A DNA stretch of 64,000 nucleotides from Salinirubellus salinus (GTDB lineage Archaea > Halobacteriota > Halobacteria > Halobacteriales > Haloarculaceae): NCBI RefSeq assembly GCF_025231485.1, contig NZ_CP104003.1, positions 1,054,001-1,118,000 of the forward strand, given 5' to 3'. A program made the translations under genes and the position numbers. Shown piece by piece: positions 1-64,000 of this stretch; the first letter of the stretch is position 1; the number at the start of each line of letters is the position of its first letter. The notes beneath the pieces are model-generated. The model was given only the letters and a program-made list of their open reading frames with translations, had not been told where the DNA came from and ran no database searches.

Positions 1-218
1 GCACGCTCGTGCTCGTCCGTGATGACGCGACAGGCGTCGTCCTCGGCCTCGTGCAGGTGTTCGTCGGTGAACGAGTCGCGTTCCTCGTGGAGCTCCTTCG
101 CACGGTTGAGCCACTTGGGTTTGGGGTACGAGCCGACCACGGTCGTCAACAGGAAGTGGTCGGTCGAGTGGTCGTCCGGGCGGAACTGCTCGCGGGTGTC
201 GATAGCGTTGTAGCTCAT
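1..218 (-). CDS. metE: Methionine synthase, cobalamin-independent family, second gene (partial, N-terminal end only)
   Basis: Only the first 72 codons lie in the window; the gene runs off the left edge. The ATG at 218-216 overlaps the TGA of the upstream methionine-synthase gene in an ATGA junction, so the two are probably translationally coupled. The protein begins MSYNAIDTREQF and soon carries LLTTVVGSYPKPKW, the start motif of the archaeal MetE-like barrel that transfers a methyl group to homocysteine. Haloarchaea commonly carry two adjacent MetE-like genes, and this fits that pair. The methyl donor cannot be read from the sequence, and the zinc-binding residues would lie beyond the window. 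Confidence 0.8.
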   Translation of the reverse strand, partial: MSYNAIDTREQFRPDDHSTDHFLLTTVVGSYPKPKWLNRAKELHEERDSFTDEHLHEAEDDACRVITDEHER

Positions 219-1207
219 GCTTCCAGCACCTCCTCGGTGGCCGCGGCCAGCGCGTCGAGCTTGGCCTCGGCCTTGTTCGTCGGCAGGTAGAACAGTTCGG
301 TGTTCGCGGTGGCGTAGACGGTGTCGAACGACTGTGCGGGCACCTGGTCCTCGACCCACGCGATGCGCTCGCTGATCTCCGCCGGCGTCTCGACGAGCGT
401 GTTCTGGCCGTCGACGACACCCATCGCGATGTCGTCTTTCGTGCCGTACTCCTGCAGGTTGTACACCGTGGTCTCGTGGTCGCTCACGAGGTCGAAGCCG
501 ATGGCGTCCACGTCGGCGTCCATCAGGTGCGCGTAGGGCTTCTCGGGGATGGCCCCGAAGTAGGTGTGGACGACGACGTCCGAGTCCACGGCGGCGGCGA
601 CCCGGTCGATGGCCTCGCTCGCGGCCTCGTCCAGCCCGTCACCGGGTGCGTTCTCGACGAGCGACGGCTCCAGCAGGAACAGTGTCTCGTGCTCGGGGAG
701 CGCGTCGGCCTCCGCCGCGAGGAACTCGGCGATGCCCGCGAGGAACGACTCCTCGTCGCCGTAGTGCTCGTCGGTCGCGAGGTCCGAGAGCGAGTACGGA
801 CCGGGCAGGACGGCCTGGAGGTCGCTCGCATCGACGTCGACGGCCTCGAGTTCGGCGGCCACGTCGCCGTCGAACGTCAGGTCGCCCGTGACGACCGGCT
901 CGCGGTAGAAGTTGTTGTTGTCGTAGTACCGGACGATGCCGCGGGTCTCGACGTTCTCGTGGACGGCCAGCGGGTGGGCGAGCATATCGTCCCAGCGGGC
1001 CTGTCCCTCGACGATTCGGTCGAGCCCCGCCTCGGCCTGCCGGTCGACGAGTTCGGCGCGGACGCGGTCGTACGTGCTGGCGATCTCCTCGCCCTCGTCG
1101 CCGGAGACGAGGTCGGACTTCTGGTGGCCCTTCAGGTCCGAGAGGTCCTCCTTCGCCCAATCAGGCAGGGGGAACAGTCCCGGAGTCGTGGCTACGACGT
1201 CCCTCAT
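215..1207 (-). CDS. metE: MetE-like methionine synthase, first gene of the pair
   Basis: A 330-residue protein of the UroD/MetE-like TIM-barrel family. The ATG at 1207 starts MRDVVATTPGLFPLPDW, matching haloarchaeal 5-methyltetrahydropteroyltriglutamate-homocysteine methyltransferase-like proteins. Internal landmarks are LQAVLPGPYSLSDL and, near the C terminus, VDGQNTLVETPAEI, both typical of MetE barrels. It is the promoter-proximal gene of a two-gene unit with the partial gene at 1-218, overlapping it by four bases. The role in methionine synthesis is inferred from family and pairing; the split into two short genes is usual in haloarchaea, whereas bacterial MetE is one long protein. Confidence 0.85.
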   Translation of the reverse strand: MRDVVATTPGLFPLPDWAKEDLSDLKGHQKSDLVSGDEGEEIASTYDRVRAELVDRQAEAGLDRIVEGQARWDDMLAHPLAVHENVETRGIVRYYDNNNFYREPVVTGDLTFDGDVAAELEAVDVDASDLQAVLPGPYSLSDLATDEHYGDEESFLAGIAEFLAAEADALPEHETLFLLEPSLVENAPGDGLDEAASEAIDRVAAAVDSDVVVHTYFGAIPEKPYAHLMDADVDAIGFDLVSDHETTVYNLQEYGTKDDIAMGVVDGQNTLVETPAEISERIAWVEDQVPAQSFDTVYATANTELFYLPTNKAEAKLDALAAATEEVLEA

Positions 1208-1228
1208 TGGTGGCGCTTGGGAATGACG

Positions 1229-1243
1229 CCGTATAATAATTCC
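1229..1243 (-). promoter_or_regulatory. Probable promoter (TATA box) of the metE pair
   Basis: On the minus strand this AT-rich run reads ATTATTATAC, the only AT-rich stretch in the 58-base gap before hemK2. It lies about 25-33 bases upstream of the metE ATG at 1207, so the transcript would have almost no 5' leader, as is usual in haloarchaea. Confidence 0.6.
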
Positions 1244-1265
1244 TACATCGGCGTATGTTTCGCAG

Positions 1266-1850
1266 TTATTCCGGTGTGAGTTCGAGGACCACGAGTCGCT
1301 CGAACGGGAACGACTCCTCGGCCACGCGCTCCGTGGCGAGTCCGTTCGTGGCGGCCCGCGCCGCCACCGCCTCCAGTCCCGTGAGCGAGGAGACCAGCAG
1401 GAGCACCCGGCCCTCCGGCGCGAGGACCCGACCCACGGCGTCGAGGAACGGGTCGACCACCCGTCGCCCGTCCTCGCCGCCCGAGAGGGCCGTCTCCATC
1501 CAGTCGTCGCCCTCCACCTCCGGCGGGGTGGGAAGGTACGGCGGATTGAACAGCACCCAGTCGAACGCGCCGTCGCGGAACCCGGAGACGAGGTCCGTCC
1601 GGACCACCGGAACGCCGGCGTCGCGCGCTCGCCGGCACGCGTGGGGATTCACGTCGCAGCCGTACACCGACGCCCCCGTCTCGGCGGCGACTGTAGCGGC
1701 CACGTAGCCCGACCCCGTGCCCACGTCGAGGGCCACGTCGCCCGACCCGAGGCGCTCGCTCGCGGTCTGGGCCAGCAGTCGCGAGTCCTCGGCCGGGTCG
1801 TACACCGGGGAGTCGAGGCCGCGACGGGCCGCGAGGTCCTCCTTCGTCAC
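1266..1850 (-). CDS. hemK2: HemK2-type protein glutamine methyltransferase
   Basis: A 194-residue class I SAM-dependent methyltransferase. Motif I is LDVGTGSGYVAA and the catalytic motif is NPPYLP, the NPPY signature of the HemK/PrmC group; length and lack of an N-terminal domain fit the archaeal HemK2 (Mtq2-like) branch, which methylates the GGQ glutamine of release factor aRF1. I chose the GTG at 1850 because it overlaps the upstream mscS TGA as GTGA and starts VTKEDLAARRG, just before the conserved YDPAEDSRLL; the frame stays open upstream but is arginine-rich non-coding sequence. Last gene of the rpl21e-rpoF-DUF655-ksgA-mscS-hemK2 cluster. Confidence 0.88.
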   Translation of the reverse strand: MTKEDLAARRGLDSPVYDPAEDSRLLAQTASERLGSGDVALDVGTGSGYVAATVAAETGASVYGCDVNPHACRRARDAGVPVVRTDLVSGFRDGAFDWVLFNPPYLPTPPEVEGDDWMETALSGGEDGRRVVDPFLDAVGRVLAPEGRVLLLVSSLTGLEAVAARAATNGLATERVAEESFPFERLVVLELTPE

Positions 1851-3046
1851 GAGTCCTCGGCCTCGTCGCGGTCTTCCTCGTCCGGGCCACCATCGGCAGC
1901 GGCCTGGTGCGGTTCGGGTGACTCGCTCTCCTCGCCGGCGTCGTCGGCCTGTACCTCGCGGGCGGGAGCGACCTGCAACCCGTCTGTCTCGGGCCGCCCC
2001 GAGAGTTCGCGCTGCGGATAGGGTATCTTCACCCCCTCCCGCTCGAACGCACGCTTCACGGACTCCACTACCGCGTTCTGCGCCTGCCACTTCCGCTGTA
2101 TCGTCGGGTCGTCGATCCAGAATCGGAGCGTGAGGACCACCGCGCTCCCGCCGAACTGGTCCATCACGACGTCCGGGCGAGGAGTGTCCACGACCGCATC
2201 ACACTCGGTCATCGCCGCTTCGGCGATCTGTGCGGCCTCGGCTACGTCGACGTCGTAGTCGATACCCACGTCCACCGTGAGCCGCAACTGGTCGGTGCGC
2301 GAGCGGTTGACGATCTCGTCGTTGGCCACGTTCTCGTTCGGGACGAGGACGTGCTCGTTGTCGAAGGTGCGTATCTCGGTGTTGAACACGCTCACGTCCG
2401 TCACCGTCCCCTCCTCCTCGCCGACGACGACCCAGTCACCGATCTCGAACGGGCGGGCTAACAGGAGGACGAACCCCGCCAGCACCGACCCGAGCGTCTG
2501 GCGCGCGGCCAGGCCGACGACGACCCCGAAGGCACCCGCGCCGAGGAGCAGGTCTGCGGGTCTGGTCCCCCAGAGCGCGACGACGAACAGGAAGGCGGGG
2601 AGGAAGACGAGGAACTGGACGACGTGGTGGCCGATCTCCTTCTGGTGGGTGGTGATGGTGTCCCGCTCGGACTCGCGTTTGATGACGCGCTTCGTGACGC
2701 GGGTGAACGTGAACGCCGCGCCGAACACGAGCAACGAGATCATCAGTTTGACACCCGCCTCCGCCGGGTTGCCGGGGACGACGGCGTCGAACGCCGTACT
2801 CACGGTGTCGCCGAGTCGCCAGACCTCCGTCAGGACGACGGCCGCGGCCGTCCCGAACGCCGTGACCACCACAGACTGGATAGCCTCCACGAGCGCCTCG
2901 TCGTCCACGAGCGCCTTCAGCCGGCTCCCGAGGCGGTAGACGCCGTAGCTGCCGAGCAGGAACGCGGCGAGCACCACGGTGGTGGTGACGACGCGCGGGT
3001 CGCCCCCCGTCCCGAGTGACCCGACCTGCTCGACGGCCGGACTCAC
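1847..3046 (-). CDS. mscS: MscS-family mechanosensitive channel
   Basis: A 399-residue membrane protein. Hydrophobic segments lie near residues 18-40, 60-80, 100-115 and 140-165, followed by the pore-helix/beta-domain region typical of MscS (AFGVVVGLAARQTLGSVLAG, then RPFEIGDWVVVGEEEGTV). The acidic C-terminal tail of about 50 residues looks disordered. The start is GTG at 3046, overlapping the ksgA TGA as GTGA, and the end overlaps the start of hemK2 the same way, so three unrelated functions are tightly coupled. MscS channels release solutes on hypo-osmotic shock; the reason for its place between two translation-modifying enzymes is unknown to me. Confidence 0.9.
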   Translation of the reverse strand: MSPAVEQVGSLGTGGDPRVVTTTVVLAAFLLGSYGVYRLGSRLKALVDDEALVEAIQSVVVTAFGTAAAVVLTEVWRLGDTVSTAFDAVVPGNPAEAGVKLMISLLVFGAAFTFTRVTKRVIKRESERDTITTHQKEIGHHVVQFLVFLPAFLFVVALWGTRPADLLLGAGAFGVVVGLAARQTLGSVLAGFVLLLARPFEIGDWVVVGEEEGTVTDVSVFNTEIRTFDNEHVLVPNENVANDEIVNRSRTDQLRLTVDVGIDYDVDVAEAAQIAEAAMTECDAVVDTPRPDVVMDQFGGSAVVLTLRFWIDDPTIQRKWQAQNAVVESVKRAFEREGVKIPYPQRELSGRPETDGLQVAPAREVQADDAGEESESPEPHQAAADGGPDEEDRDEAEDS

Positions 3047-3897
3047 GCCGCGCCCACCTCACGGGCGAGCACGGCGAGTTCGGCGAACTCCGCCGGCGTC
3101 ACCTTCCCCGCGCGCTTGCGCAGGAGGTCCTCGTCGGCCGCCTCGACCAGTGCCTCGGGGTCCGCGAGCCCGGAGATGTGCGCCGTGTTGCGGATAGCGT
3201 TACGCATCGTCTTGCGACGCTGTGTGAAACAGGCGGTCACGAGGTCCATGAACGCGTCCTCGTCGGGCACCTCGTACTCCGGGTCGCGGGGGGTACACCG
3301 GACCACGGCGCTCTGGACCGCCGGAGCGGGGTCGAACGCCTCCTTCGGGACCGGCTCGACCACCTCGACGTCGGCGTAGTGGCCCGCGGTCACCGAGAGC
3401 CGGCCGTACGCGTCGGTGCCCGGTGCGGCCGCCATCCGCTCGGCGAACTCCTTCTGGAACATCAGCACGAGCGGGCGTTTCGTCGGCAGCAGCCGGAAGG
3501 CGATCTCCGAGGAGACGCCGTACGGGAGGTTCGAGACAGACGCGGAGAACTCGGGGAGGTCGACGTCGAGTGCGTCACCCTCGACGACGGTGAGCCGGCC
3601 GGCGGCCACCTCGTCGGCGAACTCCGCGCGGAGGAACCCCGCGAGCGTCGGGTCTCGTTCCACCACGGTCACGCGGTCGGCCGCGGCGAGGAGGCGGTCG
3701 GTCAGCGCGCCGGTCCCGCCACCGACCTCGAGGAGGTGTGAGCGGTCGGTCCCCTCGGGGAGGTACTCGACCAGTCGGTCGAGGACCCGGTCGTCGACGA
3801 GGAAGTGCTGGTCCCGGTCCGGGTCACCTCGCACGCCCGCCCGACGGACGAGGGCGTCCGGGTCCCGGCGGCCGGTCGGTCCACGCTGGTCGCTCAT
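3043..3897 (-). CDS. ksgA: 16S rRNA adenine dimethyltransferase KsgA/RsmA
   Basis: A 284-residue protein that dimethylates two adjacent adenines in helix 45 of 16S rRNA during small-subunit maturation. Visible are the QHFLVDDRVLDRLVEY entry region, SAM motif LLEVGGGTGALTDRL, the catalytic NLPYGVSSEI (NLPY) and the C-terminal CFTQRRKTMRNAI helix used for rRNA recognition. I chose ATG 3897 (MSDQRGPTGRR) over an in-frame GTG at 3939 that would add 14 non-conserved residues. It lies 87 bases after the DUF655 gene and its TGA is shared with the GTG of mscS. Confidence 0.95.
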   Translation of the reverse strand: MSDQRGPTGRRDPDALVRRAGVRGDPDRDQHFLVDDRVLDRLVEYLPEGTDRSHLLEVGGGTGALTDRLLAAADRVTVVERDPTLAGFLRAEFADEVAAGRLTVVEGDALDVDLPEFSASVSNLPYGVSSEIAFRLLPTKRPLVLMFQKEFAERMAAAPGTDAYGRLSVTAGHYADVEVVEPVPKEAFDPAPAVQSAVVRCTPRDPEYEVPDEDAFMDLVTACFTQRRKTMRNAIRNTAHISGLADPEALVEAADEDLLRKRAGKVTPAEFAELAVLAREVGAA

Positions 3898-3984
3898 CTG
3901 GTTGCCACTCCGTACTCGGTGCCCGGTGAAAAGGGTCACTCATCGTGTGGGCCACGAGAGGACAGTAGGTGGGCCGGTCGGCGT

Positions 3985-4575
3985 TCAGCCCTCCCGCGCG
4001 AATATCCGGTACTTCAGGTCCTCCTCCCTGAGTTCCTCCATGATCCGCTCGACGAGCACCTCCTTCGGGCGGTGGAGGCCGGAGATGCGCTCGTCAAGGT
4101 CCTCGAACGACTCGAAGGGGCCGCGCTTTCGCTCGTCCAGGATGTCGTTGCGGAGTTTCTTCCCGATACCGGGGAGGAGGTTCAGCGCGTGCAGGCGCGT
4201 GGTGATGGCCTGCGCCTCGTTGAAGAAGTCGACGAACCGCCGCTCGTCCTCCTCGACCACCTCCTCCACGGCGTACTGGAGTTCGGACCGCGCGGCGCCC
4301 GAGAGGTCGTCGAAGTCGACGTTACGACTCCGACGGACCGCCTCGTCGGCGGGATCGAACGCCACACGGTCACCGATAGTAACCTTCACGTCCGGGTCGA
4401 GCACCAGCTCCAGGAGGCGGAACGGCTCGACACCCAGCGCGTACGCGATGGGATCGTTGTCGAACCGGGCGCGGCCCTCCTGCGGGCGGCCGTTCGGGAG
4501 CACGTCCAGGACCACGGCGATGGCCGGGGCCTCGGCTCCCGACTCCATCTCGGCGTCGGAGTTCGCGTCGCTCAT
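3985..4575 (-). CDS. DUF655 family RNA-binding-like protein
   Basis: A 196-residue archaeal protein of the DUF655 family, which joins an OB-like N-terminal domain to a helix-hairpin-helix segment. The latter is visible as LNLLPGIGKKLRNDILDERK (about residues 132-151), a typical nucleic-acid-binding HhH. The first 17 residues are an acidic low-complexity start. In archaea the family sits beside rpl21e, rpoF and ksgA, as here, which suggests a role in ribosome assembly or transcription-translation; no activity can be read directly. Confidence 0.85.
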   Translation of the reverse strand: MSDANSDAEMESGAEAPAIAVVLDVLPNGRPQEGRARFDNDPIAYALGVEPFRLLELVLDPDVKVTIGDRVAFDPADEAVRRSRNVDFDDLSGAARSELQYAVEEVVEEDERRFVDFFNEAQAITTRLHALNLLPGIGKKLRNDILDERKRGPFESFEDLDERISGLHRPKEVLVERIMEELREEDLKYRIFAREG

Positions 4576-4635
4576 GTCATACGGATATGGTGAGCGAACG
4601 TTAAAAACACGCGGGGCGGTCCCCGGTCGGGGGAC

Positions 4636-4992
4636 TCAGGCGTACTTCGCGACGACGTTCAGAATCTCGTCGAGTTCGTCGCCGTCGAGCGAGTAGCGGG
4701 ACTGCGAGAACACCGAGCGGACCTCGTCGCGGTCGCGGGGGAGGAGGTCGGCGATCTTGTGGGCGGTCGCCTCGTTCACCTTCTCCAGTTCCTCGAGTTC
4801 CTCGACCAGCGCACGGGCGTCGTCACCGCTCATCGCGGAGAACCGGTTGACGTGCTCGATGGCGCGCGCCAGTTCGTAGCGCATCTCACGCTCCTCGTCG
4901 AGGGCGCGCTCGGTCTCGATGTCGGCGAGCAGTTCCTTCGCCTCCGCGACGGTGAGGTACTGCTCGTCGACGATCTCCTTGAATATCGTCAT
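4636..4992 (-). CDS. rpoF: RNA polymerase subunit F (Rpb4 homologue)
   Basis: A 118-residue protein beginning MTIFKEIVDEQYLTVAEAKELL, the HRDC-like fold of archaeal RpoF. RpoF pairs with RpoE to form the polymerase stalk, which binds emerging RNA. The ATG at 4992 overlaps the rpl21e stop as ATGA, which fixes the start; the open frame upstream is just rpl21e read in another frame. The C terminus VVAKYA and the length are normal for the family. Confidence 0.93.
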   Translation of the reverse strand: MTIFKEIVDEQYLTVAEAKELLADIETERALDEEREMRYELARAIEHVNRFSAMSGDDARALVEELEELEKVNEATAHKIADLLPRDRDEVRSVFSQSRYSLDGDELDEILNVVAKYA

Positions 4993-5282
4993 GCCTGCTG
5001 ACGGTTGAGGTGGGCGGGGGCGACGACGACGACCTTCTTCTTGCCGCCGTCGTTGATCTCGACCTGGAAGCAGCGCCCCTGCTTGCCCTTGACGGTGCCC
5101 GTGTGGCCCGTGAAGCGGGCGTGCGGTCGGCCCTTCGGGACGCTGGGGTCTATCTTGACGTGGACGCGCTCGCCCTCCTCGTACTCCTGGATGGCTCGCT
5201 GCGGCGGGGAGGTGCCGCGCTCTCGGGGCTTGTTCTTCAGTTTGTTGCGGGTGCCGTGCAGGGGTCCGTTGGAACTCGGCAT
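4989..5282 (-). CDS. rpl21e: 50S ribosomal protein L21e
   Basis: A 97-residue protein, MPSSNGPLHGTRNKLKNKPRERG at the N terminus, with the SH3-like segment GHTGTVKGKQGRCFQVEI. This is eL21 of archaea and eukaryotes. It is the first gene of the six-gene minus-strand cluster and has its own promoter just upstream. It ends in an ATGA overlap with rpoF. Confidence 0.95.
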   Translation of the reverse strand: MPSSNGPLHGTRNKLKNKPRERGTSPPQRAIQEYEEGERVHVKIDPSVPKGRPHARFTGHTGTVKGKQGRCFQVEINDGGKKKVVVVAPAHLNRQQA

Positions 5283-5309
5283 AGTCGTGACCCACTGTTG
5301 TCCACTCGC

Positions 5310-5320
5310 GATTATAAAAG
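5310..5320 (-). promoter_or_regulatory. Promoter (TATA box) of the rpl21e cluster
   Basis: On the minus strand the sequence reads CTTTTATAAT, a near-ideal haloarchaeal TATA box about 30 bases before the rpl21e ATG at 5282. It is the only strong box before the rpl21e-rpoF-DUF655-ksgA-mscS-hemK2 run. Confidence 0.7.
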
Positions 5321-5349
5321 GTGCGAAACGCCGCGTCGCCCGCGCTGGG

Positions 5350-5892
5350 TCAGCCGAGCAGGTAGCGTGCGCCGGGCAGGTCAGCCAGTCGGGTCCGCTC
5401 GAGGACCGCGTCGACGCCCAGTATCCGCCCCGCGCCGAGCGCCCCGAGCCCGAACAGTAGGAGCGCGTAGACCACGTGGTCGTCCACCACCAGTGAGTGG
5501 GCGAGCGGCAGGCTGGCGGCCCAGTAGTTGAGCATCATCACCGCGCCCCCGAGGCCCGCGAGGCGGACGAACGCCCCGAGCATCAGGGCCGCGCCCACCA
5601 GCGTGAGGCCGACGGCGTTCAGCACCGCCAGGGTCCCCGCGTAGGGCTGGAGCATGGCGAAGTAGCCCGCGAACGGGTTGGCTGCCGTGCCCGCCGCGCC
5701 GGCGACCATCCCAGCTGTCGCCTCACGGAACCCCTGCAGGCCCATCAGGTGGTTCACACCGGGGTAGAGCAGCGCCCAGCCAATCACCAGACGCAGGGCG
5801 AGCATCGCGTAGCCGGTCGCGGTCCGGTCGTAACGGACGGCCATCTCCCGGCCGAACAGTTCCGTCTCGAACTCCGTTTCACTCGTCGCCAT
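5350..5892 (-). CDS. DoxX-family membrane protein
   Basis: A 180-residue protein with four hydrophobic segments (about residues 27-45, 84-107, 110-128 and 138-156). The first contains RLVIGWALLYPGVNHL, the usual opening helix of DoxX/DoxD-like proteins, and a segment around VGLTLVGAALMLGAFVRLAG matches the family core. DoxX proteins are small membrane redox partners, linked in some species to thiosulfate or sulfide oxidation, but most haloarchaeal copies are uncharacterised. It stands alone on the minus strand; the 146-base upstream gap (5893-6038) shows no other gene. Confidence 0.8.
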   Translation of the reverse strand: MATSETEFETELFGREMAVRYDRTATGYAMLALRLVIGWALLYPGVNHLMGLQGFREATAGMVAGAAGTAANPFAGYFAMLQPYAGTLAVLNAVGLTLVGAALMLGAFVRLAGLGGAVMMLNYWAASLPLAHSLVVDDHVVYALLLFGLGALGAGRILGVDAVLERTRLADLPGARYLLG

Positions 5893-6038
5893 CGGCGTTC
5901 ACCTCGGCCGAGAGTAGGGGCGTGATGCACAAAGAGGCGGCCAGTGGTTCCGACCGCCGCGGAATGAGGGAGAACTTTGAAGTCGCCGAACTCGCCCCGG
6001 AGAAGTATCCGTGGCTCCCGAGAGCCGTGGGACGGCCC

Positions 6039-6287
6039 TCAGCGGTGCTCCACGAGGTCGACCGTGGTGTCGCTCTGCACCCACGCCCCCTCGACGTCCG
6101 CGTCGTAGACGACGTACTGTCCTTCGGAAGGGGAGAGGGACTCGACCGACGCCTCCCAGGCCGGCTCCGAGGGCTCCGGGTACCGGTCACCCTCGACCAG
6201 TTGGCGGGCCTCCGCCTCCGGGAGGCCGTTCATCGCCGCCTCGAACGCCCACACCGCGAGCGGGTCCTCGGCGTCGGTCGTCCTCAT
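6039..6287 (-). CDS. Small acidic haloarchaeal protein, function unknown
   Basis: An 82-residue protein starting MRTTDAEDPLAVWAFEAAM and ending in YVVYDADVEGAWVQSDTTVDLVEHR; a short C-terminal AWVQSDTTVDL-like ending recurs in small haloarchaeal proteins, as I recall. I place the start at ATG 6287; an in-frame start at 6377 would add 30 arginine/proline-rich residues unlike a haloarchaeal N terminus. A TATA-like TTTATC on the minus strand sits near 6383. No catalytic or metal-binding motif is visible. The 251 bases up to the aEF-1beta gene (6288-6538) hold no gene that I can support. Confidence 0.55.
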   Translation of the reverse strand: MRTTDAEDPLAVWAFEAAMNGLPEAEARQLVEGDRYPEPSEPAWEASVESLSPSEGQYVVYDADVEGAWVQSDTTVDLVEHR

Positions 6288-6538
6288 CGGCCCCCTCCGG
6301 GGCAGCGGCGGTCCCCCCCACGTCCGTGTCGGGTCCCTCGGTGCATCGTCACGTCTCGTTCGCAGAGACCGTTCCACCTGATAAATCCCCGACCACGGTC
6401 TCAGATACTGAACCGTCCGAATTCACATAATGCGCCGGGCATACCCGGGGCTCGCCGTGGGCGCGCCGACGCGAGCGTCCAGGACGGACGCGCCGCTATC
6501 CGGTTCGTGACGGACGAGAATCGAGTCGGGAGACCGAC

Positions 6539-6805
6539 TCAGATACGGCCGACCTGTTCGACCTTCACGGACTCGACGCCCTCGACCTCGGCGAACGCCT
6601 CCTCGACGGCGTCACTCCCGCCGGCGTCGTCGGGGACGATGACGGTGGGCAGCAAGGCGACGAGGCCGAAGGCCACGTCGTCGCGGTCGGTCCGGGAGAT
6701 CTTCGCGCCCTCCGGCAGGGCGTTCTCCAGTCGCTCCTGGAGTTCGTCCAGGTCGATGTCCGGGCTCTGCGGCATGACCTTGAGCTGCGCGGCGACCTTC
6801 CCCAT
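6539..6805 (-). CDS. ef1b: Translation elongation factor aEF-1 beta
   Basis: An 88-residue protein, [22 protein letters not shown]..., the compact archaeal form of the nucleotide-exchange factor for EF-1 alpha. Conserved features are the PEGAKI segment, [14 protein letters not shown] and the end [13 protein letters not shown]. It follows the zinc-finger gene after two bases, so the two are one transcript. A perfect 7-bp inverted repeat (6523-6529 with 6534-6540, 4-base loop) reaches into the stop codon at 6539-6541 and may form a 3' hairpin, though no T-run follows it. Confidence 0.93.
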
Positions 6806-6807
6806 CG

Positions 6808-6987
6808 TTACGGCCCCGTGAATCCGCAGTCGTCACACTCGTAGAGGTTGCTCTGCTTGCGGCAGGTCGAACATCGGAAGATCAGGTTCCCGCAGTCCGG
6901 GCACTTGAACCGGGCAGCGTTCGTCCCGGAGATGTTGATACCACACGAGACGCACTGGCGCGTCGCGTGCTGCTGGCTCTCGCTCAT
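6808..6987 (-). CDS. Small double zinc-finger protein (HVO_2753-like)
   Basis: A 59-residue gene. The ATG at 6987 starts [20 protein letters not shown]; the protein has four CxxC knuckles: CVSC, CPDC, CSTC and CDDC, enough for two zinc sites, and ends CGFTGP. Order, length and the neighbouring aEF-1beta gene match the Haloferax volcanii micro-protein HVO_2753, whose structure shows two zinc-binding pockets and whose loss is reported to affect swarming and biofilm formation. GGGAGGT stands just before the ATG, and a CTTAAAG TATA box lies 24-30 bases upstream. Confidence 0.88.
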
Positions 6988-7010
6988 ACCTCCCGTGAGT
7001 CACGTCGCGA

Positions 7011-7017
7011 CTTTAAG
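7011..7017 (-). promoter_or_regulatory. Promoter (TATA box) of the zinc-finger/aEF-1beta pair
   Basis: Minus-strand CTTAAAG lies 24-30 bases before the ATG at 6987. The leader would be nearly absent, yet a Shine-Dalgarno-like GGGAGG stands just before the ATG, an unusual combination for this genome. Confidence 0.5.
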
Positions 7018-7169
7018 CCTTCTCAAACGGCCGGAGGGGCGAACCGTCCCGCCCGCGAGTGTCGGGCGAAACGACAGTGGACGCTACGCGCTCGAAACCA
7101 GGCGTGCCTCTAATGTGCACCTGTTCGAAGATCGGGCAGTACCCACGGCGCACCGTGGGCGCCCCAACG

Positions 7170-7616
7170 ATGGTCAGGACCGACGCGGAGGACTGTGAGG
7201 CACTGTTCGAACGGGAGGTCGCCGAGCTCTGGAACGGCGACGGGGTGGACGTGGTAGACGAGTTGTACGCCCCGGAGTTCGTCGCCAGTCCGACGCCGGA
7301 CGACGACTGGCCGGCAGTGTCGACCGACCGCTCGTCACTGAAGGCCGCCCACAGGGAGTGGAACGACGCGTTCGCGGCACTCGAGACCGAGGTCGACGGC
7401 CTCGTCGTCGACGGCCACACCGTCCACGCCCAGTGGCGACGGACCGGCCGCCACGAAGGGACGTTCCGGGGCATCGCGCCCACGGGGAACGACATCGCCG
7501 TCTCGGGGTACTCCTACCGACGTGAGCGCGGCGGCCAGTTCGTCGAGGCGACCGACCAGACGGAGATGCCCACGCTGTTGTCACAACTGGGCGTCGAGGC
7601 CGACCTCGAGCACTGA
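7170..7616 (+). CDS. SnoaL/ester-cyclase-like NTF2-fold protein
   Basis: A 148-residue protein starting MVRTDAEDCEALFEREV. The layout is that of SnoaL-like ester-cyclase proteins: helical start, LYAPEFVASPTP, an HREWNDAFAALETEVDGLVVDG strand-helix region, HAQWRRTGRHEGTFRGIAPTG and YSYRRERGGQFVEA. The family folds as an alpha+beta cone; the substrate of haloarchaeal members is unknown. I use ATG 7170; an in-frame start at 7059 would add 37 non-conserved residues. It stands alone, ahead of hyuA on the same strand with a 60-base gap. Confidence 0.7.
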   Translation: MVRTDAEDCEALFEREVAELWNGDGVDVVDELYAPEFVASPTPDDDWPAVSTDRSSLKAAHREWNDAFAALETEVDGLVVDGHTVHAQWRRTGRHEGTFRGIAPTGNDIAVSGYSYRRERGGQFVEATDQTEMPTLLSQLGVEADLEH

Positions 7617-7676
7617 CCACCGCCACCCAGGGCTCGGCAGGGGAAGCTTCAGGCCGGGGCCCGCCGTCGGGTGGGT

Positions 7677-9710
7677 ATGCACGGAGCGGACACCGACCGG
7701 CGGCGACCCAGACTGGGGGTGGACGTCGGCGGGACGTTCACCGACCTCGTCGCGGTGGTCGACGGCCGACTCGCGGTCGAGAAGGTCGCGTCCACGCCGG
7801 ACGCCCCAGAACGAGGGGTCCTCGACGCGGTTCGGAGCGGCAGCCTCGACCCAGCGACGGTCGGCTTCTTCGCGCACGGGACCACCGTCGCCACCAACGC
7901 CGTCCTCGAGGGCGAGTGGGCCGACACGGCGCTCGTCACGACCGCGGGCTTCCGCGATGCGCTCGAGATCGGTCGACAGGACCGGCCCTCGCTGTACGAT
8001 CTCCACGCCGAGAAGCCACGGCCGGTCGTGGAGCGTGACCGGCGCTTCGAGGTCCGCGAACGCCTCGACGAGCGCGGCGAGGTGCTCGAACCGCTCGACG
8101 AGTCGAGTCTCGACAGTGTGGTCGAATCGGTCCGGGAGGCGGGCGTCGACAGCGTCGCGGTCTCGCTCCTGTTCGCGTACGAGAACCCTGCCCACGAGGA
8201 ACGGGTCGCCGCGCGCCTGCGCGAGACGCTCGACCCCCCGCCTTCGGTATCGCGCTCCAGTGCCGTCCTGCCGGAGGTCCGTGAGTACGAGCGGACGCTC
8301 GTCACCTGCCTGAACGCCGCGCTCCGGCCCGTCGTCGACACCTACGTCGGCGCACTCGACCGGTCGCTCGAGGACGCCGGGCTGGGAACCTCGCTCCGGC
8401 TGATGGGGTCGAACGCGGGGCTGATGTCGGCGACAGCCGCACGCGAACGTCCGGTGCAGACCCTGCTCTCGGGGCCCGCGGCGGGCGTCCGGGGTGCCAC
8501 CCACGTCGCCGGACGTGCGGGGTTCGACGACCTCCTGACGATGGACATGGGCGGTACCTCGTGCGACGTCTCGCTGGTACGCGAGGGGGATCCGGCCGTC
8601 TCGACGGCCGTCGAGGTGGGTGACTACCCGGTGGGCGTCCCGATGGTGGACGTCCACACCGTCGGCGCCGGGGGCGGGAGTATCGCGCACGTCGACGCGG
8701 GCGGTGCCCTGCGGGTCGGGCCGTCCTCGGCCGGGGCGGACCCCGGGCCGGTCTGCTACGGCCGCGGGGGGACCGAACCCACCGTGACGGACGCGAACTT
8801 CGTCCTCGGGCGCATCGACCCCGAGGCCTTTCTCGGTGACGTGGGCGGGGCGGAGAAGGCGGCCCAGGACGCCGTGGCCGACCTCGCGGCCGAGATGGGG
8901 ACGGCCACGCGCGACGCCGCCGCGGGCGTCCTCGACGTCGCGAACGCGAACATGGCGCGGGCGCTCCGCGTCGTCTCGGTCGAGCGGGGCCACGACCCGC
9001 GCGAGTTCACGCTCGTCGCGTTCGGCGGGGCTGGACCGCTCCACGCGTGTGCGCTCGCCGCCGAAGTCGGTGTCCCCCGTGTCCTCGTACCGCGTGCGGC
9101 CGGCGTGCTCTCGGCGCTCGGCCTGCTCGTCTCGGACCTCACGTACGACGAGTCCGTCTCGCGGGTCCGCCCGTTCGAGACGGTAGCCACCGAGACGGTG
9201 ACCGAGACGCTGGCCGACCTCGAGCGGCGGGGCCGTGCCCGACTCGACGAGACGGACGTCGACGAGGTGCGCGTCGAACGGTCCCTCGACGTGCGCTACC
9301 GCGGGCAGTCGTTCGACCTGTCCATCCCGGTCGACGCCGATGGTCCCGACCTCGACGCGCTGGCCGACCGCTTCCACGACGCCCACGAGCGGCGGTATGG
9401 GAGCGCCTCGCCCGGCGAACCGCTCGAACTCGTCACGGTTCGGGTGCGCGTCAGGGGCGTCGTGGGCCCGCCGGAACTGACCGTCCCCGACCGGACCGGG
9501 ACCGTCGCCGACGCGAGACGCGAGACGCGGTCGGTCTGGTTCGACGGCGAGATGTCGACCCCCGTCTACGAACGGGCGGCGCTGCCCACCGGCGCACGGG
9601 TCGACGGCCCGGCCGTCGTCGAGGGGAGCGAGTCGACCCTCGTCGTCCGGCCCGACGACGCCGTCTCCGTCGACGCCGACGGGAACCTCCTCGTGGAGGT
9701 GGAGCCGTGA
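7677..9710 (+). CDS. hyuA: Hydantoinase/oxoprolinase subunit A
   Basis: A 677-residue ATP-binding subunit of the HyuA/5-oxoprolinase family. The N terminus has the actin-like motif LGVDVGGTFTDLVAV, then FAHGTTVATNAVLEG, SNAGLMSA, LLSGPAAGVRGA and LTMDMGGTSCDVSLV, all hallmarks of the ATPase half that powers cleavage of cyclic amides such as hydantoins or 5-oxoproline. ATG 7677 is preferred over GTG 7671, two codons earlier. The TGA overlaps the hyuB GTG as GTGA. The actual substrate, and whether carboxylase- or oxoprolinase-like chemistry applies, cannot be decided from sequence. Confidence 0.92.
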   Translation: MHGADTDRRRPRLGVDVGGTFTDLVAVVDGRLAVEKVASTPDAPERGVLDAVRSGSLDPATVGFFAHGTTVATNAVLEGEWADTALVTTAGFRDALEIGRQDRPSLYDLHAEKPRPVVERDRRFEVRERLDERGEVLEPLDESSLDSVVESVREAGVDSVAVSLLFAYENPAHEERVAARLRETLDPPPSVSRSSAVLPEVREYERTLVTCLNAALRPVVDTYVGALDRSLEDAGLGTSLRLMGSNAGLMSATAARERPVQTLLSGPAAGVRGATHVAGRAGFDDLLTMDMGGTSCDVSLVREGDPAVSTAVEVGDYPVGVPMVDVHTVGAGGGSIAHVDAGGALRVGPSSAGADPGPVCYGRGGTEPTVTDANFVLGRIDPEAFLGDVGGAEKAAQDAVADLAAEMGTATRDAAAGVLDVANANMARALRVVSVERGHDPREFTLVAFGGAGPLHACALAAEVGVPRVLVPRAAGVLSALGLLVSDLTYDESVSRVRPFETVATETVTETLADLERRGRARLDETDVDEVRVERSLDVRYRGQSFDLSIPVDADGPDLDALADRFHDAHERRYGSASPGEPLELVTVRVRVRGVVGPPELTVPDRTGTVADARRETRSVWFDGEMSTPVYERAALPTGARVDGPAVVEGSESTLVVRPDDAVSVDADGNLLVEVEP

Positions 9711-11428
9711 CCGACGCCCCCGACGGGGTCGACCCGGTCACCCTCGAGGTGGTCAGGAACGCCGCCGAGTCCGTCGCCGACGAGATGAACGCCACCCTCG
9801 TCCGGACGGCCTACTCACCGAACGTCAAGGAGCGACGCGACTGCTCCTGTGCCCTGTTCGACGCCGCGGGGCGGATGGTCGCGCAGGCGGAGAACATCCC
9901 GGTCCACCTCGGGGCGATGCCGTTCTCCGTCACCGCCGCGCTGGAGCGGTTCCCACCCGCGGCGCTCGAACCCGGCGACGCCGTCCTGCTGAACGACCCC
10001 TTCGCCGGCGGCGCCCACCTGCCGGACCTCACGCTCGTGACGCCGGTGTTCGCCGACAGCGACGACCCCGTCGCGTTCGTCGCCAACCGGGCGCACCACG
10101 CCGACGTGGGCGGTGCTCGGGCGGGTGGTGTCGCGGCCGACTCCACCGAGATATTCCAGGAGGGCCTGCGCATCCCGCCCGTGAAACTGTTCGGCGGCGG
10201 CGAACCGAACGAGGCCGTCTTCGACCTCCTGCTGGCGAACGTGCGGACGCCCGAGGAGCGCCGCGGCGACCTGCGCGCCCAGCGGGCGGCCAACGAGACG
10301 GGACGCCGACGCTACCAGTCGCTCGTGGAGCGGCACGGTCGCGACCATCTCGCGACGGTCCTCGACGCCCTGCAGGACTACAGCGAGCGCCGGATGCGGG
10401 CGGCGCTCGCGGACGTCCCGGACGGTAGCTACCGCTTCGCGGACGTGCTCGACGACGACGGCCGCGGTACCGAGGACCTGCCCGTCGTGGCCACCGTCAC
10501 CGTCGAGGGCGAGGCGGTCACCGTCGACTTCGAGGGGACGGCCCCGCAGACGGCAGGCCCGGTCAACGCCGTTCGAGCGGTGACCGTCTCGGCGACGTAC
10601 TACGCCGTCCGGTGTGTGACCGACCCGGAGATCCCACCGAACGCCGGCTGTTACCGGCCGGTGACGGTCCAGACACCGGCCGGGAGCATCGTGGACCCGG
10701 AGCCACCGGCGGCCGTGGTGGCGGGCAACCTCGAGACCTCACAGCGCGTGACGGACGCGGTGCTGGGTGCGTTCGCCGAGGCCGACCCGACGCGGGCCGT
10801 CGCCGCCGGACAGGGGACGATGAACAGCGTCACCTTCGGTGGGACGGACCCCCGAACGGACGGGCCGTTCACCTTCTACGAGACGCAGGGCGGGGGCTTC
10901 GGCGGCCGTGCGGGTGCCGACGGGATGGACGGCGTCCACGTCCACATGTCGAACACGCTGAACACGCCTGTCGAGGTGCTGGAGACGGCCTACCCACTCC
11001 GGGTGCGACGGTACCAGCTCCGCGAGGACACCGGCGGGGCGGGCGAGTTCCGCGGTGGACTGGGTCTCAGGCGCGACGTGGAGGTGACGACGGAGGCCGA
11101 GTTCTCGCTCGTCGCCGACCGACATCGGCACGCCCCGTACGGCGTCCGGGGTGGCGAACCGGGCGCTCGGGGGGGAGCCTACCGGCTCTCGGACGCGGAC
11201 GAGTCCGACGAGACGGCGACACAGCTCCCGGGGAAGACGACGGGGGCGCTCTCGCCGGGCGAGGTGCTCTCCATCCGGACGCCCGGTGGAGGTGGCTACG
11301 GCGACCCCGCAGCCCGTGACCCGGCAGCCGTCGCTCGGGACCTGCGACTCGAGAAGGTGTCGGGCGACCACGCCCGCGAGGCCTACGGCTACGACCCGGA
11401 CGACGGGACCGGCGAGGAGCGCGACTGA
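9707..11428 (+). CDS. hyuB: Hydantoinase/oxoprolinase subunit B
   Basis: A 573-residue HyuB subunit. It starts GTG 9707 within the hyuA stop and reads [19 protein letters not shown], followed by the conserved [64 protein letters not shown], and the glycine-rich C-terminal [18 protein letters not shown] and [11 protein letters not shown]. HyuA and HyuB form the enzyme complex. The frame stays open for 660 bases upstream inside hyuA, but that part is arginine/proline-rich and non-coding. Confidence 0.92.
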
Positions 11429-11603
11429 CCCGCGCGGCCGTCGCCGCCACGCTGGCGAACAGGTGGGGCACCGCTCGCGGGTCGGTCGCCCCACGCACCC
11501 GCGGTCCCGACCCGGCAGGACTCAGCGCACGGGCCATCTGCTCCCGGGATCGTATTTGAACGTCGGGGCAGGGAGTTATCGGCCCCCCGGTCCACGGGCC
11601 GGT

Positions 11604-12068
11604 ATGCCATACAGTTACGAACCGCAGTACTACGAGGACCTGACGGAGGGCGAACGGTTCGAGTCGGCTGGCCGGACGGTCACGGAGACGGATATCGGGA
11701 TGCACTCGGCACTCACTGGCGACTGGACGGAGGTCCACACCAATGCCGAGTACGCCGCCGGGACACGGTTCGGCGAGCGCATCGGGCACGGGCCGCTGAC
11801 GTTCTCCTTAGCGACGGGACTGTTCGCCCGGTGCGGGGTGATGGAGCGAACCGTCGTGGCGTTCCTCGGCGTCGACGACCTCCACTTCCCGCGTCCGGTC
11901 CACATCGGGGACACCGTCTCGGCGACGTTCGAGGTGACCGGCCGCCGCGAGTCCGCGAGCCGTGATGGGGCCGGCATCGTCGACTTCGATACCAGCGTGA
12001 CGAACGACGACGACGAACCCGTCCTCGAGATGACGATGCGGTTCATGTTCTCGAAGCGCGAGGCCTAG
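11604..12068 (+). CDS. MaoC-like (R)-specific hydratase / dehydratase
   Basis: A 154-residue hot-dog-fold protein starting MPYSYEPQYYEDLTEGERF. The key segment is DIGMHSALTGDWTEVHTN followed by GERIGHGPLTFSLATGLF, the MaoC motif whose Asp and His act on a 2-enoyl-CoA double bond. Here the usual A-x-x-S/T-G-D-x-N-P-x-H reads A-L-T-G-D-W-T-E-V-H, keeping G, D and H. Likely substrates are short-chain enoyl-CoAs, but its neighbours do not define a pathway. It ends convergently with the pilin gene; both stop codons lie within the CTAG at 12065-12068. Confidence 0.85.
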   Translation: MPYSYEPQYYEDLTEGERFESAGRTVTETDIGMHSALTGDWTEVHTNAEYAAGTRFGERIGHGPLTFSLATGLFARCGVMERTVVAFLGVDDLHFPRPVHIGDTVSATFEVTGRRESASRDGAGIVDFDTSVTNDDDEPVLEMTMRFMFSKREA

Positions 12069-12625
12069 CGCGCGACGAGCGTCTCCGCCGCGAAGACGGT
12101 CCCCGAGGGGGTGTGGACGAACAGTACCTCGACACGGTCCCCCGAGTCGAGTTCGACGTCACCACTCGTGATGCGGAATCCCACGGTGTCTCCAGCCGAC
12201 CACCGACCGTCCGTGTCCGGGGTGTCGGTGGAGATGGGGCCCACCGTCTCACCGTATCGCTCGTCGAAGAAGTCGGGCCCGTCGACGTTCGCGGCCGTCA
12301 GTCTGTCCGCGGCGACGGGGAAGCCGACCAGCCGTGAGCGGGTGTCGGCGCTCGGAACGACGACGACGATAGAGAGGTGCTCGACGGCGACGGGCTCGCC
12401 GCCCTCGTGGGTGATACGGACCTCCTGTTCCTGCCCACCGCCGAGAGCGTAGGCAGCCAGCGGTTCGGCCTCGGTCCGGACCATCGGTCCCCGCTCGGGG
12501 ACGCCGTCTGTGAGCCCCAGCGCGAACGCACCGAGGGTCGACGCGAGGACGACGGCGACACCGACCAGCAGGACGACCCCCACCACGGGCGTCACGGCAC
12601 GCTGGTCGCTCGCTGTCGGTAGCAT
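12065..12625 (-). CDS. Type IV pilin-like protein (class III signal)
   Basis: A 186-residue secreted protein. ATG 12625 starts MLPTASDQRAVTPVVGV, a haloarchaeal prepilin: short positive leader, AVTPVVGVVLLVGVAVVLAS hydrophobic stretch for assembly, and cleavage by PibD expected just before the stretch. The rest is an acidic beta-rich domain ending in VHTPSGTVFAAETLVAR. Such proteins form adhesion pili or act as pseudopilins. It lies 32 bases after the HTH_10 regulator gene on the same strand, so they may be co-transcribed. Confidence 0.8.
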   Translation of the reverse strand: MLPTASDQRAVTPVVGVVLLVGVAVVLASTLGAFALGLTDGVPERGPMVRTEAEPLAAYALGGGQEQEVRITHEGGEPVAVEHLSIVVVVPSADTRSRLVGFPVAADRLTAANVDGPDFFDERYGETVGPISTDTPDTDGRWSAGDTVGFRITSGDVELDSGDRVEVLFVHTPSGTVFAAETLVAR

Positions 12626-12657
12626 ACGCCGGATTCCCGCCCCTTCGCACAAGAACC

Positions 12658-13299
12658 TCAGCCGTCGTCGAACAGGTGGCCGAAGAAGGTGGCCTGCGCG
12701 CGCCGGAGTCGTTCGAGGAAGGCGGACTTCGAGATGCCGAGTTCGTCGGCCACGTCACGGGCCGTCACCTCCCGCGGGACCGAGAAGTAGCCCAGCCGGA
12801 ACGCCGCCTCCACCGCCTCGGACTGGCGTGGCGTCACGTCCCAGCGCTGGGCGACGGGGGTGTCCTCGTGGGCACGGAGCGACGAGATACGCTCCAGCGA
12901 GACGCCGACCGTCTCGCCGGCGGCCGCGAGCACCTGGTCGAGCACGTCCTGTCCGACCACCGCGCCCACGAAACGCTCCGTCCCGTCGCGGAGGTGGATG
13001 GAGTCGACGAGGAACCCCACGTCCACGAGACTGTGGACCACGCACGCCTCCTTCGCGAGACATCGGTAGTTCCACCGGCCGTCGGCGGCCGTCCGGTGGA
13101 GGTAGCGGATGCGGTCGTCCTCGTCGAGGTACTCGCCCACGGCCTCGCTCGGGCTGGAGAAGTGGAGCAGCGCGTTCCCGTCCCGCCGCAGGAGGGGTGG
13201 CTGGGCGTCGACGCTCGTCCCCACCTCTCGGGTGGCGTCGGCCAGCGGGCAGTCGTCGTCGGTGACCCGGAACTCGACGACGAGGCACTCCGCTATCAT
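12658..13299 (-). CDS. HTH_10 (Bat-type) transcriptional regulator
   Basis: A 213-residue haloarchaeal regulator. The N-terminal 140 residues are a bacterio-opsin-activator-like ligand/sensor domain; the C terminus carries HTH_10, read as WDVTPRQSEAVEAAFRLGYF then ARDVADELGISKSAFLERLRRA. ATG 13299 (MIAECLVVEFRV) is the best start. It is divergent from the phenylacetate genes with a 75-base gap, which makes it the obvious candidate regulator of paaABCD, and it is followed by a pilin gene. A cysteine-containing stretch RCLAKEACVV could sense redox, but that is only a guess. Confidence 0.85.
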   Translation of the reverse strand: MIAECLVVEFRVTDDDCPLADATREVGTSVDAQPPLLRRDGNALLHFSSPSEAVGEYLDEDDRIRYLHRTAADGRWNYRCLAKEACVVHSLVDVGFLVDSIHLRDGTERFVGAVVGQDVLDQVLAAAGETVGVSLERISSLRAHEDTPVAQRWDVTPRQSEAVEAAFRLGYFSVPREVTARDVADELGISKSAFLERLRRAQATFFGHLFDDG

Positions 13300-13355
13300 G
13301 CACGTGCACAGGGACCACACCTACTTGAAACCGCGCTATGGACGGGTCAACCCGT
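13299..13355. promoter_or_regulatory. Divergent paa/HTH_10 promoter region with two palindromes
   Basis: The 10-base palindrome TGCACGTGCA (13299-13308) touches the regulator's ATG. A second perfect inverted repeat, ACGGGT-CA-ACCCGT (13342-13355), lies 19 bases before the paaA ATG. Both are where an autoregulating divergent repressor or activator could bind. No strong TATA box is obvious; ACTTGAAAC near 13323-13331 is the most AT-rich run. Confidence 0.5.
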
Positions 13356-13374
13356 ATGAGAGTCCGTCACAGAG

Positions 13375-14337
13375 ATGCGCGGAGAGATGCCACCCCTCGA
13401 CATCGAGACGGTCAAGGAACGGGCGGGCCCCCGCGAGTTCGGGCCGGGCGACGACATGCCCGAGGAGTACCGCAAGGCCGCGACCCGGATGATCCAGTTC
13501 CACGCGAACTCGGAGATCATGGGCGCGTACATCGAGCGGCCGTTCATCCGACAGGCTCCGTCGCTGGAGCGGAAGTTGGCGGTGAGCGCGCAGGTGCAGG
13601 ACGAGATCGGTCACGGGCAACTGCTCTACCGCGCCGCCGAGAACCTCGGCGTGAAGACCCGCGAGCAGATGCTGGACGAACTCGCCAGCGGCGAGGGGAA
13701 GTTCCTCAACTGCTTCCACTACCCGCTCTCGCACTGGTACGAGCTGCCGATGATAATGTTCTTCGTCGACGGAGCGGCGATGCGTCGGCAGGCGACCCTC
13801 AAGCGCACCTCGTGGGAGCCGTACGCGCACGCCATCGACAAGATCTGCTTCGAGGAGGGGTTCCACATCAAGCACGGCGAGGACATCCTCCGCGAGATCG
13901 CCAGCGGCTCGAACCACGACCGAGAACTCCTGCAGGAGGCGTTCGAGAGGTGGTGGCCGCGCATCCTCCAGTTCTTCGGGCCGACGAACGACCAGTCGGT
14001 CCACGGTGGGTTCGCGATGGACGTGGGGCTGAAGACGATGACCAACGACGACCTCCGGACGGCGTTCCTCAACGCCTACCTCCCGAAGGCCGAGAAGTAC
14101 GGCCTCGAGATTCCGGACACGCCGCACGTCGAGTACGACTCTGAGGCCGACCGCTACGAGGTGGCCGAGGAGGACCTCGACTGGGACGAGTTCGGCGAGG
14201 TCGCACGCAACGAGTACCCCACCGGCGCCGAGCAGATCGCGCGTCGACGGCGGCGGCAGGAGGCCGTCGAGTGGGTCCGTGAAGCGATTCTGGACGACTC
14301 GCCCGGCGTTGGGACCACCAGCGCCGCGGCCGACTGA
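13375..14337 (+). CDS. paaA: Phenylacetyl-CoA 1,2-epoxidase subunit PaaA
   Basis: A 320-residue ferritin-like di-iron protein, the catalytic subunit of the multicomponent epoxidase that turns phenylacetyl-CoA into its ring-1,2-epoxide. Iron-ligand motifs are visible: QDEIGHG (ExxH) and FEEGFHIKHGED. HWYELPMIMFFVDGA and AFERWWPRILQFFGP are also family-typical. ATG 13375 is used; MPPLDIETVKE at 13387 is an alternative. First gene of paaABCD-zinc ribbon, spaced two bases from paaB. Confidence 0.94.
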   Translation: MRGEMPPLDIETVKERAGPREFGPGDDMPEEYRKAATRMIQFHANSEIMGAYIERPFIRQAPSLERKLAVSAQVQDEIGHGQLLYRAAENLGVKTREQMLDELASGEGKFLNCFHYPLSHWYELPMIMFFVDGAAMRRQATLKRTSWEPYAHAIDKICFEEGFHIKHGEDILREIASGSNHDRELLQEAFERWWPRILQFFGPTNDQSVHGGFAMDVGLKTMTNDDLRTAFLNAYLPKAEKYGLEIPDTPHVEYDSEADRYEVAEEDLDWDEFGEVARNEYPTGAEQIARRRRRQEAVEWVREAILDDSPGVGTTSAAAD

Positions 14338-14339
14338 CC

Positions 14340-14684
14340 ATGCGCTGGGAAGTGTTCAGACAGGAGAAGAAGAAGGACTACCACGTCCACGTGGGCGACG
14401 TCCACGCGCCGAACGCCGAACTGGCGAAGCAGTACGCGCAGGTGATGCACGCCCGCCGGAAGCCGGCCAACTCGCTCTGGGTCGTCCCGAAGGACGCCAT
14501 CGAGACGGTGGAGGCCGACGACCACGACGTAGCGATGGGCGGCCTCACCCAGCGCGAGTACCGCTGGGCGACCAACTACAACACCGGCGAGATGGCCGCG
14601 GAGATCGAGGAGTCAGAGGCCGAACAGGTCGAGGCCGAGCGCGAGCGCAAGAAGGCCGCCGGGCAGGGCGGGGGCGACGACTGA
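14340..14684 (+). CDS. paaB: Phenylacetyl-CoA epoxidase subunit PaaB
   Basis: A 114-residue small subunit: MRWEVFRQEKKKDYHVHVGDVHAPNAELA then YAQVMHARRKPANSLWVVPK, both diagnostic of PaaB. The C-terminal 30 residues are a highly charged tail not needed for the fold. It bridges PaaA-PaaC heterodimers in the complex. The stop overlaps the paaC start as TGATG. Confidence 0.93.
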   Translation: MRWEVFRQEKKKDYHVHVGDVHAPNAELAKQYAQVMHARRKPANSLWVVPKDAIETVEADDHDVAMGGLTQREYRWATNYNTGEMAAEIEESEAEQVEAERERKKAAGQGGGDD

Positions 14685-15529
14685 TGCCCGAGATTCTCGA
14701 CCCCGCGTCGCTCTCGGACGCCGACCGGGCGGCCGTCGTCGCCGAACTGGAGTCGCTGGCCGACGACGAGTTCGTCGTCGCCGAGCGCTACATCGACTGG
14801 CAGGTCCGCGGCCCCACCCTCGAGGCCGACCTCGCCGTCGCCAACATCGCACAGGACGAGTACGGCCACGCGCGACTCTGGTACGACCTGCTCGAGGACT
14901 TCGGGCGCACCGAGGCCGAACTCATCTGGGAGCGTCCGCGCGAGGAGTTCCGTCACACCACGATGGCCGAACTCGCCTACGAGGTCGGAGACTGGGCCGA
15001 CTGCGTGCTCCGTGGGTACCTCTACGACCACTTCGAGCGGCTCCGGCTCGAGGCGCTCCAGGAGACGACCTACCCGCGCATCGCGGACCGGGTCGGCAAG
15101 GTGGTCGGGGAGGAGCACTACCACCGTGACCACGCCGAGAACTGGCTGGAGCGACTGGCCGACGGGCCGGCGAGTGCGACTGAGAGCGAGGCCCAGCGCC
15201 GGCTCCAGGCAGCGCTCGAGCGCCTCTACCCTCACGCGCTGACGATGTTCGAACCCACCGAACACGAGTCGCGTATCGTGGCGTCCGGCGTCCGGCCGGT
15301 GTCGCTGGCCGAACTCCGCGAGGACTGGCTGGCCGTGACGACGCCCTTCCTCGAGGGACTCGGACTGTCCGTGCCGGAGCCACGCCTCCCCGAGTCGGGT
15401 GTCCGTGGCCGCGACGGCACCCACTCCGGCGACTGGGACCGGCTGTACGACGAGTTCACGTACACCTACGAGATGCTCGGGCGCGAGCCGGCGAAGTTGA
15501 TGACCGACCCCGACGAGGTGGACGTCTGA
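14684..15529 (+). CDS. paaC: Phenylacetyl-CoA epoxidase subunit PaaC
   Basis: A 281-residue ferritin-like scaffold subunit. ATG 14684 overlaps the paaB stop by one base and begins MPEILDPASLSDADRA. AQDEYGHARLWYDLL and VVGEEHYHRDHAENWLERLA correspond to the ferritin helices; in characterised complexes PaaC is structural, pairing with catalytic PaaA. Ends in a one-base overlap with paaD. Confidence 0.93.
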   Translation: MPEILDPASLSDADRAAVVAELESLADDEFVVAERYIDWQVRGPTLEADLAVANIAQDEYGHARLWYDLLEDFGRTEAELIWERPREEFRHTTMAELAYEVGDWADCVLRGYLYDHFERLRLEALQETTYPRIADRVGKVVGEEHYHRDHAENWLERLADGPASATESEAQRRLQAALERLYPHALTMFEPTEHESRIVASGVRPVSLAELREDWLAVTTPFLEGLGLSVPEPRLPESGVRGRDGTHSGDWDRLYDEFTYTYEMLGREPAKLMTDPDEVDV

Positions 15530-15945
15530 TGGCCAGCGGCGAGTTCGACGACGACCCGCGCTACTGCGGGTACACGACCTACGAGTTCGGCGAGGTCGAC
15601 CCCGACGGCTTGCCCGCGACGGGCGAGGGTGCGACGGGCGTCGAGCGCCGCGTCTGGGACGCGCTCTACGAGGTTGAGGACCCGGAGATGCCCGTCTCCG
15701 TCGTCGACCTCGGACTGATCTACGGCGTCGACGTGACCGACGGTCACGCGAGCGTCCGGATGACGCTCACGTACACGGGCTGTCCCGCCCGCGACATGCT
15801 CCTCGGCGACGTGGAGAGCGCGGCGGCGAGTGCCGAGGGAGTCGAGTCGTCCGCGGTCGAACTCGTCTGGTCGCCGGAGTGGAGTCTCGACCTCGTCACC
15901 GAGGCCGGGAAGACGGCCCTCCGCGAGTTCGGGGTGAGTATCTGA
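15529..15945 (+). CDS. paaD: PaaD, MIP18-family Fe-S maturation domain only
   Basis: A 138-residue protein with the MIP18/DUF59 domain: VWDALYEVEDPEMPVSVVDLGLIY and MTLTYTGCPARDML, where the Cys serves in iron-sulfur delivery in this family. Bacterial PaaD (about 165 residues) continues into a C-terminal four-cysteine zinc ribbon; here the protein stops after EFGVSI and the ribbon is encoded by the next short gene. It probably helps mature the di-iron or Fe-S components of the epoxidase. The start overlaps the paaC stop by one base. Confidence 0.9.
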   Translation: MASGEFDDDPRYCGYTTYEFGEVDPDGLPATGEGATGVERRVWDALYEVEDPEMPVSVVDLGLIYGVDVTDGHASVRMTLTYTGCPARDMLLGDVESAAASAEGVESSAVELVWSPEWSLDLVTEAGKTALREFGVSI

Positions 15946-15946
15946 G

Positions 15947-16117
15947 ATGCGCGGCCTCCGTCCCGACCCGTCGACCGACGTGGCGGCCGACGGCCCCGCG
16001 GCCTGCCCGTACTGCGGCGGCGAGAACACCGAGCGGGAACACCCACGGGGGCCGTCGCGGTGTCGGTCCATCCACTTCTGTCTCGACTGCGAGGAGCCGT
16101 TCGAGGCGATGACGTAG
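15947..16117 (+). CDS. PaaD C-terminal zinc-ribbon as a free-standing gene
   Basis: A 56-residue protein, ATG one base after the paaD stop. It contains CPYCGGENTEREHPRG followed by CRSIHFCLDCEEPFEAM, which reproduces the zinc ribbon at the C terminus of bacterial PaaD (CPxCG, FGSTxCKxLYRCxxCxEPF). The phenylacetate cluster is thus paaABC-D-ribbon, with PaaD split in two. No PaaE reductase gene follows; a partner flavoprotein must be encoded elsewhere. Confidence 0.85.
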   Translation: MRGLRPDPSTDVAADGPAACPYCGGENTEREHPRGPSRCRSIHFCLDCEEPFEAMT

Positions 16118-16176
16118 GTACAGCGGCGGTTTGACACTCCTGAAGACACTTTACAGCGGCCCCGTTCGACGTGGGT

Positions 16177-16743
16177 ATGCGACGTGCCCTCCCGCTCGTT
16201 GCGCTGGCATCGCTCCTCGTCCTCCCCGGCTGTCTCTCGGCCGCCGGTCCGGGGAGTCCGACGCCCGAGACGCCGGACCGGACCGACACGCCGTCGCCGT
16301 ACCCCACGCCGACGGGCGCGTGTGACGCGGTGGACCAGCAGACCGTGGACCCGTACCGTGACGACGTGGAACCGAGCGACCTGCCGTCGCGGCCGACGAA
16401 CCTGACCGCCGAGTCCGTCGAGGCCTACGTCGCGTCGTTCGAGGAGGCGTACGCGCGGAACGGAGCCCTCTCGGACGCCTCGACGCAGGTGAACACGCTG
16501 GTGACCGTCGAGAACGTCACCGAGCGGGACGGGACCTGGGTCGTCGACCTCGTCTCGCGGACGAACACGTGGGCGCAGGGCACCGCGTCCGGCACCGCGA
16601 CCGCGACGGTCGTCCACGGCGACGGTGCGAGCATCCACGTCCGCTATCACCTGTCCAGCGAGGGACTCTACCGGCAGGAACTGGGCTACGACGAGACGCC
16701 CCAGTCCGGCCAGTTCGGCCGCCCGGTGACCTGTCTCGGCTGA
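16177..16743 (+). CDS. Secreted lipoprotein, function unknown
   Basis: A 188-residue protein with a classical lipoprotein signal: MRRALPLVALASLLVLPGC, lipobox LPGC with Cys at residue 19, then a Ser/Thr/Pro-rich linker (about residues 23-48). The mature domain is about 140 residues with Cys near residues 50 and 186 that could pair, and an EEAYARNG-SDASTQVNTLVTVENV segment. ATG 16177 is chosen over GTG 16171. A TATA-like ACTTTACAG lies near 16147-16155, and TACAGCGGC occurs twice upstream as a short direct repeat. Confidence 0.75.
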   Translation: MRRALPLVALASLLVLPGCLSAAGPGSPTPETPDRTDTPSPYPTPTGACDAVDQQTVDPYRDDVEPSDLPSRPTNLTAESVEAYVASFEEAYARNGALSDASTQVNTLVTVENVTERDGTWVVDLVSRTNTWAQGTASGTATATVVHGDGASIHVRYHLSSEGLYRQELGYDETPQSGQFGRPVTCLG

Positions 16744-16810
16744 GCGGCGAGCCACCGGGGTGGGCACGTGCCGTGCAAACAGTTAACGCGTTGAGGGCGT
16801 ACCCGGAGAT

Positions 16811-17311
16811 ATGAGAGTCGACACGGCGACACGCGACGACGTCGAGGCCATCCGGGACGTCGCACGGGCGTCGTGGGAGCACGACTACCCGGACATCCTG
16901 AGCAGCGAGTCGTTGCAGGCGGGCGTCGACGAGTGGTACTCGACCGACAGCATCCGTGACTCCGTCGACTGGCCGCGGGCGTCGGTGCTCGTGGCCCGAG
17001 TCGACGGCACGGTGGTCGGCTTCGTCCACGCCGTCTTCGACACCGACCGGGACGAGGGGAACGTCCTCCGTCTGTACGTCGAACCCGAGTACCGGGACGC
17101 GGGGGTGGGCCGGGCACTGCTGGAGGCGGTCCGCGACGAACTGTTCGACCGGGGGGCCGAGCGACTCCGGGCGATGGTGCTCGCGGCCAACGACCCCGGC
17201 AACGCGTTCTACGAGCACCTCGGCTTCGAACTCGACGGCGAGAGCGAGGTGGGGGTCGGTGGCGAGACCTACACGGAGCACACGTACGTGCTCGAACCGG
17301 ACACCGAGTGA
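16811..17311 (+). CDS. GNAT-family N-acetyltransferase
   Basis: A 166-residue acetyl-CoA-dependent transferase. Motif A reads LRLYVEPEYRDAGVGRALLEAV with the pyrophosphate-binding RDAGVG; motif B is NAFYEHLGFELDGE. N-terminal MRVDTATRDDVEAIRDVARASWEHDY is RimI-like. The acceptor cannot be inferred. It sits alone between a lipoprotein and NOP5. Confidence 0.85.
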   Translation: MRVDTATRDDVEAIRDVARASWEHDYPDILSSESLQAGVDEWYSTDSIRDSVDWPRASVLVARVDGTVVGFVHAVFDTDRDEGNVLRLYVEPEYRDAGVGRALLEAVRDELFDRGAERLRAMVLAANDPGNAFYEHLGFELDGESEVGVGGETYTEHTYVLEPDTE

Positions 17312-17362
17312 GCCATCCCGGACACCGGGAGGCCTATGTGAGCCAGTCCGCAACCGGGAGGC

Positions 17363-18223
17363 ATGGACGAAGACGTGCCCTCGGGACGGGGGTGGTTCGA
17401 GGGCCTCGAACGCGGTGACGAGGCGGGACTCGCCGCGTCGGTCAGGGACGGCTCCGCCGAGATGCCCGCCGATTGGCCGGCGCTGGCCGTCGAGCGCGGG
17501 TTCGCCGACACCGAGGCGGCGTACTACGACACCCTCCACGAGACCGCGCTCGCGGCGACGCGGGCGGCCGTCCGGGAGGCGGAACGGGCCGGTGACCGGC
17601 AACTGGTCCACGCCGTCCGGGCGATGGACGACTGCAGCCGAACGGCCAACGAGCTCGCAGAGCGGGTCGAGGAGTGGGCCGGGAGCCTGCTGGACGAGTC
17701 GGGGACCGGGGTCGAGTTCGCCCGCGAGGTGGCAGAGAGCGGCGAGGTACCGGCCACGCTCCGGACGCTCGCCCAGCGGGTCGTCGACCTCGACGAGCAG
17801 GCGGCCCGCCTCCGGACGGACATCGAGCGGACCGCGCCAGACGTGGCGCCGAACCTCGCCGCGATGGCGGGGCCGGTCCTCGCCGCCCGACTCGTCTCGC
17901 TCGCAGGGGGCCTCGAGTCGCTGGCGAAGAAGCCCTCCGGGACCCTCCAGGTCCTGGGCGCTGAGGAGGCGCTGTTCGCCCACCTCCGAGGTCGAGCGCC
18001 GTCGCCGAAACACGGCGTCATCTACACCCACGACGCGGTGCGGAACACGCACCCGGACGACCGGGGGTCGGCATCGCGGGCGCTGGCGGGCAAACTCACC
18101 ATCGCCGCTCGCGTCGACCACTACTCCGGCGAGCGCAAGCCCGAACTCGACGAGGAACTGCGCGAGCGTATCGCCGCCATCCGGGCACGGAAGCGTGGAG
18201 CCGAGGAGGACGGAGATGAGTGA
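17363..18223 (+). CDS. nop5: NOP5/NOP56 box C/D RNP core protein
   Basis: A 286-residue protein of the NOP domain family, part of the archaeal box C/D sRNP that guides 2'-O-methylation of rRNA and tRNA. The NOP signature is seen as APNLAAMAGPVLAARLVSLAGGLESLAKKPSGTL and VLGAEEALFAHLRGRAPSPKHGVIY. An acidic/coiled central part precedes it, and the protein ends in the charged RARKRGAEEDGDE. Its last eight bases overlap the start of the fibrillarin gene, the universal archaeal nop5-flpA pair. Confidence 0.93.
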   Translation: MDEDVPSGRGWFEGLERGDEAGLAASVRDGSAEMPADWPALAVERGFADTEAAYYDTLHETALAATRAAVREAERAGDRQLVHAVRAMDDCSRTANELAERVEEWAGSLLDESGTGVEFAREVAESGEVPATLRTLAQRVVDLDEQAARLRTDIERTAPDVAPNLAAMAGPVLAARLVSLAGGLESLAKKPSGTLQVLGAEEALFAHLRGRAPSPKHGVIYTHDAVRNTHPDDRGSASRALAGKLTIAARVDHYSGERKPELDEELRERIAAIRARKRGAEEDGDE

Positions 18224-18851
18224 CCCAGCGCTCCCCGAGGGTGTCGAGCGACACGCGTTCGACAGTCGGGAGCGACTCGCCACCCGCGGCCCACCCGTGT
18301 ACGGCGAACCGACCGACGGCGAGTGGCGGGCGTGGGACCCCTCGCGCTCGAAACTCGGCGCGATGCTCGAACTCGGGATGGACACCGGCCTCGCGGGCGG
18401 CGAGACGGTGCTCTACCTCGGTGCGGCCTCGGGGACGACCGTCTCGCACGTCGCGGACTGCTGTGGGCCGACCTACGCCGTCGAGTTCGCCGCCCGGCCC
18501 GCCCGCGACCTGCTCTCGGTGGCCGAGCCTCGTGGGAACCTCTTCCCCCTGCTGAAGGACGCCCGTCGACCAGCCACCTACGCGCACGTCGTCGAACCCG
18601 TCGACGTCGTCGTGCAGGACGTGGCCACGCGCGGGCAGGCCGACGTGGCGGTCCGGAACGCCCGGTTCCTGCCCGAAGGTGGGCGACTCCTGCTCGCCGT
18701 GAAGGCCCGGAGCGAGGACGTCACCGCCGACCCCGACGACGTGTTCGACGAGGTGACCGAGACGCTGTCTGCGGCCTACGAGGTGCTCGAGTCCCGTCGG
18801 CTGGACCGGTTCCACGACGACCACCTCGGGGTCGTCGCCCGGCGACGCTGA
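18216..18851 (+). CDS. flpA: Fibrillarin-like rRNA/tRNA 2'-O-methyltransferase
   Basis: A 211-residue methyltransferase. ATG 18216 gives MSDPALPEGVERHAFD; SAM-binding region VLYLGAASGTTVSHVADC and YAVEFAARPARDLL, and LLAVKARSED near the C terminus with the catalytic Lys, match archaeal fibrillarin. It partners NOP5 and L7Ae in box C/D RNPs. It overlaps the nop5 3' end by eight bases, so it is co-translated. Confidence 0.95.
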   Translation: MSDPALPEGVERHAFDSRERLATRGPPVYGEPTDGEWRAWDPSRSKLGAMLELGMDTGLAGGETVLYLGAASGTTVSHVADCCGPTYAVEFAARPARDLLSVAEPRGNLFPLLKDARRPATYAHVVEPVDVVVQDVATRGQADVAVRNARFLPEGGRLLLAVKARSEDVTADPDDVFDEVTETLSAAYEVLESRRLDRFHDDHLGVVARRR

Positions 18852-18900
18852 CTGGCGGTCGACGACGAGGCGCGGTCGTGTGTCCCGAGCGGCCGAGGGG

Positions 18901-18910
18901 AACGTTTTAA
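18901..18910 (+). promoter_or_regulatory. Promoter (TATA box) of gshA
   Basis: AACGTTTTAA lies 26-35 bases before the gshA ATG at 18936 and is the only AT-rich run in the gap after the fibrillarin gene. Confidence 0.6.
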
Positions 18911-18935
18911 TCGACTCCAATCGCACCACGGCGGT

Positions 18936-20009
18936 ATGGAGGAACTCGGGTCGGCCGAGGCGTTCGACCGCATGGGGAGCCTCGGTATCGAGGAGGAGTT
19001 CTACGTCGTCGACGCCGAGGGGCGGCCCACCTCGGGTACCGACGAACTCGTCTACGGCTCGGACCCGCCCGAGATCCTGGAGGGACGGCTCGACCACGAA
19101 CTGTTCAAGTGCATCGTAGAGACCCAGACGCCCACGCTCGACGGCGTCTCGGCGGTCCGCGGTGCAGTCGCCGAGGTCAGGGAAGCCCTCGTCGACCACG
19201 CCGAGGCACACGGGTTCGGCATCGCCGCGGCCGGCCTGCACCCGGACGCGAACTGGCGTGAACTCGAACACGCCGAGAAACCGCGCTACCGCGCGCAACT
19301 CGACCGCATCCAGTATCCACAGCACCGGAACACGACCGCGGGCCTGCACGTCCACGTCGGCGTGGACGACGCCGACAAGGCGACGTGGGTCGCCAACGGA
19401 CTCCGCTGGTACTGTCCGGTGATACTCGCGCTGTCGGCGAACTCGCCGTACTGGTGTGGGTTCGACACCGGTCTCGCGTCGGCCCGCGCGAAGGTGTTCG
19501 AGAACCTGCCGAACACGGGCATCCCGACCCGGTTCGCGGACTTCGAGGCGTATGCCGACCACGAGCGCCGGATGGTCGAGACGGGGTCGGTGGAGGACCG
19601 CGGGGAGCTCTGGTACGACGTGCGCCCCCACTCCGGCCACGGTACCGTGGAGGTCCGGTCACCCGACGCACAGGCCGACCCCGAGGTCGTCCACGCGTTC
19701 GTCGAGTTCGTCCACGCACTGGTGGTCGACCTCGCCGAGCGCTACGAGGACGGCGAGACTCTCGAGTGCCCCCGGCGCGAGATACTCGACGAGAACAAGT
19801 GGCGCGCCATCCGTCACGGCCATGAGGCCTCGTTCGTCCGCCGCGACGGCTCCGACACCGTCCCGCTGGGTGACGTGGTCGAGCGCGAGGCCGACCGCCT
19901 CGGCGTGGACGGCATCCGACGCGTGTTCGAGCGTGGCAGCGGTGCGACACGTCAGCGGGCACTGGCGGGCGACGGGGGCGGCGCGTTGCGCGATTCGCTG
20001 CGCCTGTAG
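18936..20009 (+). CDS. gshA: Glutamate-cysteine ligase (gamma-glutamylcysteine synthesis)
   Basis: A 357-residue enzyme of the carboxylate-amine ligase (GCS2) type. Visible are [12 protein letters not shown] near residue 16, [35 protein letters not shown] and [19 protein letters not shown], matching haloarchaeal GshA. Haloarchaea use gamma-glutamylcysteine, not glutathione, as their main thiol, so this single step makes the cell's redox buffer. A regulator gene follows immediately, with inverted repeats between them. Confidence 0.93.
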
Positions 20010-20058
20010 ACACAACATTCATACAGGGGAATTCCTTGTGTCCGACAGAGACGGACAC
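20009..20058. promoter_or_regulatory. Overlapping inverted repeats before the winged-helix regulator gene
   Basis: Two perfect 7-bp inverted repeats overlap here: GACACAA (20009-20015) with TTGTGTC (20036-20042), and GTGTCCG (20038-20044) with CGGACAC (20052-20058). The second ends one base before the regulator's ATG at 20060. TTCATAC near 20018-20024 may be the TATA box, so a bound protein would cover both promoter and start, a layout suited to autorepression. Confidence 0.5.
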
Positions 20059-20059
20059 G

Positions 20060-20587
20060 ATGTCTACGGACGACCTACACGAGGACGACGACGAGGGTGA
20101 CCAGCCGGCGATACCGGAGCGGCTCGAAGAGGAGGCTGGCACCGCGGTGTCGGGGTTCGACGACGGACTCGTCGACCTCCTGTCGTGGGTGCTGGACACG
20201 GAGACGCGTGCCCGCATCTACGTGGAACTCCGCGAGAGCCCGTGGTCGACGAGCGACGAGATCGCCGACGGGACGGGGCTCTACCCGAGTACCGTCCGCG
20301 AGGCGCTCGCCGCTCTCCACGAGGAGGCCATCGTCGAGCGTCGCAAGCGTCAGGCGCCCGGCGCCGGCAACAACCCCTACGAGTACACGGCCATCGCGCC
20401 GTCCGACCTCGTGGGGACCATCGTCGAGGAGGTGCAGTCCGAGTTGAACACGGTGTTCAACCTCGATACCTACCTCGGCGGCGAGGAGCCGACCGAGGAC
20501 CCCGTCCACATCACGGTTCAGTCGGAGGGAGACACCGAGGCAGCGGGGAAGGCGGACGGAGCGGAGAGCGCAGAGAGCGACGACTAG
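20060..20587 (+). CDS. Winged-helix transcriptional regulator
   Basis: A 175-residue protein with a central winged helix: SWVLDTETRARIYVELRE, then STSDEIADGTGLYPSTVREALAALHEEAIVERRKRQ as helix-turn-helix plus wing (residues about 57-110). The flanks are acidic and likely disordered. ATG 20060 (MSTDDLHED) is preferred over an in-frame TTG at 20036. It follows gshA after 50 bases containing candidate operator repeats. Control of gshA or of itself is inferred from position only. Confidence 0.8.
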   Translation: MSTDDLHEDDDEGDQPAIPERLEEEAGTAVSGFDDGLVDLLSWVLDTETRARIYVELRESPWSTSDEIADGTGLYPSTVREALAALHEEAIVERRKRQAPGAGNNPYEYTAIAPSDLVGTIVEEVQSELNTVFNLDTYLGGEEPTEDPVHITVQSEGDTEAAGKADGAESAESDD

Positions 20588-20719
20588 TCGAAGAGCGCTC
20601 CTCGCGCATTCGGCGCTCGGAGCGGGTGCGCGTCCTGTCACTGTCGCACTACGACGGCACCGCACGCCCACCCGACAGCACCCGAAGCGCCTAAGCGAGA
20701 GGCCCCCGTCGCCCGTGCT

Positions 20720-21226
20720 ATGCAGGTGGTTCTTGGGGGGACGTTCGACCCTGTTCACGACGGCCACCGGAAACTGTTCAGCCACGCGTTCGAACTGGGC
20801 GACCTCACGGTGGGGTTGACGAGCGACGAGCTGGCGCCGAGGACCCGAAACGTCGAGCGATACGTCCGCCCGTTCGACGAACGCAAGGTCGACCTCGAGG
20901 CCGAACTGGCGAAGCTCGCGGCCGAGCACGACCGCGAGTTCGAGGTCCGCGAACTCACGGACCCGATGGGTATCGCGACGGAACCGGGATTCGACGTGCT
21001 CATCGTCTCGCCGGAGACCACCGACGGCGGCGAGAAGGTGAACGAGATCCGCGCGGAGAAGGGCCTCCCCCCGCTCGAACTCGAGGTCGTCGACCACGTC
21101 TACGCCGAGGACGGCGAGAAGATATCGAGCACCCGCATCGTCAACGGCGAGATCGACGAGCACGGGAACCTGACACCCGACCGCGAGGGGCGCGAGGCGG
21201 TACGACAGTCGGAGACGGACGGGTAA
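20720..21226 (+). CDS. coaD: Phosphopantetheine adenylyltransferase (archaeal CoaD)
   Basis: A 168-residue nucleotidyltransferase: MQVVLGGTFDPVHDGHRKLF contains GGTFDPxHxGH, the T/HxGH active site, and ISSTRIVNGEIDEHG near the C terminus is the ISSTRI motif that binds ATP. It makes dephospho-CoA from 4'-phosphopantetheine. The archaeal form is distinct from bacterial CoaD. Convergent with RNase J, with an 87-base gap. Confidence 0.92.
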   Translation: MQVVLGGTFDPVHDGHRKLFSHAFELGDLTVGLTSDELAPRTRNVERYVRPFDERKVDLEAELAKLAAEHDREFEVRELTDPMGIATEPGFDVLIVSPETTDGGEKVNEIRAEKGLPPLELEVVDHVYAEDGEKISSTRIVNGEIDEHGNLTPDREGREAVRQSETDG

Positions 21227-21313
21227 GCGAGCGTCGTCGGGACGGTCGCGAGCGTCGGCACTGTTCGTGTGGCGTTCGAAGAAGGGTCGAGGAGCGACGC
21301 GGTCGCGGGTCGC

Positions 21314-22669
21314 CTACTCGTCGACCAGCGTGATGATGTTGCCGTTGTTCGAGACGTGCAGGTCACGCCCGAGGTCGTAGCCCTCGTGGGCCGCGAGGTC
21401 CGCGTACGGCGCGAACCCCTTCATGTCCTGGTGGGCCGGGATGAGGTGCTTGGGCTGGAGTGCCTTGAGCATCGTGTAGTGACCCTCGCTGTTGAGGTGG
21501 CCGGAGACGTGGATGTCGTCGTAGATGCGGGCACCCTGCATCCGCAGGAGCGTCTCGGACTGGTAGCGCTGCCCCTCGTTCGTCGGCTCCGGGATGACGC
21601 GAGCCGAGAATATGACCTTGTCACCCTCGTCCAGCTCGTAGGGCGTCTCGCCGCGGCCCATCCGGGTGAGCATCGCGCGCGGCTCACCCTGGTGACCGGT
21701 GACGATGGGGAGGTAGTCGCCCTTCCCCTCGTTCATGATTCGCTTGAACGTCCGGTCGACGGACTTCCGGTGGCCGTACATCCCGAGGTCCGACGGGAGG
21801 TCGACGAAGCCGAGTCGCTCGGCGGTGCCGGAGTACTTCTCCATCGAGCGCCCGAGCAGGACCGGCTGGCGGCCGATGTCCTGCGCGAACTCGACGAGCG
21901 ACTTGACACGCGCGATGTGTGAGGAGAACGTCGTGGCGACGATGCCGCCGTCGTAGTCCTCGACACTCGTCATCACGTCCTGGAGGTGACGTCGGGCGAC
22001 GGACTCGGAGGGCGTGCGGCCCTTCTTGCCCGCGTTCGTACAGTCCTCGATGTAAGCCAGCACCCCGGCGCCCTCGCGGCCGATCTCGCGGAAGCGCTTC
22101 ATGTCGATGGGGTCGCCCAGCACCGGCGTGTGGTCCATACGCTTGTCGAGGCCGTAGACGATTGCCCCCTCGGGCGTGTGGACGACCGGGTTGATGGCGT
22201 CGATGATGGAGTGGGTGACGTTGACGAACTCGAGCTGGACGTTGCCCGAGTCGCCGATGTCGATGGTCTCGCCGGCCTCCATCTTGACGAGGTCGTTGTT
22301 GACCCCGAACTTCTCCTCGGACTGGATCTGCTGCTTGACGAGTTCGATGGTGAACGGCGTCGCCACGATGGGCGCGTTGTAGCGGTGGGCCAGTTTCGAG
22401 ATGGCGCCGATGTGGTCGAGGTGGCCGTGCGTGGGCACGATGGCCTGCACGTCGCCCTCGATGTCGGACATGACGCGGTCGTCCGGGATGGCCCCCATGT
22501 CGATGAGGTCCAGCGAGTGCATCCGTTCGGTCTCGACGTTGTCGTGGATGAGGACCTTCGACAGGTTCAGGCCCATGTCGAAGATGACCACGTCGTCGCC
22601 CGCACGGACGGCAGTCATCTGCCGTCCGACCTCTTCGTAGCCGCCGATTGTCGCGATTTCGATTTCCAT
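21314..22669 (-). CDS. rnj: Ribonuclease J
   Basis: A 451-residue metallo-beta-lactamase/beta-CASP nuclease, a 5'-3' exoribonuclease/endonuclease for mRNA turnover in archaea. [19 protein letters not shown] starts the protein; the metal site is [11 protein letters not shown] (HxHxDH), and the C-terminal [22 protein letters not shown] and LIPAHQD complete it. ATG 22669 matches the family N terminus; the upstream open frame is non-coding. Its upstream region forms two strong hairpins (see 22670-23015). In many haloarchaea rnj sits beside the prenyl synthase gene; here that gene is 3.4 kb away. Confidence 0.93.
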
Positions 22670-23015
22670 GGTTGGAGTCCGAGTCCGGGGCCGCCGGGGG
22701 GACCCGACACTCGCGGGCGACCGGCGTGTCACGAACACTCGCGGGTGGCGAGGGTGGTGTGTGGTGGTCCCGTCGTGGGACCGCCACGGGGTCGGTGGTC
22801 GGATGCCGCGAGGCCCCAGAGAGCCCGCACGGCCCGTCTCCCGCCGACGTCGCCGGTCGCCCGCGTCGAGTCCAGGGCGACCGATTGCTCGGTTACTCGT
22901 CCGTTTGCAGTGGGGACGTATATGTCTGGTGGGTCCACCCGGGGAGGGCGAGCCACGGCCTGTCACGCGGGCGACGAAACCGGAAACTAAGGGACACCCG
23001 ACACGTACCCCCGGT
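22670..23015. promoter_or_regulatory. Divergent upstream region of rnj and the NDH-2 gene, with two strong hairpins
   Basis: This 346-base gap has no supportable gene. An 11-bp stem with one G-T pair and a 5-base loop spans 22761-22787, and a perfect 9-bp inverted repeat with a 12-base loop spans 22854-22883. The only clear TATA-like box, ACGTATATGTC (22916-22926), can serve the minus strand as ATATAC; transcription from there would give rnj a leader of about 220 bases containing both hairpins. The oxidoreductase gene at 23016 lacks an obvious box. Confidence 0.5.
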
Positions 23016-24467
23016 ATGCGAATCGCCGTCTTCGGTGCGGGCTACGCCGGACTCACCGTCGCCCGCCGACTCCAGCGCCGACTCCCGCCCGGCGCGCAGT
23101 TGCTCGTCGTCGACGAATCGTCCGACCACCTCGTCCGCCACGAACTCCACCGCGTCGTCCGGCGCCCGGACCTCGCCGAAGCCATCACCGTCCCACTCGA
23201 GGAGGTGCTCCCAGAGGCGAAACTCGTCCGTGGCCGCGTGAGCGAGGTGGACCCCGAACGAGGCCGCGCCGTGCTCGTGGACGAGGCCGGAGCGGAGCGT
23301 GCGCTGACCTACGACCTCGCCGCCGTCTGCCTCGGGAGCGAGACGGAGTTCCACGGCCTCTCCGGCGTCGAGGAACACGCCACGCCGCTGGAGGGACTCC
23401 GCGACGCGCGGGCCATCCGCGATGCGGCTCTCGACGCTGCCGGCGGACACGCCGTGGTCGGTGGGGGCGGCCTGACGGGCGTGCAGGTGGCCGGCGAACT
23501 CGCCGAGCTCTCGCGAGCGAAGGGACTCGGCCTCGACGTGACGCTCGTCGAGCGGAACGACCGGGTCGCGCCGGGGTTCGGCCGCACGTTCGCGCGGGCC
23601 ATCGAGCGCGAACTCCGCGCACGGGACGTGACGGTGCTGACCGGTGCCAGCGTCGAGTCGGCCGACGCAGAGACGGTCAGGGTGGCCGGCGAGTCCCGCC
23701 CGTACGACGTGTTCGTCTGGGCGGGCGGCATCCACGGCTCAGCGGCGTTCGGCGGCGATCGACGGCCGGTCGGGGCGGACCTCCGGGTCGGCCGTGGGAC
23801 GTTCGTCGTCGGCGACGCCGGGGTCGTGACAGACGAGCGGGACCGGACCGCCCCGGCGAGCGCCCAGACCGCCATCCAGCAGGCACGTGTCGCCGCCGAG
23901 AACATCACGCGAGTCGCGAAGGCCACCGGTACGGCCGACCCGGCGTTCGTCGCCGAGGACACTGACCTCGACGGGTACCGCCACGAGTCGCCGGGCTGGG
24001 TCGTGAGCGTCGGTGACGGCGCGGTCGCACAGGTCGGGCCGGTCGTCCTGAGCGGCGACCCTGCCCGCGCCGCCAAGGCGGTCATCGGCGCGGGTCACCT
24101 CGGCTCCGTCGGGGCCATCGAGTCGGCGGCCGACGTCGTCGCCGAGGAACTGGGCTGGCCCACGAGCGAGGCCGTCGAGGGCGTGGCGCTCCTCTCCGAG
24201 ACACTGGACCTCGACCGACTGACCGAGACTACGGACCCCGCCTCACCCAGTGAGGTGGAGTACCCGCTCGCGCTCACCGGCGTCGCGCTGGCCGAGGCCT
24301 TCGGCACCCCTGACGTCGACCTCACCCTCGCCACCCGGCTGGCCGACCGGCAGTACCCCGGCAGTCCCGCACGGCTGTTCGACCAGACGGTGCTGAAGCC
24401 CGCCGAGTCGGTGCTCGAGCTGGCGACGTTCGGGGTGCTGGGTGGGCGGCCGGACGAGGAGGAGTGA
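23016..24467 (+). CDS. NDH-2-like FAD-dependent NAD(P)H:quinone oxidoreductase
   Basis: A 483-residue protein with two Rossmann motifs: [19 protein letters not shown] at the N terminus (FAD) and [19 protein letters not shown] near residue 150 (NADH), then [11 protein letters not shown] and [16 protein letters not shown], the pattern of type II NADH dehydrogenases. It likely passes electrons from NADH to menaquinone at the inner face of the membrane. An extra 120-residue C-terminal region follows the NDH core. ATG 23016 is the family start. Confidence 0.82.
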
Positions 24468-24479
24468 GAGCGAGGTGAG

Positions 24480-24605
24480 TGTGTGGGACCGGATTCGAAC
24501 CGTGCCGAGAATCGCTCCGCTCGTCTCGTCGGGATCGAACCCGCCCGTCAGCGCAGCCGCTGCTCACTTCGTTCGCAGTAGGATGCGTGGGACCGGATTT
24601 GAACC
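24480..24605 (-). repeat. Two decayed copies of the tRNA-Leu 3' end downstream of the tRNA gene
   Basis: Positions 24584-24605 repeat the last 22 bases of the tRNA-Leu (acceptor strand plus T-arm) perfectly, and 24480-24501 repeat them with two differences. The flanks are copied too: 24541-24605 and 24655-24719 are near-identical 65-base units 114 bases apart. No D-arm or anticodon arm accompanies either copy, so they are not tRNA genes. A further GGGATCGAACCCG T-arm-like run lies near 24531-24543. Confidence 0.8.
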
Positions 24606-24697
24606 ACGGTCGGACGTGCTCGCTCCGGTGTGCGCGCCCTCCCTGGTCCAGAATCCGCCCGTCAGCGCTTCCACTGCTCACTTCGTTCGCGGCAGGA

Positions 24698-24781
24698 TGC
24701 GTGGGACCGGATTTGAACCGGCGGACTCCTACGAGACAGCGTCCTAAGCGCTGCGCCGTTTCCTGGCTTGGCTACCCACGC
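24698..24781 (-). tRNA. tRNA-Leu (anticodon UAG)
   Basis: A complete class II tRNA on the minus strand: acceptor GCGTGGG pairs with CCCACGC plus discriminator A (24698), anticodon arm CAGCG-CTTAGGA-CGCTG with anticodon TAG, a long variable arm, and T-loop TTCAAAT. It reads CUA codons. No CCA is encoded. The 230 bases after its 3' end, up to the NDH-2 stop, hold only repeated fragments of its own 3' end. Confidence 0.93.
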
Positions 24782-24821
24782 GCACCCCGAACTACCCCCG
24801 ACCACCCCAAAAGAACGTCGC

Positions 24822-25337
24822 TTATCGCCCGACCCGGTCACGGATCGCGGCCACCAACCCCTCCCCGTCGAACGCCGTCGACTCGAGCACCTCAACCGGG
24901 TCACCCTCGCCGACCGCTCCACCCTCTATCACCCTCGCACACACCCCGCCACGACCCTGCTTCAACGCGCGCATCACACCCGACTCTTCGGCCACCCGTT
25001 CGACGTGCACGCAGGGCGGCCGCGGCCGCGTGCCCTCGAACACCGCGTCACCGACCCGGAACCGCGCGTCCAGCAGGTCATCGTGGACGTCGACCCCCTC
25101 CGTGACGAGGTTCCGGCGGTGCCGACCGTCGGTCAGGTCGATGTCGTAGCGCTCGCGTATCTCCGCCAGCGCCTCGCACTCGACGAACGTCACCTCGCAC
25201 ACGTCGAACGGGGAGTAGTACCCCTGCCCGGTCTGGTAGCGGTCACCCGCGAGGCCGCCCTCGACGGCGTGGATGGAATCCGTCCGCTGCATCGGTTCGC
25301 CGCCCGCCTCGGCGAACCAGATCTCGACGAGTCGCAT
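24822..25337 (-). CDS. MOSC-domain protein
   Basis: A 171-residue MOSC protein: MRLVEIWFAEAGGEPMQRTD, then GLAGDRYQTGQGYYS, DLTDGRHRRNLVTEGVDV and the Cys-bearing GTRPRPPCVHVERV segment; in the family the conserved Cys carries sulfur for molybdenum-cofactor enzymes. Length fits free-standing YiiM-like MOSC proteins. MoaA is encoded in the same window but 33 kb away. ATG 25337 is unambiguous. Confidence 0.87.
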   Translation of the reverse strand: MRLVEIWFAEAGGEPMQRTDSIHAVEGGLAGDRYQTGQGYYSPFDVCEVTFVECEALAEIRERYDIDLTDGRHRRNLVTEGVDVHDDLLDARFRVGDAVFEGTRPRPPCVHVERVAEESGVMRALKQGRGGVCARVIEGGAVGEGDPVEVLESTAFDGEGLVAAIRDRVGR

Positions 25338-25419
25338 ACACCGACTTCGCTCGCTGGCGCGATAAGCGCTCCCCGCTCCCGGGGACGGAGTTAAGACGGC
25401 CGCTCCGTTACGGACCTCC

Positions 25420-25728
25420 GTGTACCGAGCGAGCGACGAGGTGGAACACGAGGCGTGGCTGGCACGGCTGAACGAGGCGGCCGACCGGCTCGAACTCGAC
25501 GCCTCGGCCCGCTCACGCGCCGCCGACCTGTTCCTCTCGACACTCCCAGAGGCCGAGCGCTCGAAGCGAGCGGCGATGGCGACGGCGCTCTACGTCGCCG
25601 CACTCGTCGAGGGGGACCGCCGCTCGCAGACGGCGGTGGCCGAGGCGGCCGACGTCTCCCGGCTGACGGTCCAGAGCCGCTGGAAGACGCTGATGGCGGA
25701 GGCGGGGCTGGAACCGCCGTCGTGGTAG
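25420..25728 (+). CDS. Short TFB-like protein with a single cyclin repeat
   Basis: A 102-residue protein beginning at GTG 25420. It matches one cyclin-like repeat of archaeal transcription factor B: WLARLNEAADRLELDASARSRAADLF, AAMATALYVAALVEGDRRSQ and VAEAADVSRLTVQSRWKTLM. It has no zinc ribbon, B-reader or second repeat, so it cannot act as a normal TFB; it might modulate promoter choice by binding TBP, DNA or polymerase. Only weak AT-rich sequence (GTTAAGAC, 25390-25397) lies upstream, 23-30 bases before the GTG, so the gene is probably leaderless. Confidence 0.7.
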   Translation: MYRASDEVEHEAWLARLNEAADRLELDASARSRAADLFLSTLPEAERSKRAAMATALYVAALVEGDRRSQTAVAEAADVSRLTVQSRWKTLMAEAGLEPPSW

Positions 25729-26110
25729 GTAGCGCGTCAGCGCGACGGCGACGACGCCAGTGCCGGCGAGCGCGAGCAGGACGCCGACGCCCGCGAACAC
25801 GTCGGTACTGACGTCAGGGACGGCGACCGGCAACAGGAGGAACAGCTCGCCGAGCGGTGTCATCTGGAGACCGGCGAACGACTGACGGAGCGGGGGTCGG
25901 TCTGTCACCTCTCGACTGACGGACCTGTTGGCAAGTGCGTTTCGTCCGACGGCTCGTCCGATGACCGTCGTGCGCTGGCGAGCTCTCTGTTCTGGGGGCG
26001 CGCCCACGCAACTCGCGGGTCGCTCTGCTCCCGGCTCGCTACCCGTGGCCTCCTTGCGGTCGCCCACGCAACCCACGCCCCTTTTTACAGTCGGCGACCA
26101 GCCACCACCA
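25729..26110. other. 382-base region with one doubtful ORF and the idsA promoter
   Basis: No gene here is well supported. A minus-strand ORF from ATG 25863 (MTPLGELFLLLPVAV...) has one plausible membrane segment, VFAGVGVLLALAGTGVVAVA, but runs antisense into the TFB-like gene and becomes arginine-rich, so I leave it unannotated. The phrase CGCCCACGCAAC is repeated at 26000 and 26062. CTTTTTACAG (26081-26090) is the likely idsA TATA box, 21-30 bases before its ATG. Confidence 0.5.
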
Positions 26111-27154
26111 ATGACCGAGGACTCCCCGACCACTCTCGACGCCGCACTCCGGGCACGGCGTGAGCGGGTGAACGAGGCCATCGACGAACAGCTCCCCGTC
26201 CAGCGCCCCGAACGACTCTACGAGGCGTCGCGCTACCTGCTCGAGGCCGGCGGCAAGCGCCTGCGACCGACCATCCTCCTCCTGACCGCCGAGGCCGTCA
26301 CGGGAACTGCGCCGATGGACGCCGACTACCGCTCGTTCCCCGACGTCGACGGCACACCGGTCGACGTGCTCTCGGCCGCGGTGAGCATCGAGGTCATCCA
26401 GTCGTTCACGCTCATCCACGACGACATCATGGACGACGACGACCTGCGCCGCGGGGTCCCGGCCGTCCACCGCGAGTACGACCTCGAGACGGCTATCCTC
26501 GCCGGTGACACGCTCTACAGCAAGGCGTTCGAGTACATGCTCCAGACGGGCGCGCCCGCCGAGCGGTCGGTGCGCGCGCTCGACGAACTCGCCACGACCT
26601 GCACCCACATCTGCGAGGGGCAGGCGTTCGACGTCGACTTCGAGACCCGTGGCGACGTCGCCGTCGACGAGTACCTCGAGATGGTCGAGCTCAAGACTGC
26701 GGTGCTCTACGCCGCAGCGGCCTCCATCCCCGCCGTCCTCCTCGGTGCGGACGACGAGACGGTCGACTCGCTCCGGCGCTACGGCCGCTCCGTCGGCCAG
26801 GCGTTCCAGATACAGGACGACCTGCTCGACCTGACGACGCCCTCGGACGAACTCGGCAAGACCCGTGGTTCGGACCTCGTGGAGAACAAACAGACGCTCA
26901 TCACCCTCCACGCTCGGGAACACGGGGTCGACGTGGACTCGCTGGTCCCCACGGACGACGTCGAGGCCGTCGAGGAGTCGACCATCGAGGCCGCCGTGGC
27001 CGAACTGGAGACAGCCGGCAGCATCGACTACGCCCGCGAGGCCGCCGTGGACCTCGTCGAACAGGGGAAGGCCGAACTCCAGGTCCTCGAGTCCGGGCAT
27101 GCACGGAGCCTCCTCGAGGACATCGCGGACTACCTCGTCGAGCGCACGTACTAG
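26111..27154 (+). CDS. idsA: Prenyl diphosphate synthase (GGPP/farnesyl-type)
   Basis: A 347-residue trans-prenyltransferase. The first aspartate-rich motif is HDDIMDDDDLRRG and the second is QDDLLDL; GGKRLRP near residue 50 binds the allylic substrate. It makes the C20 or C25 chains of archaeal lipids and carotenoids from the isopentenyl diphosphate supplied by mvk and ipk at 43.7-45.4 kb. ATG 26111 (MTEDSPTTLDAALRAR) is chosen; upstream open frame is non-coding. Chain length is not clear from the residues before the first motif. Confidence 0.92.
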   Translation: MTEDSPTTLDAALRARRERVNEAIDEQLPVQRPERLYEASRYLLEAGGKRLRPTILLLTAEAVTGTAPMDADYRSFPDVDGTPVDVLSAAVSIEVIQSFTLIHDDIMDDDDLRRGVPAVHREYDLETAILAGDTLYSKAFEYMLQTGAPAERSVRALDELATTCTHICEGQAFDVDFETRGDVAVDEYLEMVELKTAVLYAAAASIPAVLLGADDETVDSLRRYGRSVGQAFQIQDDLLDLTTPSDELGKTRGSDLVENKQTLITLHAREHGVDVDSLVPTDDVEAVEESTIEAAVAELETAGSIDYAREAAVDLVEQGKAELQVLESGHARSLLEDIADYLVERTY

Positions 27155-27256
27155 TGGACACGCGTGCAGTATGCACTCGTTAAGCACGTTCTCGACTGCA
27201 TAACCGTGCGGATTACCACCTCTATACTGAAACCCGTAGCCCGGGAGGAGAGGGGT

Positions 27257-27439
27257 ATGCACGACTACGCCGAGATGCGCCGCGGCATCCACGAGTTGAT
27301 GACCGGCTTCGACCCCGTCCCCGAGGCGCGCACGACGGCGGACTTCGGCTGGAGCGAGGCCGAGCGCCTCGCCGCGGCCGAACGGCTCGGTCTCGACGAC
27401 CACCAGCGACTCGTCCACACCCCCCGACAGTCCTCCTGA
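27257..27439 (+). CDS. Small hypothetical protein
   Basis: A 60-residue protein, MHDYAEMRRGIHELMTGFDPVPEARTT..., mostly helical and acidic with no recognised domain. A good Shine-Dalgarno-like GGGAGGAG lies about 8 bases before the ATG. It sits between idsA and the DsbA-like gene on the same strand. Function unknown. Confidence 0.55.
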   Translation: MHDYAEMRRGIHELMTGFDPVPEARTTADFGWSEAERLAAAERLGLDDHQRLVHTPRQSS

Positions 27440-27502
27440 GTCGTCCCGCCTGTGGCGCACGGGAGAGGTAGACCTAACGGTCACGAGTGCGTCTTATGGG
27501 GC

Positions 27503-28138
27503 GTGAGCGAGAACGACCCCGGCGACCGTATCCGCGTCTACTCGGACTACGTCTGTCCGTTCTGTTACCTCGGTCGCGCCGCCCTCAACCAGTACCAGGA
27601 GCGCCGTGACGAGCCGCTGACCATCGACTGGCGGCCGTTCGACCTGCGGAGCCACAAGCGCCGGCCCGACGGTACCATCGACACGAGCGTCGACGACGGC
27701 AAGGACGAGGCGTACTTCGAGCAGGCCAAGGAGAACGTGCGGAAGCTTCAGGAGCGCTACGGCGTGGAGATGGAACTGGACCTCTCTCGCGACATCGACT
27801 CCTTCGACGCGCAGGTGGTCTCCTACCACGTCCGGGAACTGTACGACTACGCGACGTGGCTGGCGTTCGACGAGGCCGTGTTCGAGGCGCTGTGGACGGA
27901 CGGCCGCGACATCGGCGACGAGGCCGTCCTCGTCGAGTTGGCCGAGGCGGCTGGCGTCGACGCAGCGGAGGTCCGGTCCGCACTCGACGACGAGACGCTC
28001 GACGCGGAACTCCGCGAGCGATTCGCCGAGGCCCAGCGACAGGGCGTCAGCGGCGTCCCGACGTTCGTCTACGGCGAGCACGGCGCCCGTGGTGCGGTCC
28101 CCCCGGAACACCTCGAACGGCTGGTCGAGGGCGTCTGA
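27503..28138 (+). CDS. DsbA/FrnE-family thioredoxin-fold oxidoreductase
   Basis: A 211-residue cytosolic protein without signal peptide. Active-site VYSDYVCPFCYLGRAAL carries the CPFC redox motif of FrnE/2-hydroxychromene isomerase-like DsbA proteins, and GVSGVPTFVYGEHGARGAVPPEHL is the cis-Pro region that completes it. The start is GTG 27503 (VSENDPGDRIRVYSDY). Family members reduce or isomerise disulfides; the partner is unknown. Confidence 0.85.
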   Translation: MSENDPGDRIRVYSDYVCPFCYLGRAALNQYQERRDEPLTIDWRPFDLRSHKRRPDGTIDTSVDDGKDEAYFEQAKENVRKLQERYGVEMELDLSRDIDSFDAQVVSYHVRELYDYATWLAFDEAVFEALWTDGRDIGDEAVLVELAEAAGVDAAEVRSALDDETLDAELRERFAEAQRQGVSGVPTFVYGEHGARGAVPPEHLERLVEGV

Positions 28139-28144
28139 ACCGAC

Positions 28145-28267
28145 TCAGAGCCCCAGCGACCCCACGACGACGAACGTCACCGCGACGACGAGACCGACGA
28201 ACGCCGCCAGCAGCGCTTTCTGTAGTGTCTGTGCCGCCCGCGTGTCACCGCTCCCCAGCCCCCACAT
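28145..28267 (-). CDS. Small single-helix membrane protein
   Basis: A 40-residue protein. ATG 28267 starts MWGLGSGDTRAAQTLQKA and the rest is one hydrophobic helix (LLAAFVGLVVAVTFVVVG). It converges on the DsbA-like gene (6-base gap) and is divergent from gltX 90 bases away. Its clean start, hydrophobic stretch and fit in the gap support it as a gene; I do not recognise the family. Confidence 0.5.
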   Translation of the reverse strand: MWGLGSGDTRAAQTLQKALLAAFVGLVVAVTFVVVGSLGL

Positions 28268-28357
28268 GAGCGACACGTGTTGCCCGGACTACAAGAGTGA
28301 CCCGACTCGCGACGCCGATTCCACGGGGGTTTTGACCCGCGGCCCTGACGGGTCGGT

Positions 28358-30067
28358 ATGGACGACGCAGTACGCGAGCAGGCCGAACGGGAGGCCGAGG
28401 TGGCCGCCCTGTTCAACGCGCTCAAACACGGTTCCGACGCACAGGTCGGGGCCGTGATGGGGCCGCTGATGGGCGAGAATCCCGCGTTCCGCGAGTACGG
28501 CGACCAGATCGCGGGTGTCATCGCGCCCGTCGTGAACCGCGTGAACGAACTCGACGAGGCCGAGAAACGCGAGCGACTCGCCGAACTCGACCCCGAGGCC
28601 GTCGCAGACCTCGAGGCCGAGCCCGACGACGAGCACCCGCTCCCGGACCTCCCGAACGTCGAGGAGTACGACGAGGTCCGGATGCGCCTCGCGCCGAACC
28701 CGAACGGGCCGTGGCACCTCGGCAACGCCCGGATGCCGGCCGTCATCGGGACGTACAAACAGCGCTACGACGGCTGGATGCTCTGCCGGTTCGACGACAC
28801 CGACCCGGAGACCAAGCGCCCGGACCTCGACGCCTACGACGCCATCCTCGACGCCATCGGCTACCTCGGCTTCGAGCCCGACGAGGTGGTCCGTGCGAGC
28901 GACCGGATGGAACACTACTACGACCGCGCTCGGGAGCTGATAGACCTCGATGGGGCCTACACCTGCTCCTGCGAGGCCGAGACGTTCCGCTCGCTGAAGG
29001 CCGACGCCGAGGCCTGTCCCCACCGCGACAAGGACACCGAGACCGTCCTCGAGGAGTTCGAGGCGATGGTCGACGGCGAGTACCGTTCCGGCGAGATGGT
29101 GCTCCGGGTCCGCACCGACATCGAGCACAAGAACCCCGCGCTGCGTGACTGGGTGGCGTTCCGGATGGTCGACACGCCGCATCCGCGCGAGGCGGCCAGT
29201 GAGTACCGCGCGTGGCCGATGCTCGACTTCCAGTCCGGTATCGACGACCACGCGTTCGACGTCAGCCACATCATCCGCGGCATCGACCTGCAGGACTCGG
29301 CGAAGCGCCAGCGCTTCGTCTACGACTACTTCGGCTGGGAGTACCCCGAGGTGGTCCACTGGGGGAAGATACAGATCGACGAGTACGACGTGAAGATGTC
29401 CACCTCGACGATCAAGGAGCTCGTCGAGAGCGGCGAACTCGACGGCTGGGACGACCCGCGTGCGCCCACGCTCGCCTCCGTGAAGCGCCGCGGCATCCGC
29501 GGGCAGGCCGTCGTCGACGCCATCGTCGAACTCGGCACCTCCACGAGCGACGTGGACCTCGCGATGTCGAACGTCTACGCGCACAACCGCGAACTCGTGG
29601 ACGACGACACCGACCGCGCGTTCCTCGTCCGTGACAGCGTCTCGGTGCCCGTCTCGGGCGGTCCGGACGCCGGCCACCCGCCGGTCCACCCAGACCACGA
29701 GGACCGGGGGACCCGCGACATCCCCGTCGAGGGCGAGGTGCTCGTCGAGGAGGGCGACCTCCCGGCCGAGGGCGAGCGCATCTGGCTCAAGGGCTACGGC
29801 CCGGTCCGCTACGACGGCGAGACGTTCGAGTTCACCGACGAGAGTATCGACGTGGTCCGCGAGGAGGGCGTCGACGTGGTCCACTGGGTCGGCAGCGAGT
29901 CGGTGTCCGTCCGGATGCGGACCATCGACGGCGACGTGACCGGGCAGGCCGAACCCGGCCTCGCCGACTACGACGTCGACGAGCTGGTGCAGTTCGAGCG
30001 GGTGGGGTTCGTCCGTATCGACGCACACGACGAGGACGAGACGGTCGTCTACTACGCCCACCCGTAG
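28358..30067 (+). CDS. gltX: Glutamate-tRNA ligase (archaeal type)
   Basis: A 569-residue class I synthetase. The ATP site reads APNPNGPWHLGNAR (HLGN for HIGH) and the second signature is VKMSTSTIK (KMSTS for KMSKS). SHIIRGIDLQDSAKRQRF is the archaeal GluRS acceptor-binding region, and the C-terminal beta-barrel anticodon domain follows. An N-terminal helical extension of about 100 residues is usual for archaeal and eukaryotic GluRS. It charges tRNA-Glu and, in archaea lacking GlnRS, tRNA-Gln for GatDE. Confidence 0.94.
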   Translation: MDDAVREQAEREAEVAALFNALKHGSDAQVGAVMGPLMGENPAFREYGDQIAGVIAPVVNRVNELDEAEKRERLAELDPEAVADLEAEPDDEHPLPDLPNVEEYDEVRMRLAPNPNGPWHLGNARMPAVIGTYKQRYDGWMLCRFDDTDPETKRPDLDAYDAILDAIGYLGFEPDEVVRASDRMEHYYDRARELIDLDGAYTCSCEAETFRSLKADAEACPHRDKDTETVLEEFEAMVDGEYRSGEMVLRVRTDIEHKNPALRDWVAFRMVDTPHPREAASEYRAWPMLDFQSGIDDHAFDVSHIIRGIDLQDSAKRQRFVYDYFGWEYPEVVHWGKIQIDEYDVKMSTSTIKELVESGELDGWDDPRAPTLASVKRRGIRGQAVVDAIVELGTSTSDVDLAMSNVYAHNRELVDDDTDRAFLVRDSVSVPVSGGPDAGHPPVHPDHEDRGTRDIPVEGEVLVEEGDLPAEGERIWLKGYGPVRYDGETFEFTDESIDVVREEGVDVVHWVGSESVSVRMRTIDGDVTGQAEPGLADYDVDELVQFERVGFVRIDAHDEDETVVYYAHP

Positions 30068-30076
30068 TCGGTCGGC

Positions 30077-31036
30077 TCAGGTCCCGTCGGCGTCCTTCCC
30101 GCTGGGCGCGTAGCTCGCGTCGTCGGTCACGATGACCTTGTCGAAGGGGGTGCCGTCCTCACGCATCCAGACGCTGACCGTGTGGACGCCGGGGGAACCG
30201 ACGTCCACCTTCACGCGTTGGCCACCCGCTTCGCTGGTCCACTTCCAGCCGGAGCCACCGACCGTCATGCCGAGGCCACGGTCGCTGGCGAGGGTACCTT
30301 CGAGGCCCGCGTGGACCGAGTCGTCGTCTCCGTTCGGCCCCTGCATCCGCACCCAGATGTAGTAGGTGCCGGCCGACTCGAAGTCGACCAGATAGTCCAG
30401 CCGCGGGCCGTTCGGGTCGAGGTACCCATTGTCGTTCCCGGCTGTCGGCTCGGCGACGAGGTACGTCCCGCTGCTCGCGCCGCTCTGCCGGCTCGAGTCC
30501 GTCCCCTCCTCCCACGTGTGGGCCTCGCCACCCACCGTACGGGGTTGTTGCACCACGTCGAACGACTCCGCCTCGAACGCGACGGCACCGTCTTCCACTC
30601 GGAACACGCGTTCGCCACCCGAGAGTACGAACTCCGTGAGGACGAAGGACCGGTCCTCACCCTCGGGCGTCCAGACGACGCGGAACTCCTCGTTGCCGTC
30701 TGCGGCCGGGAACGTCACGATGTCCCCTGCTTCGACGGGACCCGATGTCGGCCACGACCCGTACGAGACGGCGCCGTCCGGGTCGACTCCGTCGATAGCG
30801 AGTCGCTCACCGTCGACGCCGTCCGAGTTCTCGACGGTGATGGTGACGCCTTCGCCCTCCTCGTACTGCTCCGAGAACGTCACCGTCGGCGCCGGCTCCC
30901 CCGTCAGGTCCGTCAGGTCGAAGGCGTACACAGCGACGATAGACCCTAGTACGACTGCTACGGCCACCATCAGTATCACCCCGATGACCGGCGACACCCC
31001 CCGTCTGTCCGCGTCAGCAGACTGCCCCGCGTTCAT
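30077..31036 (-). CDS. Pilin-type signal fused to a carbohydrate-binding-like beta domain
   Basis: A 319-residue secreted protein in three parts. Residues 1-35: class III prepilin leader with RRGVSPVIGVILMVAVAVVL, so PibD processing and pilus-like assembly are expected. Residues about 36-150: the pilin beta domain usual in these proteins. Residues about 155-319: a beta-sandwich beginning FEAESFDVVQQPR, with RLDYLVDFESAGTYYIWVRM, DDSVHAGLEG, WKWTSEAGGQ and VHTVSVWMREDGTPFDKV. That pattern recurs in bacterial secreted proteins in a CBM6/35-like or galactose-binding-like domain. ATG 31036 gives the typical short leader. Sugar binding is inferred, not shown. Confidence 0.8.
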   Translation of the reverse strand: MNAGQSADADRRGVSPVIGVILMVAVAVVLGSIVAVYAFDLTDLTGEPAPTVTFSEQYEEGEGVTITVENSDGVDGERLAIDGVDPDGAVSYGSWPTSGPVEAGDIVTFPAADGNEEFRVVWTPEGEDRSFVLTEFVLSGGERVFRVEDGAVAFEAESFDVVQQPRTVGGEAHTWEEGTDSSRQSGASSGTYLVAEPTAGNDNGYLDPNGPRLDYLVDFESAGTYYIWVRMQGPNGDDDSVHAGLEGTLASDRGLGMTVGGSGWKWTSEAGGQRVKVDVGSPGVHTVSVWMREDGTPFDKVIVTDDASYAPSGKDADGT

Positions 31037-31147
31037 GACACTCGTACGGTCGGACGGCAACCGCTGATAAAGTGCTGCTGTCTGCTTCCAGCTCCGAGGC
31101 GACTCCACCCCCTCGTGGTCGTCTCGGGGACCGACCCGTGGCACGTG

Positions 31148-31453
31148 TCACTCCTCGCCGTCCAGCCCGCCGTCCCCGTACTCCGTCAGCACTTCGGCGA
31201 TGGTCACCTCGAACCCCCCGTACCACTCCTCGTAGCGAGCCTTCGCCTCGCGGTGGACCGGGTGCTCGCGGAACCGCTGGAGTCCCTCGGCCGTCTCCCA
31301 GCGGTAGGCGACGAGCGTGCGGTCACCGCGGTGCCACACGTCACGTCCCGCGTAGGCCGGGTTCGACTCGGCGGCTTCCTGCACCCGATCGTTCAGCGCC
31401 CGCCACTCGTCGTCGACGCGCTCCTGCACGAACTCGAACGTGACGAGGTACAC
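31148..31453 (-). CDS. Antibiotic-biosynthesis-monooxygenase-like (ABM) protein
   Basis: A 101-residue dimeric alpha-beta-barrel protein: VYLVTFEFVQERVDDEWRAL, WHRGDRTLVAYRWETAEGLQRF and ARYEEWYGGFEVTIAEVL follow the ABM/YgiN layout. I place the start at GTG 31453 because a purine-rich AGGGGA stands just before it; an in-frame TTG at 31480 is possible. Family members include quinol oxidases and haem-degrading enzymes, but none of their key residues is clearly present. Confidence 0.6.
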   Translation of the reverse strand: MYLVTFEFVQERVDDEWRALNDRVQEAAESNPAYAGRDVWHRGDRTLVAYRWETAEGLQRFREHPVHREAKARYEEWYGGFEVTIAEVLTEYGDGGLDGEE

Positions 31454-31529
31454 GTCCCCTGCTGAGTCGCAGGCCGGCAAGTAGGTTCGCCTCGGACAGC
31501 ACTAAGTCACCCTCCGTCGAAGCCCGCAC

Positions 31530-32069
31530 GTGAGCGACACCGACGCGGCAGGGGAGGGGCCCGGAAGTGAGCGACCGTCCCGTTACGAGCGACTGGAGCG
31601 CATCGCCACGCCCGGCCCCCGGAACTCGCTGTGGTCGTGGACCGACCACAGGTCCGTCCCCCGCGTCGTGTTCAACTACCTGTTCGTGCTCCTCGCCCGA
31701 CTCGCGCCCTCGCTGACGGTGAAGAACTGGGCGCTCCGGCGCCTCGGTGTCACCGTCGGCGAGGGCGTCTCGTGGGGGCTCGAGGCGACCCCGGACGTGT
31801 TCTGGCCCGAGCGCGTCACCCTCGGTGCGGACTGCATCGTCGGCTACGACGCGACCCTCCTCTGTCACGAGTTCCTGCAGGACGAGTTACGACTGGGCGA
31901 CGTGCGGGTCGGCGACCGGGCGATGATCGGCGCGGGCGCCATCGTCCTCCCCGGCGTCGACATCGGCGACGACGCGCAGGTGGCGGCGAACTCGCTCGTG
32001 GCCGACGACGTGCCGCCCGGTGTGACAGTGGCTGGCGTGCCCGCCGAACCAGTCGGACGAGAGGAGTGA
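31530..32069 (+). CDS. Hexapeptide-repeat acyltransferase (left-handed beta-helix)
   Basis: A 179-residue transferase. An N-terminal hydrophobic segment VVFNYLFVLLARLAPSLTVKNW may bind membrane; then isoleucine/valine hexapeptide repeats run through VTLGADCIVGYDATLL, LRLGDVRVGDRAMIGAGAIVLPGVDIGDDAQVAANSLV and end GVTVAGVPAEPVG, the classic acyltransferase finish. Start is GTG 31530. Acyl donor and acceptor are unknown; an acetyltransferase acting on a cell-surface sugar is one possibility. Confidence 0.8.
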   Translation: MSDTDAAGEGPGSERPSRYERLERIATPGPRNSLWSWTDHRSVPRVVFNYLFVLLARLAPSLTVKNWALRRLGVTVGEGVSWGLEATPDVFWPERVTLGADCIVGYDATLLCHEFLQDELRLGDVRVGDRAMIGAGAIVLPGVDIGDDAQVAANSLVADDVPPGVTVAGVPAEPVGREE

Positions 32070-32075
32070 GGCCCG

Positions 32076-32882
32076 CTACTCGCCCCGGACCCGGACGATA
32101 CCCTGCTGGAAGACGTGCCGGTTCGGCACGACGTGTTCCTCGCCGTCGCTCTCGATGCGCGTGACGAACACGTCGATCTCCTGGACGATGCCGCGCCGAC
32201 CGTCGATTCCCACCTCGTCGCCGATGGTGTAGGGTTCGGTCAGCAGGAGGTACACCCCCGCCGCGGCCGAGGAGAGCATGTCCTTGAACGCCAGCCCGCC
32301 GAGGAAGAACACGCCGAACGAGTAGGCCGCCAGCAGGACGAGGAGGGCGGCCACCATCACGCCGAGCTGGGCGAGCGCGACGAGGAAGGCGACGTAGAAT
32401 ACGGAGTACTTCACGAGCGTCGGCACGAGCGTCACCTCGGGGAGCTTCACCGAGCGGAGCCGCTCGCTGGTCGCGAGTTCGGCCTTGTCGCCGAGGATGA
32501 GACCGACGATGACGACGAGCGCCGCGATGAACAGGTTCGGGAGGTAATCCACCAGCTGCGTGACGAACAGCTCCACGGTGAGCACACCCACCAGCCGGAG
32601 GGCGAGGACGACACCCACGGCGATGACGAACAGCCCCGAGAGCTTCGAGACGAGCCCGACAGTGGAGAAGCCGACTCGCTGGACCGTCCGCTCGAACGGC
32701 GTCCCCTCTACCACCTCCGGGACGCCGATGCGTTCCATCACCTCACGAAGCAGTCGCGTCACGCCGTAGCCGAGGAGGAGCGCTGTGACGAGCACCAGCA
32801 CGGCGAGAAACAGGTCGAACTGTTCGGTCAGCAATCGCGTCAGTGCACGGAGCACGTCGCGGACCGTCACCTGTGCCAGCAT
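32076..32882 (-). CDS. MscS-like membrane channel linked to dacZ
   Basis: A 268-residue protein with hydrophobic segments near residues 21-44, 80-100, 112-130 and 155-190, then a short MscS beta-like domain: SAAAGVYLLLTEPYTIGDEVGIDGRRGIVQEIDVFVTRI and HVVPNRHVFQQGIV. It lacks the usual C-terminal alpha/beta domain. It begins one base after the dacZ stop region, so it is co-transcribed with the cyclic di-AMP synthase, which suggests a part in osmotic control. It converges on the acyltransferase gene. Confidence 0.82.
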   Translation of the reverse strand: MLAQVTVRDVLRALTRLLTEQFDLFLAVLVLVTALLLGYGVTRLLREVMERIGVPEVVEGTPFERTVQRVGFSTVGLVSKLSGLFVIAVGVVLALRLVGVLTVELFVTQLVDYLPNLFIAALVVIVGLILGDKAELATSERLRSVKLPEVTLVPTLVKYSVFYVAFLVALAQLGVMVAALLVLLAAYSFGVFFLGGLAFKDMLSSAAAGVYLLLTEPYTIGDEVGIDGRRGIVQEIDVFVTRIESDGEEHVVPNRHVFQQGIVRVRGE

Positions 32883-32883
32883 C

Positions 32884-33693
32884 TCAGTAGTCCTCGGGGT
32901 CGAGTTCGAGTATCAGTTCGCCGCCCTGGAACGCCCGGACGAGCCCGTCGGACTCGGAAAGGACGATGGCGACGGCGTTCGTGTCACGGGTGATGGCGCC
33001 CGCGGCCATGTGCCGCGCGCCCAGCCCCTTCGGGATGTCGACGCCCTCCGCGCTCGGTTCGAGGTAGCGGTACGCGCTGACGATCTTGCCCGAGTCGCTG
33101 ATGACGAAGGCGCCGTCCAGCCGCGAGAACTCCTTCAGCATCACGTTCACGATGGGGTCGCCGACGTGGACGTGGGACTTCTCGAACGGGTTGTACGAGA
33201 GCGGCCGGGACTTGTTCATCACCTTGCCGGCGTCGCCCACGACGAACAGGGCGCCGACCTGCTTGCCCTTCTGGCCCTTCTTCCCGAGTTCGATGGTGAC
33301 CTCCAGCACGTCCCGGATGACGCCGGGTTCCGCACGGGAGTTGACGAACAGGTCGTAGACGCCGGAGCGCTCGAAGCCCGACGTCCGGACGCGGGTGACG
33401 GTGTCGATGTCGTCGCCGAACAGTTTGGCCGCGCAGGCCAGCTGCTGGTCGTCGTCGACGAACTCCCGCTGGATGGCGCCCTCGATGCCGAAACGGATGC
33501 GCTCGCGGAGGTCCGGGAAATCGACCGGGAGTTCCACGAACCGCTCGGCGTCGACGGTGTTCTCGGGCGCGACCACCACGACCGGTAGTTCCGCCTCGGC
33601 GAACCGGTCGTAGGTCGACCCGCTCGGCGAGAACAACAGGAGGGCGTCGACACCCTCGACGACTGACCCGAGCAGGTCGTGCAACTCGCTCAT
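32884..33693 (-). CDS. dacZ: Diadenylate cyclase DacZ
   Basis: A 269-residue archaeal diadenylate cyclase. The DisA_N catalytic motifs are present as RLDGAFVISDSGKI (DGA) and GLGARHMAAGAIT (RHxAA form). The N-terminal 100 residues are a pyruvate-kinase-C-like alpha/beta domain. It makes cyclic di-AMP, essential and tightly controlled in Haloferax. ATG 33693 (MSELHDLLGSVV). The immediate downstream neighbour is an MscS-like channel. Confidence 0.93.
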   Translation of the reverse strand: MSELHDLLGSVVEGVDALLLFSPSGSTYDRFAEAELPVVVVAPENTVDAERFVELPVDFPDLRERIRFGIEGAIQREFVDDDQQLACAAKLFGDDIDTVTRVRTSGFERSGVYDLFVNSRAEPGVIRDVLEVTIELGKKGQKGKQVGALFVVGDAGKVMNKSRPLSYNPFEKSHVHVGDPIVNVMLKEFSRLDGAFVISDSGKIVSAYRYLEPSAEGVDIPKGLGARHMAAGAITRDTNAVAIVLSESDGLVRAFQGGELILELDPEDY

Positions 33694-33712
33694 TACTATC
33701 TCCACTCCACCG

Positions 33713-33722
33713 ACAATAAAGA
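33713..33722 (-). promoter_or_regulatory. Promoter (TATA box) of dacZ
   Basis: Minus-strand CTCTTTATTGT lies 20-29 bases before the dacZ ATG, implying a leaderless transcript. GTTAAGC at 33821-33827 is a matching box for the divergent hydrolase gene at 33848. Confidence 0.55.
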
Positions 33723-33847
33723 GAGTTGTGGGCCGTCTTGCGCGTGTCCTCCGACTGTCAGCCCTCGGAGTGACGGGCGCGCGCACTCCCGCGCCGCCGT
33801 CCACGTCCGGCACTACAGTTAAGCCCCCACGCTCGAAGGCGAGAGAC

Positions 33848-34666
33848 ATGTCGACAGAAGACGAAGATCGGGCCACCGAGGCGTACCGGAGTCGAGCGGA
33901 CGTGTACAGCACCGAGCGCGGCGAGGGGCCGGCCGTCGTGTTCGCCCACGGCACCCTGATGGACCGGACGATGTTCGACCCGCAACTGGCGGCCTTCGAC
34001 GACGAGTACCGCTGTGTCGCCTACGACCTGCGGGCTCGCACGGACCAGTACGACACCGAGTACGACCTCTACGATCTCGCCGACGACGCCGTCGCCCTGC
34101 TGGACGCGAAGGGCATCGACTCCTGCGTGTTCGTGGGGATGTCGATGGGCGGGTTCACGGCGCTACGGCTGGCCGACCGCTACCCAGAACGGGTCGACGG
34201 CCTCGTCCTCGTCGACTCCGACGCCGTCACCCACGAGGAGTCCGACCGCGAGCAGTACGGTCAGATGGTCGAAGCGACCCGGGAGCACGGCCGCCCCTCG
34301 CAGAACCTCGTCGCCATCGTCGAGCACATCCTGTTCGGCGCGACGACCAACGAGACGAACCAGGACCTGGTGAAACGCTGGAGCGACCGCTGGCGGAGCT
34401 ACCCCGGCGAGGCCGTCTACAACGAGGTCCACTCGTGGCTGGAGCGACCGGACTTCACGGACGCCTGCGCGGACATCGACGTCCCGGTCCTCGCCATCCA
34501 CGGCGAGGAGGACACCTCCATCGACATGGAGAAGGCCGAGGCGACGGTGGCTGCGCTCCCGGACGCCCGACTGGAGCCGATTCCCGAGGCCGGCCACTCC
34601 TCGAATCTGGAGAACCCCGAGGCGGCGAACGCCGCCATCCGCGAGTTCCTGACCGACCTCTACTGA
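33848..34666 (+). CDS. Alpha/beta-hydrolase
   Basis: A 272-residue hydrolase. The oxyanion region is VVFAHGTLMDRTMFDPQL, the nucleophile elbow VGMSMGGFTAL (GxSxG with Ser), the acid is in VPVLAIHGEEDTSID and the His in IPEAGHSSNLENPEAAN. A cap domain lies around residues 140-200. Typical of esterases and dehalogenase-like enzymes; substrate unknown. The start is ATG 33848 (MSTEDEDRATEAYRSRAD). Confidence 0.88.
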   Translation: MSTEDEDRATEAYRSRADVYSTERGEGPAVVFAHGTLMDRTMFDPQLAAFDDEYRCVAYDLRARTDQYDTEYDLYDLADDAVALLDAKGIDSCVFVGMSMGGFTALRLADRYPERVDGLVLVDSDAVTHEESDREQYGQMVEATREHGRPSQNLVAIVEHILFGATTNETNQDLVKRWSDRWRSYPGEAVYNEVHSWLERPDFTDACADIDVPVLAIHGEEDTSIDMEKAEATVAALPDARLEPIPEAGHSSNLENPEAANAAIREFLTDLY

Positions 34667-34766
34667 CCGACGGCCAGAGAGCGGCGGACAGCCCCCAGGC
34701 ATCGAGACGGACGGCACGGATACCCGGTGTCTCCAGCCTTATCCGGACGCCCGCCGTGGATGCGGT

Positions 34767-36188
34767 ATGGCGACGGACCACGCGGGGACTAGACTCGGCT
34801 TCCACTCGATCGACGAGGAACTCGACACGGAACTCGCCGTCGAGGGCGAGGTGCCCGGGTGGCTCTCGGGGGCGCTGATACGCAACGGCCCCGGCTCGTT
34901 CGACCTCGCGGACGGCGCTGTCGGCCACTGGTTCGACGGCCTCGCGATGCTCCGGAAGTTCACGTTCGAGGACGGACGTGTCAGGTACCGCAACCGCTTC
35001 CTCCGAACGGAAGCCTACGCCGACGCAGAGCGTGGCGAGTACCGCGGCGGCTTCGGCACGGACGGGTCACTGTCGCGTCTGGAGAAGGCCGCCGCGCTCC
35101 TCACGCCGCCCTCGCCGACGGACAACACCAACATCGACGTCTGGCGCTTCGGCGGCGAGTACGCCGCGCTCACGGAGACCGAGCACCTGACGCTGTTCGA
35201 CCCCGAGACGCTGGAGACGACGGGGCTGACGACGTACCTCGGTGAGCCGTACGGCCAGCACGTCACCGGACACCCGCACCACGACGACGAACGGGGTGTC
35301 ACCGTCGGGCTCTCCACCTACTTCGGCCGCCAGCCGGAGTACCGACTCTGGCGCCAGCACGACGGCCGGTGGTCACGCGAGTCCCTCGCCACCCTCCCCG
35401 CCGACGAGCCGGCGTACCTCCACAGTTTCGCGCTGACCGACCGCTACGCCGTCGTCGTGGAGTTCCCGCTCGTCGTCTCGCCGCTGCGACTGCTACGCCC
35501 CTCGAACGAGGCGTTCATCAAGCGCTTCGACTGGGATCCGGAGCGCGGCACCCGATACCGCGTGGTCGACCGCGAGACGGGCGTCGAGGTGGCCAGCCCC
35601 GTCGGGGAGTCCTTCTTCTGCTTCCACCACGTCAACACCTACGACGACGGCGAGGAACTCGTCCTCGACATGGTCACGTTCCCGGACGCCGCGGCCATCA
35701 CGGAACTCTACTTCGACGGCGTGGGCGGGCCCTCCTCGTGGGAACTGGAGGGCGGCCGCCTGACGCGGGCACGTTTGGACCCGCGAGCGGGCACCGTCGA
35801 GACACACGAGGTCCACGGGGGCCACCTCGGCCTGCCGCGCGTCTCGCCCGCGGTGACCGCCAGCGAGTACCGCTACGCCTACGCGCAGGGTGACCCCGGA
35901 CAGCCCGTCACGGGGCTCCCAGAGTCCGTGCTGAAGGTGGACGTGGAGACGGGCGAGGACCAGTGGTACGACGCGGGGGGCTACACCTCCGAGGCCGTGT
36001 TCGTCCCGCGCCCCGACGGGGACCGCGAGGACGACGGCGTGGTACTCGCGGTGGTGCTGGACGCCGACACCGAGCGCTCGGAACTCCACGTCGTCGACGG
36101 GGCGTCGATGACGCGACTCGCGGTGGCGCCGCTCCCGCACGCCCTGCCGCTCGACTTCCACGGCCAGTTCCTCCCCGAGGTGCGGTAG
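34767..36188 (+). CDS. Carotenoid cleavage oxygenase
   Basis: A 473-residue iron-dependent oxygenase of the RPE65/apocarotenoid family. Four histidines expected to bind iron are in TGHPHHDDE, PAYLHSFALT, FCFHHVNTYD and PLDFHGQFLP. GALIRNGPGSFDL and HWFDGLAMLRKFTFEDGRVRYRNRF are family hallmarks. It cleaves a carotenoid double bond, possibly to retinal, though haloarchaea usually make retinal with Brp/Blh; so an apocarotenoid role is equally likely. Confidence 0.87.
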   Translation: MATDHAGTRLGFHSIDEELDTELAVEGEVPGWLSGALIRNGPGSFDLADGAVGHWFDGLAMLRKFTFEDGRVRYRNRFLRTEAYADAERGEYRGGFGTDGSLSRLEKAAALLTPPSPTDNTNIDVWRFGGEYAALTETEHLTLFDPETLETTGLTTYLGEPYGQHVTGHPHHDDERGVTVGLSTYFGRQPEYRLWRQHDGRWSRESLATLPADEPAYLHSFALTDRYAVVVEFPLVVSPLRLLRPSNEAFIKRFDWDPERGTRYRVVDRETGVEVASPVGESFFCFHHVNTYDDGEELVLDMVTFPDAAAITELYFDGVGGPSSWELEGGRLTRARLDPRAGTVETHEVHGGHLGLPRVSPAVTASEYRYAYAQGDPGQPVTGLPESVLKVDVETGEDQWYDAGGYTSEAVFVPRPDGDREDDGVVLAVVLDADTERSELHVVDGASMTRLAVAPLPHALPLDFHGQFLPEVR

Positions 36189-36217
36189 CCCGGCGCGGTG
36201 CCGGCCGTCGAGACCGG

Positions 36218-37042
36218 TCAGAACGGGACGTTCGGCAGGAGGTGCCCGCCGTCTGCCGAGTAGTACGCGCCGGTGACGTAGTTGGCCGCCGGCGAGGCGA
36301 GGAACACCGCCAGCGGCACACAGTCCGCCGGCTGCCCGAACCGGTCTGCGTGTATCTCCTCCAGCAGCATCTCGGGGAGCTCGCCACCGACCGCGCCGGC
36401 GATACCCTCCGTCTCGATGATGCCGGGGGCGATGGTGTTCGCGCGGATGCCGAACTTGGCCCACTCGGCACCGAGCGTCTGCATCAGGTTGTGGACGCCC
36501 GCCTTCCCCGCGCCGGAGTGGGCGTGGTACGGGGCGCCATTGACGCTGTTCGTCGCGCCCATCGAGATGATTGACCCGCCCTCGCCGTGTTCGATCATCC
36601 GCTCGCCGACGGCCATCGAACAGTAGGCGGTGCCGTCGAGGATGGTGCCGACGACCGAGCGCCAGCCGTTCGCCGAGAGACTCTCCGTCGGCGTGACGAA
36701 GTTCGCACCCGCGTTGTTGACGAGGACGGTGATGTCGCCGAGTTCGTCCGTCACCGTCTCGACCATCTCCTCCACGCGGTCCATCTCCCGGACGTCGACG
36801 GTGGTCGCGCAGGCCGACTGGCCCGTCGCCTCGATGCGCTCGGCGACCGGTTCGAGGTGGTCCATGTTCCGCGAGGCGATGGCCACGTCGGCACCGAGTT
36901 CGGCGTACGCGACGGCGATCTCCTCGCCGATGCCGGTGCCGCCGCCGGTTATCAGCGCCACCTCGCCGTCCAGCAGGTCGTCCGCGAACAACGCCGTCGC
37001 CGGCGGGGTCGCCGGCCAGTGTTCCGTCCCTTCCCGAGCCAT
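36218..37042 (-). CDS. Short-chain dehydrogenase, 2,4-dienoyl-CoA-reductase-like
   Basis: A 274-residue SDR. The cofactor motif is ALITGGGTGIGEEIAVAY; NNAG is in VLVNNAGANF. The catalytic region reads MGATNSVNGAPYHAHSGAGKAGVHNLMQTL: the usual Tyr-x3-Lys is replaced by Ser-x3-Lys, as in 2,4-dienoyl-CoA reductases, so a role in unsaturated fatty-acid oxidation is likely. ATG 37042 is preferred to GTG 37048. It is followed on the opposite strand, and flanked, by acyl-CoA genes. Confidence 0.85.
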   Translation of the reverse strand: MAREGTEHWPATPPATALFADDLLDGEVALITGGGTGIGEEIAVAYAELGADVAIASRNMDHLEPVAERIEATGQSACATTVDVREMDRVEEMVETVTDELGDITVLVNNAGANFVTPTESLSANGWRSVVGTILDGTAYCSMAVGERMIEHGEGGSIISMGATNSVNGAPYHAHSGAGKAGVHNLMQTLGAEWAKFGIRANTIAPGIIETEGIAGAVGGELPEMLLEEIHADRFGQPADCVPLAVFLASPAANYVTGAYYSADGGHLLPNVPF

Positions 37043-37140
37043 GCTCACCCGGACCGCACCGGCCGGTAAATAACCACGGCCCCGGATGCGCGGGCGGGGG
37101 ACGTGTTCGGTCCCGTCGCAGGTCCGCCGCCGGGACAGGG

Positions 37141-38667
37141 TCAGTCGTACCGCTCGCGCAGGGCCACCTTGTCTATCTTCTGCGTCGAGGTCTTCGGGAG
37201 GGCGTCGACGACCCGGAACTCCCGTGGGATCTTGTAGTCCGTGATGGTCCCGCGGAGACCCGCCGCCACCTCGTCGCCGGTCACGTCGCCGACGAGGAAC
37301 GCGACGACCCGCTCGCCGAGGCGGTCGTCGGGGACGCCGACCACGGCGGTCTCCTCGACGCCATCGACGCCGTAGATGGCATCTTCCACCTCGCGGGGGT
37401 AGACGTTCTCCCCACCGGAGATGATCATGTCGTCGATGCGGTCCTCCACGAACAGCATCCCGTCAGCGTCCATCCGGCCGATGTCGCCCGAGCGGAGCCA
37501 CGTCCACGTCTCCGCGTCGCGGTCCGCCGGGGCCGGGCGTTCGACCAGCGCCTCCGCGTTCTTCTCGGGCATCCGGTAGTAGCCCGGCGTGATGGTGTCG
37601 CCGTGCCACATGAGTTCGCCCTTCTCGTCGATCCCGACCTCCTCGCGGGTCTCGGGGTCCTCGATACGCACGTCGACGACCTCGAGTGCCGGCGGGCCGA
37701 TACTGCCCGCCTTGTAGACGTCCTGTCCCGGGCGGTTGATGGCCGCGAGCGGCGTCGTCTCGGTCATCCCGTACCCCTCCAGCAGTTCGACCCCGAGCAG
37801 CTCCTCGGCGGCCTCGATACGTTCTCTGGGCATGGGCGACCCGCCGACACCGACGGTCTCCAGCGCGGAGAGGTCGTATCCCTCCACGCCCGTGTTCAGC
37901 ACGTCGATGAGCATCGTCGGGATGAGGAAGACGTAGGTCACCTCGCGGTCGGCGATGGTCGACAGCGCGGTGTCCACGTCCCACGTCGGCAGGAAGTGGT
38001 TCTCCGCGCCGGCGACGACGAACGGCGTCGTGGTCACGTTCAGGCCCGAGACGTGGAAACAGGGACAGACCGTGAGCGTGGTCTCGCGGCTCGTCCACCC
38101 CATCGCGTTGACGAGGCCGTGGGCGTTCGCCGAGAGGTTCCCGTGCGTGTGTTTCACGCCCTTCGGCCGGCCCGTGGTGCCGGAGGTGTAGACCAGTTCG
38201 GCCAGTTCGTCGTTCTTGCGCGGGTGGACCTCGTGTGGCCCGGCGTGCTCGGCGACGAGCGACGAGAACGAGTGGCCGCGGTCCCCACCCGCGACGACGA
38301 GGTGCTCGAGGGCGTCCGTCTCGAACGACGCTGCGTGCTCCTCGAACTGGCCGACGGTCACCAGCATCCTCGCACCGGCGTCGTCGAGCACGTACTCCAC
38401 CTCCGGCCCCTCGAAGCGCATGTTCACCGGGAACGGGATGGCCCCCCGCTTCATCGCGCCGAAGTACGCCGTCACGAACGCGGTGGAGTTCGGGAGGTAG
38501 AGCGCGACCCGGTCGCCCGCGTCGACGCCGAGGTCGACCAGCGCGTTCGCGAACGCGTCGGTTTCGGCCGCGAACTCCTCGTAGGTGAGGTCACGGTTCG
38601 GGTCGGTCACTGCGAGGTCGGTCGGTGCCTCCGCCGCCGCCCCGTCGAGGTAGTTGGCGAAGTTCAT
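37141..38667 (-). CDS. Acyl-CoA synthetase (AMP-forming)
   Basis: A 508-residue ANL-superfamily ligase. Motif LVYTSGTTGRPKGVKHTHGN binds ATP; GYGMTETTPLA, WTWLRSGDIGRMD and VEDRIDDMIISGGENVYPREVE follow, and the C-terminal PKTSTQKIDKVALRER holds the catalytic Lys. Likely a medium-chain or aromatic acyl-CoA ligase. ATG 38667 (MNFANYLDGAAA) is used; the 18 codons before it are not conserved. It is upstream of the SDR gene on the same strand, 98 bases apart. Confidence 0.9.
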   Translation of the reverse strand: MNFANYLDGAAAEAPTDLAVTDPNRDLTYEEFAAETDAFANALVDLGVDAGDRVALYLPNSTAFVTAYFGAMKRGAIPFPVNMRFEGPEVEYVLDDAGARMLVTVGQFEEHAASFETDALEHLVVAGGDRGHSFSSLVAEHAGPHEVHPRKNDELAELVYTSGTTGRPKGVKHTHGNLSANAHGLVNAMGWTSRETTLTVCPCFHVSGLNVTTTPFVVAGAENHFLPTWDVDTALSTIADREVTYVFLIPTMLIDVLNTGVEGYDLSALETVGVGGSPMPRERIEAAEELLGVELLEGYGMTETTPLAAINRPGQDVYKAGSIGPPALEVVDVRIEDPETREEVGIDEKGELMWHGDTITPGYYRMPEKNAEALVERPAPADRDAETWTWLRSGDIGRMDADGMLFVEDRIDDMIISGGENVYPREVEDAIYGVDGVEETAVVGVPDDRLGERVVAFLVGDVTGDEVAAGLRGTITDYKIPREFRVVDALPKTSTQKIDKVALRERYD

Positions 38668-38767
38668 ACTCCTCGGGGCGTGTCCGGACCGCTTAGTGTT
38701 TGGGGAGCGACAGCATCCCACATGGTGGCGACGCTAGAACTATGCTCGTTCCCACCTCGAGGAGTGT

Positions 38768-39895
38768 ATGAACGGCGTGCGGACGCTCGGGAACGGCAGG
38801 TGGACCGACCTCCTGCGAGCGAGGGGCCTCTACGCCCTGGCGCTGGTGCTGGTCGTCGGGGGAGTCGCCGCGACGCCGCACCACTTCCGGAACGAACCGC
38901 CGGTGATCGTCCTCTTCTACGCGTTCGTGGACGTCTGCCTCCCGCTCGGAGTGATGGCGGCGACGGCGTACGTCTCGCAGTCGGACTTCGAACGTCCTGA
39001 GCTCCGGACGGTGACCGCGTGGGCGACAGCGACGGTCGTCGCGTGCTGGGCCCTCTACGCGTGGTCGCGCTCGGCGGACCTGGTGGCCGGGGAGTTCACC
39101 GGTACCCTCCTTGCGGACATGTTCCTCTACGGCAACCTCGGGGCCGTGCTGGGGCTCATCGCGGGGGCCAACCGTGCCCGGGCGGCACAGAACGCTCGCC
39201 TGCTCCACCGGACCGCCGCACAGCAGGACGCCCTCGAGTTCATCAACCACCTCCTGCGACACAACGTCCTCAACGGCCTGCAGGTGGTCGAGGGGTACGG
39301 CGACCTCCTCGAGGACCACGTCGACGACGAGGGGGAACGCTACCTGACGGCTGTCCAGGACCGGACCGACCACATGGCGGAACTCGTCGGGAACGTGCGA
39401 GTCCTGATGCGGACGCTGGCCGACGGCGTCGACCGTGTCCCCGTGGACGTCTCGGCCACCCTCCACCACGAGGTCTCCGTCGCCGCGGCGGGCCACCCCG
39501 AGGCGACGTTCGAGTCCGACCTCCCGACCGGGTTGACGGTCCTCGCGGACTCGACGCTCGGGGCCGTCTTCGAGAACCTCCTGACGAACGCCGTCGTCCA
39601 CAGCGACCGGGACCACCCGCGAGTCGACGTCTCGGCGGTCCGAGAGGGAGACGACGTGGTCGTCCGTATCGCCGACGACGGCCCGGGGATCCCCGAGTCG
39701 CTCCGCGAGGTATACCTCCGGGAGGGCGAGCAGAGCGCCACCTCCACGGGTGACGGGCTGGGCCTCTACCTCGCGTCGACGCTCGTGACGGCCTACGGCG
39801 GCGTGTTCACCATCGACACGAACGATCCGCGGGGCGCCATCGCCGAACTCAGGCTCCCCCACGTCGAGGCGAGCGACGCAGTCGTCGGGATGTAA
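38768..39895 (+). CDS. Membrane histidine kinase
   Basis: A 375-residue sensor kinase. Hydrophobic segments lie near residues 22-36, 47-66, 80-100 and 115-137. The dimerisation/phosphoacceptor helix is [23 protein letters not shown] with His in LLRHNVLNG; then the ATPase N box [12 protein letters not shown]1 DDGPGIPE and G2 [10 protein letters not shown]. Haloarchaeal kinase of the LLRHNVLN subclass. No partner receiver gene is adjacent; the signal is unknown. Confidence 0.9.
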
Positions 39896-39925
39896 ACGCG
39901 AGACGCTCCGTCCGCGGTTCCGAAA

Positions 39926-39937
39926 CCCACTTGTGGG
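39926..39937. promoter_or_regulatory. Palindrome before the acyl-CoA dehydrogenase gene
   Basis: CCCAC-TT-GTGGG, a perfect 5-bp inverted repeat 21 bases before the ATG at 39958, in a gap with no strong TATA box. A candidate operator for a fatty-acid regulator. Confidence 0.3.
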
Positions 39938-39957
39938 GCGTTCACACACACCACCCC

Positions 39958-41094
39958 ATGGTCGACTTCGGGTTCTCCGAGGCAGAGCGTGCCGTCAGAC
40001 AGACCGCCCGCGAGTTCGCCGAGCGCGAGATCGCGCCGGTGGCGGACTACCACGAGCGGACCGGGGAGTGGCCACGCGAGGTTTGGGAGAAGGCCGTCGA
40101 CGTGGGCCTCGTCGGCGGGACCATCCCGGAGGAGTACGGCGGTGCCGGCCTCTCGCAGGTGGAGACCTGCCTGTTCATGGAGGAGATCTGCCGTGTCGAC
40201 GCGGGGATGCTCGCCGCCATCGGCACGGAGTTCGGCACGCGGATGATACGCGAGTACGGCTCCGAGGAACAGAAAGCGCGCATCCTCCGGGGCGTCGCAG
40301 AGGGTGAACTCGTCGGTGCGCTGGGGAACACGGAACCGAACCACGGGTCGAACGCGGCCGGTATCGAGACGACCGCCGAGAAGGACGGCGACGAGTACGT
40401 GATAGACGGCACGAAGACGTTCATCACGCACGGCACCATCGCGGACTACGTGCTGACGATGTGCCGCACCGGCGAGGCGGGCCACGGCGGTATCTCGGCG
40501 ATAATCGTCGAGACGGACCGCGACGGGTTCGAGGTGGAGAGCGAGATACACAAGCTCGGCTGGAACGCGAGCGAGACGGCGCAGCTCCGCTACGACGGCG
40601 TCCGCGTGCCCGAGGAGAACCTCGTGGGCTACGAGAACGCCGGGTTCTACCAGCTCATGGAGTTCTTCGAGGAGGAGCGGGTCGGTATCGCCGCGCAGGC
40701 ACTTGGCATCGCACAGGGCTGTCTGGAGGAGACCGTCGAGTACGTGAGCCAGCGCGAGCAGTTCGACCGCGAGTTGCGGCAGTTCCAGGCGGTCCAGCAC
40801 ACGGTGGCGGACATGGCGACGAAGGTCGAACTCGCCCGTCGGCTCGTCTACGACGCGGCCCAGCGCGTCGACGACGGTGAGAAGCCGACGAAACTGGCGA
40901 GCATGGCGAAACTCTACGCCAGCGAGATCGCCGAGGAGGTCGCGAGCGACGCCATCCAGCTCCACGGCGGCAACGGCTACACCACCGACTACCCCGTCCA
41001 GCGTCACTACAGGCACACGAAGATCTACCAGATCGGCGAGGGCGCCAGCGAGATACAGCGCAACATCATCGCGAAGGAACTGCTCGACCTCTGA
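39958..41094 (+). CDS. Acyl-CoA dehydrogenase
   Basis: A 378-residue FAD enzyme. ATG 39958 gives [51 protein letters not shown] and [14 protein letters not shown] follow, and the C-terminal [37 protein letters not shown] is the signature 2 region with the FAD/CoA contacts. The catalytic base of the short/medium-chain branch would be Glu in EGASEIQ. It performs the first step of beta-oxidation, with the two acyl-CoA synthetases and the dienoyl-CoA reductase nearby. Confidence 0.93.
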
Positions 41095-41122
41095 CTCTCC
41101 ACGCCACCTCCCCGACGACCGC

Positions 41123-42019
41123 TCACTCGACGTGGATGCCGTCGTCCGCCACCCGCACGGTACACTCGCCGCGGCGCTCCAGATACCGGAGGTACTCGTA
41201 CATCGTCAGCGTGACGTAGCCCACTCTGAAGTCGTCGATACCGAGTTCCTCGACGACGAACTCACGGACGAGGAACGGACCGTCCGCCCGGTGGGTGAGC
41301 AATCGGTCGACGGTCCGCTCGACGTCGGCGAGCGCACGCTCGATGCGCGCGTCGGGGTCGTCCATCGCCGGGCCGTGCATCGGGACGAGCACGTCGGGGT
41401 CCAGCGCCCGCACGCGACGCAGGCTCTCGACGTACGCACCCACGTCACCGAGCAGGGGCCCGTACTGGAACCGACCGCTGGGGTCGACGAGGTCACCGGA
41501 GAACAGCGTCCCGCTCGGTTCGTGGTGGAACGCGAGGTGTGGGTCCGCGTGCCCCGGCGTCGAGACGACGGTCAGCGACTCGCCGCCGAGTTCCACCGTG
41601 TCCCCGTCCGTCAGTTCCCGGGTCACCTCGATGCGCTCCTCGGCGTACGACTCGATGGGGAAGTAGCGGTCCCACTGGGAGTCGGTCGCGCCGAAGCCAG
41701 CGAGCAGTCGCGTCATCTCCTCGCGAGCCCGACGGAGGTAGTCGGTGTAGCCGTACAGGAGGTCGACGGCCCCGGCCGGCACGAGGTGTGGCAGCTCGGC
41801 GAGCGCGTCGACGGTCTGACTCCCGCCGACGTGGTCGATGTGGGGGTGCGTGTGGAGGACCCGTTCGACGCCCGCGAGGGGACCGTCCTCGACTGCCTCG
41901 CGCACGGCGTCACGCGAGACGGGTGCGACGTGGCCGGTGTCGACGAGCGTGTCGCCGACGCGGAGGACGTTCACCTCACCCCACTCCGGCTGCTGGAACT
42001 CGAACCGTTCGTACTGCAT
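41123..42019 (-). CDS. MBL-fold metallo-hydrolase (glyoxalase II-like/LACTB2-like)
   Basis: A 298-residue hydrolase. Metal ligands are in LHTHPHIDHVGGS (HxHxDH), STPGHADPHLAFHH and SGDLVDPSGRFQYG, and MHGPAMDD holds the last His. C-terminal FLVREFVVEELGIDDF helix-strand matches LACTB2/RNase Z-like thioesterase or glyoxalase II-like members. Placed between acyl-CoA dehydrogenase and an acyl-CoA synthetase, a thioesterase role is plausible but not shown. Confidence 0.82.
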   Translation of the reverse strand: MQYERFEFQQPEWGEVNVLRVGDTLVDTGHVAPVSRDAVREAVEDGPLAGVERVLHTHPHIDHVGGSQTVDALAELPHLVPAGAVDLLYGYTDYLRRAREEMTRLLAGFGATDSQWDRYFPIESYAEERIEVTRELTDGDTVELGGESLTVVSTPGHADPHLAFHHEPSGTLFSGDLVDPSGRFQYGPLLGDVGAYVESLRRVRALDPDVLVPMHGPAMDDPDARIERALADVERTVDRLLTHRADGPFLVREFVVEELGIDDFRVGYVTLTMYEYLRYLERRGECTVRVADDGIHVE

Positions 42020-42106
42020 CCGGTTCGGCGCTCGGCCCGGCCGGTCATGAGACTTGCCATCGGGGAACACAGTTATGAGGACGCTCCGGTACGACACTAC
42101 CGAGTC

Positions 42107-43651
42107 ATGAACCTCTACGAACAGTTCGTCGCGGAGGCCCGTGCCCACCCGGACCGGGTGGCCATCACCGACCCCGACGGGGAGGACCTGCGCTACGCGA
42201 CGCTGGACCGACAGGCCCGTGCTGTCCACGACTACCTCGCCGGGCGGACGGAACCGGGCGACCGCGTCGCCCTCTTCATGATGGACAACCCCACGTTCGT
42301 CGCGAGCGCCCTCGGCGCGTGGCGAGCGGGGTGTGTCCTCACGCTCGTGAACTACCGCTTCGGCGTGGAGGAGGTGGCCTTCGTGCTCGACGACATCCGG
42401 CCCGAGGTGGTCCTGACCGACACGGTGTTCGAGGGGAGTGCCCGCGAGGCGAGCGCGGACGTCGGGAGCGTCGAGTCGGTGGTCGTCGCGCACACGGACT
42501 CGTTCCTCACCGAGGCGTTCGGTGACCCGGACGACGCCCCGGACCCGGTCGTCCGGTTCGACGGCGACCCGGCCATCGTGATGCACACCTCGGGGACGAC
42601 GGGGATGCCGAAGGGCGTCGTCCAGAGCCACCGGAACGTGGCCGCACAGGTCGAAGCGGGCGTGAGCGTCTTCGGCGTCACGAGCGAGGACGTGGGCATC
42701 GCGTCGGTGCCGCTGTTCCACGTCGGCGGCTTCCACGGCCTCACGCTGATGGGGCTGACCACGGGAGGGACCATCTGCGTGCAACCGGCGTGGGACGCCG
42801 AGCAGTGGGCACGACTCGTCGAGGAGACGGGCGCGACCCTCTCGGGGCTCGTCCCGGCGATGATGGTGGACGCGCTGAACACGGAGGCGGCGCGGGAGTA
42901 CGACACCTCGTCGCTCCGCCTGCACTTCTACGGGGGGTCGCCGACCCCCGAACCTGTCGTCGAGGGGTTCCAGGATACGTTCGGCGTCGAGCGGATGCTC
43001 GACTACTACGGCCAGACCGAGGTGTGCGGGCTGGCGGTGACGTACCCGCCCGGCGAGGAGCGCGTGCCGGGCGCGATGGGTCGGACGCTCCCCTGTCTGG
43101 CGGGGCGCGTCGTCGACATCGCCACGGGCGAGGAGCTCCCGCCCGGCGAGGAGGGCGAGCTCCTCCTCCGCGGCGACAGCGTGATGCAGGGATACTGGGA
43201 GCGCCCAGACCGCAACGACGAGACGTTCAGCGAGGCCGAGGACGGCGGGCCGCGCTGGCTCCACACCGACGACGTGGTGGTCCGGGGGGAGGACGGGCTG
43301 CTCCGGTACGTCGACCGGGTGGACGACATCATCCACTCGGGCGGGGAGAAGGTGGCACCCGCGACCGTGGAGAACGTCCTCCAGGAACTCGACGCCGTGG
43401 AGTCGGTGGCCGTCTTCGGGACGCCCGACGACAGACTCGGTGAGACGGTGACCGCCGCCATCGTCCGTGCGGACGAGTCGTTGACCGAGGCCGACGTCGA
43501 GGCGCACTGCGACTCGAGCGGGGCGCTGGCCGGCTACGAGAAGCCACGCCGGATCGTCTTCGTCGACGAGTTCCCCCGGACCGGGTCGCAGAAGATCGAC
43601 AAGGTAGCGCTCTCCGAACGCGTCCTCGACGAACTCGAGGTGAGCGACTGA
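42107..43651 (+). CDS. Acyl-CoA synthetase (AMP-forming), second copy
   Basis: A 514-residue ANL ligase: VMHTSGTTGMPKGVVQSHRN, YGQTEVCGLAV, LHTDDVVVRGEDGLLRYVDRVDDIIHSGGEKV and PRTGSQKIDKVALSE with catalytic Lys. Starts at ATG 42107, MNLYEQFVAEARAHPDRV; the open frame continuing 410 codons upstream is antisense to the hydrolase and rejected. It differs clearly from the 37141-38667 copy, suggesting separate chain-length preferences. Confidence 0.9.
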   Translation: MNLYEQFVAEARAHPDRVAITDPDGEDLRYATLDRQARAVHDYLAGRTEPGDRVALFMMDNPTFVASALGAWRAGCVLTLVNYRFGVEEVAFVLDDIRPEVVLTDTVFEGSAREASADVGSVESVVVAHTDSFLTEAFGDPDDAPDPVVRFDGDPAIVMHTSGTTGMPKGVVQSHRNVAAQVEAGVSVFGVTSEDVGIASVPLFHVGGFHGLTLMGLTTGGTICVQPAWDAEQWARLVEETGATLSGLVPAMMVDALNTEAAREYDTSSLRLHFYGGSPTPEPVVEGFQDTFGVERMLDYYGQTEVCGLAVTYPPGEERVPGAMGRTLPCLAGRVVDIATGEELPPGEEGELLLRGDSVMQGYWERPDRNDETFSEAEDGGPRWLHTDDVVVRGEDGLLRYVDRVDDIIHSGGEKVAPATVENVLQELDAVESVAVFGTPDDRLGETVTAAIVRADESLTEADVEAHCDSSGALAGYEKPRRIVFVDEFPRTGSQKIDKVALSERVLDELEVSD

Positions 43652-43668
43652 GGCGACGCGACGGGCGC

Positions 43669-44400
43669 TCAGTCGATGACCGTCCCGGTGTCCGCTCCGT
43701 CGAGGAATCCGGCGAGGCCGTCGAGGTCGAACACCTGCGCAGGGGCGTCGAGCGCCAGCAACTCGCGGACCTTCGCCGCCATCCCGCCGGTCACGTCGGT
43801 GGCCTCGCTGCCGCCGAGGTAGTCGGCAACGTCCTCGAACCGCTCGATGCGGGGGACGACCGTGCCCTCGTCGTCGAGCACGCCCGGTACGTCCGAACAG
43901 AGACCGACGCGGTCGGCGTCGAGCGACCCGGCGAGCGAGACGACCAGTTCGTCGCCCGAGAGGATGGTCGCCCCGCGGCCCGCGTGGACGACCACGTCGC
44001 CGTGGAGGACCGGGACGAACCCCTCGTCCAGCATCGCCCGTACGGAGTCGGCCGGGAGGTGGAGCGTCCCGTCCGCGTCACGCCACGCGAGCGAGAACGG
44101 GTGGACGGGGACGGCCGGGACGCCCGCGCGCTGGAGCGCCGCGACGACGGCGTCGTTCAGCCGCTTCATCGCCCCGTGGATGTCGGTGACGCCGACGGCC
44201 TCGTGGGTCCCCTCGGTGGTCGAGACACCGTGCTCGCTCGCGTGGTGGTGGCCGAAACTCCCGCCGCCGTGGACGACGACGAGGTCGCCGGGGCCGTCCG
44301 CGAGCGCGGCCGCCGCGCGCTCGAGGTTCGTCTCGTCGACCGTCTCGGGTTCGTCCTTCCGGGTGACGACCGACCCGCCCAGTTTCAGGACGGTGGTCAC
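43669..44400 (-). CDS. ipk: Isopentenyl phosphate kinase
   Basis: A 243-residue amino-acid-kinase-fold protein. Start GTG 44400 overlaps the mvk stop as GTGA; VTTVLKLGGSVVTRKDEPE and VVVHGGGSFGHHHASEHG with the conserved His of IPK follow, then DLVLHGDVVVHAGRG-type turn and VTGGMAAKVRELL. It phosphorylates isopentenyl phosphate to the diphosphate, the last step of the archaeal alternative mevalonate pathway. It feeds idsA at 26.1 kb. Confidence 0.92.
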   Translation of the reverse strand: MTTVLKLGGSVVTRKDEPETVDETNLERAAAALADGPGDLVVVHGGGSFGHHHASEHGVSTTEGTHEAVGVTDIHGAMKRLNDAVVAALQRAGVPAVPVHPFSLAWRDADGTLHLPADSVRAMLDEGFVPVLHGDVVVHAGRGATILSGDELVVSLAGSLDADRVGLCSDVPGVLDDEGTVVPRIERFEDVADYLGGSEATDVTGGMAAKVRELLALDAPAQVFDLDGLAGFLDGADTGTVID

Positions 44401-45383
44401 TCGGCGCGCACCCCCTCGGTGTCGAGTTCGGCACGGAACGCCTCCTCGCAGCCGGGCGTGTAGTCGAGCGCCGTCTTCGCACCGTCCGTCTCGTCGAGGG
44501 CGACGATACAGCCGCCGCCACCCGCGCCGGTGAGCTTCGCGCCGAGCGCGCCCCCCTCGCGGGCCGCCCACACCATCGTGTCCAGCGAGCGCGAGGAGAC
44601 CCCCAGCGCCGAGAGGAGGCCGTGGTCGAAGTCCATCAACCGGCCGAGTTCCTCGAGGTCGCCGGCCCGCAGGGCGGCCTCGCCCTCGCGAACGAGGTCA
44701 CCGATGGCGGAGACTGTGTCGGCCGCGAAGCCGTACTCCTCGCGGAGCGCCCGGACGCCGGCGACGAGTTCGCCCGTGTCGCCCGCGCCCCCGTCGTAGC
44801 CGACGACGAACGGGAGGGTCGGCACGTCCGCGATGCGCCGGGTGTCGTCGCCCTGCACCCGGACGGCGCCGCCCACCGCACAGCAGAACGTGTCGGCGCG
44901 GGAGGCCTGCCCGTCCTGCACCTCGTGTTCGACGCGGTAGGCCCGGTCGGCCACCTCCTCGGCCGGCAACGAGACGCCGAGTTCGCGCGTCGCGGCGTCG
45001 ATGGCCGCACAGACGACGGCGGCCGACGAGCCGAGACCAGCACCCAGCGGGATCTCCGAGGAGACGGTCACGTCGAACCCGGCGTCCGGCCGGTCGGCGG
45101 CGTCGCGGGCTTGTTCGATGGCGCCGTCGACGTAGCCCATCGCCGCCTCCACCAGCGGCGTCGGGACGTCCACGTCCGGCCGGTCCGGCCCGTCGGCACC
45201 CCAGGTGACGGTGAAGCCGTCGAGGGTGAGGTCAGCCGCCTCGACGCTCAGGCGACCGTCGTCGCGTTCCTCGACGGTCACGCTCGCGCGGCGCTCGATG
45301 GCACAGGGGACCGCGGGTTCGCCGTAGACCACGGCGTGTTCCCCGAACAGGTAGACCTTGCCGGGGGCGGATGACGTCGTCAT
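44397..45383 (-). CDS. mvk: Mevalonate kinase
   Basis: A 328-residue GHMP kinase. SAPGKVYLFGEHAVVYGEPA at the N terminus, IPLGAGLGSSAAVVCA as the phosphate-binding loop and LTGAGGGGCIVAL near the C terminus are all present. It phosphorylates mevalonate. ATG 45383 (MTTSSAPGKVYLF) is used; earlier in-frame codons are not conserved. Overlaps ipk by four bases. Confidence 0.93.
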   Translation of the reverse strand: MTTSSAPGKVYLFGEHAVVYGEPAVPCAIERRASVTVEERDDGRLSVEAADLTLDGFTVTWGADGPDRPDVDVPTPLVEAAMGYVDGAIEQARDAADRPDAGFDVTVSSEIPLGAGLGSSAAVVCAAIDAATRELGVSLPAEEVADRAYRVEHEVQDGQASRADTFCCAVGGAVRVQGDDTRRIADVPTLPFVVGYDGGAGDTGELVAGVRALREEYGFAADTVSAIGDLVREGEAALRAGDLEELGRLMDFDHGLLSALGVSSRSLDTMVWAAREGGALGAKLTGAGGGGCIVALDETDGAKTALDYTPGCEEAFRAELDTEGVRAE

Positions 45384-45491
45384 GCCCGGTACTCGGCGGG
45401 GGCCGACCAAAAAGCCGGTCGAAGTGCGAGGCACGCGCCCGGTCGGCTCCGTCCCACCGAACCTAAGCCGGGGGCGCCCCTACGTTCGACC

Positions 45492-46028
45492 ATGTCTGTC
45501 GCCGACCGCTCCCGTGCGCGGGTGGACGAGACGCTGGCCGACCTCCGCGAGCGCTACGGCGAGTTCGACGTGGTCGAGGAGACCGGGACCATCGCCCGCG
45601 CCCGCTACAGCGAGGCCGTCAACCGCTTCGAGGGCGAGGGCGTCGTCGGCGGGGCGGGTGCGTGGGTCACCGACCCTCGCGACCGGGTGTTGCTGGTCCG
45701 ACCGAAGGACGCCGACGCGTGGGTCGACCCCGGCGACGCACAGCGGGCGGGCGAGACGCTCGAGGAGACGGCGGAGCGGGCCGTCGAGGAACAGACCGGG
45801 CTCGACGTGGCGCTCACCGGCATCCTCAGGGTCGAGGTGTTCGAGTACACCGTCGAGGACCGGGACTGGCCCCCGGTCCACGCCATCAACGTCACCTTCC
45901 GCGGCGAGAGCGAGGGCTACCCGAACACGGGCGACGATATCGGAGCCGCCGACTGGTGGCGCGGGTCGCCCAACCGCGTCGGCTACGAGGCGATGAACGA
46001 GTTCCCGTTCCCGGCGACGGAGTCGTGA
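45492..46028 (+). CDS. Degenerate Nudix-like protein, copy 1 of 3
   Basis: A 178-residue Nudix-fold protein: MSVADRSRARVDETLADLRE, GVVGGAGAWVTDPRDRVLLVRP, then a box written GDAQRAGETLEETAERAVEEQTG. Against the catalytic G-x5-E-x7-R-E-U-x-E-E-x-G, the segment R-A-V-E-E-Q-T-G keeps the Arg and one of the three Glu. The TGA overlaps the next copy's GTG as GTGA. Hydrolysis of a nucleoside diphosphate is doubtful; a binding role is possible. Confidence 0.75.
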   Translation: MSVADRSRARVDETLADLRERYGEFDVVEETGTIARARYSEAVNRFEGEGVVGGAGAWVTDPRDRVLLVRPKDADAWVDPGDAQRAGETLEETAERAVEEQTGLDVALTGILRVEVFEYTVEDRDWPPVHAINVTFRGESEGYPNTGDDIGAADWWRGSPNRVGYEAMNEFPFPATES

Positions 46029-46567
46029 CGGGCGAACGAGACACGAGACGGGCGAGCCGAGAGACGTGGCGCGCCCTCGCCGACCTCGTGAGCGAGGAGG
46101 GGGAACTGGAGGTGGTCCACCGCCGCTGGGAGTGCTCACCGGACGTCCGTGACCGGCTGGTCGAGAACCTCGACAGCGTCGGCATCCTCGGCGGGGCAGG
46201 GGCGCTCGTCCGCCGCCAGTCTCCGGAGGGCGACCGGCCGGAGACGCTGCTCGTCGGCTACGGCGACGGCGAGGGGTGGTCGGACCCCGGCGCGAACCTC
46301 GAACCCGGCGAGTCGTTCCACGAGTGTGCCGAACGCGCGGTCGAGGCCGCCACTGGCCTCCGGGTCACCGTCAGCGGCGTCCTCCAATCTCACGTCCTCT
46401 ACGCGGACGACTGGACCGACCGCGATCCGGTCCCACACCCGTTCGTGCTGTTCGAGGCGCTCTACGGCGAGGGGACCGCCGAGCCGCGAGGCTCCGCCGA
46501 GGCGGTCGAGTGGTTCCTCGACCCGCCGGCGGAGTTGCGATACGAGGAGTTACGCGACGTGGTCTGA
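46025..46567 (+). CDS. Degenerate Nudix-like protein, copy 2 of 3
   Basis: A 180-residue paralogue of copy 1, starting at GTG 46025 within the stop of copy 1. GILGGAGALVRRQSPEG and the box GANLEPGESFHECAERAVEAATG have R-A-V-E-A-A-T-G at the catalytic segment, so all three metal-binding Glu positions are changed. The end EWFLDPPAELRYEELRDVV shows a conserved Trp. Probably co-transcribed with copy 1. Confidence 0.75.
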   Translation: MTGERDTRRASRETWRALADLVSEEGELEVVHRRWECSPDVRDRLVENLDSVGILGGAGALVRRQSPEGDRPETLLVGYGDGEGWSDPGANLEPGESFHECAERAVEAATGLRVTVSGVLQSHVLYADDWTDRDPVPHPFVLFEALYGEGTAEPRGSAEAVEWFLDPPAELRYEELRDVV

Positions 46568-46632
46568 CGCACCAGCCCCCACCAGCCCTGCCGGACGGGA
46601 ACCTCAAGTGACCGGCCCGAGAGACCCGACCC

Positions 46633-47064
46633 ATGGACCCGTCGTTCGACGTCGAGCGCCTCCGGGCGAACCCGTCGGTCCTGACCCGCGCCGAGGAGTC
46701 CGTCGAGGACCCGGAGGCGTTCAGCTACTGGGACTCACTCGCCGGGATGGTCGCCGTCGGGGTGACGAACCGCGACGGTGCGGTCCTCTTGATGGACGGC
46801 CCACACGGCTGGCGATTGCCGTACGGCCCGGTCGAACCTACCGAAGAGTGGCCCGCGGTCGCGAGACGCATCGCCCGTGCCGTGACCGGGGTCGGGCCCG
46901 AACCGAGCGCGGTCGACCGCGTCTCGAGACACACCCACCGACACGCCGACACGGGCCGGGAGACCGTCACCCACGACGTGGTCGTCCGCGCCGGTCCCGT
47001 CGAGGGGACGCCAATCGCCGCGACGCCGACGTTCGGACCGTGGGACGACCTGACCGTCGACTAG
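46633..47064 (+). CDS. Degenerate Nudix-like protein, copy 3 of 3, possibly truncated by an in-frame stop
   Basis: A 143-residue protein, MDPSFDVERLRANPSVL, with WDSLAGMVAVGVTNRDGAVLLMDG and a box reduced to GPVEPTEEWPAVARRIARAVTG, where the catalytic segment R-I-A-R-A-V-T-G has none of the Glu. The TAG at 47062-47064 is followed in frame by 26 more codons (HDSVPADAYHADED...) up to TGA at 47145 that look coding, and where copy 2 has Trp the stop stands. A TGG to TAG mutation in a 170-residue gene would explain it. Confidence 0.65.
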   Translation: MDPSFDVERLRANPSVLTRAEESVEDPEAFSYWDSLAGMVAVGVTNRDGAVLLMDGPHGWRLPYGPVEPTEEWPAVARRIARAVTGVGPEPSAVDRVSRHTHRHADTGRETVTHDVVVRAGPVEGTPIAATPTFGPWDDLTVD

Positions 47065-47216
47065 CACGATTCGGTTCCCGCGGACGCCTACCACGCGGAC
47101 GAGGACGCGGTCGCGGACGTCCGCCGGACGCTGGACCGGGCCTGAGCGACCCACCGATTCACGCCGCTACGCACGGCTCCCGGAGGCGTCGAAACTGAGC
47201 AGAAAGGCTCGCGCGC

Positions 47217-48008
47217 TCAGAGGTCGGTCTCGAAGTCCTCGAGGGCGTACGCCGGTTCGGCGCCACGCCGGTCGAGCGTCTCGTTGGCCAGCAGCCAGTA
47301 GACCACCGAGAGGGCCTTACGCCCCTTGTTGTTCGTCGGGACGACGAGGTCCACGTTCGAGGTGGTGTTGTTCGAGTCGCACATCGCCACGACGGGGATA
47401 CCGACCGTGATGGCCTCCTTGACGGCCTGACTGTCACCGATGGGGTCGGTGACGACCACGACGTCCGGCTCGATGTAGCCGTCGTACTTCGGGTTGGTCA
47501 GCGTGCCCGGGATGAAGCGGCCGGTACGGGCACGGGCGCCCACGGCGTCGGCGAACTTCTCGGCCGGGAACCGACCGTACTGGCGGCTAGACGCGACGAG
47601 GATCTGCTCGGGCGCGTAGTTCGAGAGGAACGACGCGGCCGTGCGGATGCGGTCGTCGGTCTGGCTCACGTCCAGCACGTACAGACCGTCGGTGCGGACA
47701 CGGTGGATGAACCGCTCCATGTCCTTGGTCTTCTGCTGCGTACCGATGTGGACACCCGCGGCGAGGTAGTCCTCGACGGGGATGAGGAGGTCCGCCTCGT
47801 CGTCGGGCATGACGTCCTCGTCCAGCACGGCCGGCTGTTCTTCCTCCTCCGCCTCCGCCTCGGCCTCCGTGGCCTCGGGTTCGGCGGCGTCCTCGGCGTC
47901 GACCTCCTCGGTCTCGGCCGGCGGTTCTGCGTCGGTGGGCTCCTCCTCGGCGGCGGCCTCCTCTTCGGCCACGGCCTCGGCGTCGAGCCCCTCTTCGTTG
48001 TCGCTCAT
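47217..48008 (-). CDS. rps2: 30S ribosomal protein S2
   Basis: A 263-residue uS2. The core reads [27 protein letters not shown], ...[45 protein letters not shown] and [16 protein letters not shown]. The first 75 residues are an acidic Glu/Ala-rich extension, usual in haloarchaeal S2. ATG 48008 overlaps the eno TGA as ATGA. Last gene of the long ribosomal/polymerase operon. Confidence 0.95.
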
Positions 48009-49207
48009 GCGTTCTCCTCGATTCTGATGAGTTCGTTCAGTTTGGCGGTTCGCTCGCCACCGACGGCGCCCGTCTTGATGAACGGGGCGGCCGTCGCCAC
48101 GGCGAGGTGTGCGATGGTGGTGTCCTCCGTCTCTCCCGACCGGTGGGAGATGACGGCGTCGTAGCCGTTGTCCCGAGCGAGTTCGACCGCGTCGAACGCG
48201 TCCGAGAGCGTCCCGATCTGGTTCGGCTTGACGAGGATGCTGTTGCCGGCCCCCTCGTCGATGCCACGCTGGAGTCGCTCGACGTTGGTGACGAACAGGT
48301 CGTCACCGCAGACGAGGGTGCGGTCGCCCACCCGATCGGTCAGGTCGGCGAACCCCTCGAAGTCGTCCTCCTCCAGCGGGTCCTCCACGTAGACGAGGTC
48401 GTGGTCGTCCACGAGGCCGGCGACGTAGTCGACCTGCTCTTCGGAGGTGCGGGTCGTGTCGCTGTACTCGTAGACGCCCGACTCGGCGTCCCACATCTCG
48501 GACGCGGCCACGTCGAGCCCCATCCGGATCTCGAAGCCGACCTCGTCCTCGGCTCGGTCGATGGCCTCGGCCACGATGGCGAACGCCTCCGCGTCGGAGA
48601 CGCTCGGTGCCCACGCACCCTCGTCGCCCTTGCCGGCGGGCAGATCCCGTTCGGCGAGGACGTCGTGGACCGCACCGTGGACCGCCGCGTTGGCGAAGAC
48701 GGCCTCCGTGACGGAGGGCGCGCCCACGGGCGCAGCGAGGAACTCCTGGATGTCGGTCGCGTCGGCGGCGTGCTCGCCACCACCCACGACGTTGCCCAGC
48801 GGCGTCGGGTACTCGTCACCCCGGAAGGCGCCGCCGAGGTGCTGGTAGAGCGGCGCGCCGAGCACGTCGCTGGCGGCCTTCGCCGCGGCCATGCTGATGG
48901 CGACGGCGCTGTTCGCGCCGATCTCCGAGAAGTTCTCGGTCCCGTCGGCGGCCCGGAGCGCGGCGTCGACGCCACGCTGGTCGCCCGCGTACACCTGCCC
49001 CTCGAGTCGAGGGACGGCGAGTTCGCGGGCCTTGGCGATGGCCTCCTCGGCCGGTCGCTCGATGGCCTCGTACTCACCGGTCGACGCCCCGGAGGGCGCC
49101 GCGGCACGGCCGAAGCCGCCGGACTCGGTCGTGACCTCGGCCTCGACCGTGGGGTTGCCACGGGAGTCGAGGACGCGACGGAGTCGAACGTCGGTGACGA
49201 GCGTCAC
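48005..49207 (-). CDS. eno: Enolase
   Basis: A 400-residue glycolytic enzyme, phosphopyruvate hydratase. The N terminus is [22 protein letters not shown] from GTG 49207, which overlaps rpoK's TGA as [16 protein letters not shown] is the first loop, [18 protein letters not shown] and [18 protein letters not shown] bind Mg, [12 protein letters not shown] carries the catalytic Lys, and [18 protein letters not shown] closes the site. Placement in the ribosomal operon between rpoK and rps2 is conserved in haloarchaea. Confidence 0.95.
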
Positions 49208-49404
49208 GACTCACCACCCGCCGAACGGACCGACCCCTTCCGACGGACGGTGAACGGCAGCACACCGGCGTCGTACTCCTCGGCCGCGATGAGGATGGGT
49301 TCGACCTGTTCGGTCTCGACCAGCACGGGAGCACCGAACGACACCTGCAGCGCTCGCGCCCCGATGATGCGTGCCTTCTCGTACCGATTGTGTTGCTGTT
49401 CCAT
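49204..49404 (-). CDS. rpoK: RNA polymerase subunit K (Rpb6/omega)
   Basis: A 66-residue polymerase assembly subunit. ATG 49404 ([20 protein letters not shown]) is the family N terminus; [19 protein letters not shown] and LPFTVRRK end it. Starts 5 bases after the rpoN stop and overlaps eno by four bases. Confidence 0.92.
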
Positions 49405-49409
49405 CGTGC

Positions 49410-49604
49410 TCACTGGTAGGGGGCGACGATGTCGACCAGGTCCTTGTGCGAGATGAGCATCCGCCGGCAACAGTGCCGGTCGACGCCCAGGTCGTCCAGT
49501 ACCTCGGCCGCGTTCTCACCGTCCTCCTGGGTCCGAGTCTTGAACTCCTCCCAGTGTTCACCGACGACGTTGCCGCACGTGAAACAGCGGACGGGTACCA
49601 TCAT
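49410..49604 (-). CDS. rpoN: RNA polymerase subunit N (Rpb10)
   Basis: A 64-residue zinc-bundle subunit. [15 protein letters not shown] and [17 protein letters not shown] supply the CxxC...CC zinc ligands typical of Rpb10/RpoN. Two ATG codons, at 49604 and 49601, start it. Six bases after the rps9 stop. Confidence 0.95.
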
Positions 49605-49610
49605 GATGGA

Positions 49611-50009
49611 TCACCGGTAGGACTTCTGGTAGCGGGCCCGAGCGCCGGGGCCGCCCCACTTCTTGCTCTCGGACTGCCGGACGTCGTTGACCAGCAGCGA
49701 GCGGTCGAACGTCATGAACGCGTCGCGGAGTTCCGCGTCGTTCGTGTGCTCGACCAGTCCGCGGGCGATGGCCGTCCGGGCGGCGTCGGCCTGCCCGGAG
49801 AACCCACCGCCCTGGACGGTGATGTCCACGTCCACGCTCTCGCGGAGCTCGTCCGGCGCGATGCGGAACGGCTCCAGCATCTTCAGTCGCGCCAGCTCCG
49901 GCTCGACGAGCTCCACGGGCTTGCCGTCCAGTCGGACGCGCCCCTGGCCCTCGCGCACCGTGGCGCGGGCGATAGCGGTCTTCTTCTTGCCTGAGGTGTT
50001 GGTTACCAT
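49611..50009 (-). CDS. rps9: 30S ribosomal protein S9
   Basis: A 132-residue uS9: [45 protein letters not shown] and the C-terminal [18 protein letters not shown], which ends with the universal -YQKSYR/K tail reaching the P-site tRNA. Overlaps rpl13 by seven bases. Confidence 0.95.
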
Positions 50010-50440
50010 GTGACGTTGGCCCCGAGTTGTTCGCTGATCTCGCCCAGCGAGACGAACTTGATGTTCGAGAGTCGGTCGAGCGAGGTCTCGTCGAGCACCT
50101 CGCCGTCCTCGTCGTACGGGTTCCCCACGTAGACGCGGACGTTCTCGAACGCCTCACGCCCACGCGTGGTCTTGTACGGAATCATCCCGCGCACCGCACG
50201 CTTGAAGATGCCGTCCGGCCGCTTCGGGTAGTACGGCCCACGGTCCGAGCCGACCCGGACGCGGTCGCGGTAGACGCTCATCACGTCGTCGCGGCCGCCG
50301 GTGATGACGGCACGCTCGGCGTTGATGATGGCGACGCGCTCGCCCTCCATCGCCTTCTCGGCGACCTGCGAGGCGACGCGTCCGAGGATGCAGTCGCGGG
50401 CGTCGACAACGACGTCCGCGTCGAACTCTGCCATGCTCAT
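50003..50440 (-). CDS. rpl13: 50S ribosomal protein L13
   Basis: A 145-residue uL13: [63 protein letters not shown] 50440 overlaps the rpl18e TGA as ATGA; a second ATG at 50434 is possible. Confidence 0.95.
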
Positions 50441-50790
50441 CGGAGGACCCTCACGTTCGAGCCTTCGGGATTCTGTTCGAGTGCCTGTTCCAGACTGATC
50501 GCCTCACCGACGGCGTCCACCTTGGTGCGGGCGGTGCCGGAGAAGTTCACGGCCGCGACGGTGACCTCCTTCCGGAGCGCACCGCTGCCGAGCACCTTGC
50601 CCGGCACGACGACCGTCTCGTCCTCGCGGGCGTACCGTTCGATACGCCCGAGGTTGACCTCTGCGTGGGTCCGCCGCGGCTTCTCCAGCCGGCCGGCGAT
50701 GTCGCCCCACACGTCGCCGCCCCCGTTGCGGGCGGTCGCCTTCAGCTCGGCGATGAGGTCGGCGAGACGCGGGTTGGTCTTGCTACTCAT
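50437..50790 (-). CDS. rpl18e: 50S ribosomal protein L18e
   Basis: A 117-residue eL18: [66 protein letters not shown]. First gene after the tRNA-Leu in the operon; 180 bases separate it from the tRNA, holding a partial tRNA 3' copy. Confidence 0.95.
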
Positions 50791-50866
50791 TGCTTAGTGT
50801 TGGTGTCGAGAGAGTCGGAGTGAGAGCGGAAGCCGTCGGCTCGTCCGGAAGGACGAGTCGAAGAAC

Positions 50867-50887
50867 GCAGGGAGCAGGATCCGAACC
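50867..50887 (-). repeat. Partial copy of the tRNA-Leu 3' end between tRNA and rpl18e
   Basis: These 21 bases repeat the acceptor 3' strand and T-arm loop of the tRNA-Leu at 50971-51055 with one base difference (TTCGAA to CCGAA-type). A second T-arm-like run, CGAGGATCGAACCTG, lies at 50911-50925. They sit in the 180-base leader of rpl18e. The arrangement mirrors the fragments after the tRNA-Leu at 24.7 kb. Confidence 0.7.
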
Positions 50888-50970
50888 GCCGCGAGACGCG
50901 CCGCGCCTCACGAGGATCGAACCTGCCCGTGTGCAGTTTCGCAACTCGCCCGTTCGGTCGAGTTGCAAAA

Positions 50971-51055
50971 TGCAGGGAGCAGGATTCGAACCTGCGGACC
51001 CCTATGGGACAGCGCCCTGAACGCTGCGCCGTTGACCTGACTTGGCTATCCCTGC
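50971..51055 (-). tRNA. tRNA-Leu (anticodon CAG)
   Basis: A complete class II tRNA: acceptor GCAGGGA/TCCCTGC with discriminator A at 50971, anticodon arm CAGCG-TTCAGGG-CGCTG with anticodon CAG, long variable arm TCCCATAGGGGTCC, T-arm GCAGG-TTCGAAT-CCTGC. It reads CUG, a preferred Leu codon in high-G+C genomes. It stands between rpoD and rpl18e on the same strand, so it is probably cut from the operon transcript. Confidence 0.93.
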
Positions 51056-51187
51056 TCGCACTCCGTCGTACAGTTCGCCCCGTTTTACCCCTTTCGGTAC
51101 GGCCGTTCAGAACCGGACCGGCGGCGGCAGTGCTCGCGGACCGCGAGCGACCGTCGACTGTGGGTGTTCGGGGGGACATTGCGATTC

Positions 51188-51973
51188 CTAGAGTTGGACT
51201 GCTTCTTCGAGTTCGTCGGCGCGGTCGTGGATCGACTTCACGGCCTCGAGGACGAGGTCCTCGACGGACATCGAGCCGTCCGTCTCCACGCTGAAGACGA
51301 AGGCGTTGGGCACGTCGTGGACCTCGACTTCCTTGCCGGGGTAACGCTTCGTGAGGTCGTGGTCGAACGTCTCCGTCGGGACGACGTCGCCGTCTGCGGC
51401 GTCGTACTCGTCCGCGACGTGTTCGGCCTCGTGCTCCTCGATGACCCCGCGCAGGATGTTGGGTTCCTGCTCGCCGTACTCCGGCGCGTCGCCGACGACC
51501 TCCACACGCTGGAGGTGTCGGTAGCCGACGGCCACGCCGCCCTGGTGTTTGGCGTGGTCCTTCCCCCGACCCAGGACGGCCTCGGCCTCGAACTCGAGGC
51601 GCTGGCCCTCCTTCAGGTCGATGATGGGGATGTTCCGGTCGGCCGGCTCCACGAGGGGTTCGGCCGACTGGATGTCACCCGAGTACGCCGTGTCCGGACC
51701 GGTCACGTCGAGCGCGAGGGTGACCGAGTCACCCTCCTCGAACTCGCCGGGCGGCGTCGTCAGCGGCACCAGACCGAGGCGGAGTGCGATCTGCTCGTCG
51801 AACATCACCGACGAGTTCTCGATCATCCGCACGGTGTCGATGGACATCGTCGGCACGTCGGCCACGATGGCCCGCCGGATGCCGTTGGCGAACGCTGGCG
51901 TGATGCCGCGGGCGACGAACCGCGCCTCCCGGTCGCCGCGGTCGATGAACTCCACCTCGAACTCGTCGCTCAT
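51188..51973 (-). CDS. rpoD: RNA polymerase subunit D (Rpb3)
   Basis: A 261-residue alpha-like subunit: [59 protein letters not shown]. It has no cysteine at all, so it cannot hold the Fe-S clusters found in RpoD of some archaea, which is usual for haloarchaea. ATG 51973, one base after the rps11 stop. Confidence 0.95.
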
Positions 51974-51974
51974 C

Positions 51975-52373
51975 TCAGAACCCCTTGTTCTTCGGTGCGC
52001 GCGTCCCGTCGTGCGGGATGGGTGTGACGTCCTCGATGCGACCGATCTCGATACCGGCACGGGCGAGCGCACGGATGGTCGCCTGCGCACCGGGACCGGG
52101 GTTCTTCTGCTGGTTGCCACCGGGGCCGCGCACGCGGACGTGCACGCCCTCGATGCCGGCGGCCTTGATCTCCTCCGCGACGACCTCGGCCATCTGCATG
52201 GCGGCGTACGGCGACGCCTCGTCGCGGTTCTGCTTCACCACGGTCCCACCCGAGGACTTCACGATGGTCTCCGCGCCCGTGAGGTCCGTGACGGTGAGGA
52301 TGGTGTTGTTGAACGACGCGTAGATGTGGGCGACGCCCCAGCGGTCCTGCTTCCCGCCTTCCTCGGCGCTCAT
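51975..52373 (-). CDS. rps11: 30S ribosomal protein S11
   Basis: A 132-residue uS11: [49 protein letters not shown] and the end [17 protein letters not shown] 52373 overlaps the rps4 stop by four bases. Confidence 0.95.
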
Positions 52374-52894
52374 TCCTGACCACCCGCGCGTTCGGGGTGC
52401 AGGTCGTCCGCCAGCGGACTGTTCTCGTCGAACGCGATGAAGTCCTCCTGTGCGGTCGGGACCTTGTACGACGGCGTGGTGACACGCGCGCCCTCGACCG
52501 TGATGTGGCCGTGCCCGATGAACTGTCGGGCCTGCTGGGGCGTGTGTGCGAGCCCCTGCCGGTACGCGACCGTCTGGAGTCGCCGTTCGAGGATGTCCGT
52601 GGTGTCCAGCCCGAGGACGGCGTCGAGTCCGTCGTCCTCGCCCAGGATACCGAGTCGGACGAGGCGAGCGAGGAACTGCTCTCGCTCGCGTCGGGTCAGT
52701 TCCTCCTCACCGACCTGCCCGAGCAGCCGACGCGCCTCGCGCCGGTAGCCGCGCAGTTCGGACTGCGAACGCCAGAGTTCCTCCTTGTTCTTCAGACCGT
52801 AGCGCCCGAGGAGGTCGGCCTCCTCGCTGATGCGCTGGCCCTGGAACGGGTGGTTCGGCGTCTCGTAGAACTTGGTGTTGCTTCCGAGTGGCAT
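52370..52894 (-). CDS. rps4: 30S ribosomal protein S4
   Basis: A 174-residue uS4, archaeal form without the zinc finger: [22 protein letters not shown], then the S4 RNA-binding domain [36 protein letters not shown]. Adjacent to rps13 with no gap. Confidence 0.95.
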
Positions 52895-53410
52895 TTACTC
52901 GCCCTCCGCCTCTTCGGCGGCCTGCTCTTCCTTGATCGCCTGTACGTTGACCCCGATGGTACCCTCGGTACGACCCGTGGACTTCGTGCGCTGCCCGCGG
53001 ACCTTCGCACCGCGCTTGTGACGGACCCCCTTGTAGGAGTCGATCATCTTCATGCGGTTGATGTCCCGGCGGCGGGTCATGTCCAGTTCGTTACCGATCT
53101 CGTGGGTGGTCTCACCAGTGAAGAACGCTCGCTGGTGGTTCGTCATCCACTCGGGCACCTCGTCTGCGTACCCCTCGACGAGTTCGACCACGCGGTCGAT
53201 CTGCTCCTCGTCGAGTTTGCCGAACACGGCACGGCGGTCGACCTCCGCGCGCTCCGCGATGATGCGGGCGGCGCGGTGGCCGATGCCGTTCATGTCGGTC
53301 AGGGAACGCTCGACGCTCTTGGTGCCGTCGAGGTCTGTCTGGCCGATTCGGACGAAGTAACGGATGTCCTCCGCTTCCTCCTCCGGTTCTTCCGGTTCTT
53401 CTGCACTCAT
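52895..53410 (-). CDS. rps13: 30S ribosomal protein S13
   Basis: A 171-residue uS13: YFVRIGQTDLDGTKSVERSLT, MNGIGHRAARIIAERAEVD (H2TH), and SYKGVRHKRGAKVRGQRTKSTGRT at the C terminus contacting tRNA. An acidic 14-residue start (MSAEEPEEPEEEAED) and a Glu-rich tail are haloarchaeal. ATG 53410 lies 18 bases after the end of tRNA-Ser; the open frame upstream passes through the tRNA and is rejected. Confidence 0.95.
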   Translation of the reverse strand: MSAEEPEEPEEEAEDIRYFVRIGQTDLDGTKSVERSLTDMNGIGHRAARIIAERAEVDRRAVFGKLDEEQIDRVVELVEGYADEVPEWMTNHQRAFFTGETTHEIGNELDMTRRRDINRMKMIDSYKGVRHKRGAKVRGQRTKSTGRTEGTIGVNVQAIKEEQAAEEAEGE

Positions 53411-53428
53411 GTCTTGTTGATGTGTTAG

Positions 53429-53513
53429 CGTCGTGGCAGGGATTTGAACCCTGGAGGCTGTACGCCACTGAGTTAGCAACCCAGCGCCTTGGGCCATGCT
53501 TGGCTACCACGAC
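53429..53513 (-). tRNA. tRNA-Ser (anticodon GCU)
   Basis: A complete class II tRNA: acceptor GTCGTGG/CCACGAC with discriminator G at 53429, anticodon arm CTGGG-TTGCTAA-CTCAG with anticodon GCT, long variable arm, T-loop TTCAAAT. It heads the rps13-rps2 operon; cutting at its 3' end leaves a leader of 18 bases for rps13. Confidence 0.93.
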
Positions 53514-53671
53514 CTGCTTGCCGTTATCGTCGCCCTCTCGGACTCGGGACACTGCGCCCCTACACGCATCTTCGCGTACGACAGAACCCGGTGCCGACAC
53601 TTAAACACACCGAAACGGTGGGTGGTGTGTCGCGGCGTGACGAACCACGCAGCCCCGTCGTTGGGGGAGAC

Positions 53672-53917
53672 TCAGTCTCGGTTCCGCTCGCGCGCCAGCG
53701 TCCCGCGTTGTTTGACGTTCACGATGTGCCGTGTCGCCCGGTAGATGTCCTCCGGTGTCGTCTCCTCGGCCTCGTCGTAGAGGTCCGACAGCCGGTAGAC
53801 GATGGCCGCGAGCTGCTCGGACTCCGAGGTGTCCCCACGCACCTCCCCGGCCACCTCCCGGAGCAGCGCCACCTTCTCGCGGTCGGGCGCGAGCGGGTCG
53901 GCGTCGTCGTCGCTCAT
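53672..53917 (-). CDS. Small conserved haloarchaeal protein
   Basis: An 81-residue acidic helical protein, MSDDDADPLAPDREKVALLREV, with AAIVYRLSDLYDEAEETTPEDIYRATRHIV. ATG 53917 overlaps the stop of the Mrp ATPase gene (ATGA), so the two are coupled. No domain I can name. Confidence 0.75.
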   Translation of the reverse strand: MSDDDADPLAPDREKVALLREVAGEVRGDTSESEQLAAIVYRLSDLYDEAEETTPEDIYRATRHIVNVKQRGTLARERNRD

Positions 53918-54954
53918 CGGTTCGAGCGGGCGACCCGGTTGCGGTGGACGATACCCTGCATGTCCGCGGTCTCGCCGACGAACTCGCGGAACTTCTCGGC
54001 AGTCTCGCCGTCGTCCAGGACGGCGGGCTTGCCGTCGTCACCTCCTTCGCGCACGCGAGGGTCCAGCGGCAGGTCGCCGAGGAACGGCATGTCGGCCTCC
54101 TCCGCGAACGCCTCGCCCCCGCCCTTCCCGAAGATGTCGTGTTCGTTCCCGCAGTCGGGGCAGACGAACCCGGACATGTTCTCGACGACGCCGAGCACGG
54201 GCGTCTCGAACTTCCCGAACATCCGCATGGCCTTGCGCGCGTCGTCGACGGCGACCTCCTGTGGCGTCGTGACGACCACGGCACCCGAGACGGGCACCGA
54301 CTGGAGCATCGAGAGTTGTGCGTCCCCGGTCCCCGGTGGCAGGTCGACGATCATGTAGTCGAGCGTCCCCCACTCGACCACCTCCCACAGCTGGGTGATG
54401 TACTTGTCCACCATCGGACCGCGCCAGATGACGGGGGAGTCCTCGCCGGTGAGGAAGTCGATGGACATCACCTTCATCCCGTACTTCACCGGTGGGATCA
54501 TCGTCTCGTTCTCTGTGACCCGTGGCCCCTCGTCGGCTCCGAGCATCCGCGGGACGTTCGGGCCGTAGATGTCGGCGTCGAAGAGGCCGACACGGGCGCC
54601 ACGGTCCGCGAGCCCGGCCGCGAGGTTCACCGAGACGGTCGACTTCCCGACGCCACCTTTGCCGGAGGCGACGGCGACGATGTTCTTCACGGTGGGGAGC
54701 ACGCTCTCGTCGGCGTCCCCACGGTCCACGCTCGCGCTCAGGTCCACCTCGAGCCCCGAGTCGACGAGCGCCTCGCGGACCCGGCCGGCGATGGCCGTCT
54801 CCGTCGGTGAGTACGGCGCACCCAGCGCGAGGTCCACGCTGACCGTCCCGTCCTCGACGGTCACGCTGTTCACGAGTCCGAGCGAGACGATGTCGTCCCC
54901 GAGGTCCGGGTCCTCGACGCCCGAGAGTGCGTCGCGTACGGCGGCTTCGTCCAT
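53914..54954 (-). CDS. mrp: Mrp/NBP35-family Fe-S carrier ATPase
   Basis: A 346-residue protein. N-terminal MIP18 domain (MDEAAVRDALSGVEDPDLGDDIVSLGLVNSV) then a P-loop ATPase: VASGKGGVGKSTVSVNLAAGL (deviant Walker A), DADIYGPNVPRML and VENMSGFVCPDCGNEHDIFG with the CxxC that holds a 4Fe-4S cluster at a dimer interface. It delivers clusters to apo-proteins. The neighbouring 81-residue gene follows it. Confidence 0.93.
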   Translation of the reverse strand: MDEAAVRDALSGVEDPDLGDDIVSLGLVNSVTVEDGTVSVDLALGAPYSPTETAIAGRVREALVDSGLEVDLSASVDRGDADESVLPTVKNIVAVASGKGGVGKSTVSVNLAAGLADRGARVGLFDADIYGPNVPRMLGADEGPRVTENETMIPPVKYGMKVMSIDFLTGEDSPVIWRGPMVDKYITQLWEVVEWGTLDYMIVDLPPGTGDAQLSMLQSVPVSGAVVVTTPQEVAVDDARKAMRMFGKFETPVLGVVENMSGFVCPDCGNEHDIFGKGGGEAFAEEADMPFLGDLPLDPRVREGGDDGKPAVLDDGETAEKFREFVGETADMQGIVHRNRVARSNR

Positions 54955-55028
54955 ACACCGTCTTGGCCACGTGCGGTCGAAAAGGGTTGTGACCCGTCAC
55001 AGCCCCACAGGTGACGCGGGCGCCATCT

Positions 55029-55060
55029 GCTAAGGAATCCTTTAGCGAGGGTATAACCGG
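55029..55060 (+). promoter_or_regulatory. Promoter and near-palindrome before the proteasome genes
   Basis: GCTAAGGAATCCTTTAGC (55029-55046) is an almost perfect 18-base palindrome directly in front of GGTATAACC (55050-55058), the likely TATA box, 23-31 bases before the psmB ATG. Position suits an activator or the BRE/TFB site. Confidence 0.5.
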
Positions 55061-55080
55061 CACCGTCCACTACGGGGGGT

Positions 55081-55758
55081 ATGGTCGGAACTCAAGACCC
55101 GACGCGGTACGAACTCGGGACGCCGCCCAGGTTGGACAAGGAGCTCTCCGGGGACGCCCAGACGTACGACACCGGGACGACGACCGTCGGTATCCGGACC
55201 GACGAGGGCGTCGTGCTCGGGACCGACCGCCGGGCCAGCCTCGGCGGTCGCTTCGTCGCGAACAAGGACGTGGTGAAGGTCGAGCAGGTCCACCCCACGG
55301 CCGCCGTCACCATCTCCGGGAGCGTCGGCGGCGCGCAGGCGTACACCCGACAGCTCCGGGCCGAGGCCAGCCTCTACGAGAATCGTCGAGGTGAGGCGAT
55401 GAACATGCAGGGCCTCTCGACGCTCGCGGGGAACCTGCTCCGGGGGCTCCCGGTCGGCATCGTCCTCGGCGGCGTCGACGAGGAGGGGTCGCACCTCTAC
55501 CAGGTCGACGGCGCCGGCGGCGTCCTCGTCGAGGACCAGTACACCGCGACCGGCTCGGGGATGCAGATCGCGACCGGTACCCTCGAGGACCGGTTCGACC
55601 CCGAGGGGGGCATCGAGGACGCGCAACTCGCTGCGGGCGACGCCATCGCCGCCGCCAGCGAGCGTGACACCGCCTCGGGCAACGGCTTCGTCCTCGCCGT
55701 CGTCACCGAGGATGGTGTCGAGGTCGACGCCTACAAGTCCACGGAGGAGGTCCGATAA
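55081..55758 (+). CDS. psmB: Proteasome beta subunit
   Basis: A 225-residue beta subunit. The propeptide ends in YDTG, freeing Thr33 as catalytic Thr1 of TTTVGIRTDEGVVLGTD; the Asp17 equivalent is in GTDRRAS and the Lys33 equivalent in NKDVVKVEQVHP (one residue later than usual). GSVGGAQAYTRQLRAEASLYENRRGE and ASGNGFVLAVVTEDG follow. The NLLRGLPVGIVLGGVD loop is shorter than I expect of the main haloarchaeal beta, so this may be an isoform. Overlaps psmA by one base (TAATG). Confidence 0.92.
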   Translation: MVGTQDPTRYELGTPPRLDKELSGDAQTYDTGTTTVGIRTDEGVVLGTDRRASLGGRFVANKDVVKVEQVHPTAAVTISGSVGGAQAYTRQLRAEASLYENRRGEAMNMQGLSTLAGNLLRGLPVGIVLGGVDEEGSHLYQVDGAGGVLVEDQYTATGSGMQIATGTLEDRFDPEGGIEDAQLAAGDAIAAASERDTASGNGFVLAVVTEDGVEVDAYKSTEEVR

Positions 55759-56495
55759 TGCAGAACTCACAGCAGCAGGCCTACGACCGCGGTATCACCA
55801 TCTTCTCGCCGGACGGCCGGCTCTATCAGGTCGAGTACGCACGCGAGGCAGTGAAGCGCGGGTCGCCGAGCGTCGGCGTCCGGACCCACGATGGCGTCGT
55901 GCTCCTCGCCGGCGGCCGCGTGCGCTCGTCACTGCAGGTGCCCGACAGCGTCGAGAAGATCCACAAGATCGACGACCACATCGGCATCGCGAGCGCGGGC
56001 CACGCTGCCGACGCCCGCCAGCTCGTCGACTTCGCCCGCCGGCAGGCACAGGTCGAACGCCTCCGCTACGAACAGCCGGTCACCGTCGAGAGTCTCACGA
56101 AGGAGATAACCGACAACATCCAGCAGTACACGCAGACCGGTGGCGCACGGCCGTTCGGTGTGGCGCTCCTCGTCGGCGGCGTCGACGAGAACGGCACACC
56201 GCGACTGTTCGAGACGGACCCCTCGGGGACCCCCTACGAGTGGCAGGCGGTCGCCATCGGGGCCGACAGCGAGGCCATCCAGAAGCGGCTCGAGGAGGAG
56301 TACGACGAGGCTCTCTCGCTCGACGAGGGGCTCGACCTCGCGCTGCGGGCGATGGCGGCCGAGAACGGCGGCACCGGCACGCTCGACCCCGTCGGGATGA
56401 GCGCGGCCCGCATCGACGCCGAGACGGGAGCCTACGAGGCGCTGACGCGGGAGGAACTGGCCTCGCGCATCGAGGAACTCGGCCTCCTCGGCTGA
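55758..56495 (+). CDS. psmA: Proteasome alpha subunit
   Basis: A 245-residue alpha subunit: YDRGITIFSPDGRLYQVEYAREAVKRG is the gate and signature, SVEKIHKIDDHIG retains the Lys of the HbYX-binding pocket, and QQYTQTGGARPFGVALLVGGVDENGTPRLFETDPSGTPYEWQ follows. After GVVLL the common D-K-R/K turn is replaced by A-G-G-R. Pairs with psmB in a two-gene operon; haloarchaeal proteasome genes are often unlinked. Confidence 0.92.
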   Translation: MQNSQQQAYDRGITIFSPDGRLYQVEYAREAVKRGSPSVGVRTHDGVVLLAGGRVRSSLQVPDSVEKIHKIDDHIGIASAGHAADARQLVDFARRQAQVERLRYEQPVTVESLTKEITDNIQQYTQTGGARPFGVALLVGGVDENGTPRLFETDPSGTPYEWQAVAIGADSEAIQKRLEEEYDEALSLDEGLDLALRAMAAENGGTGTLDPVGMSAARIDAETGAYEALTREELASRIEELGLLG

Positions 56496-56513
56496 GGACC
56501 CCCACGGACCGAG

Positions 56514-57581
56514 TCAGGCTGCCGCCGAGTCCGAGTCGGTCCGACGCTCCGGCTCCGTCTCCACGCTTTCTTCTGTCTCTCCCGGCGTCTCCACGGCGGC
56601 CTCGTCCAGCGACCCCTCGGAGACGGCACGCGCGAGCGGCCGGCGTGACTCGTGGCCGACCGTGAGGTCGCGGCCGACGAACAGCGAGAGCAGTTCGTCC
56701 TCGAGTTCGAGCGTCACCCTCACCGCGAGCGGGTCGGTCGAGACGACACGCTCGGCCCACTCCGGCCCGACGTTCCAGATGGGGCGCTCGTCGAGGGCGA
56801 CGCCGTGGTCGTGGGCGAACGCCACCACGGCCGGGTGGTCGAGGAGGGCCACGGTGACTGGACACCGTAGCGCGTACCCGCAGGTCCCACAGTCGAGCGA
56901 GGCACGCGCGAGCGGCAGTGCGTCGCTCGCCCCCGACTCGTCGGGTCGCACGTCGTCGGTCTCACCGTCCCCGACGAGTTCGACAGTTGCCGAGACCGCG
57001 CCACCACACTCCGGACAGTTCCCGTCGCGCATCAGCGAGATACGGTTCCTGTGGTGGGTATCGAACGCCCGCGGGAGCGACGCCTCGTCGTGGCTCCGGA
57101 ACCCGCCCGGCGGGAACGGGAGCGAGAGTACGTCGCGAGCGCACGCCCCACAGGTGACCGTGGTGAGGTTGTCCCGGACCCGGAGTTCGAGGGCCTCCTC
57201 CGTACAGAACGGACACGGGTCCGCGAGCGCCACGGGGTCGCGGTCCACGCTCTCGGTGTAGGTGCCCGCCGCCACCCCACGGGCCACCTGCAACCCCGCG
57301 TAGGTCAGCGAGTAGGTGTCCGGGTCGTCCCCCTCGCCCACCGTCTTGGTGAGGTAGTGGCCGACGAGTTGCCGGAGGTGGTATGCGAACCCCGCCGTCG
57401 TCGTCTCGTCGCTGGCCTCGTAGAGTTCGGTGAACGTCCGCGCGGTCGGCGTCACGTGGCCACCGTCGGTGTCGAACAGCGCACGGAGCACGCCCACGCG
57501 TGTCTCGTTCGCCAGCAGTTTGAACGCCTCGCTGGCCGCGTCCGTGCCGGCGTAACCGTCCGTGTCGTCGTTCACCTCCAC
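56514..57581 (-). CDS. ArsR-like winged-helix regulator with zinc ribbons
   Basis: A 355-residue protein. Residues 1-110: winged helix (SEAFKLLANETRVGVLRALF, TFTELYEASDETTTAGFAYHLRQLVGHYLTKT). Then three CxxC pairs: PCPFC...TCGAC, NCPECGG and CGTCGYALRC, forming zinc ribbons, then a C-terminal sensor-like region and acidic tail. Start GTG 57581 (VEVNDDTDG) is chosen; GTG 57575 also possible. TTAACC near 57601 is a TATA candidate. It diverges from moaA with strong inverted repeats between them. Ligand unknown. Confidence 0.8.
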   Translation of the reverse strand: MEVNDDTDGYAGTDAASEAFKLLANETRVGVLRALFDTDGGHVTPTARTFTELYEASDETTTAGFAYHLRQLVGHYLTKTVGEGDDPDTYSLTYAGLQVARGVAAGTYTESVDRDPVALADPCPFCTEEALELRVRDNLTTVTCGACARDVLSLPFPPGGFRSHDEASLPRAFDTHHRNRISLMRDGNCPECGGAVSATVELVGDGETDDVRPDESGASDALPLARASLDCGTCGYALRCPVTVALLDHPAVVAFAHDHGVALDERPIWNVGPEWAERVVSTDPLAVRVTLELEDELLSLFVGRDLTVGHESRRPLARAVSEGSLDEAAVETPGETEESVETEPERRTDSDSAAA

Positions 57582-57614
57582 CCGTAGTGGGTTCGTCCGG
57601 TTAAGTTCCCCGCC

Positions 57615-57697
57615 CGAGGTGGATATCGGCGGCGCCACCTCGCGAACGTAACCCCAGACGGTTACGTGACACCCCGTACCACCACCGCGCTTAAGCG
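57615..57697. promoter_or_regulatory. Inverted repeats between the ArsR-like regulator and moaA
   Basis: Three symmetric elements fill this gap: CGAGGTGG (57615-57622) with CCACCTCG (57635-57642), perfect 8-bp arms; ACGTAACC (57646-57653) with GGTTACGT (57660-57667), perfect 8-bp arms and a 6-base spacer; and the palindrome CGCTTAAGCG (57688-57697), which includes the likely moaA TATA box 22-31 bases before its ATG. They are prime candidates for the regulator's operators. Confidence 0.6.
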
Positions 57698-57718
57698 GGG
57701 TGGAGCGAACCACCAGGT

Positions 57719-58714
57719 ATGCTCGAAGACGAGTTCGGACGTGGGTTACGGGGCGTCCGAATCTCCCTCACGGACCGCTGTAACTTCGACTGCGTCTACT
57801 GTCACAACGAGGGGCTGGGTGACACGCGCGGACCGCTGGAACCGCAGGACGACGAGATGAGCGCCGACGACGTCGTCAGGTTCCTCGAGGTCTGCGAGGA
57901 GTTCGGCGTCGAGAAGGCGAAGTTCACCGGCGGCGAGCCGATGCTCCGTGAGGACCTGGAGGAGATCATCGAGCGTACACCGGACTCCATCGAGACGTCG
58001 CTCACGACCAACGGCACCTTCCTCCCCGGCCGCGCCGAGGGGCTCGTCGAGGCGGGCCTCTCGCGGGTCAACGTCTCGCAGGACGCTCTCGACCCCGAAG
58101 CCTTCCGCGAGGTGACGAAGTCCAACGGCTACGACGACGTCATCGAGGGCGTGCTCGCCGCCGTCGACGCGGGGCTCACCCCTGTGAAACTGAACATGGT
58201 CGTCTTCGAGCACACCGCGGGCTACGTCCCCGAGATGGTCGAGCACGTCGCCGAGAACGACGGCCTCCAGCTCCAGCTCATCGAGTACATGCCCGAACTC
58301 GCGGGGCGCCCCGAGTGGGCCGTCGAGATCGACCGCGTCCACGGCTGGCTCGAGGAGCAGGCCGACCGCGTCGAACGCCGTGAGATGCACGGCCGACGCC
58401 GGTACTACGTCGGCGAGGACGAACACGGCGAGGGCGGCGGGATGGTCGAGGTCGTCGACCCCGTCGGCAATCCCGACTTCTGTGCGAACTGCGAGCGCGT
58501 CCGCGTGACCCACCAGGGGTTCCTGAAGGGCTGTCTCAACCGCAACGACGACCTCCGGCCCATGGGCAAGATGACGAAGCCCGAGATCCGCGAGGCGCTC
58601 CGTGCGACTGTCGCGAACCGGGTCCCCTACTACGGCGAGTACATGGTCCGGGACGGGGACGGCGGCTGGAAGGTCAACGAGAAGTACCTCGGGACGCCGC
58701 TGGCCAGCGACTGA
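57719..58714 (+). CDS. moaA: GTP 3',8-cyclase MoaA
   Basis: A 331-residue radical-SAM enzyme, first step of molybdenum-cofactor synthesis. The N-terminal cluster is [17 protein letters not shown] (CxxxCxxC) and the C-terminal one is [20 protein letters not shown] (CxxC-x13-C). [14 protein letters not shown] and TTNGTFL are SAM/GTP contacts. ATG 57719 with a TATA box 22-31 bases before. It diverges from a zinc-ribbon regulator. Confidence 0.94.
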
Positions 58715-58784
58715 CCCACCGTCGAACTTTTGTTTCACCCATTCCCAACCGGGAACGAGTGCCCACTGTGGCGCGTGACCCACC

Positions 58785-59657
58785 GTGCAGGACGACACCG
58801 CCCCGACCCGTGGCCGCAGCGACAGCGGCCGCTCCACGCTGCTCACGTTCGTCGTCGCCCTACTCGCGCTCGCCGTCGTCGTCGCCGGCTTCCAGTTCCT
58901 CCCGGCACGGTCGGGGACGCCCGCTTACGCCGAGGGGGTCACCCCGACCGCCGAACCGACACCGTATCTCGAACCGGTCCCGAACCCGCCGGACCCACCG
59001 CTGACGAACACCTCGAAACTGACCGCCGAAGAGGTGCGCTACGTGGAGGACTGGCTGTTCTACTACGTGAACCAGGAACGGATTCGGCGTGGCATCGACC
59101 CGCTCGTTCGACACGATGGGCTGGACTTGATCGCCCGGAATCGGTCGTACAGTATGGGTTTGCGCGACAATGTTACGCATTTCTCACAAACGGGCGAACA
59201 TTCGCTTGATGTAGAGTTCAGGAAGACCAGATTCGATAGCTGTCACTACTACGGAGAGAATATTGGGGCAACAAGATACGGGCCAAATCTATCTGAACAG
59301 CGATTCCCCAAAACAGTTCTCCAGATACCCAAAGAGGCTGTAAGGGGGTTTATGTACTCAACGCCGCACAGAGAAGCGATCTTAGAGAAGGATTTTGAGG
59401 AGGTCGGGATTGGGGCGTACGCGGAGCATAATTGGACGTATATTTCGATAGTCTTCTGTAACAGCGGTGACCAAAATGGGTCTGATTACTACGACCGTCA
59501 TGTAGAGCCAGCGATTCGTCATCCAGAATGGTTGCCAAAAGAGACCCGGGAGGTCATCCTCTACGACTACGACCCCGATGGGTCAGAGAGTGTTGAACCA
59601 CCGGCGTGGCTCGACTACACAAAGACGTTGACACCGATCCCGAACGGAACTGGATAG
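58785..59657 (+). CDS. Secreted CAP-domain (SCP/PR-1-like) protein
   Basis: A 290-residue protein. GTG 58785 (VQDDTAPTRG) starts a short charged N terminus, one hydrophobic helix (LLTFVVALLALAVVVAGF), a Pro/Thr linker and a CAP domain from about residue 85: YYVNQERIRRGIDPLVRHDGLDLIARNRSYSM, NVTHFSQTGEH, CHYYGENIG, GFMYSTPHREAILEKDFEEVGIGAYAE and WTYISIVFC. His and Glu of the CAP cleft are present. The first third is high in G+C, the rest much lower (44 of 60 at 58861-58920 but 29 of 60 at 59281-59340), so the gene looks mosaic. Confidence 0.82.
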   Translation: MQDDTAPTRGRSDSGRSTLLTFVVALLALAVVVAGFQFLPARSGTPAYAEGVTPTAEPTPYLEPVPNPPDPPLTNTSKLTAEEVRYVEDWLFYYVNQERIRRGIDPLVRHDGLDLIARNRSYSMGLRDNVTHFSQTGEHSLDVEFRKTRFDSCHYYGENIGATRYGPNLSEQRFPKTVLQIPKEAVRGFMYSTPHREAILEKDFEEVGIGAYAEHNWTYISIVFCNSGDQNGSDYYDRHVEPAIRHPEWLPKETREVILYDYDPDGSESVEPPAWLDYTKTLTPIPNGTG

Positions 59658-60585
59658 GCCTCCGATCCTATCAGAAACAGATCTCGAAGCCTAACGTAGT
59701 TTCAGAACAGGACTCGTCTGAATTGTCAGTCTGGGTCGACTCTTCCTCAGCGCTATCCGAAGACTCGGAAGCACTCGACTCTTCCTGACCAGAATCTGAT
59801 TCGCTACCGAGGTTTGAGAACGCTTCCGTGATGCTGTCGATGGTGTCCGAGACGACATCAGTCGCCGAATCGTCGGAATCCTCGTTGTCGTTCTCTTCAC
59901 TCGAGCTATCCTGACCAGTGACCGAGTCAACTGTATCTGAAAGACCACCGAACGCCTCTTTCAGCGCTCCACTTATGCTTTCACCACCGTCAGACGTGTC
60001 GCGCGATGACGAGGAACCTCCGTAAGACTCGCTAGATTTCAAGTCTCTAATCTTCTCTGTGTCGGGCTCGACAGAGGGAGCAGACGGATCGCCGTAGCGT
60101 TCCTGCCAATCTTGGAGATCAACACGTCCATCCCCCGTCAGGTCGGTGGCAACTGACTTGTCGTTCTTGCTGTACGTACTGTAGCCGGATTCCACCTCCG
60201 ACGAATTGACGATGGAGACGACAGTCTCGTTCTGGGGGCTGCTTGTGTTAGCCCTGTTCGTATTCTCCTCTTGGGTCTGGTTCGCGGGGACCGGCACGTC
60301 CTCAGCCATAGCCGATCCGGGTCGGATGGTATCGTCGTCGGGTCTCGCAACTTGATACCAATCGACGTCCCAACCGGGGTGACTGTGAGGGCCGATGAAA
60401 TCGTCTGGCCCCTCGTTCGGGTCTCGGTCGTAGATTAGTTCACCAGTAGCCTTGTTCCAGCATCGTATCGGTTGGTCAGATACACCCGAGCCATAATCGT
60501 AGAAAGTACAGTCCGCTGTTCTGGGACCAGATTCCTTTTTGTAAGTTTTCGATACTGACCGGCTTGAGCTTATCACGATCGAATC
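59110..60585. other. Lower-G+C patch across the 3' halves of two convergent secreted-protein genes
   Basis: From about 59110 to 60585 G+C falls to near 48 percent (29 of 60 at 59281-59340 and again at 60001-60060) against 73-75 percent just outside (44 of 60 at 58861-58920, 45 of 60 at 61081-61140). It covers the CAP domain's body and the C-terminal half of the PKD protein, both kept in frame. No transposase, terminal repeat or tRNA bounds it, suggesting replacement by homologous or illegitimate exchange. Confidence 0.75.
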
Positions 60586-61716
60586 CGTCGCCGACTCTCC
60601 ATCGTCGTCGACGGCAGTCACCTCCACCCGCTTCGACCCGTTGCCAGTCGGAACCCTCACGGACCGGACGGTGTCGGTATCCCGAACCGACGCCACTGGG
60701 GACCCGCCGCTCCAGGAGACCGTCGTCACTGAGCCGTCCGGGTCGCTCAACTCCTCTAGCGACAAGACGATAGCCTCGCCGGGGTCCACGTCACCGGGGT
60801 CGGCGATACTGACCTTCGGCGGCGCGTTCCGCTCGACGTACACGGTCTTCTCGGCGAGGAACGTCTCCTCGCCGTCGGTGGCCGTGACGACGACGTCGTG
60901 CTCGCCCGGTGAGAACGAACGGTCGACGGACCGGCTCAGCTCACCGGCCTGCCAGCGGAACGAGACGTCCCCACCGAACCCGTCCGTGACGGCGGTGTAC
61001 GTCCCCGTCTCACCTTCGTCGAGAGACGCTGGTCCAGAGATGCGGAGCGAACGGTCGCAGCTCTCGGCCGAGTCGGGGTCGGTACAGGCCGGCGGGTCGA
61101 TACACGTCGGGCCGAGGGTCTCCGCGCAATCGGGCCCGGGAGGGGCGTAGGGGCGAGCGGTCGGAGCCTCGACTGCCGTCGACACCGTGGCTGTCGGGCC
61201 CGTCGGCGTCGCCGCCGGTGCGGCCGCGGGTGCGGAAGTGTCGGGACTCGGTTCCGATGTCGTCGGTGGACGCGGGGGGGGAGTGTCCGAAGACGGTGTC
61301 GTCGTTCGCGTGGGACCCGCGGTGGGCGAGGTGGTCGGTGTCGCCGGTCGCTCCACGAGCACGTAGAGTGTGTCACTGGCCTGATTCCCGTCGTCGTCGG
61401 TCACCGTCACGGTGACCTCGTACCGGCCGGGCTGCGTGACGGTGAGTCGTGTCCGTCCACGGTTCGGCGGTGCTGGGACTGTCGTCCGACCGTCGGGCGT
61501 CTCGACCGCCCAGCGATAGTCGACGAGTCGGCCATCGGGGTCACGCGAGCCCGTCGCGTCCAGTGTCACCGTCGCGCCGACCGTGACTCGCTGGTCGAGC
61601 CCCGCGTCCGCGAGCGGTGCCTCTCCGTCGGTCGACTGCGCCACCACGCCCGCTGGCAGGACGGCTGCCGACAGCGTGGCCACTGTGAGGGCGAATGCGA
61701 GCATTATTCTTCCCAT
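59671..61716 (-). CDS. Secreted PKD-domain protein with a dockerin-like segment
   Basis: A 681-residue exoprotein. A Sec signal (MGRIMLAFALTVATLSAAVLP) precedes a PKD domain (ADAGLDQRVTVGATVTLDATGSRDPDG), a Thr/Pro linker, two more PKD-like domains (SDPDGSVTTVSWSGG...), then a unique region with a His/Trp motif (PHSHPGWDVDWYQV), a dockerin-like LTGDGRVDLQDWQERYGDP and a Ser/Asp/Glu-rich tail ending in SCSETTLGFEICF. The last half lies in the lower-G+C patch. Convergent with the CAP gene, 13 bases apart. Confidence 0.75.
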   Translation of the reverse strand: MGRIMLAFALTVATLSAAVLPAGVVAQSTDGEAPLADAGLDQRVTVGATVTLDATGSRDPDGRLVDYRWAVETPDGRTTVPAPPNRGRTRLTVTQPGRYEVTVTVTDDDGNQASDTLYVLVERPATPTTSPTAGPTRTTTPSSDTPPPRPPTTSEPSPDTSAPAAAPAATPTGPTATVSTAVEAPTARPYAPPGPDCAETLGPTCIDPPACTDPDSAESCDRSLRISGPASLDEGETGTYTAVTDGFGGDVSFRWQAGELSRSVDRSFSPGEHDVVVTATDGEETFLAEKTVYVERNAPPKVSIADPGDVDPGEAIVLSLEELSDPDGSVTTVSWSGGSPVASVRDTDTVRSVRVPTGNGSKRVEVTAVDDDGESATDSIVISSSRSVSKTYKKESGPRTADCTFYDYGSGVSDQPIRCWNKATGELIYDRDPNEGPDDFIGPHSHPGWDVDWYQVARPDDDTIRPGSAMAEDVPVPANQTQEENTNRANTSSPQNETVVSIVNSSEVESGYSTYSKNDKSVATDLTGDGRVDLQDWQERYGDPSAPSVEPDTEKIRDLKSSESYGGSSSSRDTSDGGESISGALKEAFGGLSDTVDSVTGQDSSSEENDNEDSDDSATDVVSDTIDSITEAFSNLGSESDSGQEESSASESSDSAEEESTQTDNSDESCSETTLGFEICF

Positions 61717-61863
61717 TCGTGTTCGGAATTAACCGAAACATCGCTCTTAAACCTAGTGCCGCAGATCGAGGGCTTGCTACGCGGTGGGGTACGAATCCGG
61801 GTCGGGAGTGGTGGTGAGAGAGGTGGGGGGAGCAGCGCCGCGGGCTCGGACGTCCGGCACAAC

Positions 61864-62433
61864 TCAGGGGTCGGCTTCCGCCGCGACGGCGAAGCGGTCG
61901 ACGGCCCCGATATCGTCGTCCACGTCGTCCAGTTCGGCACGCAGCCGGGAGAGACGGTCGCGAAGGACCCGCACCTCCGAGGCGTCCGTGTCGGAGTCGG
62001 CCTCCGCGCAGGCGACACGGCGGGCGAGGTCGAAACACCGCCGGAGACGCGCGTCGTACTCGGCCCGGCCGAGCAGGCGTTCCACGGCCGCGACCAGTCG
62101 CTCGTCGGCCACGGGGTCTGAGAGACACTCGTCGACCCGGTCCGGGAGTCGCTCGACGGCCGGCGTCTCGGCGTCGAACGGGACGACGAGCGCGACGCGG
62201 GCGTGTGTCCCCTCGAGTCTGTCGTGGAGTTCGCCAGGCGAGACGCGGGGGGTGTCCCGCGAGAGCACCACGGCCCGCACGTCGGTCTCGGTCAGGTCCG
62301 GCACGTCACCCGGTTTGCTGACCGTCAGGACGCGAAATCCGTGGTCCGCGAGCGTGCGCTCGTAGGCGGTTCGCATCGACTCGTCGTGGTGGCAGACGAG
62401 CACCCCGCCGTCGACACCGTCGGCGTCGCTCAC
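61864..62433 (-). CDS. HalX-domain protein with a degenerate receiver
   Basis: A 189-residue protein starting GTG 62433 (VSDADGVDGGVLVCHHDES). It follows the receiver-HalX plan: VLVCHHDE for VLVVDDE, AVVLSRDTPRVS where LLDRRMP is expected (Asp replaced by Ser), ECLSDP for YLxKP (Lys replaced by Asp), then the HalX helices RAEYDARLRRCFDLARRVACAEA and LRAELDDVDDDIGAVDRF. Phosphorylation in the usual way looks impossible. The gap to tyrS also holds a Cys-rich gene. Confidence 0.8.
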   Translation of the reverse strand: MSDADGVDGGVLVCHHDESMRTAYERTLADHGFRVLTVSKPGDVPDLTETDVRAVVLSRDTPRVSPGELHDRLEGTHARVALVVPFDAETPAVERLPDRVDECLSDPVADERLVAAVERLLGRAEYDARLRRCFDLARRVACAEADSDTDASEVRVLRDRLSRLRAELDDVDDDIGAVDRFAVAAEADP

Positions 62434-62509
62434 TACACCGGGATGGGCGACGATGGTGGATAAATCCACGTCAGACACCGCGCTCCGGTCGTTTCGTCGA
62501 GGCCGAGAC

Positions 62510-62974
62510 TCAGGCTTCGACGCCGGGTTCCCCGTCGACGGCGTCGAGTTCCTCCATCGCCCAGCGGACGACCCGCGCCTCGACCAGCGCGCGCTCGGAG
62601 TGGAGCGAGTCGGCGTCGCCGTACTCCCGGACGACGCGGTCGGCATCCGCGAGCATCTCGCGCTCGAGCGGCCGCTGGTTCGGTTCGTCGCGAGTGTCGT
62701 TCAGCAGCGCCTCGAAGTCCTCGCGGAGCACGAACGAGGCGCGGGCCACGTTACAGCGCGGGAGCGGGGTCATCCCCGTCTCGAGGACGAGGTCACGAAC
62801 CACCTCCCAGTCGGACTCGCAGAAGTGGATGGAGACCTCCCCCTCGATGTCGCGCCACGCGATGGGGCCGGAGTTCTTGAGCAACTGGACGGCCCGCGGC
62901 GGGATGTCGATACGGGCCGCGGTGTCCGGGTCGTCGCAGAGACAGCACGGTTGCTCCGTCTTACCCGTGTACAT
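62510..62974 (-). CDS. Cysteine-rich haloarchaeal protein, function unknown
   Basis: A 154-residue protein. ATG 62974 (MYTGKTEQPCCLCDDPD) starts with CCLC, and IHFCESDWEVV gives a His/Cys pair, so a zinc site is likely. RASFVLREDFEALLNDTRDEPNQRPLERE and the helical end LHSERALVEARVVRWAMEEL complete it. In-frame codons upstream to 63046 are not conserved. It precedes the HalX gene on the same strand, 76 bases apart. Confidence 0.65.
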   Translation of the reverse strand: MYTGKTEQPCCLCDDPDTAARIDIPPRAVQLLKNSGPIAWRDIEGEVSIHFCESDWEVVRDLVLETGMTPLPRCNVARASFVLREDFEALLNDTRDEPNQRPLEREMLADADRVVREYGDADSLHSERALVEARVVRWAMEELDAVDGEPGVEA

Positions 62975-63093
62975 CGCTCGCAGGTAGGGTGGCGAGCGGT
63001 ATGGGTCCTGCGTAAGCGGCACCCGACGCACCTCCTCGGGTGCCACTCGCCCACCGCGTGTGGCTCCGTGTCACTCCCTCGCGGCCACCCGAA

Positions 63094-63101
63094 CGATTTA
63101 T
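63094..63101 (+). promoter_or_regulatory. Promoter (TATA box) of tyrS
   Basis: ACGATTTATC centred near 63097 lies 26-33 bases before the tyrS ATG at 63127. Confidence 0.6.
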
Positions 63102-63126
63102 CGGCGGCCTACAGGAACTCAGGGGC

Positions 63127-64000
63127 ATGGATACGGCCGAGCGGACGCGTCTCGTCTCGCGGTTCACGGAAGAGGTGATCACCGAGGAGGAGCTCGAAGC
63201 CCTGTTCGAGCGGTCGGACCCGCCGACGGCGTACATCGGGTACGCCCCGACCGGCGAGATGCACATCGGACACTTCACCACGATGCGCAAGCTCGCCGAC
63301 TTCCTCGACGCCGGCGTCGAGGTGACGGTCCTCGTCGCGGACCTGCACGCCCACTTGGACGACGAGAAGTCGCCGTTCGCCCTGCTCGACGCGCGCTCGG
63401 CCTACTACGAGACGGCCATCGAGGGGATGATCGAGGCGGCCGGCGGCGACCCGGAGCGGGTGTCGTTCGTCCGCGGCACGGAGTACCAGCTGGAGCAGCC
63501 GTACACGCTCGAGCTCTACCGGATGATGGCCGAGACGACCATCTCGCGCACGCAGCGGGCGGGCAGCGAGGTCGTCCGCGAGTCCGACAACCCCAAGCTC
63601 GGCGGGCTGACCTACACGCTGATGCAGAGTCTCGACGTCGGCGCGCTCGAGGCCGACATCGCCTACGGCGGCATCGACCAGCGCGGCATCTACATGCTCT
63701 CGCGCGAGATCCTCCCGGACTACGGCTACGAGAAGCCCGTCTGCGTGTTCGCCCCTCTGCTCTCCGGACTGACCGGCGGGAAGATGTCGGCCTCCGAGGA
63801 GTCCTCGAAGATCAACCTCACCGACGACGACGAGACGGTCGCCGAGAAGATACAGGCGGCCTACTGCCCGCAGGGCGAGGTCGAGGACAACGGCGTGCTC
63901 GAGTACCTGCAGTACCTCGTCTTCCCGGTGTTCGACGTCCGTGACGAATCGCTCGTCGTCGAGCGTCCCGAGGAGTACGGCGGCGACCTCGTCTACGAGA
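63127..64000 (+). CDS. tyrS: Tyrosine-tRNA ligase (partial, C-terminal end missing)
   Basis: The first 291 residues of an archaeal TyrRS; the gene continues past the right edge. YIGYAPTGEMHIGHFTTMRKL has the HIGH motif, YGGIDQRGIYMLSREI the tyrosine pocket and GKMSASEESSKINL the KMSKS-type loop (KMSAS). ATG 63127 (MDTAERTRLVSRFTEEV) is supported by the TATA box upstream. Confidence 0.93.
   Translation, partial: MDTAERTRLVSRFTEEVITEEELEALFERSDPPTAYIGYAPTGEMHIGHFTTMRKLADFLDAGVEVTVLVADLHAHLDDEKSPFALLDARSAYYETAIEGMIEAAGGDPERVSFVRGTEYQLEQPYTLELYRMMAETTISRTQRAGSEVVRESDNPKLGGLTYTLMQSLDVGALEADIAYGGIDQRGIYMLSREILPDYGYEKPVCVFAPLLSGLTGGKMSASEESSKINLTDDDETVAEKIQAAYCPQGEVEDNGVLEYLQYLVFPVFDVRDESLVVERPEEYGGDLVYE

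Follow-up and report, generated by a model that had tools for sequence, protein, structure and literature searches.

The window, by which we mean the whole stretch analysed, comprises 64,000 nt of contig NZ_CP104003.1 of Salinirubellus salinus. On its minus strand, a tRNA-Leu(UAG) gene is followed by two copies of its own 3′ end. The copied segment, termed block A, is repeated downstream as A′ and again as A″. The stretches between the blocks are referred to as spacers, and a block together with the spacer behind it, after which a further copy follows, as a unit. The first spacer contains a hairpin (H1), an inverted piece of the T-loop (anti-A) and a further hairpin module. A second tRNA-Leu gene in the window is followed by a copy of the same kind. 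The positions of all these features are listed in Table 1.

Table 1. Features of the tRNA-Leu(UAG) array and of the second case in the window
Feature	Position	Strand	Basis
tRNA-Leu(UAG) gene	24698..24781	(-)	ARAGORN and Rfam
Block A, the copied segment (tRNA bases 52-73, T-loop to last base)	24698..24719	(-)	
Unit 1 spacer (H1, inverted T-loop piece and hairpin module)	24606..24697	(-)	
Unit 1 H1 hairpin, core C-GA-AC-GAA-GT-GA-G	24674..24695	(-)	Form from pooled H1
Unit 1 anti-A (inverted T-loop piece), degenerate	24645..24656	(-)	
Unit 1 hairpin module, class CAGGGAGG...CCGACCGT, common to units at other tRNAs	24606..24646	(-)	
Copy A′, 22/22 against the tRNA	24584..24605	(-)	
Unit 2 spacer	24502..24583	(-)	
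Unit 2 H1 hairpin	24559..24580	(-)	
Unit 2 presumed anti-A, degenerate	24531..24542	(-)	Assigned by eye
Distal copy A″, 20/22 against the tRNA	24480..24501	(-)	
Second case: 20/22 copy behind tRNA-Leu(CAG) (50971-51055, (-))	50866..50887	(-)	

The 22-nt sequence GGTTCAAATCCGGTCCCACGCA was present exactly at 24698-24719, inside the tRNA gene, and at 24584-24605, and GGTTCGAATCCGGTCCCACACA at 24480-24501 corresponded to the same block with two changes. When both strands of the window were scanned, matches of at least 19/22 to the block were found in three places; in shuffled windows, the best match was at most 15/22 (five mononucleotide shuffles, plus strand only). An earlier sequence-only reading of the window had reported these exact and near-exact copies, and both the sequence match and the shuffles confirmed them. 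It had also described a 65-base unit repeated at 114 bases. The repeat search returned the same spacing of 114 nt for a unit of 69 nt with 91% identity, close to the length first given, together with a 23-nt repeat family at spacings of 104 and 114. The description of the copies as decayed was appropriate for the distal copy only, the proximal copy being intact (22/22). The spacer hairpins of both units were imperfect, with folding z values of 0.05 and −0.26, which is no better than shuffles.

A search with Rfam over 24300-25000 returned no tRNA-like hit beyond the true tRNA-Leu(UAG). Two plus-strand ORFs, at 24442-24747 and 24479-25105, cross the array, and the inverted T-loop is translated there as repeated GTGFEP and GPDLN. 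They are likely to be spurious proteins of a kind that annotation pipelines may report. The same caution applies to such arrays elsewhere, which give spurious short ORFs and whose partial-tRNA copies are readable as prophage scars.

The tRNA genes of this genome and of a relative (G001) were surveyed with loci chosen by tRNA, involving no pattern selection. A copy was accepted when at least 17/22 positions matched at 50-200 nt downstream, and the range inspected upstream was 250 nt. In the Salinirubellus genome, 9/44 tRNA genes exhibited a copy 98-172 nt downstream and none exhibited one upstream; a second test gave 10/44 downstream and again 0 upstream. For G001, 30 of the 42 tRNA loci were retrieved, of which 29 were suitable for analysis; nine of the 29 had a downstream copy, likewise at a distance of 98-172 nt, and none had an upstream one.

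The edges of the copied block were defined from 282 pooled units. The block started at the GG-TTC of the T-loop and ended at the last base of the tRNA. Identity between A and A′ was 0.85-0.99 at offsets 0-21, dropped to 0.56, 0.44 and 0.39 at the next three bases, and was near chance upstream of the block. The right edge is not a detection artefact, because the 22nd base was not used in detecting the copies. In G001 this edge was crisp, with an identity of 1.00 at offset 21 and 0.33 at offset 22. In the Salinirubellus genome it was blurred (0.89 at offset 21, 0.78 at 22 and 0.56 at 23-25 for nine copies), and where the match terminated at base 73 (six tRNAs), it could be extended by a few bases in up to four. 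The left edge in this genome was evident from an 11-mer profile, in which 7/44 tRNAs matched for the 11-mer starting at GG and none for the one starting a single base earlier.

Two candidate sources of the copies were rejected. Similarity ended at GG-TTC and was about chance just upstream, which is not the pattern of decayed tandem tRNA genes. As for copying from mature tRNA, no CCA followed the copies in the listed units, and the purine changes at base 57 showed no clear bias in direction (10 from A to G, 5 from G to A).

In pooled units, the last base of A′ coincides with the expected tRNase Z cleavage site, as it should in a tRNA-like processing element. However, copying does not extend to the 5′ T-stem strand or to the remainder of the tRNA, and the T-loop pairs with anti-A in the unit's second hairpin. 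Because the matches stop at GG and the 5′ T-stem strand is absent, the copies do not possess a self-contained tRNA-like fold, and it is highly improbable that they are elements cut by tRNase Z. The tRNA-like elements of Haloferax volcanii mimic the tRNA fold. They share with the units a resemblance to the tRNA 3′ end, of which the units copy ~22 nt only. In Hoelzle's 2012 search for tRNA-like elements in that species, the new ones that were tested reportedly remained uncut in vitro.

The order of components in a unit was A (tRNA bases 52-73), H1 hairpin, anti-A (the complement of the T-loop), hairpin module and A′. The spacing of units had a median of 113 nt (5-95% range 94-148). This was determined in a set, also used for polarity, in which most loci were chosen by patterns demanding perfect T-loop copies. 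The set excludes duplicates, loci with a downstream sequence of less than 250 nt, tRNAs lacking GTTC close to their end, and 11 further loci that were viral or non-haloarchaeal or, in one case, contained tandem tRNAs. An anti-A core was found in 258/282 units with a threshold of at least 5/6 fixed positions, which by our estimate about one unit in four might reach by chance. In 232 of these 258 units, the anti-A base opposite the T-loop's variable purine fitted the unit's own tRNA. At the next three anti-A bases, 369 of 774 fitted the own tRNA, compared with 227.7 ± 11.3 when the tRNAs were shuffled. The T-loop part of anti-A was kept more often than the acceptor part.

By eye, A, H1 and anti-A could be read as a single quasi-palindrome, and at one locus (L141) the inverted copy matched at 21/21 positions. 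Where the variable purine differed between A and A′, the fit of anti-A was to the upstream block in 12 units, to A′ in two and to neither in one. These observations all speak for local template switching during replication or repair, in which foldback copying and return to the template would generate the direct and inverted copies with no dedicated mobility. The modules after anti-A, however, did not follow the local tRNA. The tRNAs at which one class was found represented 10 amino acids, those of another class represented 13, and the modules recurred across many genera. Template switching also leaves the right edge at base 73 unexplained, and was considered an unlikely origin of the units.

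H1 was of the form stem-C-GA-NN-loop-NN-GA-G in 153/258 units. One of the inner pairs was Watson-Crick in 138 of these 153 compared with 68 ± 5.8 after shuffling, the variants being mostly AC/GT, GC/GC, CC/GG and GT/AC, and the other inner pair was Watson-Crick in 139/153 compared with 130 ± 1.7. For the second hairpin, whose structure was predicted on the same alignment as was scored and whose arms follow the tRNA, 940/968 cells were paired in class 1 (59 units), with double-sided changes at 9/17 pairs. The corresponding values for class 2 (38 distinct units) were 446/456 cells and 3/12 pairs. The covariation of the first H1 inner pair, the double-sided changes in class 1 and the better retention of the T-loop part of anti-A would all be consistent with a selected nucleic-acid structure at tRNA 3′ flanks. 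Candidates are a trailer RNA, a signal for termination or processing, and a structure formed by the DNA, with selection keeping A′, anti-A and the hairpins. Set against this, the window's own units fold no better than shuffled sequence, and no copy was present at 35/44 tRNAs of the Salinirubellus genome and 20/29 of G001.

To describe the distribution of the units, genomes were searched with T-loop patterns; here, as in the other counts given, genomes of related species do not constitute independent observations. Of 116 haloarchaeal genomes, 109 contained two T-loop sequences whose starts were separated by 83-113 nt, a count that takes in some tandem tRNA genes, and the reversed control pattern gave 0. 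The triple pattern of T-loop, inverted T-loop and T-loop was present in 62/72 haloarchaeal genomes (same order) and in 0/223 other genomes of the phylum. This breadth within the haloarchaea would also suit a selected structure. In a scan of genome contigs, the triple pattern matched at least 120 stretches, and, judged by title, haloarchaea accounted for 74 of 80 among the matches listed; L150, L161, L178 and L223 were tandem bacterial tRNA genes. In one Woesearchaeota genome (G398, L192), three tRNA-Ser genes were followed by units which had their module in common and each of which copied the end of its own tRNA. A fourth fitting place in this genome was at tRNA-Leu, and a second Woesearchaeota genome (G399) provided one weaker case.

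Variation at a single tRNA was assessed at tRNA-Gln(CUG) in a genus of 32 genomes, from which 30 loci were fetched and 28 were readable, no tRNA-Gln being called in the other two (L283, L284). By eye, nine loci had no unit, 12 had one, six had two and one had three, with two loci that hold H1-like remnants (L267, L269) scored as having no unit. In L257, an extra tRNA-proximal unit preceded one that matched the single unit of L261, and in L260 and L265 the modules were fused at a shared AGCGAAGCGAG loop. For seven empty loci, the best filled partner matched at 0.68-0.82 after its last copy compared with 0.52-0.62 after the tRNA. This trailer comparison is indicative only, because the first of these values served to rank the partners, and among those ranked lower some tie or reverse. 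As far as sequence comparison goes, the loci with 0-3 units and the trailers would fit gain and loss of units alike. In L280 and L268, the 3′ end kept by the distal copy was that of a different tRNA-Gln allele from the present gene. This is as expected for displaced old tRNA ends, or for a later gene exchange that replaced the tRNA.

Between species, the first A′ diverged about as much as the spacers, with identities of 0.85 and 0.83, respectively, in the Gln set (35 pairs) and 0.89 and 0.82 overall (55 pairs). A′ copies that start a further unit were identical in several between-species comparisons. Both the similar divergence of the first A′ and the spacers and the presence of 0-3 units at the same tRNA within one genus count against a selected structure, which on balance appears rather unlikely as an explanation of the units. 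In a set of mostly pattern-chosen loci, the distal copy was less tRNA-like in 38 arrays, more tRNA-like in four and tied in 26. The G001 sample did not exhibit such polarity (distal copy lower in one array, higher in two, tied in three), and growth of the arrays at the tRNA end is therefore a suggestion only.

Site-specific insertion (or loss) at the tRNA 3′ end, probably with displacement of the old end, is favoured by the 22-nt block, the variation between 0 and 3 units and the trailer comparison. The explanation we put forward, to which we assign a little short of an even chance, is that short non-coding units are inserted site-specifically in tRNA 3′ ends, duplicating ~22 bp, and that arrays form by repetition. 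A unit would be inserted at the T-loop/3′ end of the tRNA gene, after which the tRNA would retain an intact 3′ end. The former 3′ end, along with its own trailer, would be displaced downstream as A′, and it is by this displacement that ~22 bp would be duplicated. Repeated insertions would then produce arrays, whose units could be removed or reshuffled when A copies, or the loops of shared modules, recombine with one another. We infer insertion rather than local copying, together with a putative recombinase that would recognise the T-loop or the hairpins. Counting against insertion are the blurred right edge in the Salinirubellus genome and the folding of the window's units, noted above. What simple insertion with target duplication chiefly fails to account for is the match of anti-A to the tRNA, which foldback copying or selection for pairing would explain.

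The association of the units with tRNA genes was examined using two further searches. The module core was identified at 20 places in 13/58 genomes, and 19 of the 20 were behind a tRNA of Leu, Ser, Arg, Lys, Phe or Val. The remaining one, L128 (G000:C1:3351400), had no tRNA call in the locus. Nearby, 9 nt match the end of tRNA-Arg(CCG), and the locus may represent a tRNA end that was displaced or lost. With the pattern anti-A-module-A′, 38 hits were obtained across four genomes, palindromic units being counted on both strands, and all 30 of the 30 loci fetched were located ~30-203 nt behind a tRNA. The units follow a tRNA nearly everywhere examined. Apart from L128, no tRNA-free unit was found with the module-core and anti-A-module-A′ searches, and any independent mobility is therefore hypothetical. 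In G008, identical modules were present at two tRNAs (L029, L032). As this string is also present in further genera (L034, L035), it does not mark a recent jump; these identical modules would indicate exchange or conservation rather than a dated jump.

The sequence-only reading had proposed that the copies may record earlier insertions at the tRNA 3′ end. The direction of this proposal is upheld by a block that runs from the T-loop to the last base, by loci with 0-3 units and by empty-locus trailers that resemble the sequence after the last copy. It does not appear to hold for large integrated elements, as the ~100-nt inserts constitute a recurrent structured family with modules common to many tRNAs. 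Relatives carry the copies with no large insertion, an outcome that the reading had itself named as an argument against recent attachment sites, and this lowers the probability of such sites of integrated elements.

A block that runs from the T-loop to the 3′ end is a usual identity block of tRNA integrases, and would also be left by ordinary viruses or plasmids that had used the tRNA 3′ end as an attachment site and were later deleted. Two loci, L018 and L252, point the same way. In L018 (G027), a gene-sized insert of 1.37 kb extends from tRNA-Leu to a far copy ~1370 nt downstream; the acceptor end of the tRNA-Leu is mismatched and the far copy is preceded by a unit module end. L252 (IMGVR_UViG_3300000875_000004) is a tailed-virus contig with a tRNA-Glu and then a complete unit at ~13797, in a region that may be the host flank of a provirus, or the tRNA may be viral. 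The regular spacing of the units, their shared structured modules and the presence of copies at 9/44 tRNAs of one genome are at odds with such scars, as are the 0 matches of three exact unit-end patterns to IMG/VR. The unit of L252 was itself missed by these three patterns, and therefore other viral unit ends are not excluded. The triple pattern matched four contigs in IMG/VR, namely three with tandem viral tRNA pairs and L252, and the consensus unit gave one partial hit to plasmids. No integrase or element was found between the copies, where spacers of ~70-130 nt leave no coding room (L018 being the exception). Among far copies of tRNA ends (fetched loci, eight viewed), only L018 suggested a larger element. 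The classical virus scar is unlikely, the predicted element or attP not having been seen, L018 and L252 aside, and deleted viruses or plasmids as the general source of the units were regarded as very improbable.

The units were compared with known systems. Integron attC and CALIN arrays consist of imperfect hairpins and grow from one anchor site. In contrast, the units were seen with neither integrase nor cassettes, and their anchor is a tRNA, which is copied by each repeat. The integrative elements that target tRNAs by means of tyrosine integrases likewise have an identity block from the T-loop to the 3′ end, leave the tRNA intact and produce a direct copy downstream. The units differ from these in being ~100 nt, non-coding, structured, often tandem and present at several tRNAs per genome. 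An element of the larger kind is described in passages of PMC3119063, in which a 43-nt tRNA-His repeat flanks a 52-kb island.

Casposons, which employ a Cas1-type integrase, are also archaeal, target the tRNA 3′ end and generate a target duplication of fixed length. According to excerpts of PMC6977970, this duplication is 14-15 bp, and in the M. mazei casposon it includes only the last 4 bp of tRNA-Leu and 10 beyond. The block of the units is 22 bp rather than 14-15 bp and ends at or near the last tRNA base. A casposase is unlikely, because the casposon duplication has that shorter length and, in M. mazei, is mostly beyond the tRNA. The small mobile repeat SMR-A of Haloquadratum is presented in passages of PMC3119063 as ~110 bp, non-coding, haloarchaeal and palindrome-linked, with mobilisation unknown, and as targeting IS605-type palindromes with no target duplication. 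SMR-A, considered here alongside the PATEs of Haloquadratum, resembles the units in size, non-coding nature, haloarchaeal host and link to palindromes. The units are distinguished from SMR-A, as described there, by their location at tRNAs with an A/A′ direct repeat and by the tRNA-matched copy.

The arrangement lacks a defining feature of each known family tested. No description of such units was found in the open-access literature searched, and an earlier mention elsewhere is possible. A broader scheme, which we regard as speculative and unlikely, is that tRNA genes are the anchors of an integron-like system without cassettes. In haloarchaea and some Woesearchaeota, a putative recombinase would act on the universal T-loop (GGTTCRAATCC) and on DNA folded into hairpins. 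Structured units of ~100 nt would go in at the tRNA end, and the last 22 bases of the tRNA concerned would be duplicated. If site-specific insertion is correct, many haloarchaeal tRNA genes bear a repeat system that has so far escaped description and that reproduces the end of its host tRNA with almost single-base accuracy, which would point to a recombination or copying activity aimed at the T-loop. The triple pattern was also present in Haloferax prahovense and H. mucosum (L196, L199), which as relatives of the model H. volcanii could serve as a test bed.

Some individual loci exhibited other arrangements. In L196 of Haloferax prahovense, two tRNA-Phe genes with different trailers are 1842 nt apart and could flank a small insertion. 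In L142 (Natronolimnohabitans), the whole tRNA-Gly gene with its unit is duplicated in tandem at 7274-7751, the duplicates being 407 nt apart. Behind tRNA-Arg in L316 (contig G400:C32), the further copies comprised the acceptor part only (TGCTCGGCGCG). Each ended at the last base of the tRNA and was positioned behind other hairpins, possibly representing a second type of unit.
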